Of a stretch of DNA of 32,596 nucleotides, positions 1 to 32,596 are shown piece by piece. Made by a program: the position numbers and the translations under genes. The stretch is from a virus, in the IMG/VR virus record IMGVR_UViG_3300030117_002880, positions 1 to 32,596 of that record. One strand, 5' to 3'. The first letter of the stretch is position 1, and the number at the start of each line of letters is the position of its first letter. Under the pieces are notes generated by a model. It was not told the origin of the DNA. It saw only the letters and a program-made list of their open reading frames with translations, and searched no databases.

Positions 1-895
1 CTCTTTTTGTAACGAAATCGTTTGTTTTTGGTTTGTTTAATACTGACTTCCAAGTAATTGTGACAATATCAGATCCACCGTCTGCCACACTTGTCATAAT
101 ATTTTGTGCAGTGTACCAGTCACTTATAGTGCCAGAGGCAGGTGTAAACCTACTGTTTATGTTAGCAGTGCTTGAAGAGTTGATACCAACCAGATTACCT
201 GTTCCAGTTTTGAACTCAAGTTGAGAACCTTCTTGATAATCTACTAGTGTTTCTACACCAGCAACGACTTTACTTACTACTCTTACATCTATAGTACCTG
301 CTCCAATATTAGAGATGATACCTTTCAACATACCAGTTGCAGCAGCAGTAGTACCAACACCAACTGTAACACCAGTCAAGGATTGTGTAACACCATACCC
401 AACAAATATGTTAGTAGTGGTAACGCCAGTAAATGTTTGATCTGCAGCGTTATCTATAACTGCAACTCTTACATTTTCTGCCCAATGACCTGGATTTTTT
501 GCGGAGAAATACCAAGTGGTATCATCTGTATGATTGTTTGTGTAATCTTCGTATCCGTCTACTCGAAGACTTGCTAATGATGCTTGACCTGATGCAGCGT
601 TTGCTGTGTTTAGATCTCCACCACCTACACGAACAACATCTAACTTACCACCGTATGATAAGAAATTTGCTGCACCATACCAACATTCGTAGTGGAAGTC
701 AGTTGTACCCACACCTGGTTCACCAAATGTGTCAACCAACTCTTTTTCATTGTTAATTCTAGTTATCTCATTGATAGGTCCTTTACGAAAAGGAGCAGCA
801 ATACCACCAACGACGTTGAGTGTAAAGTCTACGCCACCCCTAGTAAGGTCAACCTCTCTTACTGAAATACCTGGAGATGCTAATCGAAGTGCCAT
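1..895 (-). CDS. 18: Tail sheath protein gp18, N-terminal part (runs off left edge)
   Basis: The reading frame opens at ATG 895-893 and stays open to the window edge, giving about 298 residues. The N-terminus begins MALRLASPGISVREVDLT, the typical opening of T4-type contractile sheath proteins, followed by the conserved stretch around GGIAAPFRKGPINE. Sheath subunits polymerise around the tail tube and contract on infection. A strong Shine-Dalgarno (GGGAG) lies about 7 bases upstream, fitting a protein needed in many copies, and a CTAAATA late-promoter-like box lies 37 bases upstream. It follows the sulfotransferase gene rather than gp17 directly. The C-terminal part is outside the window. Assignment rests on the N-terminus, on position after gp17 and on length. 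Confidence 0.88.
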   Translation of the reverse strand, partial: MALRLASPGISVREVDLTRGGVDFTLNVVGGIAAPFRKGPINEITRINNEKELVDTFGEPGVGTTDFHYECWYGAANFLSYGGKLDVVRVGGGDLNTANAASGQASLASLRVDGYEDYTNNHTDDTTWYFSAKNPGHWAENVRVAVIDNAADQTFTGVTTTNIFVGYGVTQSLTGVTVGVGTTAAATGMLKGIISNIGAGTIDVRVVSKVVAGVETLVDYQEGSQLEFKTGTGNLVGINSSSTANINSRFTPASGTISDWYTAQNIMTSVADGGSDIVTITWKSVLNKPKTNDFVTKR

Positions 896-932
896 TCTAA
901 CTCCCTGCAGTACCCGAACTTTTGACTGAAAT

Positions 933-940
933 TATTTAGG
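933..940 (-). promoter_or_regulatory. Late-promoter-like box upstream of gp18
   Basis: The minus strand reads CCTAAATA, one base from the NATAAATA late box of T4-like phages. It lies 37 bases before the gp18 ATG in the gap after the sulfotransferase gene. A separate late promoter for the sheath gene makes sense because the sheath is needed in large amounts. No -35 element was sought, since T4-type late promoters do not use one. Confidence 0.5.
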
Positions 941-969
941 TTTTTTGACTGCTATACACCATGAAGCTA

Positions 970-1749
970 TCATAGGAAATAATAATTAGATACTATTGCT
1001 GTTTTTGAGGAATCATAAAATTCTCTATTTTCTTTTATTTTTCTCTCCATTCTTTCTGTTATTTTTATCTTTGGATATTTTGTATCATCTGTTTTATTGT
1101 GATGTCCTATCCTCCAATCATCATCTATTTTACAATCAAAAAATTCATTTATTACATCAACTATATTATGTTCAAAATCTTCCATCTTGACAACCAAGGT
1201 TGGCCATCTTTTTGAGTATTTTTCTACAACATGTTCATAATTATAATTATCACTTTCTAGGGTTATCCCATTTCTATAACATGATTCTACCCAATCTTTT
1301 GGTTCTCGTAAACATATCACAGTTCTAATATCAAAGTAATCATCTAGTACTTTTTTAACTTCATTCAACTCTTTGTCAGACAAGTCAAAATTTTGTAAAG
1401 AAAAATCCATAGAAAGATTTCCTAGGCAACTATGATAACGAATATATTTGTCATAATTTGCTGGATCATAAACAAATGAATGTAATAATTCTATAAATTC
1501 CCACACTGGCAATTCTTTTTGCCACATACTAAATCTTTTGATCTCCCATATAACATTTTTATGCAACTTCTCTCTGGTCCATCCATCATCGGAACCATAT
1601 ACCATTGTTTTGTTTCTTAGAATTCTCCACAAATAATGAGATTCTTTAAGTATACTTGTGGTAAATTGCTTTGTTTCTCCTAATGCATAGTATAATGAAG
1701 TTGTTCCTGATTTAGGAAATGCTGGACAGAGAACAAGTATAGGTTTCAT
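970..1749 (-). CDS. Sulfotransferase family protein inserted between gp17 and gp18
   Basis: This is a 259-residue protein with a sulfotransferase P-loop near the N-terminus (PAFPKSGTTSL, about residues 9-19), the loop that binds the 5'-phosphosulfate of PAPS. A second motif, RTVICLREPKDW, includes Arg148 and is followed by Ser156; it resembles the 3'-phosphate-binding motif. Known family members move sulfate from PAPS to hydroxyl or amine acceptors; the acceptor here is unknown. I prefer ATG 1749, which overlaps the gp17 stop as ATGA. A longer GTG start at 1764 is possible. The gene is visibly more A+T-rich than gp17 and interrupts the usual gp17-gp18 adjacency, suggesting later acquisition. 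It could modify host surface glycans or a virion component; that is inference. Confidence 0.75.
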   Translation of the reverse strand: MKPILVLCPAFPKSGTTSLYYALGETKQFTTSILKESHYLWRILRNKTMVYGSDDGWTREKLHKNVIWEIKRFSMWQKELPVWEFIELLHSFVYDPANYDKYIRYHSCLGNLSMDFSLQNFDLSDKELNEVKKVLDDYFDIRTVICLREPKDWVESCYRNGITLESDNYNYEHVVEKYSKRWPTLVVKMEDFEHNIVDVINEFFDCKIDDDWRIGHHNKTDDTKYPKIKITERMERKIKENREFYDSSKTAIVSNYYFL

Positions 1750-3404
1750 AAAGTATAGTCCCACATATATGAACGATCTCCATACTCATCTACCTTCCAA
1801 TTATCTCCGTTTGAGTCTACTTGTTCTATCTCATCATCAAATCCATCACATACAAATCCGAATGGAGCCATGTCCTGTTCTATAGCATTTTTCTGCTCTT
1901 CGTATATACGTTTTCTTACATCCTGATCAGTCATCTCCTTGAAATAATCCTGTGCTACCAACCATGAAAATATAACCAAACACATAGCAAGGTCATCATT
2001 ACAACCCTCTTCTGCCTCGAATGATTGTTTCTTTTGTATGAATGTGGTAAGTTCACTGATGATATTATAATCACAGAATGTAAGTTTATCTTCTTCGACC
2101 AAAGTCTTCAAGTTAGAACATCCTACTTTTTTTGTAGTCGTACTCATCTTCACACCCAACTGAGTTTTGACACCAGAAAATCCAGAACCTACTATCTGAC
2201 CTGCTCTTCCTCTCATAGCAACCATCAATAGATTTTCATACTCAAGATCATAGAATAAAATAGATGCTACCTGATCCCCAATATCATTTACCTCACATAA
2301 CACATAAGCATTATTATATGCTCTACCAACCTCTTCAATGATAGAAGGAAATACCATAGGTTTGACTTCGTTGTCTCTATACGTTGCTACGATTTTATAT
2401 GGAAACTCTGTAATGTCAGCAACTATGAAGGCACTATAATCCTTAGAGATACCTCTTGCCACATCCACAGTAATAATATAATCTCTTCCAGGATACGGTT
2501 TTTCATATACATTCAATTTACCATTCTGCTCTTCTGGTTCTTCATATACTAATGCTTTTAGTTTTGATGCTGCTATCAAAGTATCAACAGAACCCAGAAA
2601 CTCACACTCAAACTCAATAGCAAACTGTTGTTTACTAGTGTTTGCTATAGTTTGTTTCTTCCATTTTGCATCACGGCCTGGTACTTCAGACCAATGAACT
2701 TCTGTTGCAGTGTACTCGTTCTGTCCTCGTTCAGCGTCATGCCACATTCGGTAGAAGTGATTCATACCATGTGGAGTAGATACTATTATAACCTTAGTAG
2801 ATTTACCAGAGGATATAGTAGGATAAACAGACGCAAAGAAATCATCTGCCAAGTGGTTCTGCACGAATGCAAACTCATCAAGGAAGATGATATTGAAAGA
2901 CATACCTCGAACAGCAGATGCTGATGTAGATGCTGCTATGATCTTGGAACCGTTCTCCAGTTCCATCGACCCTTTGTTCCAAGCGATGATACCCTGCTGC
3001 ATCCAACTCGGCAAGTTCTCATATGCCAGTTGTAGTCTTCCGAGTAGATCTCTAGCAGTTGCTGCTTTGTTTGCGAGGATTCCAATATTGACGTTATCGT
3101 TGAATATTGCGTAATGGAGTAAGTAAGATACTACAGTTGTAGACTTACCAGTCTGCCGAGGCATTTTACAGATATTGAATCTATTCTTATGAAAATTTCT
3201 TATAAGTTTCTTTTGAAACTTGTACATGTTAAAGCTGACTAAACCTTCGTCAACGTTAACAATTTTTATATGCTTCTCTGTAAAATAAACTGGATCAGCC
3301 TTACACTTGAGGAACTCTGCAATGTGTTCCTTAGTGAATTCGGTTTGTGTATTAGCCTTCTTTAGATTCGGATTACCAAGATAAATGTCACTTTTTGCTG
3401 CCAT
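1746..3404 (-). CDS. 17: Large terminase subunit gp17 (packaging ATPase and nuclease)
   Basis: This 552-residue protein is the packaging motor that pumps phage DNA into proheads and cuts the concatemer. The ATPase half has a Walker A loop at residues 83-89 (RQTGKST), a Walker B at 171-177 ending in Asp176-Glu177, and a coupling motif STPHG near 209-213. The RNase H-fold nuclease half shows Asp314 in ITVDVARG, Glu371 in CEVND and Asp470/Asp471. The 57-residue spacing between the first two acids equals that of T4 gp17 (Asp401, Glu458). Length is close to T4 gp17 (610). It starts three bases after the upstream gene stops, with TAGG about 8 bases before ATG 3404, and overlaps the sulfotransferase start. 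Confidence 0.97.
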   Translation of the reverse strand: MAAKSDIYLGNPNLKKANTQTEFTKEHIAEFLKCKADPVYFTEKHIKIVNVDEGLVSFNMYKFQKKLIRNFHKNRFNICKMPRQTGKSTTVVSYLLHYAIFNDNVNIGILANKAATARDLLGRLQLAYENLPSWMQQGIIAWNKGSMELENGSKIIAASTSASAVRGMSFNIIFLDEFAFVQNHLADDFFASVYPTISSGKSTKVIIVSTPHGMNHFYRMWHDAERGQNEYTATEVHWSEVPGRDAKWKKQTIANTSKQQFAIEFECEFLGSVDTLIAASKLKALVYEEPEEQNGKLNVYEKPYPGRDYIITVDVARGISKDYSAFIVADITEFPYKIVATYRDNEVKPMVFPSIIEEVGRAYNNAYVLCEVNDIGDQVASILFYDLEYENLLMVAMRGRAGQIVGSGFSGVKTQLGVKMSTTTKKVGCSNLKTLVEEDKLTFCDYNIISELTTFIQKKQSFEAEEGCNDDLAMCLVIFSWLVAQDYFKEMTDQDVRKRIYEEQKNAIEQDMAPFGFVCDGFDDEIEQVDSNGDNWKVDEYGDRSYMWDYTL

Positions 3405-3407
3405 AAT

Positions 3408-4142
3408 TTAGCCTACTCTAGGTCCACTCCAACTAGAATCTCCGTATGCTTTCGATACTGATGATCCTACTTTCTTTACAGTTGAGTGTACACCTTTAGC
3501 AATTGCTCCTATTCTTTCTTTTGACGGTCCTTTGAACTTTTTCTTTTCACCACTTCTGTATGGTGATGGTTTTCTTTTGTCTTTCACTTCAGTATTCTTC
3601 GTACCACGAGTAGCTAGTGTAGAGCCTTTATCAGGTTCTCGTTTTGCTAACTGATTATTTTTTACTTCTTTTGATTTTATATCATAAGTTTTACCAGGAC
3701 TTCTATAGTCAGATGCTCTCATCTTACTGACCATCTCTCGGATACCCCTAACTTTAGCAGCAATCTTCTTAAGTTTTACATCTTGTTTTACAGATGTTTG
3801 AGATTGTCTAATAGCCTTGACAAGTTTATCAAACCTTGCCTCACCTTCTTTCAATGATGCCTTTCTCTTTTTTAGTTTTTCTAAAGCAGCATCAAGTGCC
3901 TTCTTCTTTCTTATAGCAGAAGGTTTTTTTCTACGAGATACTTCTTCCTTTCTCAAATGATTAATTATATTCTGTCCTGTATCGAGTGTAGTTGATTTCA
4001 AAGTAGACCTCAATTGATTTCCAGCATTCTGTCTACTCTTCTTAGTAAGAAGATCTTTGACACCAATATTCTTGTTTTGATTTAAGTAACTACTAACACC
4101 AGTTTTGATGATGTTACTAATATCTTCAGGAATGTTTGCCAT
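3408..4142 (-). CDS. Lysine/arginine-rich protein between gp16 and gp17, function unknown
   Basis: A 244-residue, strongly basic protein that I do not recognise. Lys and Arg are dense throughout, especially in residues 65-110 (runs such as RRKKPSAIRKKK), where heptad-like spacing suggests a helical or coiled-coil core. The C-terminal third is polar and probably disordered, ending in a Ser/Gly-rich tail. No enzymatic motif is visible. Its position between small and large terminase genes suggests a DNA-binding role in packaging or a capsid-internal protein, but that is inference. There is no clear Shine-Dalgarno; an AATAAATA box ends only four bases before the ATG. Confidence 0.75.
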   Translation of the reverse strand: MANIPEDISNIIKTGVSSYLNQNKNIGVKDLLTKKSRQNAGNQLRSTLKSTTLDTGQNIINHLRKEEVSRRKKPSAIRKKKALDAALEKLKKRKASLKEGEARFDKLVKAIRQSQTSVKQDVKLKKIAAKVRGIREMVSKMRASDYRSPGKTYDIKSKEVKNNQLAKREPDKGSTLATRGTKNTEVKDKRKPSPYRSGEKKKFKGPSKERIGAIAKGVHSTVKKVGSSVSKAYGDSSWSGPRVG

Positions 4143-4146
4143 GTTT

Positions 4147-4154
4147 TATTTATT
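4147..4154 (-). promoter_or_regulatory. AATAAATA box close to the basic-protein start
   Basis: The minus strand reads AATAAATA, a full match to NATAAATA, between the gp16 stop and the next ATG. It ends four bases from that ATG, so a transcript starting at the usual distance would begin at or near the start codon. It may be a leaderless promoter or chance in A+T-rich DNA. Confidence 0.25.
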
Positions 4155-4568
4155 TTATTTCTTTCCCATTAATCCATTTGCTTTGAGCATTTTCTGAAGA
4201 TCAGCAGTACTACCCACAAACATTGAATTGTTAGTTACATTCTTAGGACCAGATTTATCTTCATCTAAATCTTTCATCTTCTTTTGTAGATCAACTAACT
4301 TATCAGTTGTATCTGCAATGTGTTTGATCAACTGTCCAGCAACTTCATATGCTCTAGGGTGCTGAGAATCACCTGCAACATCTAAGATACCATCAACTGC
4401 CTCTTGACCCTTCTCAATAAGGTTATAGAACTGTGCTCTACTATATTCATAATCCTTGGTAGGATCATCATCAGAGTCTTTGATTGCTTTTGCAATCTTT
4501 CTTTTCTCTTTGACAATCTCACATTTTACATCGAGTGCCTTATCGATGGAGTCAAACTGGTCTGCCAT
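4155..4568 (-). CDS. 16: Small terminase subunit gp16
   Basis: A 137-residue protein matching T4 gp16 in character and position. The central helical part carries the conserved DYEYSRAQFYNLIEKGQEA and HPRAYEVAGQLIK segments, followed by a charged coiled-coil stretch (about residues 84-106). The C-terminal NNSMFVGSTADLQKML segment is also typical. Small terminases form oligomeric rings that regulate gp17 and initiate packaging. T4 gp16 is 164 residues, so this is slightly short but complete. The start ATG 4568 lies inside the 3' end of the nucleotidyltransferase gene (17-base overlap), suggesting translational coupling. Confidence 0.93.
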   Translation of the reverse strand: MADQFDSIDKALDVKCEIVKEKRKIAKAIKDSDDDPTKDYEYSRAQFYNLIEKGQEAVDGILDVAGDSQHPRAYEVAGQLIKHIADTTDKLVDLQKKMKDLDEDKSGPKNVTNNSMFVGSTADLQKMLKANGLMGKK

Positions 4569-5313
4569 AATTACCTATAAAATCGATTAGAATTTCTGAT
4601 TCAGACACAAGTTTTTGGATATCATCCCAAGCGTATCTGTTAGTATTTAGAAACACGTCCAATAATTTAGTAGTTAATACCTCGTGTTCGGGGTGAACTT
4701 CACAAAAAAAGTACTGGCAATAGTCCAGAGATCTGGTGTGCATACCTAGTTCAGGACCTACAGTATCAAAGCAGTTTCGTAATAATTTTTTGATATATTT
4801 CTTGGCAGTATAGGCATCCCTAACACGACCTTTACATTGTGGGTTGTCTAATTGATTTCTAAGTGCTTTGTATTTGTCATGATAATCATGTTGTATTTCA
4901 TGAAGATCAATTTTTCTTATTGACAAGTCTTCCTCACCCTCTACCATTTTGAGAGGAAGGACTTCTAAGAATAAATTGTTGGGGTACTTACTAAACCTAT
5001 TGTAATGTATAACCTTTACATCACATGGCACACGATTGATTTTGTATTTGAATCCTTTACCATACATTGACATTTGCACATCCGTTTTCTCTGGCACAAC
5101 AACGACAAAATCAATATCGGAGTGTTCGCTTGTGCTTAATGATCCCGTACAACTGCCTACGATATTCCTTTCTAAGAATGATCCTCTAAGATATATTGAA
5201 TGATATGTTGGTACTGTTTGTATAAATTTTGTGACGTGATACTTTGTGATGTCATCTAGTTCGACATCTCTTAGGTCATTATTGACATATGATTCCCAAA
5301 GGTTACCCCACAT
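4552..5313 (-). CDS. Pol-beta-type nucleotidyltransferase-like protein
   Basis: A 253-residue protein with the minimal signature of the DNA polymerase beta nucleotidyltransferase superfamily: Gly57-Ser58, then seven residues, then Asp66-Ile-Asp68, with a third candidate metal-binding Asp98 on a following strand (PCDVKVI). The rest is helix-rich with no other domain recognised. Family members transfer nucleotides to proteins, RNA or small molecules; the target here cannot be read from sequence. It overlaps gp15 by 11 bases and gp16 by 17 bases, so it is embedded in the neck/packaging operon. Possible roles include modification of a host or virion component. The full acidic triad suggests it is active rather than decayed. 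Confidence 0.7.
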   Translation of the reverse strand: MWGNLWESYVNNDLRDVELDDITKYHVTKFIQTVPTYHSIYLRGSFLERNIVGSCTGSLSTSEHSDIDFVVVVPEKTDVQMSMYGKGFKYKINRVPCDVKVIHYNRFSKYPNNLFLEVLPLKMVEGEEDLSIRKIDLHEIQHDYHDKYKALRNQLDNPQCKGRVRDAYTAKKYIKKLLRNCFDTVGPELGMHTRSLDYCQYFFCEVHPEHEVLTTKLLDVFLNTNRYAWDDIQKLVSESEILIDFIGNYGRPV

Positions 5314-6355
5314 CCCTACCTTGATTTGGACTATAAGTCAATCCATCATTACCAAAGAATGATGAATTTTCACTAAACCCAAAGTCATCACCGACTTCAA
5401 GCATATCAGTATCTAGGGAATCCACATTATTAATCACTGCTTGAGCATCATGTTCTTGAATCTTGGTTCCGTATTGTCCTCTAGAAACAATAAGACTAGT
5501 ACCATTCAATTCTCTGATCCGCATAACCTCTTCATCTACCTGAATAAAGCTTCTGGCAATAAGACCAGTAGCAGTAGTAACAGTTACTAATGTCTTCTTA
5601 GTATCTAAAGCAGCAGCTAATCTACTTGTAGAATCTGAATTGTAATCCTTCTTAGCGGTTGGAACAACAGTATATCTTTGCTCTCTTGGTGCTCTGATAT
5701 TTGTAGAGTAATCGACCTGAACCTTCTTGATGATTCCACCTTCGTCTGTAGGTACTTCCTGATAGAAATATGTTTTAGCAACAAAATCTAAATCATATTG
5801 AATAAATCTTCTGTTAGAAAAATCTCCTTCATACTCATCAGTAAAGGAAACATTTCTTAGTGTGTATGGTATATCTCTAGACTCTTCAACCCCATCTAAC
5901 ATATTTACTGTAACGTTGTATGCTGGTTGAAAGAAAGGTAATATCTGTTCAATAATTTGTAAAGCATCATCCTGCAACTTCGTTGCAAAACTTAGCCTAA
6001 ATCCTATATCATATGGAACAGGAAGAAACATCTTCTTCTGTTTTGTTTTATCAGCAGGAGTCTTTGCAAAAAACTTTGTTATTGGTGATGCTTTACGAGT
6101 AACATCATAAGTGTATGATGTCAACTCAAATGCAAGTCTAGGTAAAGTAATCGCTACGTTATCATCAAAATTTTGCTGTTGCTCAATACGTGCTAAGAAC
6201 CTTTGCATAGGACCATATGCAATAGGAACCTTCATCATACTAATAGTTTTACCGTCATTAGCAAATTTTTTAATGCTAATATTATTGAACAGTGTACCAA
6301 AAGCGATAACTGTTTTTCTTACGGTCTCATTGTAAAAATAATTACCTACCATCAA
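5303..6355 (-). CDS. 15: Tail sheath stabiliser/completion protein gp15 with C-terminal extension
   Basis: A 350-residue homologue of T4 gp15, the hexamer that caps the tail and joins it to the neck. The N-terminal YFYNETVRKTVIAFGTLFNN, the segment ALQIIEQILPFFQPAYNVT near 131-149, and the central RRFIQYDLDFV match the family well. T4 gp15 is 272 residues; the extra length here lies mostly after residue 240 and includes a module near 245-310 with VDEEVMRI and SRGQYGT that recurs in other tail proteins of this window. The stop overlaps the nucleotidyltransferase start and the ATG overlaps the gp14 stop by four bases, consistent with one operon. Confidence 0.92.
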   Translation of the reverse strand: MMVGNYFYNETVRKTVIAFGTLFNNISIKKFANDGKTISMMKVPIAYGPMQRFLARIEQQQNFDDNVAITLPRLAFELTSYTYDVTRKASPITKFFAKTPADKTKQKKMFLPVPYDIGFRLSFATKLQDDALQIIEQILPFFQPAYNVTVNMLDGVEESRDIPYTLRNVSFTDEYEGDFSNRRFIQYDLDFVAKTYFYQEVPTDEGGIIKKVQVDYSTNIRAPREQRYTVVPTAKKDYNSDSTSRLAAALDTKKTLVTVTTATGLIARSFIQVDEEVMRIRELNGTSLIVSRGQYGTKIQEHDAQAVINNVDSLDTDMLEVGDDFGFSENSSFFGNDGLTYSPNQGRDVG

Positions 6356-7782
6356 ATCTCACCAAATGGATTCTTTTCTGTAAAGTCTACTATAGATGTA
6401 TCAGATATGTATTCGATAGTCTCACTATCGTTGAACGCATCGTCATCATTATAGTCGATGCTATTTAGAGTGTATGACGCACCCGTGCTCACACCAACTT
6501 CAACAGTTATAGTCTCACCTCCTGAGAATTGACCAGATAGATTTCTTGCTAACAACGTATTTGTTGATGCATCCCAACTACTTACAAATGCAGTAGTGAG
6601 TGAAGAAGAACCCTTGATAACATCTCCATAATTAAATGTTCCTGAACCCTCTACAGAATCTCCTATTGTAATAACAGGAACTGAAGTATAACCATATCCA
6701 GCATTTGTATAGTGAACATGTGTTACCTGACCTGCACTATTGATTCCAGCAAATGCCGTTGCATTAGTAGTAGATCCGTCAGTAGAAGAAGCACCAACAG
6801 TTACAGAAGGAGCGTTAGAGTAGTTCTTACCTGCATATGATATAGATGTAACACCAACTACACCTTCTGTTCCAACACCTGCTATTGCTACTGCACCGCT
6901 ACCAACACCATCTCCAGCAACAAAAGTTACATTTGGAACATCAGAACCAGGAATATATCCTGAACCTGGATCAGTAATAACAACACTCTGGACTCCCCAT
7001 GATGAGAAGTTCCTAGTACCTACCCTGACCATCTTGGCATAACCTTGAGCAGTATGGCCTGCTCCAACTGGAGCATCAAACCTAACTGTAGGTGTTGTAT
7101 TGAATCCTACACCACCTGTTATAACATCAACCTTGTATATACCACCATTAGTAAGAGTTGTAAATACTGTTGCTTTCTCACCACCAGATCCAAGAATCAT
7201 TGTTACATTGTAACCCTCAGTCTCAAAGTCATCATCAATCTCTGCCACACGAGTATCGAAAGTCTCGTCTGTGTACTCGAATGGTTCACAGGTTAACTCA
7301 TAGGTATAGGTATTTCTTAGTTGATAAAAATCTACAATATCATTTACATACTTGATCTCAAATATAATATCCCTCATTGGGAAATACATCAAGTCACCTT
7401 CATAAGGTCTTACTTGATCTTCCGTTCTCCCAGTAGGACCGTATGTAGCAGTTGGGAACTTCCATAATAAAGGTGCTATAGATGAATCATATCTATCCTG
7501 TGAGATGATAATTTTCATCTCTGCAGTAGACCTTACACCAAATTTTGTAAGTAAATTATAGTTTTGATCAAACCCTTCATATGATGAGATAAATCCTTCT
7601 ATAGGAAATGATCTGTCAAACTTAGAACTAGTAACTTCACGTAGAACATCAGCAGTCTTCACATATACCCTAGGCATATAAATGAATTCAACACCGAACA
7701 TTCTAATATGCTCGTTTGTTAAATCCTGAACAAGTAACTGCTCTTGCTTATTACCTTGTAAGAAAAAAGGATTGAGTGCCAT
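6352..7782 (-). CDS. 14: Neck protein gp14 carrying an internal beta-repeat insertion
   Basis: The first 190 or so of 476 residues match T4 gp14: HIRMFGVEFIYMPRVYV, the SSYEGFDQNYNLLTKFGV region, then EGDLMYFPMRDIIFEI and DFYQLRNTYTYEL. The short C-terminal tail ending FTEKNPFGEI matches the end of T4 gp14 in character. T4 gp14 is only 256 residues; about 250 extra residues (about 193-440) sit between these conserved parts and contain four GxGY-type beta repeats. The protein joins the head portal vertex to the tail. It overlaps gp15 by four bases and gp13 by one base. The insertion may form a decoration on the neck; that is inference. Confidence 0.92.
   Translation of the reverse strand: MALNPFFLQGNKQEQLLVQDLTNEHIRMFGVEFIYMPRVYVKTADVLREVTSSKFDRSFPIEGFISSYEGFDQNYNLLTKFGVRSTAEMKIIISQDRYDSSIAPLLWKFPTATYGPTGRTEDQVRPYEGDLMYFPMRDIIFEIKYVNDIVDFYQLRNTYTYELTCEPFEYTDETFDTRVAEIDDDFETEGYNVTMILGSGGEKATVFTTLTNGGIYKVDVITGGVGFNTTPTVRFDAPVGAGHTAQGYAKMVRVGTRNFSSWGVQSVVITDPGSGYIPGSDVPNVTFVAGDGVGSGAVAIAGVGTEGVVGVTSISYAGKNYSNAPSVTVGASSTDGSTTNATAFAGINSAGQVTHVHYTNAGYGYTSVPVITIGDSVEGSGTFNYGDVIKGSSSLTTAFVSSWDASTNTLLARNLSGQFSGGETITVEVGVSTGASYTLNSIDYNDDDAFNDSETIEYISDTSIVDFTEKNPFGEI
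6463..7206 (-). repeat. Four GxGY beta repeats inserted in gp14
   Basis: Residues 193-440 of gp14 contain four units built on the pattern G-x-G-[YF], a short gap, P-x-V, then Gly/Ala-rich strands. They are centred on GGVGFNTTPTVRF, GSGYIPGSDVPNV, KNYSNAPSV and AGYGYTSVPV. The same pattern recurs in the gp8-like, 1235-residue and 2428-residue proteins. Confidence 0.75.
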
Positions 7783-8636
7783 TATCCAATCATATCAAGT
7801 ACAGGCATTTCGTACTCCCACTGCATACGTTCGTCTAGTCTTTCTAATTCTTTTACTCCTTCATCATATATCTCTCTACCATTGAGTTCTACACCACCAG
7901 GCATTTTCACACCTCTAAACTTCATCATATTTGAACCCCATTGTTTCTTCAACAATGCAGTAAAATACCTTTTCAAGAAGGGATCATTATAAACTTTAGT
8001 AAAGTCATTAGGATCTAATGTCCTATAACATTCAATAATCAAATAGTCATCCTCTTTCATACTACTGTAATCACTATCAATATACAATCTATTCTGCCTT
8101 CTATTGAATCTTATCTGCTTATCGGGGTGTAATATAAAATCAATATCTTCTAAGTATCTTTTTGTTTGTGTGTAACTGAGCAGTTCCATAGAACTGAAAT
8201 AATATATCTCATTCAAGAATATCTGATATGTCAAGTTGAACATATTAGATGCTATAGCACGACTATCAACTTTCCATACTTTCTCAACACCAATGACAGC
8301 ATCTGGTATTTGAATGTAGTTTTGAGTTTCTACAAATGAATGAACTGTTGTACCTACACCTGTAATAGAAGCAGTTGCAGTAGTAGTTGTAATACCTACT
8401 GAAGTTTCTCCTCCTTCATGATCAGTTGCTCTTACAGTATTGACAAATTGTTCATCTATTTTATGTTTCAAATACATCTTTTCAACACCATCCATATGAC
8501 GATCTTGAAATCTTTGAATAGCATCATCTATTAGATCATCATATTGCTCATCAGCAATATTGATTTCCAATACGGGAAAACCTAACTGTCGTTTCCCGTA
8601 ATCTATCAGTCCCTGTCTAGTATTTGGTTGTGCCAT
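7782..8636 (-). CDS. 13: Neck protein gp13 (head completion)
   Basis: A 284-residue homologue of T4 gp13 (309 residues), which with gp14 seals the packaged head and forms the connector for the tail. Family-like segments are the N-terminal RQGLIDYGKRQLGFPVLEIN, the acidic DEQYDDLIDDAIQRFQ, the QTKRYLEDIDF stretch, and FLKRYFTALLKKQWGSNMMKF near the C-terminus. A Thr/Gly-rich patch (about residues 76-103) looks like a surface loop. Its stop shares one base with the gp14 start. No Shine-Dalgarno precedes ATG 8636; instead a GATAAATA box ends five bases upstream and contains the stop codon of the fibre gene before it. Confidence 0.93.
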   Translation of the reverse strand: MAQPNTRQGLIDYGKRQLGFPVLEINIADEQYDDLIDDAIQRFQDRHMDGVEKMYLKHKIDEQFVNTVRATDHEGGETSVGITTTTATASITGVGTTVHSFVETQNYIQIPDAVIGVEKVWKVDSRAIASNMFNLTYQIFLNEIYYFSSMELLSYTQTKRYLEDIDFILHPDKQIRFNRRQNRLYIDSDYSSMKEDDYLIIECYRTLDPNDFTKVYNDPFLKRYFTALLKKQWGSNMMKFRGVKMPGGVELNGREIYDEGVKELERLDERMQWEYEMPVLDMIG

Positions 8637-8641
8637 GTTAC

Positions 8642-8649
8642 TATTTATC
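8642..8649 (-). promoter_or_regulatory. GATAAATA late-promoter-like box before gp13
   Basis: The minus strand reads GATAAATA, a full match to NATAAATA, with the TAA stop of the upstream fibre gene inside it (8647-8645). It is only five bases from the gp13 ATG. It could start the gp13-gp17 operon transcript with almost no leader, or serve mainly as the stop-codon context. Confidence 0.4.
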
Positions 8650-11608
8650 GAGTGATAACAACATCCAGTTCATCACCAGCATCTAATCCTGTAGCAGGAT
8701 TGATTATTGTGACATGTGGACTATGCTTAGTATAATCTTGTGTTAGTTCTAATCGAATACCATTTTGATACACTTCAACATTTTTATCAGTAGTATCATT
8801 ATCACTTGGTGTGAATTTCGTTTGACCTTCTGTAGCAGTAAACACATCTTCACCTGCACTAGAGAGTAGAGATATCTCATCTCCTGCATCTGCACCCTGT
8901 CCAAGAACTATAGGAGATCCTGAAGTGTAGTCAGTACCTCTTCTAAGTAAAACACCATTCAAGTAAACGTGAATTTTTTCTTTGATTGCACCAGGAGTTG
9001 ATATACTTGTTTGGAATGAAGTTTGATTCTGTGTAGCAGTAAAATACTGTTCAGTTATAGTATAACCATAACCAACTTGAATTGTTACCCTATCACCAGC
9101 AGTTGCAGCAGATTGTGCATTGAAGTTGATTGTCTGTGGTGCAGATAACTGGAAGTCGCAAGATGATGCAGAACCTACACGGTGTCTTACTCCATTTACA
9201 AATACTGATACTGGGAATGCTTTTGCTTGTGTTCCATCATCAAATACATTTGGTGCAGTAAATGCAGTTTGACCTGCAGTAGCAGTTGTTGTAGATTCAC
9301 TTATAGAAGTGATACCTGCTGATGATGCAGGAGTTTGGAAGGTTAGAGAACCCGATCCATCCGTGGTCAAAACTTGATCAGCCGAACCGTCGGTTGTAGG
9401 CCAAGTAAATCCAGCAAGTACTAATTGATTAGTACTTGGATTGTATGTTAGACCCGTGTCAACCTTGACTCCATTGTTTCCTGAATTAGCACCAACAAAT
9501 GCAAGGTAATTAGTTGCACTAGTACTATCTGCAGTAACAGTAACGTTAGTAGCATTACCAGCAGTTACCGTACTTGGATTTACCCAAGAGGTATCTGTAC
9601 CATCAAATGTTAGAAGATGCCCTGCAGATCCAGTTGCATATTCACCATCATAAAGTTTACCCTCAAAATGTACGTCACCGTAGACTGTTGTTATTCCAGT
9701 AACGTATAAGTTTCTATTGACTCTTACATCTTTCTGTGCTGTAACAATACCAACAGCATCTATATTTTGAACATTATCGTAACTTACATCACCAGTAACA
9801 CTAAGGTCTCCACCAATTACTACATTACTTGTGAAGGTAGCAGCAACACCAGTAACGTTTCTTGCAGATAGATCACTCGTAACTGCTAGGGTGCTACTGA
9901 TTGTTTGAGCACCAGTAACCGCAAGAGTTGAACCATCAAATGTTAGATTTGCACTATCCTCAAGAGCACCTGAAGTACCAGCTATAACAACACGATTGTC
10001 TGTTAGATCAGACACGGTGGCAGATGCTAAAGTAGTTTCTCCAGTAACACCCAGTGTTGTGGATACTGTAGCAGCACCAGTTACGACAAGAGTAGATCCA
10101 TTGAATGTAAGATTTCCACTATCTTCTAACTCTCCACTTGTACCAGCAAGTACGACACGACCAGAAGTTAGATCAGCAATTGCTGCAGATGTTGCAGAAA
10201 CCGTTCCTCCTGATTGATTACCTGTTACATTACCTGTTACATTACCAGTAAGATCTCCAGTTACGTTACCTGTTACATTACCTGTTAGAGCACCGACAAC
10301 ACCGCCCGACGCAGTGATTGCTCCTGTGGTTGTAGTTACACCTGATATACTTACATTATCAAGATTGGCATGTCCATCTACATCTAGAACCGCATTAGCA
10401 GTAACATTAGTAAATGTACCAGCAGCAGGAGTAGCACCACCAATAATGGAGTTATCAATTGTACCACCATTGATATCTGCAGTGGTCGCAACTAATGATC
10501 CTATCGTTCCTAAACTTGTTAGAGAAGAATTTATAACACTTGATCCTAAAGTAGTTGAACTTAGAATCTCAGTATTATTGACCTTCAGTACCTTACCAGT
10601 AGCAAGGTTTATATTTTCAGATGATCCCCAATTATCTCCAGTTGCTTGGAATGTCCATGTCTTATCACCATCACCAGAATCAACTAGTAGACCAGCACTA
10701 TCTGCTGCAGCATCATTGGCAGCACCATCTGCTAATTTTACTTGCTTGTCAACAATGTTAACTGTAGTTGAGTTAACTGTTGTAGTTGTACCATCAACTT
10801 GTAAACTACCAGCAATTACAACTGTACCCGTATTGTCACCTACAGCAGCAGGGTCAAGGGTAAGAGTTGCAGGACCAGAAATTGTATTCCCAAGAACACG
10901 TATAGCAGATCCCGATGCACCAGTATGAAATTCGGTAGCAGTTATAATACCAGATGCATTTACTGTACCAGCTTGTAACTGAGGTACTGTGGCAATACCA
11001 CTAACATTCAACTGAGTGATTGATGAAATACCACCTGGAGTAACAACTCCTGTTTTACCAATATATCTGTAACCTACAATGTAAATGTTAGTATCGGATA
11101 CTCCACTTGGTACGTTTGTATCATTGAAGTTTAGGACACCAGATGAATAGTCAAAGAACCACCCATCACTAGATCCAGAACCAGCAGCAGATAACTGAAC
11201 GCCACCTGAATTGGGATCACCTTTATAAACTTTGATAATATAATCTGAACCAAATTGCGTATCAATCCAGTTACCTAAAATTCCAGAACCAGTATTGTTG
11301 TATGTTGTATATGCAATAAAGGAACGACTACCAGAAACCGTACTGTCAACGGTCATTCTCAGACCAGAAGTACCAGCAAGATATACCTTTACCGTACCAC
11401 TATCTGAACCTGGTGGTGTTGTTGGAATTAGGCTGCTATCTGCCCATACACTAGTACTAGGAACAACTAAGGGAGATGCAATTGCTTCACCCGAAGGAGA
11501 TTTTTTAGTACCACTTATACTTCCATCTTCTGCTATACCAGTCTTTGTTGCGGTATAACCAATCTTCTTTAATAGATAATCTATCTTTTGGTTTGATGAT
11601 GCTGCCAC
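8645..11608 (-). CDS. Large tail-fibre-like structural protein with several repeat types
   Basis: A 987-residue, Gly/Thr/Ser/Val-rich protein of phage fibre type. The first 190 residues form a distinct N-terminal region. A TGNV repeat tract lies near residues 440-465, followed by two tandem copies of an L-T-[SD]-x-R-V-V...LEDS...NLTF module (about 473-580). The last 230 residues contain three copies of a beta domain following the pattern FTATxxQTxF ... VYxNGxxL ... DYT ... AGDE. GTG at 11608 is the likely start because GAGGA sits about 7 bases upstream. It stands before gp13, where T4 keeps fibre and whisker genes. Receptor binding or virion decoration is plausible but unproven. Confidence 0.8.
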   Translation of the reverse strand: MAASSNQKIDYLLKKIGYTATKTGIAEDGSISGTKKSPSGEAIASPLVVPSTSVWADSSLIPTTPPGSDSGTVKVYLAGTSGLRMTVDSTVSGSRSFIAYTTYNNTGSGILGNWIDTQFGSDYIIKVYKGDPNSGGVQLSAAGSGSSDGWFFDYSSGVLNFNDTNVPSGVSDTNIYIVGYRYIGKTGVVTPGGISSITQLNVSGIATVPQLQAGTVNASGIITATEFHTGASGSAIRVLGNTISGPATLTLDPAAVGDNTGTVVIAGSLQVDGTTTTVNSTTVNIVDKQVKLADGAANDAAADSAGLLVDSGDGDKTWTFQATGDNWGSSENINLATGKVLKVNNTEILSSTTLGSSVINSSLTSLGTIGSLVATTADINGGTIDNSIIGGATPAAGTFTNVTANAVLDVDGHANLDNVSISGVTTTTGAITASGGVVGALTGNVTGNVTGDLTGNVTGNVTGNQSGGTVSATSAAIADLTSGRVVLAGTSGELEDSGNLTFNGSTLVVTGAATVSTTLGVTGETTLASATVSDLTDNRVVIAGTSGALEDSANLTFDGSTLAVTGAQTISSTLAVTSDLSARNVTGVAATFTSNVVIGGDLSVTGDVSYDNVQNIDAVGIVTAQKDVRVNRNLYVTGITTVYGDVHFEGKLYDGEYATGSAGHLLTFDGTDTSWVNPSTVTAGNATNVTVTADSTSATNYLAFVGANSGNNGVKVDTGLTYNPSTNQLVLAGFTWPTTDGSADQVLTTDGSGSLTFQTPASSAGITSISESTTTATAGQTAFTAPNVFDDGTQAKAFPVSVFVNGVRHRVGSASSCDFQLSAPQTINFNAQSAATAGDRVTIQVGYGYTITEQYFTATQNQTSFQTSISTPGAIKEKIHVYLNGVLLRRGTDYTSGSPIVLGQGADAGDEISLLSSAGEDVFTATEGQTKFTPSDNDTTDKNVEVYQNGIRLELTQDYTKHSPHVTIINPATGLDAGDELDVVITR
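9865..10190 (-). repeat. Two tandem LEDS-NLTF modules in the 987-residue fibre protein
   Basis: Two consecutive copies of about 50 residues each share DLT-x-x-RVV-x-AGTSG, LEDS-x-NLTF-x-GSTL and VTGA strands. A third copy is in the 328-residue fibre protein (17070-17230), with visibly similar DNA. Such copies are possible recombination sites between fibre genes. Confidence 0.75.
10213..10290 (-). repeat. TGNV short tandem repeat tract
   Basis: About six consecutive four-residue units of TGNV/TGDL type, from repeated 12-base units resembling ACCTGTTACATT on the plus strand. A matching tract lies in the 638-residue fibre gene at 13236-13316. Confidence 0.8.
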
Positions 11609-11623
11609 TTGGTTATTCCTCGC

Positions 11624-13540
11624 TTATGTAGATGTGAATGACATTGAAGTTATTGACTGTCCAGAGGTCAATTTCCATCTGATCAGAATTCTATTATTAG
11701 AATCATTAGAAGAAGATTCTGTTCCAAAAGTACATGTGAATGTACCTCCGTTGGTATCCATTAGTCCACCTGAAGAACATCCTGGTTCTGCAGTTGTTGG
11801 AACACCAGAGCCTCTATATGCTGCAAACATATCTGCCCATCCATTTGTACCTGATAATGAAGTAGTCCAAGTTGAGTTGTCAGGCATACATACCCAACAT
11901 CCAGCAACAGAACCAGCATAGGTTATACTGAATTCTGAAACAGCAGATCTTATCAACTCAATCTGGAAGTATTGATTACCAGTTCTACCAGAAGAATAAT
12001 CTGGACCTGCAGGAAGATATCCAGATGAATAATCTGTTTGATCGTGACGTAATGTACCTCCTCTAACTGTTGCCTCATAAGTATCAATTGATCCAGAAGC
12101 ATTACCAGTCCAAGTTGTATATGCAGCAGTAGGATTGTCACCAGTTGCACCTGCCTTGACTCTGGTAGCGTTACCAGACCCAGTTCCGAGAGAAGATATA
12201 GAAATGTTATCTTCGTCCATGCTGGAGGTCACAGCAGTGGTTCCCATGATATTGACATCAGTTGTATAACTTACTCTCTGGTTGTTATGAGAACCATAAG
12301 GAGTTGAAGCATCAAAGGATGTGAAAACATTAGATGTAACAGTGGTGTGTACATTCCTTGGTTGCTGAGATATCAAACAAGTTACTCCAGTACCAACACC
12401 ATAGTTTCTTGCTGGTGGATTAGTTCCTGAAGCAAAATCTGTATAACTCTTATCTCCTGGATTTTGGAATCCACTTGTTTGTCCATCACTATTGATGAAT
12501 GAATTAGAGGTATACATGTCACCAGTTGCATTCTCAACTGTCATCACATAAGTGAATGCGTTAGCAGATGCTTCTGTATAATGTGGTATACCAGAAGAGT
12601 ATGCTAATGTTGGTGATGCAGGTGTTATAGGTGTGCTGAATGATATTACAGGAGCACCCACTGTACTTGGATCCTCATACCAATAAACAGATCCAGTTGT
12701 TGCTGAACCGTGTGTAATATTTGCTAAGTTATAACCATCAGGCGATGCTGCATTTATTATTCTAACGTCATATATCTCATAGAACCCTGCTGCTATTCCT
12801 GAATCTCTTGATGAATTGGAAGCATCCTCATCATTTGCTATCTGTAAAGCATCACTGGTAGCACTCTGATCTCCACTTGCTAATGTGATGTTACCTATAC
12901 CAGTAGAGTTTACATAACCAGTTACCGTTCCAGAATCTCCTGGACCATATTCGGTTATGTAAGTAGTAGATATGGTACTATCAGTATTCCTTGTGTACTG
13001 AGTACCTGCTACTGGAGCAGAACCGCCTGTATTGTTTGTTGGTGTAAATCCAGCACAAAGTCTACCATTACCTGCTGTTCCAGTCAGACTAATTGAAACA
13101 CCATCGATAGTAGTAGGTGCTGATGGTACTAATTTTCCTAATATATTGTTTAGTTCGTTTATAGAATCTTTTGTCTTATCGGTATTTGATATGGTGAACG
13201 CACCGCTTTTGAAACCTCCTGTAGGAGTTCCTATCGTAACGTCTCCTGTGACGTTACCCGTAAGGTCTCCTGTTACATTTCCAGTAACATTACCTGTTAC
13301 TGCTCCTGTTAGGGGTCCAACAAAACTACCAGATGTCACAATACCTGATAATACTAAAGCTGTTGAAACTCCAACTTCTTGAACTGTTGTTCCTATGCCT
13401 ACTCCATCTTGACCAGAAGCAATGAATACTTTGCCATCAGCAGTATTAATTGCAAACTCACCTAAGTCAAGTGTATTTGGATAATGCGGAACCTTACCAG
13501 CGACACTAGATCGCTTTATTTTAATCTTGGGATTTGCCAT
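11624..13540 (-). CDS. Tail-fibre-like protein with conserved N-terminal anchor and Cys-containing tip
   Basis: This 638-residue protein begins MANPKIKIKRSSVAGKVP and continues with LGEFAINTADGKVFIASG, an N-terminal module common in marine phage fibre proteins and shared in outline with the 328-residue protein of this window. A TGNV/TGDL repeat tract follows (about residues 75-100). The long middle is Thr/Ser/Gly-rich and probably beta-structured. The last 115 residues hold four Cys (GCWVC, PGC, FTCTF) in a dense aromatic/Gly context that resembles a compact tip domain. A receptor-binding or fibre role is likely. It lies downstream of a CATAAATA late box, with 40 bases of leader and palindrome between. 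Confidence 0.8.
   Translation of the reverse strand: MANPKIKIKRSSVAGKVPHYPNTLDLGEFAINTADGKVFIASGQDGVGIGTTVQEVGVSTALVLSGIVTSGSFVGPLTGAVTGNVTGNVTGDLTGNVTGDVTIGTPTGGFKSGAFTISNTDKTKDSINELNNILGKLVPSAPTTIDGVSISLTGTAGNGRLCAGFTPTNNTGGSAPVAGTQYTRNTDSTISTTYITEYGPGDSGTVTGYVNSTGIGNITLASGDQSATSDALQIANDEDASNSSRDSGIAAGFYEIYDVRIINAASPDGYNLANITHGSATTGSVYWYEDPSTVGAPVISFSTPITPASPTLAYSSGIPHYTEASANAFTYVMTVENATGDMYTSNSFINSDGQTSGFQNPGDKSYTDFASGTNPPARNYGVGTGVTCLISQQPRNVHTTVTSNVFTSFDASTPYGSHNNQRVSYTTDVNIMGTTAVTSSMDEDNISISSLGTGSGNATRVKAGATGDNPTAAYTTWTGNASGSIDTYEATVRGGTLRHDQTDYSSGYLPAGPDYSSGRTGNQYFQIELIRSAVSEFSITYAGSVAGCWVCMPDNSTWTTSLSGTNGWADMFAAYRGSGVPTTAEPGCSSGGLMDTNGGTFTCTFGTESSSNDSNNRILIRWKLTSGQSITSMSFTST
13236..13316 (-). 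repeat. TGNV/TGDL repeat tract in the 638-residue fibre gene
   Basis: Repeated four-residue TGNV/TGDL units read on the minus strand, with near-identical 12-base repeats. It matches the tract at 10213-10290 in the neighbouring fibre gene in both protein and DNA pattern. Confidence 0.8.
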
Positions 13541-13558
13541 ATCGGTATGTACCTATAA

Positions 13559-13576
13559 CGACAGTATCTACTGTCG
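13559..13576. repeat. Perfect 18-base palindrome between divergent genes
   Basis: CGACAGTATCTACTGTCG has 8-base perfect arms around a 2-base centre. It sits over the expected -35 area of the plus-strand promoter and at the very start of the minus-strand leader. It could be an operator for a dimeric regulator, or a 5' hairpin (7-base stem, 4-base loop) on the fibre mRNA. Confidence 0.65.
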
Positions 13577-13580
13577 AAGA

Positions 13581-13588
13581 TATTTATG
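13581..13588 (-). promoter_or_regulatory. CATAAATA late box for the 638-residue fibre gene
   Basis: A full match to NATAAATA on the minus strand, 40 bases before ATG 13540. Its last bases overlap the extended -10 element that points the other way at 13587-13595. Confidence 0.6.
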
Positions 13589-13595
13589 TTATAAT
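13587..13595 (+). promoter_or_regulatory. Extended -10 promoter for the plus-strand island
   Basis: The plus strand reads TGTTATAAT: a consensus TATAAT preceded by the TGN of an extended -10 element, the type used by host sigma-70 family polymerase without a good -35. No convincing -35 is seen. A start about 7 bases downstream would leave a leader of about 12 bases with an AGG at 13602-13604 before ATG 13614. Confidence 0.65.
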
Positions 13596-13613
13596 TAGAT
13601 TAGGTAGCTGATT

Positions 13614-14315
13614 ATGATGACAAAAACTCTCGCTGTGTTAACGGGACCGCAAGGTTCGGGCAACCACCTCTGGTCCAAAATATTCTCACTACACGAGGAC
13701 GTTTTTGGTTGGAAAACTCTTCTCGATAATTATTGGGAAGCACACCGTTATTCAGAACCCTTTGCTGAGTATTGGAAGGATCCGTCCACTCTGCATAAAT
13801 TTGACTGGTCGCAAAGTCAATATTACTTTACCTCTATAAGCATCCCACTTGGCATAGAAAGTAAAGGGACCAAATGGTGTCCAAACGTGGTGCAGTTTTG
13901 CACAAATGCTCAATCTTGTGGTGTGAAGACTAAAGTCTTAGTCATAGGTAGAGATCAAAATATACTTGCACATCAACAAAACCGAATAAGAGAAGAGTCT
14001 ACTATACGACACTTCCTAGACCAACTGCCAAATTTTGAAAAACCAACATATCTAAGTTATGAACTGCTTTATCTTTACAAGCAAGAGTATCTCAAAACAT
14101 TAGATGTTGGATTCCCTATAGCATGGTATGATAAGAGAGTAGATGAAATATTAGAACAAGATGCTAATAAAAAATATATCAAATACGTAGACTATAATAT
14201 CCTAGACGATGGTAACAAAACTGGGATACCTTTTCCTTCCAATCCCAATACACCAGATAAACCTTCAGGTGATTATTTACCTTGTTGTGGAGATAAACCA
14301 TGTCACTGCCCGTAG
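13614..14315 (+). CDS. P-loop sulfotransferase-like protein, first of two tandem paralogues
   Basis: A 233-residue protein starting with a strand and the loop GPQGSGNHL (residues 11-19), then a helix and HEDVFGWKTLLDNYW. The loop lines up with the sulfotransferase loop (SGTTL followed by an HPxV segment) but reads Asn-His where a Walker A would have Lys-Ser/Thr. A later strand, KVLVIGRDQNI, resembles the sulfotransferase 3'-phosphate-binding strand. It ends in a Cys/His-rich tail, CCGDKPCHCP, absent from its paralogue. ATG 13614 is followed by a second ATG at 13617; either could be used. It is transcribed opposite to the surrounding structural genes, from an extended -10 promoter. Substrate and activity are unknown. 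Confidence 0.72.
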   Translation: MMTKTLAVLTGPQGSGNHLWSKIFSLHEDVFGWKTLLDNYWEAHRYSEPFAEYWKDPSTLHKFDWSQSQYYFTSISIPLGIESKGTKWCPNVVQFCTNAQSCGVKTKVLVIGRDQNILAHQQNRIREESTIRHFLDQLPNFEKPTYLSYELLYLYKQEYLKTLDVGFPIAWYDKRVDEILEQDANKKYIKYVDYNILDDGNKTGIPFPSNPNTPDKPSGDYLPCCGDKPCHCP

Positions 14316-14941
14316 TGCTACCAATGAAAAAATTATTGATTGTTGCTGGTCCACAAGGATCTGGTAACCATTTGTTTGCTAGATTATTATCAGCACATCC
14401 TAACGTTGTAGGATGGGATTCACTGAAGGACAACTACTGGGTTCCTAGTGACGAAGAACCATTTGCTAGGTATTGGGTGCATCCAGAAGAATTGACATTC
14501 CCAGAAGGAGAGTTCTTTTGTGCTAACGTCAGTGTACCTTTCTTCTATGATGGTGTCAGACAAGTTCCCAAAATAAAAGAGGTTGCACAGAAAGCGATGT
14601 CGCTAGGTGTACAACCAATTATTGCTCTTATAGTAAGAGATAGAAATATAAATGAACTACAACAAAAACGTGTAGGTGGTGAAGTAACCATGGATACTGC
14701 CCTTGAATACTTCAAGGATCTAACATGCCACTTCATTGACCATGAGGCATTCTTCTTATGGAAAGAAAAATATATCGAATATCTTGGTAGGGTATTAGAA
14801 TTTCCTGTGACAACAAAAGGCATCGACAATTTTGTAACTGTCGATGCCAATCATAAGTATGTCTTTCCAGTGCAAGAGCACTGGTTAGACAAAAGTATTC
14901 GTGAAGGTCGTAAACCTTTTAAACAACGGCTAAAGGAGTAG
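14300..14941 (+). CDS. P-loop sulfotransferase-like protein, second tandem paralogue
   Basis: A 213-residue protein closely patterned on its upstream neighbour: GPQGSGNHLFARLLSAHPNV, then VGWDSLKDNYW, EPFARYW, LIVRDRNINELQQKR and a C-terminal DANHKYVF. The loop plus HPNVVGW is the layout of sulfotransferases, again with Asn-His in place of Thr-Thr. ATG 14300 has GGAG seven bases upstream, supporting that start; an internal ATG at 14324 is possible. It overlaps the first paralogue by 16 bases and its 3' end overlaps the convergent ferritin-like gene by 23 bases. DNA identity to the first copy is low even in the loop, so the duplication is old or the copies were acquired separately. Confidence 0.72.
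   Translation: MSLPVVLPMKKLLIVAGPQGSGNHLFARLLSAHPNVVGWDSLKDNYWVPSDEEPFARYWVHPEELTFPEGEFFCANVSVPFFYDGVRQVPKIKEVAQKAMSLGVQPIIALIVRDRNINELQQKRVGGEVTMDTALEYFKDLTCHFIDHEAFFLWKEKYIEYLGRVLEFPVTTKGIDNFVTVDANHKYVFPVQEHWLDKSIREGRKPFKQRLKE
14819..14848. repeat. 10-base inverted repeat inside the second paralogue
   Basis: GGCATCGACA and TGTCGATGCC are perfect 10-base arms around a 10-base loop, able to form a stable hairpin in mRNA. No U-tract follows, so it is not a typical terminator. It shares the CGACA...TGTCG core with the palindrome at 13559-13576. Confidence 0.6.
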
Positions 14942-15593
14942 CAGTGTTCTTATTGCTGATCTCAAGAAGGTCAGCTCTCATCTTCTCTACAAGTCCAAGA
15001 ACATGTGCTTGAAGATCTTCTTTACCTTCTACTAAGCGAGAAAGTGAACGTCCACCTAAGTTTGAGTGGAATCCTTCATCTTTAGCAATAGTAGCATAAC
15101 GTGAAGAAATGAACTTGTCATCTACACATTCTGCCATTTCCTTCCAGACTGCTTCTGCTCTTCCTTCAGCAACTAACTGATATGCAGCAAGTGCTGCTTC
15201 ATCATTAGATGCTTCGTACTTGTCTAGAAGTTCTGCACCTTTTGCCTGAGGCTTTTCTGCTTCAGCAGCAAATGCAGCAGCAACATCTAGCTTTTCGCCT
15301 GTGATGTGCTCAATAACTTCTTTAACCATACGGAAGTGCTTAGCTTCGTCTAGTGCTTGCTTGCTTAGTAATTCTAAGTCTTTTACGTCTGTAGAAGGAT
15401 CTGCGGATGCAACTTGACCAGCGATGGCGTACATATTCTGAGCTTCGTTGACCATGCGTCCACGGAAGTGCTCAACTAGGTACTCATCACTTGGTTTAGA
15501 AGCGAAGAAACGACGAACGTTTGAGCGTGATGCTTCAAACAATTCACTATTTCCTTCCTTGATCTTCTTGACGAAATCGGTTCCAGAAAGCAT
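14919..15593 (-). CDS. Ferritin-like di-iron carboxylate protein
   Basis: A 224-residue, almost fully helical protein with the metal-ligand spacing of a ferritin-like four-helix bundle: Glu50 in helix 1, Glu83 and His86 (DEAKHF) in helix 2, Glu143 (or Glu147) in helix 3, and Glu173 with His176 (DEGFHS) in helix 4. Known members include oxidases, hydroxylases, ribonucleotide reductase R2 proteins and rubrerythrins; this sequence does not identify which reaction applies. The 100-115 stretch is Ala-rich. No signal peptide is seen, so a cytoplasmic role is likely. Its DNA looks more G+C-rich than its neighbours. A TATACT and an ACTAAATA box overlap upstream, and AGGA lies about 9 bases before the ATG. 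Confidence 0.75.
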   Translation of the reverse strand: MLSGTDFVKKIKEGNSELFEASRSNVRRFFASKPSDEYLVEHFRGRMVNEAQNMYAIAGQVASADPSTDVKDLELLSKQALDEAKHFRMVKEVIEHITGEKLDVAAAFAAEAEKPQAKGAELLDKYEASNDEAALAAYQLVAEGRAEAVWKEMAECVDDKFISSRYATIAKDEGFHSNLGGRSLSRLVEGKEDLQAHVLGLVEKMRADLLEISNKNTATPLAVV

Positions 15594-15617
15594 TTTAAGT
15601 TTTCCTATCTACGTAAT

Positions 15618-16133
15618 TTATTTAGTATAAATGAAAAAGTAACGGAGATGTCCCTGAACTGTATGTTCAGTTTCGATACACTTCACAGTATATCCAAATC
15701 GTTCCGCTATCTTATTTATCTTTTCTTTAGACCAAGGATACCAATACATGTCACCATAATCATTCCAGTCATGAGGTATGCCTGGATTAACTCTGAATAT
15801 TGCTTCTCTTCTCCACAAACCGTGAAGTACGTCCATTTGATAATCAATGACTTTTTCGTCACCAAAATTAATAGAACCCAAAGCAAGTGCTATGTCGCAC
15901 CTTGGTCCGTTATATTCTTCTAAAGAAACTTTTATATCAGCAGCATCATTATATGGGTCTATACCAATCAACCTATCGATCTTACCCTTGAACCTATTGT
16001 ACCCACACCCAACATCTAAGACGCTAGAAGGTTCTTTAGCATTGACATAATCGACCAACTGATAGCCAGAATACTTAAGAGATTCAAAATTTTGATCTTG
16101 CCAAATACCACTAAAATAAGTATTTAATTGCAT
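15618..16133 (-). CDS. Small class I SAM-dependent methyltransferase-like protein
   Basis: A 171-residue protein with a recognisable SAM-binding motif I at residues 38-44 (VLDVGCG) and a motif II-like acid at Asp59 in LIGIDPY. A later strand, CDIALALGSINFG, fits motif IV. The C-terminal half is rich in Trp/Tyr (WNDYGDMYWYPW). It is short for the class, so substrate-recognition elements are minimal. The acceptor cannot be read from sequence. The start overlaps the upstream deoxyribosyltransferase-like gene by 23 bases, so the two are probably co-translated. Confidence 0.7.
   Translation of the reverse strand: MQLNTYFSGIWQDQNFESLKYSGYQLVDYVNAKEPSSVLDVGCGYNRFKGKIDRLIGIDPYNDAADIKVSLEEYNGPRCDIALALGSINFGDEKVIDYQMDVLHGLWRREAIFRVNPGIPHDWNDYGDMYWYPWSKEKINKIAERFGYTVKCIETEHTVQGHLRYFFIYTK
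15619..15629 (-). promoter_or_regulatory. Overlapping TATACT and ACTAAATA boxes before the ferritin-like gene
   Basis: On the minus strand TATACT (15629-15624) runs into ACTAAATA (15626-15619), 25 bases before ATG 15593. The first resembles a host -10 and the second a late box. The late box shares bases with the TAA stop of the methyltransferase gene. No -35 was recognised. Confidence 0.4.
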
Positions 16134-16488
16134 TATCTAAACATCTAAAATGACTACCAACACCTTTCATAACAGGATGATTATGAACAAACTCATCATC
16201 AGAAATTATAGCAATCTCTTTATGAAGTGCATGTCCATATGCTATTTCAAATATAGTACCGTAAGATGGTCTTCTATCATTCACTGCTTTCGGTAAATAA
16301 GCAAAAACCATATCACATCGTTCTACATTTTCTTGTGTGTTATGAAATATTTCTCCAGCAGATCCTAAATCATAACGAGGTTCAAGCACAGCTATATCAA
16401 TAGGTATGTGGTCAGAAACATAGTTTCTCCACAAGTGAACCTCATCCTCAGAACATTGTTCAATTGGACCTGCCAAATAAACTATCAC
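16111..16488 (-). CDS. Nucleoside 2-deoxyribosyltransferase-like protein
   Basis: A 125-residue protein with the layout of the nucleoside 2-deoxyribosyltransferase superfamily: an N-terminal strand ending YLAGPIE, Asp59 before a hydrophobic strand (CDMVFAYLP), and GTIFEIAYGHALHKEIAII with candidate catalytic Glu81. Known members swap bases on deoxynucleosides or cleave nucleoside monophosphates, so nucleotide salvage is plausible. The start is GTG 16488, overlapping the previous stop as GTGA; GGAG lies about 6 bases upstream and supports it. Relatives of this fold also include proteins of unknown function, so the activity is less certain than the fold. Confidence 0.7.
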   Translation of the reverse strand: MIVYLAGPIEQCSEDEVHLWRNYVSDHIPIDIAVLEPRYDLGSAGEIFHNTQENVERCDMVFAYLPKAVNDRRPSYGTIFEIAYGHALHKEIAIISDDEFVHNHPVMKGVGSHFRCLDNAIKYLF

Positions 16489-16685
16489 ACTTCTCCACCA
16501 TCTACCACTGGATCTGGATCCTCTGGTACATTACGAGGTTGATCTAAACCCTGTACTTCTTCTTGTAATTTTTTAACTGCGTTGTTGGCAACAGTTAGTT
16601 TTGCTTCTAAAGCAATATTTTGTGCCAATAATGTACTTACTCTGTTTTGATAAACCTGCAAAACAGCGTTCACTTCCTCATTCAT
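16485..16685 (-). CDS. Small coiled-coil protein, function unknown
   Basis: A 66-residue protein. Residues 1-45 have hydrophobic heptad spacing (Leu/Val/Ile in ALEAKLTVANNAVKKL) typical of a coiled coil, and the C-terminus is acidic and Pro-rich. There is no signal or membrane segment, which argues against a spanin. It overlaps the next gene by four bases and follows a fibre-like gene after 27 bases. It could be an oligomerisation or fibre-assembly factor; I do not recognise a family. Confidence 0.6.
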   Translation of the reverse strand: MNEEVNAVLQVYQNRVSTLLAQNIALEAKLTVANNAVKKLQEEVQGLDQPRNVPEDPDPVVDGGEV

Positions 16686-16712
16686 GTTAGAAAAACAACT
16701 GCTCTATATATG

Positions 16713-17699
16713 CTAGAACGAACCACCATCTATGGTAATATTTTCTAATGATCTAGTGGTTCCAGAACAAGAAATTACTTGTGTCTGACCAGCACAATCA
16801 TTGATATATAACCCACCTATCTCTAGATCTCCAGTAGTACTTACTGTTAGAACACTAGAAGACTCTGAAACTTCTGAACCTATAACAACTCTTCCTGCAG
16901 AATCATCCCAGAATACAGCAGCTTTCTTAGCAGAACCACTATAGTAGTTCATTATAAGACCAACGTCCTTGTTAGTATCACTACCTAAAGCAGCACCATC
17001 TACAACCTGTAGTTCAAGAAGAACGTCTTCTACAGTTGTATTGACTGTATTGATTTGTGTTACTGATCCACTGATAGTTAGATTACCACCAACAGACAAG
17101 TCACTTGTTACATTTGCTGTACCTGTAACTGTCAATGCTGACCCATTAAATGTCAGATTAGCACTATCTTCTAACTCTCCATCTGTACCAGCAGTAACAA
17201 CTCTACCAGAGGTAAGATCACTTACTTGAGCAGATGCAAAAGTACTAACACCAGTAACATTGGCGTTAGTTGAATTTAGATATGTTACAGTACCTACTCC
17301 AGATACATTAACTGCTTGAGCACCTGTTCCACCACTTTGTGCTTGATTAGGAGCAGTATCCCATGTCAATCCGCCACTACCATCTGACTTTAGATATCCA
17401 TCATTAGTTGCTGATCCTGGAAATGTATATACAACGTCACCTGCTAATGTTGCAGGAGCTTTTAGAGTTAGTGTATTAGTACCATTATTAGTACCCTCTA
17501 CTAAATTAACTCCCGAACCTGTTGTTGTAGTTTCTTGTGTCCAATAACGAGAAGAACCTATTATTTGGTTATTGCTAGTTGTGGAGTCAATACCAACATA
17601 TAAGTCATATTTGTCTATGGTAAAACCAGGTTCACCTGCTCTCAAGCCAGGTAGACTAGCAAGATTACCTCTCTTAAATTGCAGTACTGGGTTGCTCAT
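16713..17699 (-). CDS. Short fibre-like structural protein
   Basis: A 328-residue protein opening MSNPVLQFKRGNLASLPGL, then AGEPGFTIDKYDLYVGID, the anchor-like module also found at the start of the 638-residue fibre protein. The middle holds one LEDSANLTF module like those in the 987-residue fibre protein. A following domain (about 215-285) has the strand pattern IN-x-V-N-TTVEDVLLELQ and DVGLIMNYYSG, also echoed in the 987-residue protein (VNSTTVNIVDKQVKLADG). The C-terminus is short and Cys-containing. It is probably a tail-fibre or virion-decoration protein. A TCTAAATA box lies 20 bases upstream. Confidence 0.75.
   Translation of the reverse strand: MSNPVLQFKRGNLASLPGLRAGEPGFTIDKYDLYVGIDSTTSNNQIIGSSRYWTQETTTTGSGVNLVEGTNNGTNTLTLKAPATLAGDVVYTFPGSATNDGYLKSDGSGGLTWDTAPNQAQSGGTGAQAVNVSGVGTVTYLNSTNANVTGVSTFASAQVSDLTSGRVVTAGTDGELEDSANLTFNGSALTVTGTANVTSDLSVGGNLTISGSVTQINTVNTTVEDVLLELQVVDGAALGSDTNKDVGLIMNYYSGSAKKAAVFWDDSAGRVVIGSEVSESSSVLTVSTTGDLEIGGLYINDCAGQTQVISCSGTTRSLENITIDGGSF
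17070..17230 (-). repeat. LEDSANLTF module in the 328-residue fibre protein
   Basis: One copy of the module found twice at 9865-10190, with shared DLTSGRVV, LEDSANLTFNG and VTG strands. Confidence 0.7.
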
Positions 17700-17719
17700 T
17701 TGTTCTTTTTGCCTTTTAG

Positions 17720-17727
17720 TATTTAGA
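17720..17727 (-). promoter_or_regulatory. TCTAAATA late-promoter-like box before the 328-residue fibre gene
   Basis: The minus strand reads TCTAAATA, 20 bases before ATG 17699, the spacing seen at three other genes in the window. It is one base from NATAAATA. Confidence 0.45.
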
Positions 17728-17729
17728 TT

Positions 17730-18074
17730 TTATGCCCAAGTTCCAGCATCTAGATCAATCTGATTGTCTAGATCTTCGGCAAGAGCAGTAACAACAGAAG
17801 AATCAAATCCTTCTGGACCAGATAAACTTCCAGCAGCAGAGTTTATTACTGCGTCTGGACTTATAAAAACGAAGTTATCTGCATTTGGATCGTATGATAG
17901 AACAAAATGAGTTCCTATACCACTACCAATTGCTGTAGATACAATGTCAGAAATGTCTCTAATGTTTGCCACAGTGTCGTCCGATTCTACAGAAAATTTA
18001 ATAATAGGTTGACCATCTAATGCAGTATCAGCATGGTCGGAAGTAATGCCAACATTAACAATCTGTATTGACAT
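17730..18074 (-). CDS. Small acidic protein next to fibre genes, function unknown
   Basis: A 114-residue acidic protein with alternating short strands (IQIVNVGIT, IIKFSVES, FVLSYDP) and a helix-rich C-terminus ending DNQIDLDAGTWA. There is no known motif. It starts one base after the preceding gene's stop and lies between a small Ig-like protein and a fibre-like protein, so a minor virion role is likely but unproven. Confidence 0.65.
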   Translation of the reverse strand: MSIQIVNVGITSDHADTALDGQPIIKFSVESDDTVANIRDISDIVSTAIGSGIGTHFVLSYDPNADNFVFISPDAVINSAAGSLSGPEGFDSSVVTALAEDLDNQIDLDAGTWA

Positions 18075-18075
18075 A

Positions 18076-18414
18076 TCATGATGCCGTTGGGTTTACTATC
18101 ACTTGTCCAGTAATAACTTTAGTTCTGATATTACTGTTACGATTTATAATCAAAACATCATACTCATATCTTCCAGAAGTAATAATACCAGTCTGAGTAT
18201 CACTCAGAGATATTGTTAGGTTACCTTTTGTAGGTTGACCGCCATAAGTAGTGGCAAAAGAAACGGAACCAGGAGCACCTGCCCATTTTCTCATCTTACA
18301 GGAAAAATCATAAGACGTTAGATCTAGGGCTGTGTTATCCCTCTTCTTCAAATCAAAGGTAGAAGAAAAGTCAGTACCTGCTTCTATTTGTATATTGACT
18401 GAGGGAACTGCCAT
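18076..18414 (-). CDS. Small beta-sandwich (Ig-like/BppU-like) virion protein candidate
   Basis: A 112-residue protein made mainly of predicted strands: INIQIEAGTDFSSTF-like opening, LDLTSYDFSCKMRKWAG, then GNLTISLSDTQTGIITSGRYEYDVLI and a final VITGQVIV. This is the layout of small phage beta-sandwich proteins such as the N-terminal domain of BppU. In that family such domains attach receptor-binding proteins to the baseplate. Position beside fibre genes agrees. An AATAAATA box lies 19 bases upstream. Family assignment is tentative; the strand pattern is what I can see. Confidence 0.65.
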   Translation of the reverse strand: MAVPSVNIQIEAGTDFSSTFDLKKRDNTALDLTSYDFSCKMRKWAGAPGSVSFATTYGGQPTKGNLTISLSDTQTGIITSGRYEYDVLIINRNSNIRTKVITGQVIVNPTAS

Positions 18415-18432
18415 ATTTCTAGATCAGTATTT

Positions 18433-18627
18433 CTATTTATTCTTTAATAATAATTCTTTCAAAAGAGCAATTTCATCCTTTAGACTATCTAGTTCTTCTT
18501 TTTGAAGTTGTCTATGATTTTTTTCTCTTACATAACGATCATATGCAGTCTTATCAGTGTTTAAGATTGCATTAGTTTTCTTATCTCTTTCGAGACCTTT
18601 GAAGTTTTGTACCTTTACTCTATCCAT
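18433..18627 (-). CDS. Small coiled-coil protein after the 2428-residue gene
   Basis: A 64-residue charged protein. Residues 35-63 (KEELDSLKDEIALLKELL) form a clear coiled coil; the N-terminal part is basic and polar. Its ATG shares one base with the stop of the giant upstream gene (TAATG), implying translational coupling. Its TAG stop lies within the AATAAATAG box before the next gene. It may bind the giant protein as an assembly partner. Confidence 0.65.
   Translation of the reverse strand: MDRVKVQNFKGLERDKKTNAILNTDKTAYDRYVREKNHRQLQKEELDSLKDEIALLKELLLKNK
18434..18441 (-). promoter_or_regulatory. AATAAATA late-promoter-like box
   Basis: A full NATAAATA match on the minus strand, 19 bases before ATG 18414. 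It overlaps the TAG stop of the 64-residue gene. Confidence 0.55.
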
Positions 18628-21600
18628 TAGGTAACCGCCACTGCTCTAAAGTCTAACAATTTAGGTTCTTGTGCTTGATTGGTTGATCCAATGTTTATCT
18701 TGATTTGGAATCCAGTAAACGGAGGTAAGTTGTCTATAGACCACTCATACTCAAGATACTGATCTTCAAGACTTACAGCAATATTTGCATCAGGAGAAGC
18801 ATTGTTATTGCCAGAATCTATAATAAATCCACCAGCATCTAAGTTAGAATATCCTGGGAAGTTTTCAAAGACTCTATCAACCTCAAGAGCATCTGCCCTT
18901 ACCAATCTATAGAAACATCTAATGTCTGCTGATTCAGGTCTATATGCAGCAACAAAAACTTTTATAGATGATGCAGCATTTTCTAGTGGAATTATCTTAG
19001 TAACATAAGATAATTCATGAGGATCTTCATCATAAGTATTAGATAATCTATTAGTAATGTAATTTGAAACAGGAGCATTCAATTTATTTTGTGCTACTGA
19101 AACAGAACTTCTAAATGCATCTACTACAGGTGATACTAATCTATTATTAGTACTCATTGTAAGATCCATTGTAAATGATTTTGATCCAGGCAATTGAAGT
19201 ATGCTGTTGTTTGCTTGCTCATTTTCATAAGAAGCAATCATTCTTGAAGTTGGGAATTGAGTTCTATTAGTCAAAGATATACTTTCAAATCCTTGATCTT
19301 CAAAAGATGTCTCACTACCGTTAATGCTTGTAGCAGAAGTTGTTCTAACAGATGCTGTAAGAGAAGCTTGATCGCAACAATGGTATGAAATTGCAGGTGT
19401 TATTTCATTGAATTGTATATTCGATGTAGCTCTAGCTCTATCTCCGCCACCACTTTGATCAGTGGTGAAATTGATATCACCAGGAATATGACAATGATAA
19501 TGATCAAACTCTATCTTACCATCAATAGTACTTGTAACTTCTTGAAGGAAATGTTCTCTATTGATTTTCCTTAAAGAAACACCAGATAATTCTGCCTTTT
19601 GTATTGGGGTATCAATCTCATAAGTTCTAGCAAACCCACTATCAATACCACGACCAGTAATACCTGTAAGGGTATTATTACCAATACCAGTATATGCAAT
19701 CAACTCATCTCCTAAAAGTGCATATCCAGGATTGCTTGCTGATACTTGAGCACCTTCAAACATATTGAATCCAGTACTACTTGCAACACTTATATTAGCT
19801 GTAGAACTAGCAGCATAACCAACAGTCAATCTAGTAGGTAAACTATCACCTACTACACCAGCAATCTTCACTCTATTCAATTCAGAGTGCATACCATGCA
19901 TAGGATGATGTACTTTGAAAATCTTACCAGTACGTTGATCAGTATTAACTGATACTGAAGATGGAACAATATTACTGACAGTTACTCCATATCCAAGAGT
20001 ACTATCATAGACTTGTATTTCATCAGAAGTATTGAAGTCTGCACCTTCAAGACCTGTTAATAAGAATGCATTTATTCCAGTAGTAAGACCAACTGATCCT
20101 ATAAAGTCTTTACCAAGACCTTTAGTTCCAATAGCAACTGTAAATGTATCACCTTGTGCATATCCAACCCCTTCTGATCCTGGTTTGATAGTCATTGCTG
20201 TAACTACACCACCAGATACTGTTGCAATACCAACACCACCTGATCCTCTACCTGTGCGTCTTATAAAGGAAACATCATTATAAGTACCATCTTCATATCC
20301 ACTACCACCATTAGTTAACCTTATGGCAGTATTACTTTGACCAATATGAGACAATCTCTCAGCAATATATCCTTTAGCAGTTGTATTATTCTGTAATACC
20401 TGTTGACCAATCGTTAGATTAGTAGACATTTTTTCGATAGCAGATCCAATACCAACCAATGCAGACTTAGCATAAGTCTCGATTGGGTTGTCTGGTAATT
20501 GGTTTCTAGCACCCCACTCAGTCAACCTTGGACTAAACATCTTAAGTGTTCCAGATTGCTCTGAGAATTGACACCTATATGTTGTGAATTTCATATCTTC
20601 CATCTGAGATGCTGTCCAAGTAGCAGCATTTTGTGCCTTGAACAATGATCCTAGACTAGGTTGTTGGGTAATAACAACTTTACCCAATTCAGATTGACTA
20701 GAAGTTGTTATATCTACCTCACCAACTTGAGCAATCCATTGATTATATTCATCTGTTGCTGTAACTACAACATAAGCATATTCTGCTCCAGCTGGATCTC
20801 CAGCAAGATATACTGGGGCTGGGAAGTATATTCTAGTTGGTATACTAGCATCATCAGATACGTTTACATCCTGAGGATTGACAGTTACAATACTATTTCC
20901 GACTGCTCTTCTAGAAGGATATCCATTTTCCATTTCTACAATAGAAATTTGTAGAGGAATTGTCTCCGATCTTGACTGGAAGAACATATCAACAGCACCA
21001 ATGAATACACCAGGATCTTCTTCAACAAAGAAACTTTGTGCTAAAGGATCATCTTCATAAACAATAACTTCAACATATTCAACTACAGTAACGTATTCAA
21101 CTACAGGAACCTCAACAATTACCTCATATGGTACAGGTACTGGTACAGGTACATCAACATATACAGTATTAGTTGGTCCTGGTACTTCTTGTGTTACCGT
21201 TACAGTATTTGTTATATATTCTGTATGATGGTGGTGAACATCATTTACAACCTGAACTTCAACTTCATGAATAACTTCTTCATAAATGATTTCTGGTGGA
21301 GGAGGTGCAGGTTCGGTTCTTTGTAATGTTGTTTCTGTTATCTGTCCACCTTCTGAGAAGAACTGAGCACCAGCACGACTAAAGTTTATGCCTGGTAATT
21401 GTTCTTCTGCACGTAAACTTGAAAGTATCGCTGTGCTATCTCCATTTGCAAATGATTCTGCTGGAATATAAAAACAACCAATTGCAGCACCTAAATCATC
21501 AGTAACTATTCTGATGTTATTGATCTCTGCTTCAGCACCACTTGTTTCTCCAACAAGTCTCTGTCCAACTTCTACCTTACCAAAGTAATTGCCATCAGAC

Positions 21601-24600
21601 TTTTGATTCAAAGATGCAGTATCAAGATTCAAAACTGTTGATGTTTCTGAATATGATGAAGAGAATCCAACTGTAGGATCGTATGGGTTTGTATTTACTG
21701 TTACTGTAGGTGCATTATAAGGACCACCTTTATGGTTTGGACTTGCTAATCTAGCTCTAAATTCTGTTGCTTGACCTGTTGTCTGAGTACTAGAAACTGT
21801 TCCACGTATAGTCTCACCTACTTGGAATGAACCTTGGATAGGAGTAACTTCTAGAAGTTTTGGAATAACAAAATCTCTAGTATCAATCATGTCAATTCCT
21901 TGGAATGTAACATGATGTTCTGTTATTGGTTTTAACCTAGTTCCAGTAAATTCGATATTCTGCTCCCTCATTTCTGGAAGCAAATCTGTTGAGAAAATAA
22001 CGTCATTTACATAACCAAGACCATCATCTTCTACAACTGATACTCTATCAACATATATGTCACTAGATGGATTTAGAGTTAGATTACCTTGCCAATTCCT
22101 CCACAGATACGGATTGACATTTTCAACTCTACTAGCAAGTACCTGTTCCTGATACCTAACAAGTTCATAATCTAAGGTCAATAAATTACCTGTTCTTCTG
22201 ATATTTGTTGAACCTAAATCTTGTACATATCTTGCATCAATAGTTGGATCTGGATCTTGAGTCAATCCTATAAGATTATTAGAACCAACTAAAAGATCAA
22301 TAGAATCAAAATGTTTTACTGGTACTAATTCTCCACCAGCAACTTCAAATTTCAAAGAAGGTAATGATCTATCAGCAACATTATAGTCGTTGAAAGGATC
22401 TACAACAAATCCATTCTTAAATCTATCGAGTCCTGTATCTGGATCAGTAATAACTAAACTTTGCGTAGCATTTTCTAGTAGAGATAATGCAGTTACTTCT
22501 TCAATATTTTCAATACGTGTTTCAAGATCACCAATATCTTTCATGGTATAACGTTTGTTAGACCTAAAAGTAATTTTTACATCTCTTATAGGATTATATA
22601 CGTAAGGTTTATATTCTATTAGTGCTAATTCAAAAGAATCAGGAAGAGGTTCTGGTTGTACTGGCTGTATAGCAGGAGTACCCTTTTTGACAGTAAATGT
22701 ACCGTCACGATTTAAGAATAACCTGTCAGTTCTTGCTAAGTAGAAATTGTAATCAAATACAATGTTCTCATCTGATACAAGAACATTAGGAACTGCTTGA
22801 CCACCACCACTAAAGTCTCTTGAATCAAATTCAAATGGTGATCTAGTTCCAGAATCTACAAATGGTGCAACCCTTGGTCTTAGATCAATAACATCAGTAT
22901 TTCTTACGTTATTATAACTAGCAACTCTATCATAACGATCTTTAGTATAACTATTTGCCGTTACTACATCACCAGAATCTTCTGAATTTATGGTGTAGTA
23001 ATCAAAGTATATCTTTAATTGTCCTTGTGGATGAGGAAATCCTTGTTTCCTAACAATACGACCAAAGTCATAATATTCTGCTCTTTGACCAGAATCAACT
23101 ATATAATTACCTCTAATATTTTTATCACCAGATGTAACTTGAGTTAGAGCTGCTTCTACACCAGATTCTTGGAATACAACTGTTTCAGTTTGTTTGAATC
23201 TATTAGTATTCTTGAAGCAAACATCAACCTTAGTTGTGCCATTTCTTCCAAGAACTATTGCTGATGCACCAGAGCTCTTACCAACACCAACCTCACCTAG
23301 GATAATATCAGAGTTGTTTCCAGTAGGACCAGTAAACGAAGATAATGTCAACGCTGGTATAACAGGTGCTCCATTTCCAGCTGCTTCATATACTGCATGT
23401 ACTTCAACAACATCAGCATAGTCAAGAGAAACTTCTCTGTCTTGAACTCTCTTACCCCAAATATCACTAGGATTTAGACCATCTGCAATTGAAGTTGTAA
23501 TACCTGACCATTCTCTATCTGATCCAGTAACTGTAACTGATGCAGACCTAACAATTGTTTTCTGCTTAGATTTTACTTTATCCTTCTGTTGAGTTGAATG
23601 TACTACAACATTACTTTGAGATGCAGTAAGACCTGATAAAGTAACACCTTTACCACCACTAGTAAGTGAGAATTGATCGCTTGTTAGTGCTTCAATTGTT
23701 CCATCAGAATAAAATACAGTATATCTTTCTTCATCAAATGCATCGTAAATATAATCTGTTCCTGTCAAAGATGGTAAATCCATCTGACCACTACCATCTG
23801 TAGCTTGACCAGTATCTTCCTTTCTAACTTTTATAACAGAATCTGTAAGATCTATAGACTCTACATTACTATGTGGTAGTTGTGCATAAAGGAATCCACT
23901 AGAAGATCCTCTTAGGTTTGTCGCAACTATTTCAACGCCACTTACTGTAACAGAAGATGTTGGAAGATCTTTATCACATACACCACTGACATCATCAGGT
24001 GCAGCAGATAGTGTTAGACTGGAAGTACCAACTACAGACACTACATTATATACTGGATCAGAGATACCACTTAATTGGTATCTTATAATATCACCTACTT
24101 TGAAATTGGAATAAAATCCAGCAATAGTAGATGTTGCAGTAGAGATACCAGGTGATCCTGAACCAACAGATATATTAACTGCACCAGCACCAAAGTTATG
24201 CTTTGATTCTAGAACTACATCAGCAGCAAATGTTCTACTTGCAGCAGTAGATCTAACTGATTTTACATCTGAAAGGTCGTAATTAGTAACACTGGTTACG
24301 ATTCTACAACCCATTCCCTTCCAAGATTCATGAATACCATTAATTGCAATGGTTTCATTTACTATAAAAGTACCTGAAGTTTGATGTAGTTCTAACTCAA
24401 AAAGACTAGATCCACCTGTCTTCAAGAAAGCACTTGCTCCAGACTGCATACCTTGAATGTAAGCAGGGGTGGAGATGGTAAGTCCTTGGTTGATACCTAT
24501 CTTTCCATCCGTCTGTATATCATACAAAAACAAATCAAATACACTAGTATCTCCAGTGTATGCAGAATTCTGAAGTTTATAATCATATACTCTTGCTTTA

Positions 24601-25913
24601 CCAATACTATTACCAGCAGCAGATGACTTAGTAGCACCTAATCTTGCATCACGCAAATCAACATAATCGGCATTAGCAGCAGCTAATTTTACTTGAGCAC
24701 CGTTTAGAGTATTGTTTACCCTTAGACTATTACCTGCTTGGAAAGGTATGGCATTACTCTTTACAAGTTGTGTTGTTCTTGGTTTCTCTACATCTAAAAT
24801 TCTAGCACCATGTACCTCACACTCATATCCTTTTACATATGCTTTACCAGGACCAACCCTAATATTCATCAAATCTTTGGTTGGAATATTACCCTTATAT
24901 GTTTTTTGCTCTGGAAAATATGTACCAAAAACAGTATGCCTATCGTTTAGACATTCTGTTGCATTTAAACTAAATCGTCTAACATAATAATCACCACTCT
25001 CGTCATGTGTTCTTCTGGCAAGTTCTTTTGCCATTTCACTGTATAATGTTTTATCTACAAGTTTCTTTTTCTTACCACCTTCAGACCTAAACAATTCAAT
25101 GAAATTCTCATCATTGAAATCATCATTTGCTTTCTTTGTAAGTACTAAACTAATCTTAAGTCTGTCAGCACCAGGAGCAGTATAGTTAGAGAATCCAGCA
25201 GCATTATCATATAAACTATCATCATCTACAGCAGTAACAAGTTCTTCTTTAACAAGGAAACCAACCCTATAAGTAGGTTTATTATCATACTGATCTAGTA
25301 TGATAGTTTCTTGATGAACATCAACAAATGCACCACGAGCAAAGAAAACACCTTTGGTTACAGTAAATGCTGAACCAATAGCATGAGCACCATTAGAAAT
25401 ACAATTAGCAAAATCAGAACCTTTTGTTATACTGGTAGAACCATATACAAAAGTAGACAATGAAATTAAACTTTCTCCATCTTGAAAATATTCTGTTTTA
25501 CCATCATCACCATTTCTTTCATACTTGATGTATAATGTAGTATTATTTGTAATTGACTGTGAAGCTGGAAGAACCTTCTTCACTGTAGCAATAACACCAG
25601 AAGTTTTTCCTTTTATCCTTAGATTGATTAAAGCATCATAGTATAATTCTACAGGAACACCAAAAAATGTAGACTCAATCTTTATGCAAGTATAGTCTTG
25701 ATCATAACTTACAGAACCAGGAATAACTACTGATCCTTCTCTAAACATATGTCGTCCAAACTTTTCAATCTGATTTTGTAAAATAGATTGTAAAGTTGTT
25801 AGTTCTCTTGCCTGTACTGGAGTTCCAGGTTTGAACAATACTCTATTAAAGTTCTTCGATGCTTCAAAGTCATCAAAGTATGGACTCGCATTTAGATTGG
25901 TATTTTGTGGCAT
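18627..25913 (-). CDS. Giant DUF4815-type virion structural protein
   Basis: At 2428 residues this is the largest gene here. The N-terminus matches the DUF4815 pattern of marine phages: SPYFDDFEASKNFNRVLFKP, then PVQARELTTLQSILQNQIEKFGRHMF. The middle is a series of beta modules. Around residues 1535-1620 lies a Pro/Val/Glu-rich linker (VPVPVPVPYEV, VEYVTVVEYVEV) preceded by VNDVHHHH. It is followed by a conserved-looking DPLAQSFFVEEDPGVF domain. Later parts carry a GxGY repeat (about 1862-1910) and a module with DELIAYTGI and TGRGI. The C-terminal 350 residues end in a beta-rich domain. A large tail or baseplate-periphery role is expected. It starts four bases after the gp8-like stop. Confidence 0.8.
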   Translation of the reverse strand: MPQNTNLNASPYFDDFEASKNFNRVLFKPGTPVQARELTTLQSILQNQIEKFGRHMFREGSVVIPGSVSYDQDYTCIKIESTFFGVPVELYYDALINLRIKGKTSGVIATVKKVLPASQSITNNTTLYIKYERNGDDGKTEYFQDGESLISLSTFVYGSTSITKGSDFANCISNGAHAIGSAFTVTKGVFFARGAFVDVHQETIILDQYDNKPTYRVGFLVKEELVTAVDDDSLYDNAAGFSNYTAPGADRLKISLVLTKKANDDFNDENFIELFRSEGGKKKKLVDKTLYSEMAKELARRTHDESGDYYVRRFSLNATECLNDRHTVFGTYFPEQKTYKGNIPTKDLMNIRVGPGKAYVKGYECEVHGARILDVEKPRTTQLVKSNAIPFQAGNSLRVNNTLNGAQVKLAAANADYVDLRDARLGATKSSAAGNSIGKARVYDYKLQNSAYTGDTSVFDLFLYDIQTDGKIGINQGLTISTPAYIQGMQSGASAFLKTGGSSLFELELHQTSGTFIVNETIAINGIHESWKGMGCRIVTSVTNYDLSDVKSVRSTAASRTFAADVVLESKHNFGAGAVNISVGSGSPGISTATSTIAGFYSNFKVGDIIRYQLSGISDPVYNVVSVVGTSSLTLSAAPDDVSGVCDKDLPTSSVTVSGVEIVATNLRGSSSGFLYAQLPHSNVESIDLTDSVIKVRKEDTGQATDGSGQMDLPSLTGTDYIYDAFDEERYTVFYSDGTIEALTSDQFSLTSGGKGVTLSGLTASQSNVVVHSTQQKDKVKSKQKTIVRSASVTVTGSDREWSGITTSIADGLNPSDIWGKRVQDREVSLDYADVVEVHAVYEAAGNGAPVIPALTLSSFTGPTGNNSDIILGEVGVGKSSGASAIVLGRNGTTKVDVCFKNTNRFKQTETVVFQESGVEAALTQVTSGDKNIRGNYIVDSGQRAEYYDFGRIVRKQGFPHPQGQLKIYFDYYTINSEDSGDVVTANSYTKDRYDRVASYNNVRNTDVIDLRPRVAPFVDSGTRSPFEFDSRDFSGGGQAVPNVLVSDENIVFDYNFYLARTDRLFLNRDGTFTVKKGTPAIQPVQPEPLPDSFELALIEYKPYVYNPIRDVKITFRSNKRYTMKDIGDLETRIENIEEVTALSLLENATQSLVITDPDTGLDRFKNGFVVDPFNDYNVADRSLPSLKFEVAGGELVPVKHFDSIDLLVGSNNLIGLTQDPDPTIDARYVQDLGSTNIRRTGNLLTLDYELVRYQEQVLASRVENVNPYLWRNWQGNLTLNPSSDIYVDRVSVVEDDGLGYVNDVIFSTDLLPEMREQNIEFTGTRLKPITEHHVTFQGIDMIDTRDFVIPKLLEVTPIQGSFQVGETIRGTVSSTQTTGQATEFRARLASPNHKGGPYNAPTVTVNTNPYDPTVGFSSSYSETSTVLNLDTASLNQKSDGNYFGKVEVGQRLVGETSGAEAEINNIRIVTDDLGAAIGCFYIPAESFANGDSTAILSSLRAEEQLPGINFSRAGAQFFSEGGQITETTLQRTEPAPPPPEIIYEEVIHEVEVQVVNDVHHHHTEYITNTVTVTQEVPGPTNTVYVDVPVPVPVPYEVIVEVPVVEYVTVVEYVEVIVYEDDPLAQSFFVEEDPGVFIGAVDMFFQSRSETIPLQISIVEMENGYPSRRAVGNSIVTVNPQDVNVSDDASIPTRIYFPAPVYLAGDPAGAEYAYVVVTATDEYNQWIAQVGEVDITTSSQSELGKVVITQQPSLGSLFKAQNAATWTASQMEDMKFTTYRCQFSEQSGTLKMFSPRLTEWGARNQLPDNPIETYAKSALVGIGSAIEKMSTNLTIGQQVLQNNTTAKGYIAERLSHIGQSNTAIRLTNGGSGYEDGTYNDVSFIRRTGRGSGGVGIATVSGGVVTAMTIKPGSEGVGYAQGDTFTVAIGTKGLGKDFIGSVGLTTGINAFLLTGLEGADFNTSDEIQVYDSTLGYGVTVSNIVPSSVSVNTDQRTGKIFKVHHPMHGMHSELNRVKIAGVVGDSLPTRLTVGYAASSTANISVASSTGFNMFEGAQVSASNPGYALLGDELIAYTGIGNNTLTGITGRGIDSGFARTYEIDTPIQKAELSGVSLRKINREHFLQEVTSTIDGKIEFDHYHCHIPGDINFTTDQSGGGDRARATSNIQFNEITPAISYHCCDQASLTASVRTTSATSINGSETSFEDQGFESISLTNRTQFPTSRMIASYENEQANNSILQLPGSKSFTMDLTMSTNNRLVSPVVDAFRSSVSVAQNKLNAPVSNYITNRLSNTYDEDPHELSYVTKIIPLENAASSIKVFVAAYRPESADIRCFYRLVRADALEVDRVFENFPGYSNLDAGGFIIDSGNNNASPDANIAVSLEDQYLEYEWSIDNLPPFTGFQIKINIGSTNQAQEPKLLDFRAVAVT
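21050..21330 (-). repeat. Pro/Val/Glu low-complexity linker in the giant protein
   Basis: Alternating Val with Pro, Glu, Tyr and Thr (PVPVPVP, EVPVVEYVTVVEYVEVIV) preceded by PAPPPPE and a four-His cluster. It divides an N-terminal half from a DPLAQSFF-led C-terminal half and looks like a stiff stalk rather than a folded domain. Confidence 0.65.
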
Positions 25914-25917
25914 TGGG

Positions 25918-27456
25918 TCAGAACTCTAATACGATTTTGATGTCTTCTCGTTGGTTTGTGGCTCTCATAACTTCTGGTCTGTTATCAATGTATATAATAT
26001 CACCAGAATGTTTTTTAATTTCTGGTTCAGCAAGACCATTAGTAAATGATTGTCCGAAATAATATGTCTTAGAATTTACTATTGTTGATACTCCAACAAA
26101 TCCTGTGTCAATGGTTAACGTTTCCGTACCTGAAGTAGTTGCTACTGTTAGGTTTGTAGAACCTCCAGATCCAGGAGTGTTATTGAACTTATTTAGACTA
26201 TAACCATAAGTGGGTTTAGTACCAGCAGAGTTATTCGTAGCAAGACTTCTATCTTGCCAATATCTCAACACTTGAGTTGTGCTATCGTAAGATATAATTT
26301 TACCAATAGCAGTTGAACCAACACCAACAGTTTGAGTTATTTGTCCATCAAGTGATGGTATCAAAGATGATGCTGCAGCACCCTCCACCTTTATAGCAGG
26401 TAGATTGACAACTGAAGATGATGTTAGTAAATTGGTACTACCATTCTCTAGTGGATTTTTTAGAATACCTATACGTGCAAACTGGTTTCCTGTTGGAAAG
26501 TCTGGGTTTGTTACGTCAGCATTCTCAATTCTAGAATAAACAAGAACCTTATTTGATCCAAGTTCTCTATAAACATCACCACCATGTCCACCTGGAGGTG
26601 GAATGATTACTGAAAAAGAAGCACCAGCACCAGTAACAACAGAATCTAAATCTAAAGTTGCAAAAGAATACCCCGATCCACCATTAGTTACCTGAACTGC
26701 AGATGGCTTACCATTCAAGAAAGTAACAGATGCTAAACCACCATCTCCATCTCCTCTAATGGGAACATTATTTTTTGTACCATTAAATTGATATGCAGCA
26801 CTAGTTACATCTTCAATCGTTATAACTTCAATCTTACCATCAACAGCAGCGTTTCTTACATCAACTACATCAGTATTATTTTCCCAATTTGTTGGCACAG
26901 GCATGAAGTTAGCACTGTCAAACTTGAGAATCTCTGAAGGTTTTATAGTATAGAGATACTTCCAAATATAACCATCACTTTCAAGTCTAGGTTGAAGGTC
27001 GGTATGAGTTGGTTCTTGTAAAGAAACAATTCCTTTTCCATTGTTTGATGGAGCAGCACCATTGTATATGCAAACATAAACTCTATAATCAGAGTTCATT
27101 ACATAATAATTTGAGCTGTATAAATTACTAGAACTAGTTTGTGGACTCAATTTATTAATACTATAATCATGACGATACATTTCATATATCGTACCACTTG
27201 TCCAAGTAGTTTTATTTACAACTCTTAGAACATCATTGGATGTAATTTTTTTGGCAGAAATAAGAGTATCATATATGTCATCATACTGATCAAAATTATC
27301 CACTGGTGATGGAGTATTTGTATTCCAATCCGTTGCAACTTCTGTTGCATTTGGAAGTCCTATGAAGACATAATAACTATTATCAGTCGTCGAAATTCCA
27401 CTTACGAAATTTGACGCATTCAGTACTCTAATCTGATCCGTGATGACGGCTGGCAT
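25918..27456 (-). CDS. 8: Baseplate wedge protein gp8-like
   Basis: A 512-residue protein with gp8-type features in its first 175 residues: SYYVFIGLP, a run of short strands, then LESDGYIWKYLYTI at about 158-171, which parallels DGYVWEYLFEI in T4 gp8. T4 gp8 is 334 residues and forms the dimer that joins baseplate wedges; this one is longer, with a GxGY repeat (about residues 246-270, VQVTNGGSGYSF) and a Pro/Gly loop PPPGGHGGD. The start ATG 27456 has no clear Shine-Dalgarno; a CATAAATA box lies 19 bases upstream. Confidence 0.8.
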   Translation of the reverse strand: MPAVITDQIRVLNASNFVSGISTTDNSYYVFIGLPNATEVATDWNTNTPSPVDNFDQYDDIYDTLISAKKITSNDVLRVVNKTTWTSGTIYEMYRHDYSINKLSPQTSSSNLYSSNYYVMNSDYRVYVCIYNGAAPSNNGKGIVSLQEPTHTDLQPRLESDGYIWKYLYTIKPSEILKFDSANFMPVPTNWENNTDVVDVRNAAVDGKIEVITIEDVTSAAYQFNGTKNNVPIRGDGDGGLASVTFLNGKPSAVQVTNGGSGYSFATLDLDSVVTGAGASFSVIIPPPGGHGGDVYRELGSNKVLVYSRIENADVTNPDFPTGNQFARIGILKNPLENGSTNLLTSSSVVNLPAIKVEGAAASSLIPSLDGQITQTVGVGSTAIGKIISYDSTTQVLRYWQDRSLATNNSAGTKPTYGYSLNKFNNTPGSGGSTNLTVATTSGTETLTIDTGFVGVSTIVNSKTYYFGQSFTNGLAEPEIKKHSGDIIYIDNRPEVMRATNQREDIKIVLEF

Positions 27457-27475
27457 TATTTTGAAACTTTTTGTT

Positions 27476-27483
27476 TATTTATG
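27476..27483 (-). promoter_or_regulatory. CATAAATA late-promoter-like box before the gp8-like gene
   Basis: A full NATAAATA match on the minus strand, 19 bases before ATG 27456, containing the TAA stop of the 1235-residue gene (27481-27479). Confidence 0.6.
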
Positions 27484-30400
27484 TGTAATCTAAAGATAAT
27501 TTAGTAGACCTCTGAATTTGAGGTGCAGTTGACAACCCAGTTAATCCGTTTGAGGTATTGCATGTATACGCTGCACCAATAGCAGAGCATGTCCATTTAG
27601 TCCAACTATAGTTACCATAGTTATTACCTTGACCAGAATTAAGTCCAACTGTAATTCCATGGGAACCTGTGTAACGGGTCTTGACACGGACAGTTTGACC
27701 AATACCAGCAACAGAATGTACTTGGTAAACACCATCACAGAACTCAGTACCAACACCAACAGCAGCAGTATTAGCAGCATTACGTGCTGCTACTCCAGTT
27801 CCAACATTGGAATTTGAAATTATAAAGTAATCATTGGCAGCAATAGTACTAGTTGTCTTACCACCATATTCAGTTACTCTATGTGGAGAGTTCAATGGTA
27901 TATGGAATTCAAAGGTTATATAAGCACCTTGAACACCTACTCCAGTGAGAATACCATCATCACCAGTACAGCTTGCACCAGTAATAACTGTCTTAGGATA
28001 ATTGAATCCTGTGCTTCCAAATCCTGTATTGTCTTTATCAGTATCAATAATTTTCAATGTTAGATCACTGGCATCTGGTGCTTCAGTTCTTCTAAACCCA
28101 ATAATACCTGCGTCTGTGTAGAACGTAGTATCATTTTTAGTAATGTCTTGAATTATACGTGCAGCAGGATAAACCTGACCAGCATATAAATCTCTTGCCT
28201 TACTTACTACTACACCATCAATAAATTTATCATTCCTTTGTTTAGACCAAGAAATTGGTCTCAGAGGTGTTTTAGATGAACTAATTCCTGCACCTCTGTA
28301 TAGAGTAGTCTGAATAGTATCTCTAGAAACAATTTCTCTAACAATACGTTCATCCTGACCTGCTTCTGGATTACTGTCTACCTGAATAATATCACCAGTT
28401 TTCAAACTAGGAACAGCAGTCAAAGTTCCTACATCACTATCAGTACCCCTATAGAATAATATTTGAAGTTTAGCACCTTCTTTAGGTGGTTCTGTAAATG
28501 CTATTTGAGTACCACCACTATAAGTATATGATTTACCTGGTTCTTGAAGAACATCGTCTAAGAATATCAAAAGACTATTTTGTATGATAACAGGAATACC
28601 AATATCTTTTTCAAAACTAATAGCTGCTCCATCTTCGGTTAAAGTAAATACTGTTCTAGCACCATCAAAGTCACCTGAAAAATCATCTAAAATTTGTAGT
28701 TTACCTAACACCCATCCAGAGAATTCATCATCCATAGTATACTTAACTTTGAATGAGGTTGGTAAGAATGCTGCACCAGCAAACTTATGATCATATCTAC
28801 GATTTACAGGAGAAAGACCTACTTGGAAAGATACTGTTGTAGTACCAACTCCAACGATAGTAGTGCTTATACCAGAAACAGGATCTGTTGATCTTGGATA
28901 CTTATGAAGTGTAGAATAACTATCTTGTGAGCAAGTAAATCCAATACACTCATCTTTTAGACTGACACCCATACCAACTGTTAAAGTATGAATACCAATA
29001 GCAACAGTTAATATACCAACGTTTGCATTGTATTCTGCAAATTCAATTTTATATTCATCACCACTAGCAACATCTATAAATCCTTTTTCAATAAGAGTTG
29101 GATCAGTATTGATACCACTGATAGTTAGATTTTCACCTTCACTATATCCATATCCAACATTAGTCAACTCAAAACCTTTCATCTGAGTGAGTTGGTTTGC
29201 ATCTAAAGCAACTGATGCTCCTATACCTGTCAAAGCACTTACTAATGCAACATCATCATATCCAATAGGAGAATCAAATTGAACGTCAGTTGGTTTATTG
29301 ATAACACCACCACTACCATATGTTGTTGCAACTGTATGCACACCTACATTTACAGAGAACTTTCTTACACTTGGTACAATCTCAACAACTCTTGCTCCTT
29401 GATAACCAACTTCATCTGGGAATGGGAATGAATATGTTGAACTACCATCACTCATATTGATACCACTCAATACAACCCTATCACCAACTGCTAAGTTGTG
29501 ATTAGCAGATGTTGTTACAGTCATGATACCTGAGTTTATATCATGAATTGCATTTGATACTGACTTATAATAATAACCAGAACCACTATCAGTTATATCA
29601 ATAGTCTTTATATGTCCGACTTCAGTTACAAATGTACCAGCAGCACCTGTAGTTGCACCACCACCTAATACTTTGAATTTGTAGATAGTTTCATTGTTAT
29701 TTCTATATCCACTACCAGTAAAACCCATACCAATACTTGATATAACTCCTGATGAGTTAATTACAGCAGTACCAATACCAACAACTCTTGGTTGATATCC
29801 ATATCCCTTTTCCCATTCGTCAATACGTGTAATAATACCTTTTCTAGGTAAATTATTAGAGTTTACGTCAGAGGTACTATATGTTTCTGATTGATCAGAA
29901 TTTTCATTACCAGTAAATGTTATGGTAGTAATACCAGTTGAAGCATCACCATCTAAATTATAATCTATACCTGGTCTTTGAAAAACATTGTTTATCAATA
30001 TAGGACCAAAATCAGTAGATAGTCCAGTGGTATTAACACCTGAACTCTTTATTGTAAACGTCTTACCTATTCCAGTAAAATCTGCAGATATATCATCTAA
30101 AATAACATTATCATGATAATCTGATCTAGTGAAAACTCTACCTTGAAATGAACTACCGTCAGTAGCATCAGAAAGCACTATTTTATGAGTTCCAATACCA
30201 GCAGTTGTTAGGTCAATAGCATCCCCAGATAAAGCTTTTCCTCTATCATCTGCAAATGAGAAGTTATTTGCAGAGTTTTTAATAATAAAATATTCTTGGT
30301 TTTCTTCTAATGGTCTTGGTGGATCAAGGGTTCTAAGTTTTACTTTCGTACCAGATTCTAAACTATCTGAAAGCAAGTTAAATGAGTTTGATGATATATC

Positions 30401-31186
30401 TATGGTTACAGATGATATTCCTATTTCTTCCCTATTACCACCGTAAGGTACATCTGAAAAGAAAATTCTATCATTTATAATATTATAATCACCACCTAAT
30501 AAATGTATACTATCACCAATTTGATGAGCAAATTGATTTGTACCCATCCATGCACGATCAACTAAAACTTTATTAGGAACATCATCTATCCCAATAATTT
30601 GAATACGCATTATCTCATCATTAACTTTTATCAAATCATATCTACTAAAATTACCTGCATCTGCAAAAAGAATTTTCGTACCAATTATATTATTTTGACA
30701 AGTAGTAACAGTAGTTGGAATGTTATAAATTGGAGATTGAATAACATTGTCTATTGCAATCAAACACTTAGTATTTTGTTTTTCTGAAAGAAACCTATGA
30801 GTAGTACCTATTCCAACAGTAGTCAATCCTATAGGTAAATTATTAGCAGCATTTGCAGCACTAATTGCAACTTGAAATTTATCTTCAGTAACTTCAATTG
30901 CATATAATTGTATTGGTAATGTAGTTGCAGCCCCAACACCATTTACACCATGCTGTATACCAACCGCAGTACCATTGGTTGCATCATAAACAATAGGTTC
31001 ACCAGTTCTAAAGTAATGATTGTTCATTACAAACTGATCTTCAGAAACATCTACTACTGCAGAATCACTAGCATCAAAAGTCTTGGCAAAAACAGGTACA
31101 CCTCTATGAGTCAAATTGAATGACTGCTGAAAAGTTTCTGTTGACTTTCCAAATTGCTTATTTACTGATGCTAACTTAAACGCCAT
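27479..31186 (-). CDS. Large tail/baseplate structural protein in the gp7 position
   Basis: A 1235-residue protein immediately before the gp8-like gene. T4 gp7 is 1032 residues and precedes gp8, so position and size suggest a gp7 counterpart, but I see no decisive gp7 motif. It is beta-rich with recurring modules: DEIMRIQIIG with WMGTNQFAHQ (about 190-225), GxGY repeats (MGFTGSGYRNNN, SGSGYYYKS, VGYGYSEGE), repeated LNVGDRVVLSG-like strands, and near residue 880 a domain following LLIFLDDVLQEPG and LQILFYRGTD. There is no signal or membrane segment. A TCTAAATA box lies 17 bases upstream; no strong Shine-Dalgarno is visible. Confidence 0.7.
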   Translation of the reverse strand: MAFKLASVNKQFGKSTETFQQSFNLTHRGVPVFAKTFDASDSAVVDVSEDQFVMNNHYFRTGEPIVYDATNGTAVGIQHGVNGVGAATTLPIQLYAIEVTEDKFQVAISAANAANNLPIGLTTVGIGTTHRFLSEKQNTKCLIAIDNVIQSPIYNIPTTVTTCQNNIIGTKILFADAGNFSRYDLIKVNDEIMRIQIIGIDDVPNKVLVDRAWMGTNQFAHQIGDSIHLLGGDYNIINDRIFFSDVPYGGNREEIGISSVTIDISSNSFNLLSDSLESGTKVKLRTLDPPRPLEENQEYFIIKNSANNFSFADDRGKALSGDAIDLTTAGIGTHKIVLSDATDGSSFQGRVFTRSDYHDNVILDDISADFTGIGKTFTIKSSGVNTTGLSTDFGPILINNVFQRPGIDYNLDGDASTGITTITFTGNENSDQSETYSTSDVNSNNLPRKGIITRIDEWEKGYGYQPRVVGIGTAVINSSGVISSIGMGFTGSGYRNNNETIYKFKVLGGGATTGAAGTFVTEVGHIKTIDITDSGSGYYYKSVSNAIHDINSGIMTVTTSANHNLAVGDRVVLSGINMSDGSSTYSFPFPDEVGYQGARVVEIVPSVRKFSVNVGVHTVATTYGSGGVINKPTDVQFDSPIGYDDVALVSALTGIGASVALDANQLTQMKGFELTNVGYGYSEGENLTISGINTDPTLIEKGFIDVASGDEYKIEFAEYNANVGILTVAIGIHTLTVGMGVSLKDECIGFTCSQDSYSTLHKYPRSTDPVSGISTTIVGVGTTTVSFQVGLSPVNRRYDHKFAGAAFLPTSFKVKYTMDDEFSGWVLGKLQILDDFSGDFDGARTVFTLTEDGAAISFEKDIGIPVIIQNSLLIFLDDVLQEPGKSYTYSGGTQIAFTEPPKEGAKLQILFYRGTDSDVGTLTAVPSLKTGDIIQVDSNPEAGQDERIVREIVSRDTIQTTLYRGAGISSSKTPLRPISWSKQRNDKFIDGVVVSKARDLYAGQVYPAARIIQDITKNDTTFYTDAGIIGFRRTEAPDASDLTLKIIDTDKDNTGFGSTGFNYPKTVITGASCTGDDGILTGVGVQGAYITFEFHIPLNSPHRVTEYGGKTTSTIAANDYFIISNSNVGTGVAARNAANTAAVGVGTEFCDGVYQVHSVAGIGQTVRVKTRYTGSHGITVGLNSGQGNNYGNYSWTKWTCSAIGAAYTCNTSNGLTGLSTAPQIQRSTKLSLDYT

Positions 31187-31203
31187 TTATAAGTCTTTTG
31201 AGA

Positions 31204-31211
31204 TATTTAGA
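31204..31211 (-). promoter_or_regulatory. TCTAAATA late-promoter-like box
   Basis: One base from NATAAATA, 17 bases before ATG 31186, overlapping the TAA stop of the upstream gene (31209-31207). Confidence 0.45.
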
Positions 31212-32596
31212 AGCCAACCTCAGTGTTACTTGAGAGTGCGTCTGGTTTGTCTATTCTTAATTCAGCAACTCTAACAATGTATGCTTTGTTAGGTGCTGGT
31301 GTAAATTTCACTTGGGTATTATTTCCAGAAGCAACAACCTCGGTTGCACGAACATCTCTTTGTGGATTTGGAACATCGTTGTTTGCACCAATAGTTGAGA
31401 TACCCGTGGCAGTTGATAAGTTATTGAACTTACTGTAGTTTACAGTACCCTCATAATTATTTGCTGTGACTTGATAATACGAATATGCATTATCTGTAGT
31501 ATTTTCTACTTCAATTGAATACTTAGATGTAGCAAAGGTTTCTGAATCTTTTTCAGATATTACAACAGCAGTAGGAGATGCTGCAGCAGCAATTTCAGTT
31601 CTTCTAGAATTCAATTCAGTATCACCAATCCTATATCTTGTAGTAGTAAATCCACTATAAGATACGTGAGTATCAACTCCAACTAAAGAGGTTATTGTAG
31701 AAACTGTAACTCCTATACCTGCAACAGGAGTATATTCTAATCTAATAACACCACTAGCATGATTCACTGCAAATGTTCCTAGGTTAGTTCCAGAATCCAT
31801 TTGACCAAAATTACTATAATCACATGCAATTGTTCCTGATACTAGGAATGTAAATTCGTCAATTTCTTTTTCATTTGGTCCTTCTGCAGCAATGACAACA
31901 CTACCAGACCTAAACTTAGTACTGTCTATTTCATGGAGTACTTGTACTACTGGAGAACCTGATGCAGCAATCGCTGATGTCATACCAACTTTCTGTATTA
32001 GACCAGCAGCAGTGGTTCCCACACCAACAGAATCTGGAAGTACTTCCTTGAAGAAAGTAATATCAACCTCATGATCGGGATTGACAGGTGAAAAACTAAC
32101 ACTGAGAATACCACCTGTTATAGTAGCATTGAATTCTCCTAGATCAAAGGAATCTGATAATTGAGCATACGTGTTCAAAAATGCTTCGCTTTGGTCATGA
32201 CTTACAACAAACTCACTGTATTGAATAGCATTATATGTTATACCTAAAGAAGTGTCTAATACTACCTGTGCATAATATTTGACTGCTGAAGTTTCGTTTG
32301 TATCAAAACGATCTAGTTCAAGAGATCTGAATATATTTGGATCAGTATAGAATTGTTCAGAAATATCATCAAGATCTAAAACTCTATTACCCTTACATTG
32401 AATTGCTTCACCAAATCTCTTAGAATTAAAAACAACTTGTTTACTAGAAGTTCCAGTAGGATTAGTATTCTCTGAGATAAGATCCCAACTATCTCTTTTT
32501 TCTAAGTCGATATAATTATCAATCATCACAACACCACCAGTAGCAGTAGTTACACCTGGAGATACTGAAGCTGATTCAGATCCTACAGAAGGAATC
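31207..32596 (-). CDS. Repeat-built virion structural protein, C-terminal part (runs off right edge)
   Basis: The frame is open to the window edge, giving at least 462 residues; a GTG at 32529 is internal to the open frame, so the true start is probably outside. Three domains of similar pattern follow one another: each starts with a Lys-Tyr/Phe strand, holds a hydrophobic strand near SEF/DEF or Tyr-Tyr, and closes on a strand such as ILSVSFSP, VIRLEYTP or VKFTPAP. Such tandem beta domains are typical of tail or fibre proteins. Position before the gp7/gp8 candidates suggests a baseplate or tail part. I cannot name a T4 counterpart. Confidence 0.7.
   Translation of the reverse strand, partial: IPSVGSESASVSPGVTTATGGVVMIDNYIDLEKRDSWDLISENTNPTGTSSKQVVFNSKRFGEAIQCKGNRVLDLDDISEQFYTDPNIFRSLELDRFDTNETSAVKYYAQVVLDTSLGITYNAIQYSEFVVSHDQSEAFLNTYAQLSDSFDLGEFNATITGGILSVSFSPVNPDHEVDITFFKEVLPDSVGVGTTAAGLIQKVGMTSAIAASGSPVVQVLHEIDSTKFRSGSVVIAAEGPNEKEIDEFTFLVSGTIACDYSNFGQMDSGTNLGTFAVNHASGVIRLEYTPVAGIGVTVSTITSLVGVDTHVSYSGFTTTRYRIGDTELNSRRTEIAAAASPTAVVISEKDSETFATSKYSIEVENTTDNAYSYYQVTANNYEGTVNYSKFNNLSTATGISTIGANNDVPNPQRDVRATEVVASGNNTQVKFTPAPNKAYIVRVAELRIDKPDALSSNTEVGF

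Follow-up and report, generated by a model that had tools for sequence, protein, structure and literature searches.

The window analyzed here, a 32,596-base viral record, is T4-like, and its gp13-like neck protein (7782-8636) is approximately 54 to 60% identical to its counterparts in marine T4-like phages. Minus-strand structural genes surround a plus-strand island of two genes, referred to here as A and B (Table 1), which are the only sizeable plus-strand open reading frames (ORFs) of the window that do not shadow longer minus-strand genes. A preliminary description of this DNA had singled out the island as a pair of tandem paralogues, and our analysis agrees: both ORFs are present, the minus strand encodes every other sizeable gene, and the two proteins share 32% identity across 204 aa (BLASTP E value of 3e-35). 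The motifs described as common to the pair, GPQGSGNHL, GW, YW, EPFA, RD, and DAN.KY, are found in both proteins and are invariant or nearly so in 49 family members. The reported overlap of the two genes depends on where B begins. The 16-nt overlap requires a start at 14300, but many relatives align only from residue 8 or 9, which corresponds to the ATG at 14324, and a start there would leave no overlap with A. The copy with the Cys/His tail is A. CC or CHC is the usual C terminus of A proteins, and two or more Cys residues are present among the last ten in 62 of the 76 distinct sequences; this tail is predicted by AlphaFold2 to be disordered (pLDDT below 50).

Table 1. Features of the locus, with coordinates in the window
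Feature	Coordinates	Strand	Assignment	Basis or remark
Gene A	13614..14315	+	Predicted sulfotransferase-fold P-loop protein (STP), subfamily A, 233 aa, CC/CHC C-terminal tail	ORF and model
Gene B	14300..14941	+	Predicted STP, subfamily B, 213 aa	ORF and model; start may be 14324
Gene F	14919..15593	-	Ferritin-like di-iron protein	Ligand alignment; convergent with B, 22-nt overlap
Gene M	15618..16133	-	Class I SAM methyltransferase-like	Conserved beside F in phages and near F/cupin/B in bacteria
Gene N	16111..16488	-	Nucleoside deoxyribosyltransferase-like, accessory	PF05014, 34.6 bits (cutoff, 28.8); overlaps M
Extended -10 promoter of the A-B operon, TGTTATAAT	13587..13595	+	TGnTATAAT	63/63 distinct A-upstream regions
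T4-late-type box, CATAAATA	13581..13588	-	Serves minus-strand gene 11624-13540	Abuts/overlaps the A promoter

The ratio dN/dS was approximately 0.07 to 0.22 for A, B, and F in all comparisons but one, the exception being F in the window versus L007 (approximately 0.38). These low ratios point to clear purifying selection on A, B, and F and thus indicate that they are selected genes.

Promoters of the island and its neighbors

The single plus-strand occurrence of TGnTATAAT in the window lies 27 nt before A; the background frequency of this motif is 0.08 per kb per strand overall. In 63 of 63 distinct A-upstream regions, it is found with TATTTA just upstream, which on the other strand is a T4-late-type box (nATAAATA) pointing to the tail gene at 11624-13540. 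Other minus-strand structural genes are immediately preceded by similar late boxes (27483, 18441, 8649, and 4154); the plus strand has none. The earlier suggestion that the island has its own host-type promoter is therefore borne out, as the extended -10 element is of the host sigma70 type and differs from the T4-late boxes that serve the neighbors. These motifs suggest that A and B are probably transcribed early by the host RNA polymerase. F and M have no conserved promoter of the TGnTATAAT type and may be read from upstream. A TGnTATAAT sequence before M at 16213 was considered as a feature of the module and rejected because such a site is present within about 300 nt in only 6 of 38 loci (the window included), mostly at other distances.

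The late mRNA of gene 11624-13540 would have a short hairpin (13559-13576, minus strand) at its predicted 5' end. Among relatives, the arms vary but mostly still pair (GACAGT/ACTGTC, GACTGT/ACAGTC, and GAGAGT/ACTCTC); the retention of pairing despite changes in the arms hints at a conserved RNA structure.

Predicted fold and motifs of A and B

Confident AlphaFold2 models of A (pLDDT, 87.4; pTM, 0.82) and B (pLDDT, 85.9; pTM, 0.81) contain a sulfotransferase-type P-loop core, the outcome that had been anticipated for a structure prediction. When the model of A was compared with solved structures by VIA-align, sulfotransferases occupied the top 13 rows (Z of 8.3 to 10.6) and spanned residues 1 to 190, with 4gox as the best match (Z of 10.6, rmsd of 3.1, 161 aligned residues) and TPST1 at a Z of 10.2; kinase matches had Z scores of at most 8.3 and ended near residue 168. 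TPST1 was the best solved match of B (Z of 10.7), with the kinase-type matches Rv1421-N (9.8) and PSTK (9.7) within 1 Z unit and APS kinase at 9.4. Foldseek alone gave no match with an E value below 1e-3, and its top PDB match for A was PSTK. We consider the predicted fold to be sulfotransferase-like, a call that is firm for A and less decisive for B.

Neither protein has a sulfotransferase profile match in Pfam, PHROG, or NCBIfam. Profile-profile comparison with the Sulfotransfer_3 and AAA_33 sets was uninformative, as several of the extracted frames were antisense; the one notable match, with the APGSKWS family of phages, covered 27 to 28 P-loop columns (P of about 5e-4). The 5'-phosphosulfate (PSB) loop of sulfotransferases usually contains a Lys or Arg followed by SGTT-like residues. 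The P-loop of A and B reads GPQGSGNH in 49 of 49 aligned members and lacks the PSB-loop Lys/Arg. The Walker A motif GxxxxGK[ST] is absent as well, its Lys and Ser/Thr positions being occupied in all 49 by an invariant Asn-His. An invariant Arg at a strand end, R113, is at what we take to be the 3'-phosphate Arg position of sulfotransferases, eight residues after which a Ser is the usual residue; Q121 is found there. K187, within DxNxKY, is also invariant, and Ser76 seems to occupy the position of the SULT catalytic His. With the PSB-loop Lys/Arg and the 3'-phosphate Ser replaced and no profile matched, the sequences argue only weakly for PAPS-dependent catalysis by A and B. Because of these motif departures, A and B are treated here as sulfotransferase-like in working and are not filed as members of that family; the original assignment holds for the P-loop fold and does not extend to the profile or the loop residues.

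A cassette with F, M, and an alternating cupin

F contains the E, ExxH, E, ExxH pattern of metal ligands (E50, E83xxH86, E143, and E173xxH176), invariant in 25 sequences. It reaches the cutoff of no named Pfam or NCBIfam family, with AurF, the ribonucleotide reductase (RNR) small chain, and R2lox all below threshold, and a sequence search found no solved homologue. Of 344 viral relatives of F, the 80 closest include 39 loci with at least 3 kb on both sides of F, and all 39 contain STP genes. A bacterial homologue of M scores above the Methyltransf_11 cutoff, and N is present at only 10 of 116 loci. A and B are thus half of a larger conserved cassette that includes F and M on the opposite strand, which the first reading had overlooked.

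Uncultured viruses in their hundreds carry this cassette, as do a few bacteria. Relatives of A are encoded in 123 IMG/VR stretches and relatives of B in 41 (viral loci); none of A, B, and F was found in an isolate phage, and B was found on no plasmid. The two subfamilies form two clades separated by a branch with 100/100 support (midpoint root). The gene order is A-B, with intervening genes in L009, L012, L048, L054, and L099, and a third STP copy is present in L049 and L080. In marine phages the island is between tail-fiber-like genes, and in other phages the cassette is beside DNA polymerase, PhoH, or clamp-loader genes. Two A-type contigs are likely to be from cyanophages, judging from their Psb and transaldolase genes. 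Matches were also seen in metagenome-assembled genomes labeled Rhodospirillaceae, Nitrosopumilaceae, and Rhodobacteraceae (L111, L114, and L115); misbinning of phage contigs probably accounts for L111, which has T4-like neck and tail genes, and for L124 and L115, which have a phage-type DNA polymerase gene. Several further families resembling divergent P-loop or sulfotransferase-like proteins (components 21, 35, and 44), with no Pfam match above the cutoff where tested, were observed around the cassette at L099:3593-8050, L148:2101-4399, and L134:10605-11603.

In Massilia atriviolacea and Janthinobacterium UMAB-56, an operon-like run reads F-cupin-B, with B homologues of 54 to 55% identity. 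Near this run are M, a Pfam Sulfatase gene (63 bits), a 2'-5' RNA ligase-like gene, and, in Massilia, a Sulfotransfer_3-like gene. F was found only in Massilia among 398 sampled Pseudomonadota genomes, and a convincing B was found only in Massilia and Janthinobacterium among 393 genomes of the family sample. In both bacterial genomes, a DUF455 ferritin-like gene, an adenylate-forming-ligase-like gene, and a sulfonate/nitrate-type ABC transporter are located upstream of M (L119:3153-8443 and L121:8673-14814) and possibly belong to the same bacterial cluster.

The cupin takes the place of A beside B and F in these bacteria and in other phages. B is present at 27 of 27 cupin loci. It is also present in all 23 viral contigs with the same cupin, where it is usually accompanied by F and M and often by a C26 glutamine-amidotransferase-like (GATase) gene, an APGSKWS sulfotransferase-like gene, and a conserved gene of an unknown family. 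A cupin is missing from ten A-bearing records (46 to 192 kb), each with two STP genes, and in six records that have the cupin (96 to 230 kb), B is the single STP gene; these records are fragments, so that the absences are not proof. In L148, L149, and L153, A sits between the C26 gene and B, exactly the position of the cupin in related phages, giving GATase-A-B in place of GATase-cupin-B, and the B sequences of these three loci nest among cupin-type B sequences in the tree. A and the cupin therefore appear to be alternative parts.

Six cupin-type loci, from two groups of near relatives, contain within the cassette, at two different positions, a fusion of an APS-kinase-like domain with a nucleotidyltransferase. 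The fusion matches PF01583 (APS_kinase) with 35.7 and 23.2 bits (cutoff, 21.1), and the PHROG of the APS-kinase-like gene is named only "kinase." An APS kinase is absent from nine A-type records (46 to 192 kb); the exception, G412, which has two STP genes, contains an APS-kinase-like match far from the cassette. The presence in some cassettes of an APS-kinase-like gene, Sulfotransfer_3-like genes, or a sulfatase suggests sulfation, and the fusion would be the most direct pointer to PAPS.

A possible tailoring pathway and its relation to known systems

We favor, with a probability of roughly 45%, the explanation that A, B, F, and M constitute one tailoring cassette in T4-like phages, in which A and B would be anciently diverged P-loop enzymes of predicted sulfotransferase fold that transfer a sulfuryl group. 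F would oxidize the substrate, M would methylate it, and A and B would move the sulfuryl group from its donor, probably PAPS, to a surface glycan or small molecule of the infected cell, presumably to the benefit of the phage. B would be the core sulfotransferase-type enzyme, and A would fill the step or slot that the cupin holds in other cassettes. This explanation draws on the fold, the invariant R113 and K187, the linkage of F to STP genes and of the cupin to B, the bacterial F-cupin-B run, the APS-kinase-like fusion, the alternation of A with the cupin, and the conservation of the promoter. Against it are the lack of a profile match, the absent PSB-loop Lys/Arg, Gln121, Ser76, the near kinase scores for B, the A-type records without an APS kinase, and the uninformative PHROG name. 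A further point against it is that, in the marine type, F and M are encoded on the other strand from A and B and lack the conserved promoter, so that coexpression of the four genes is a supposition.

An alternative is that A and B are other P-loop transferases or kinases, dependent on a nucleotide rather than PAPS, within the same oxidation and methylation cassette. GPQGSGNH is as near to GxxGxGK[ST] as to the sulfotransferase loop, B matches three kinase-type structures nearly as well as TPST1, and PSTK heads the Foldseek list for A. We consider this rather improbable, though the strongest of the alternatives, since Asn-His replaces the Walker A Lys and Ser/Thr in every aligned member and the kinase matches stop some 20 residues short of the sulfotransferase matches. 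The targets of the cassette might instead be the virion or the nucleic acid of the phage itself, with F, for instance, hydroxylating, M methylating, and A and B sulfating tail-fiber residues. This would explain the position of the island in marine phages, but it is unlikely given that the cassette elsewhere adjoins replication-type or PhoH genes, that two bacterial chromosomes carry it with no T4-like structural genes among the adjacent ORFs read, and that a host-type promoter better suits early action on the host. In a reading that follows the preliminary description, A and B would form a lone heterodimeric sulfotransferase, made early and acting on host surface glycans. Their conserved tandem order and shared promoter are in keeping with such a pair, but B is found without A in bacteria and cupin-type phages, A and B are at times 0.6 to 4 kb apart with genes between them (L048, L054, L099, and L012), and F always accompanies them where the flanks suffice. 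Together with the alternation of A and the cupin, which argues against an obligate heterodimer, these observations make this proposal very improbable.

A still more tentative reading is that T4-like phages and a few bacteria have in common an uncharacterized biosynthetic pathway that yields a sulfated, oxidized, and methylated metabolite in infected cells, in which this family does without the canonical loop Lys in donor binding and a cupin can be exchanged for a paralogous sulfotransferase. Phage sulfotransferases are usually listed as orphan auxiliary genes of unclear function. Here, the partners narrow the chemistry to di-iron oxidation, methylation, a cupin, and, in some cassettes, an APS-kinase-like gene, and the related cluster in cultured bacteria (M. 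atriviolacea and a Janthinobacterium) would place the product within reach of simple gene deletion and metabolomics in a nonphage host. A literature search of incomplete coverage returned no description of an A-B-F-M/cupin cassette, which provisionally appears to be undescribed.

Marine OM43 phages carry Sulfotransfer_3-like auxiliary genes, related to a gene of Synechococcus phage S-SRM01, whose function was called unclear (PMC10580990). Like A and B, these genes and the APGSKWS family are sulfotransferase-fold genes of marine phages, and the APGSKWS family adjoins M in many cassettes. They belong to a different sequence family, as PF13469 matches an APGSKWS protein with 19.3 bits and neither A nor B, and they have not been described as a cassette with F, M, and a cupin. 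F resembles the ferritin-like di-iron oxygenases AurF, R2lox, and DUF455 in having two ExxH motifs and two further Glu residues; its matches to AurF and R2lox are weak. Unlike PAPS-dependent sulfotransferases, A and B have only about 190 folded residues, a P-loop with no Lys/Arg, Asn-His in place of Thr-Thr, Gln in place of the 3'-phosphate Ser, and no profile-level match. With TPST1/2 and the olefin synthase (4gox) and curacin (4gbm) domains, they have in common a P-loop alpha/beta fold over approximately 160 aligned residues (Z of 10 to 10.7), a strand ending in Arg-Asp, and a Lys near the end of the domain.
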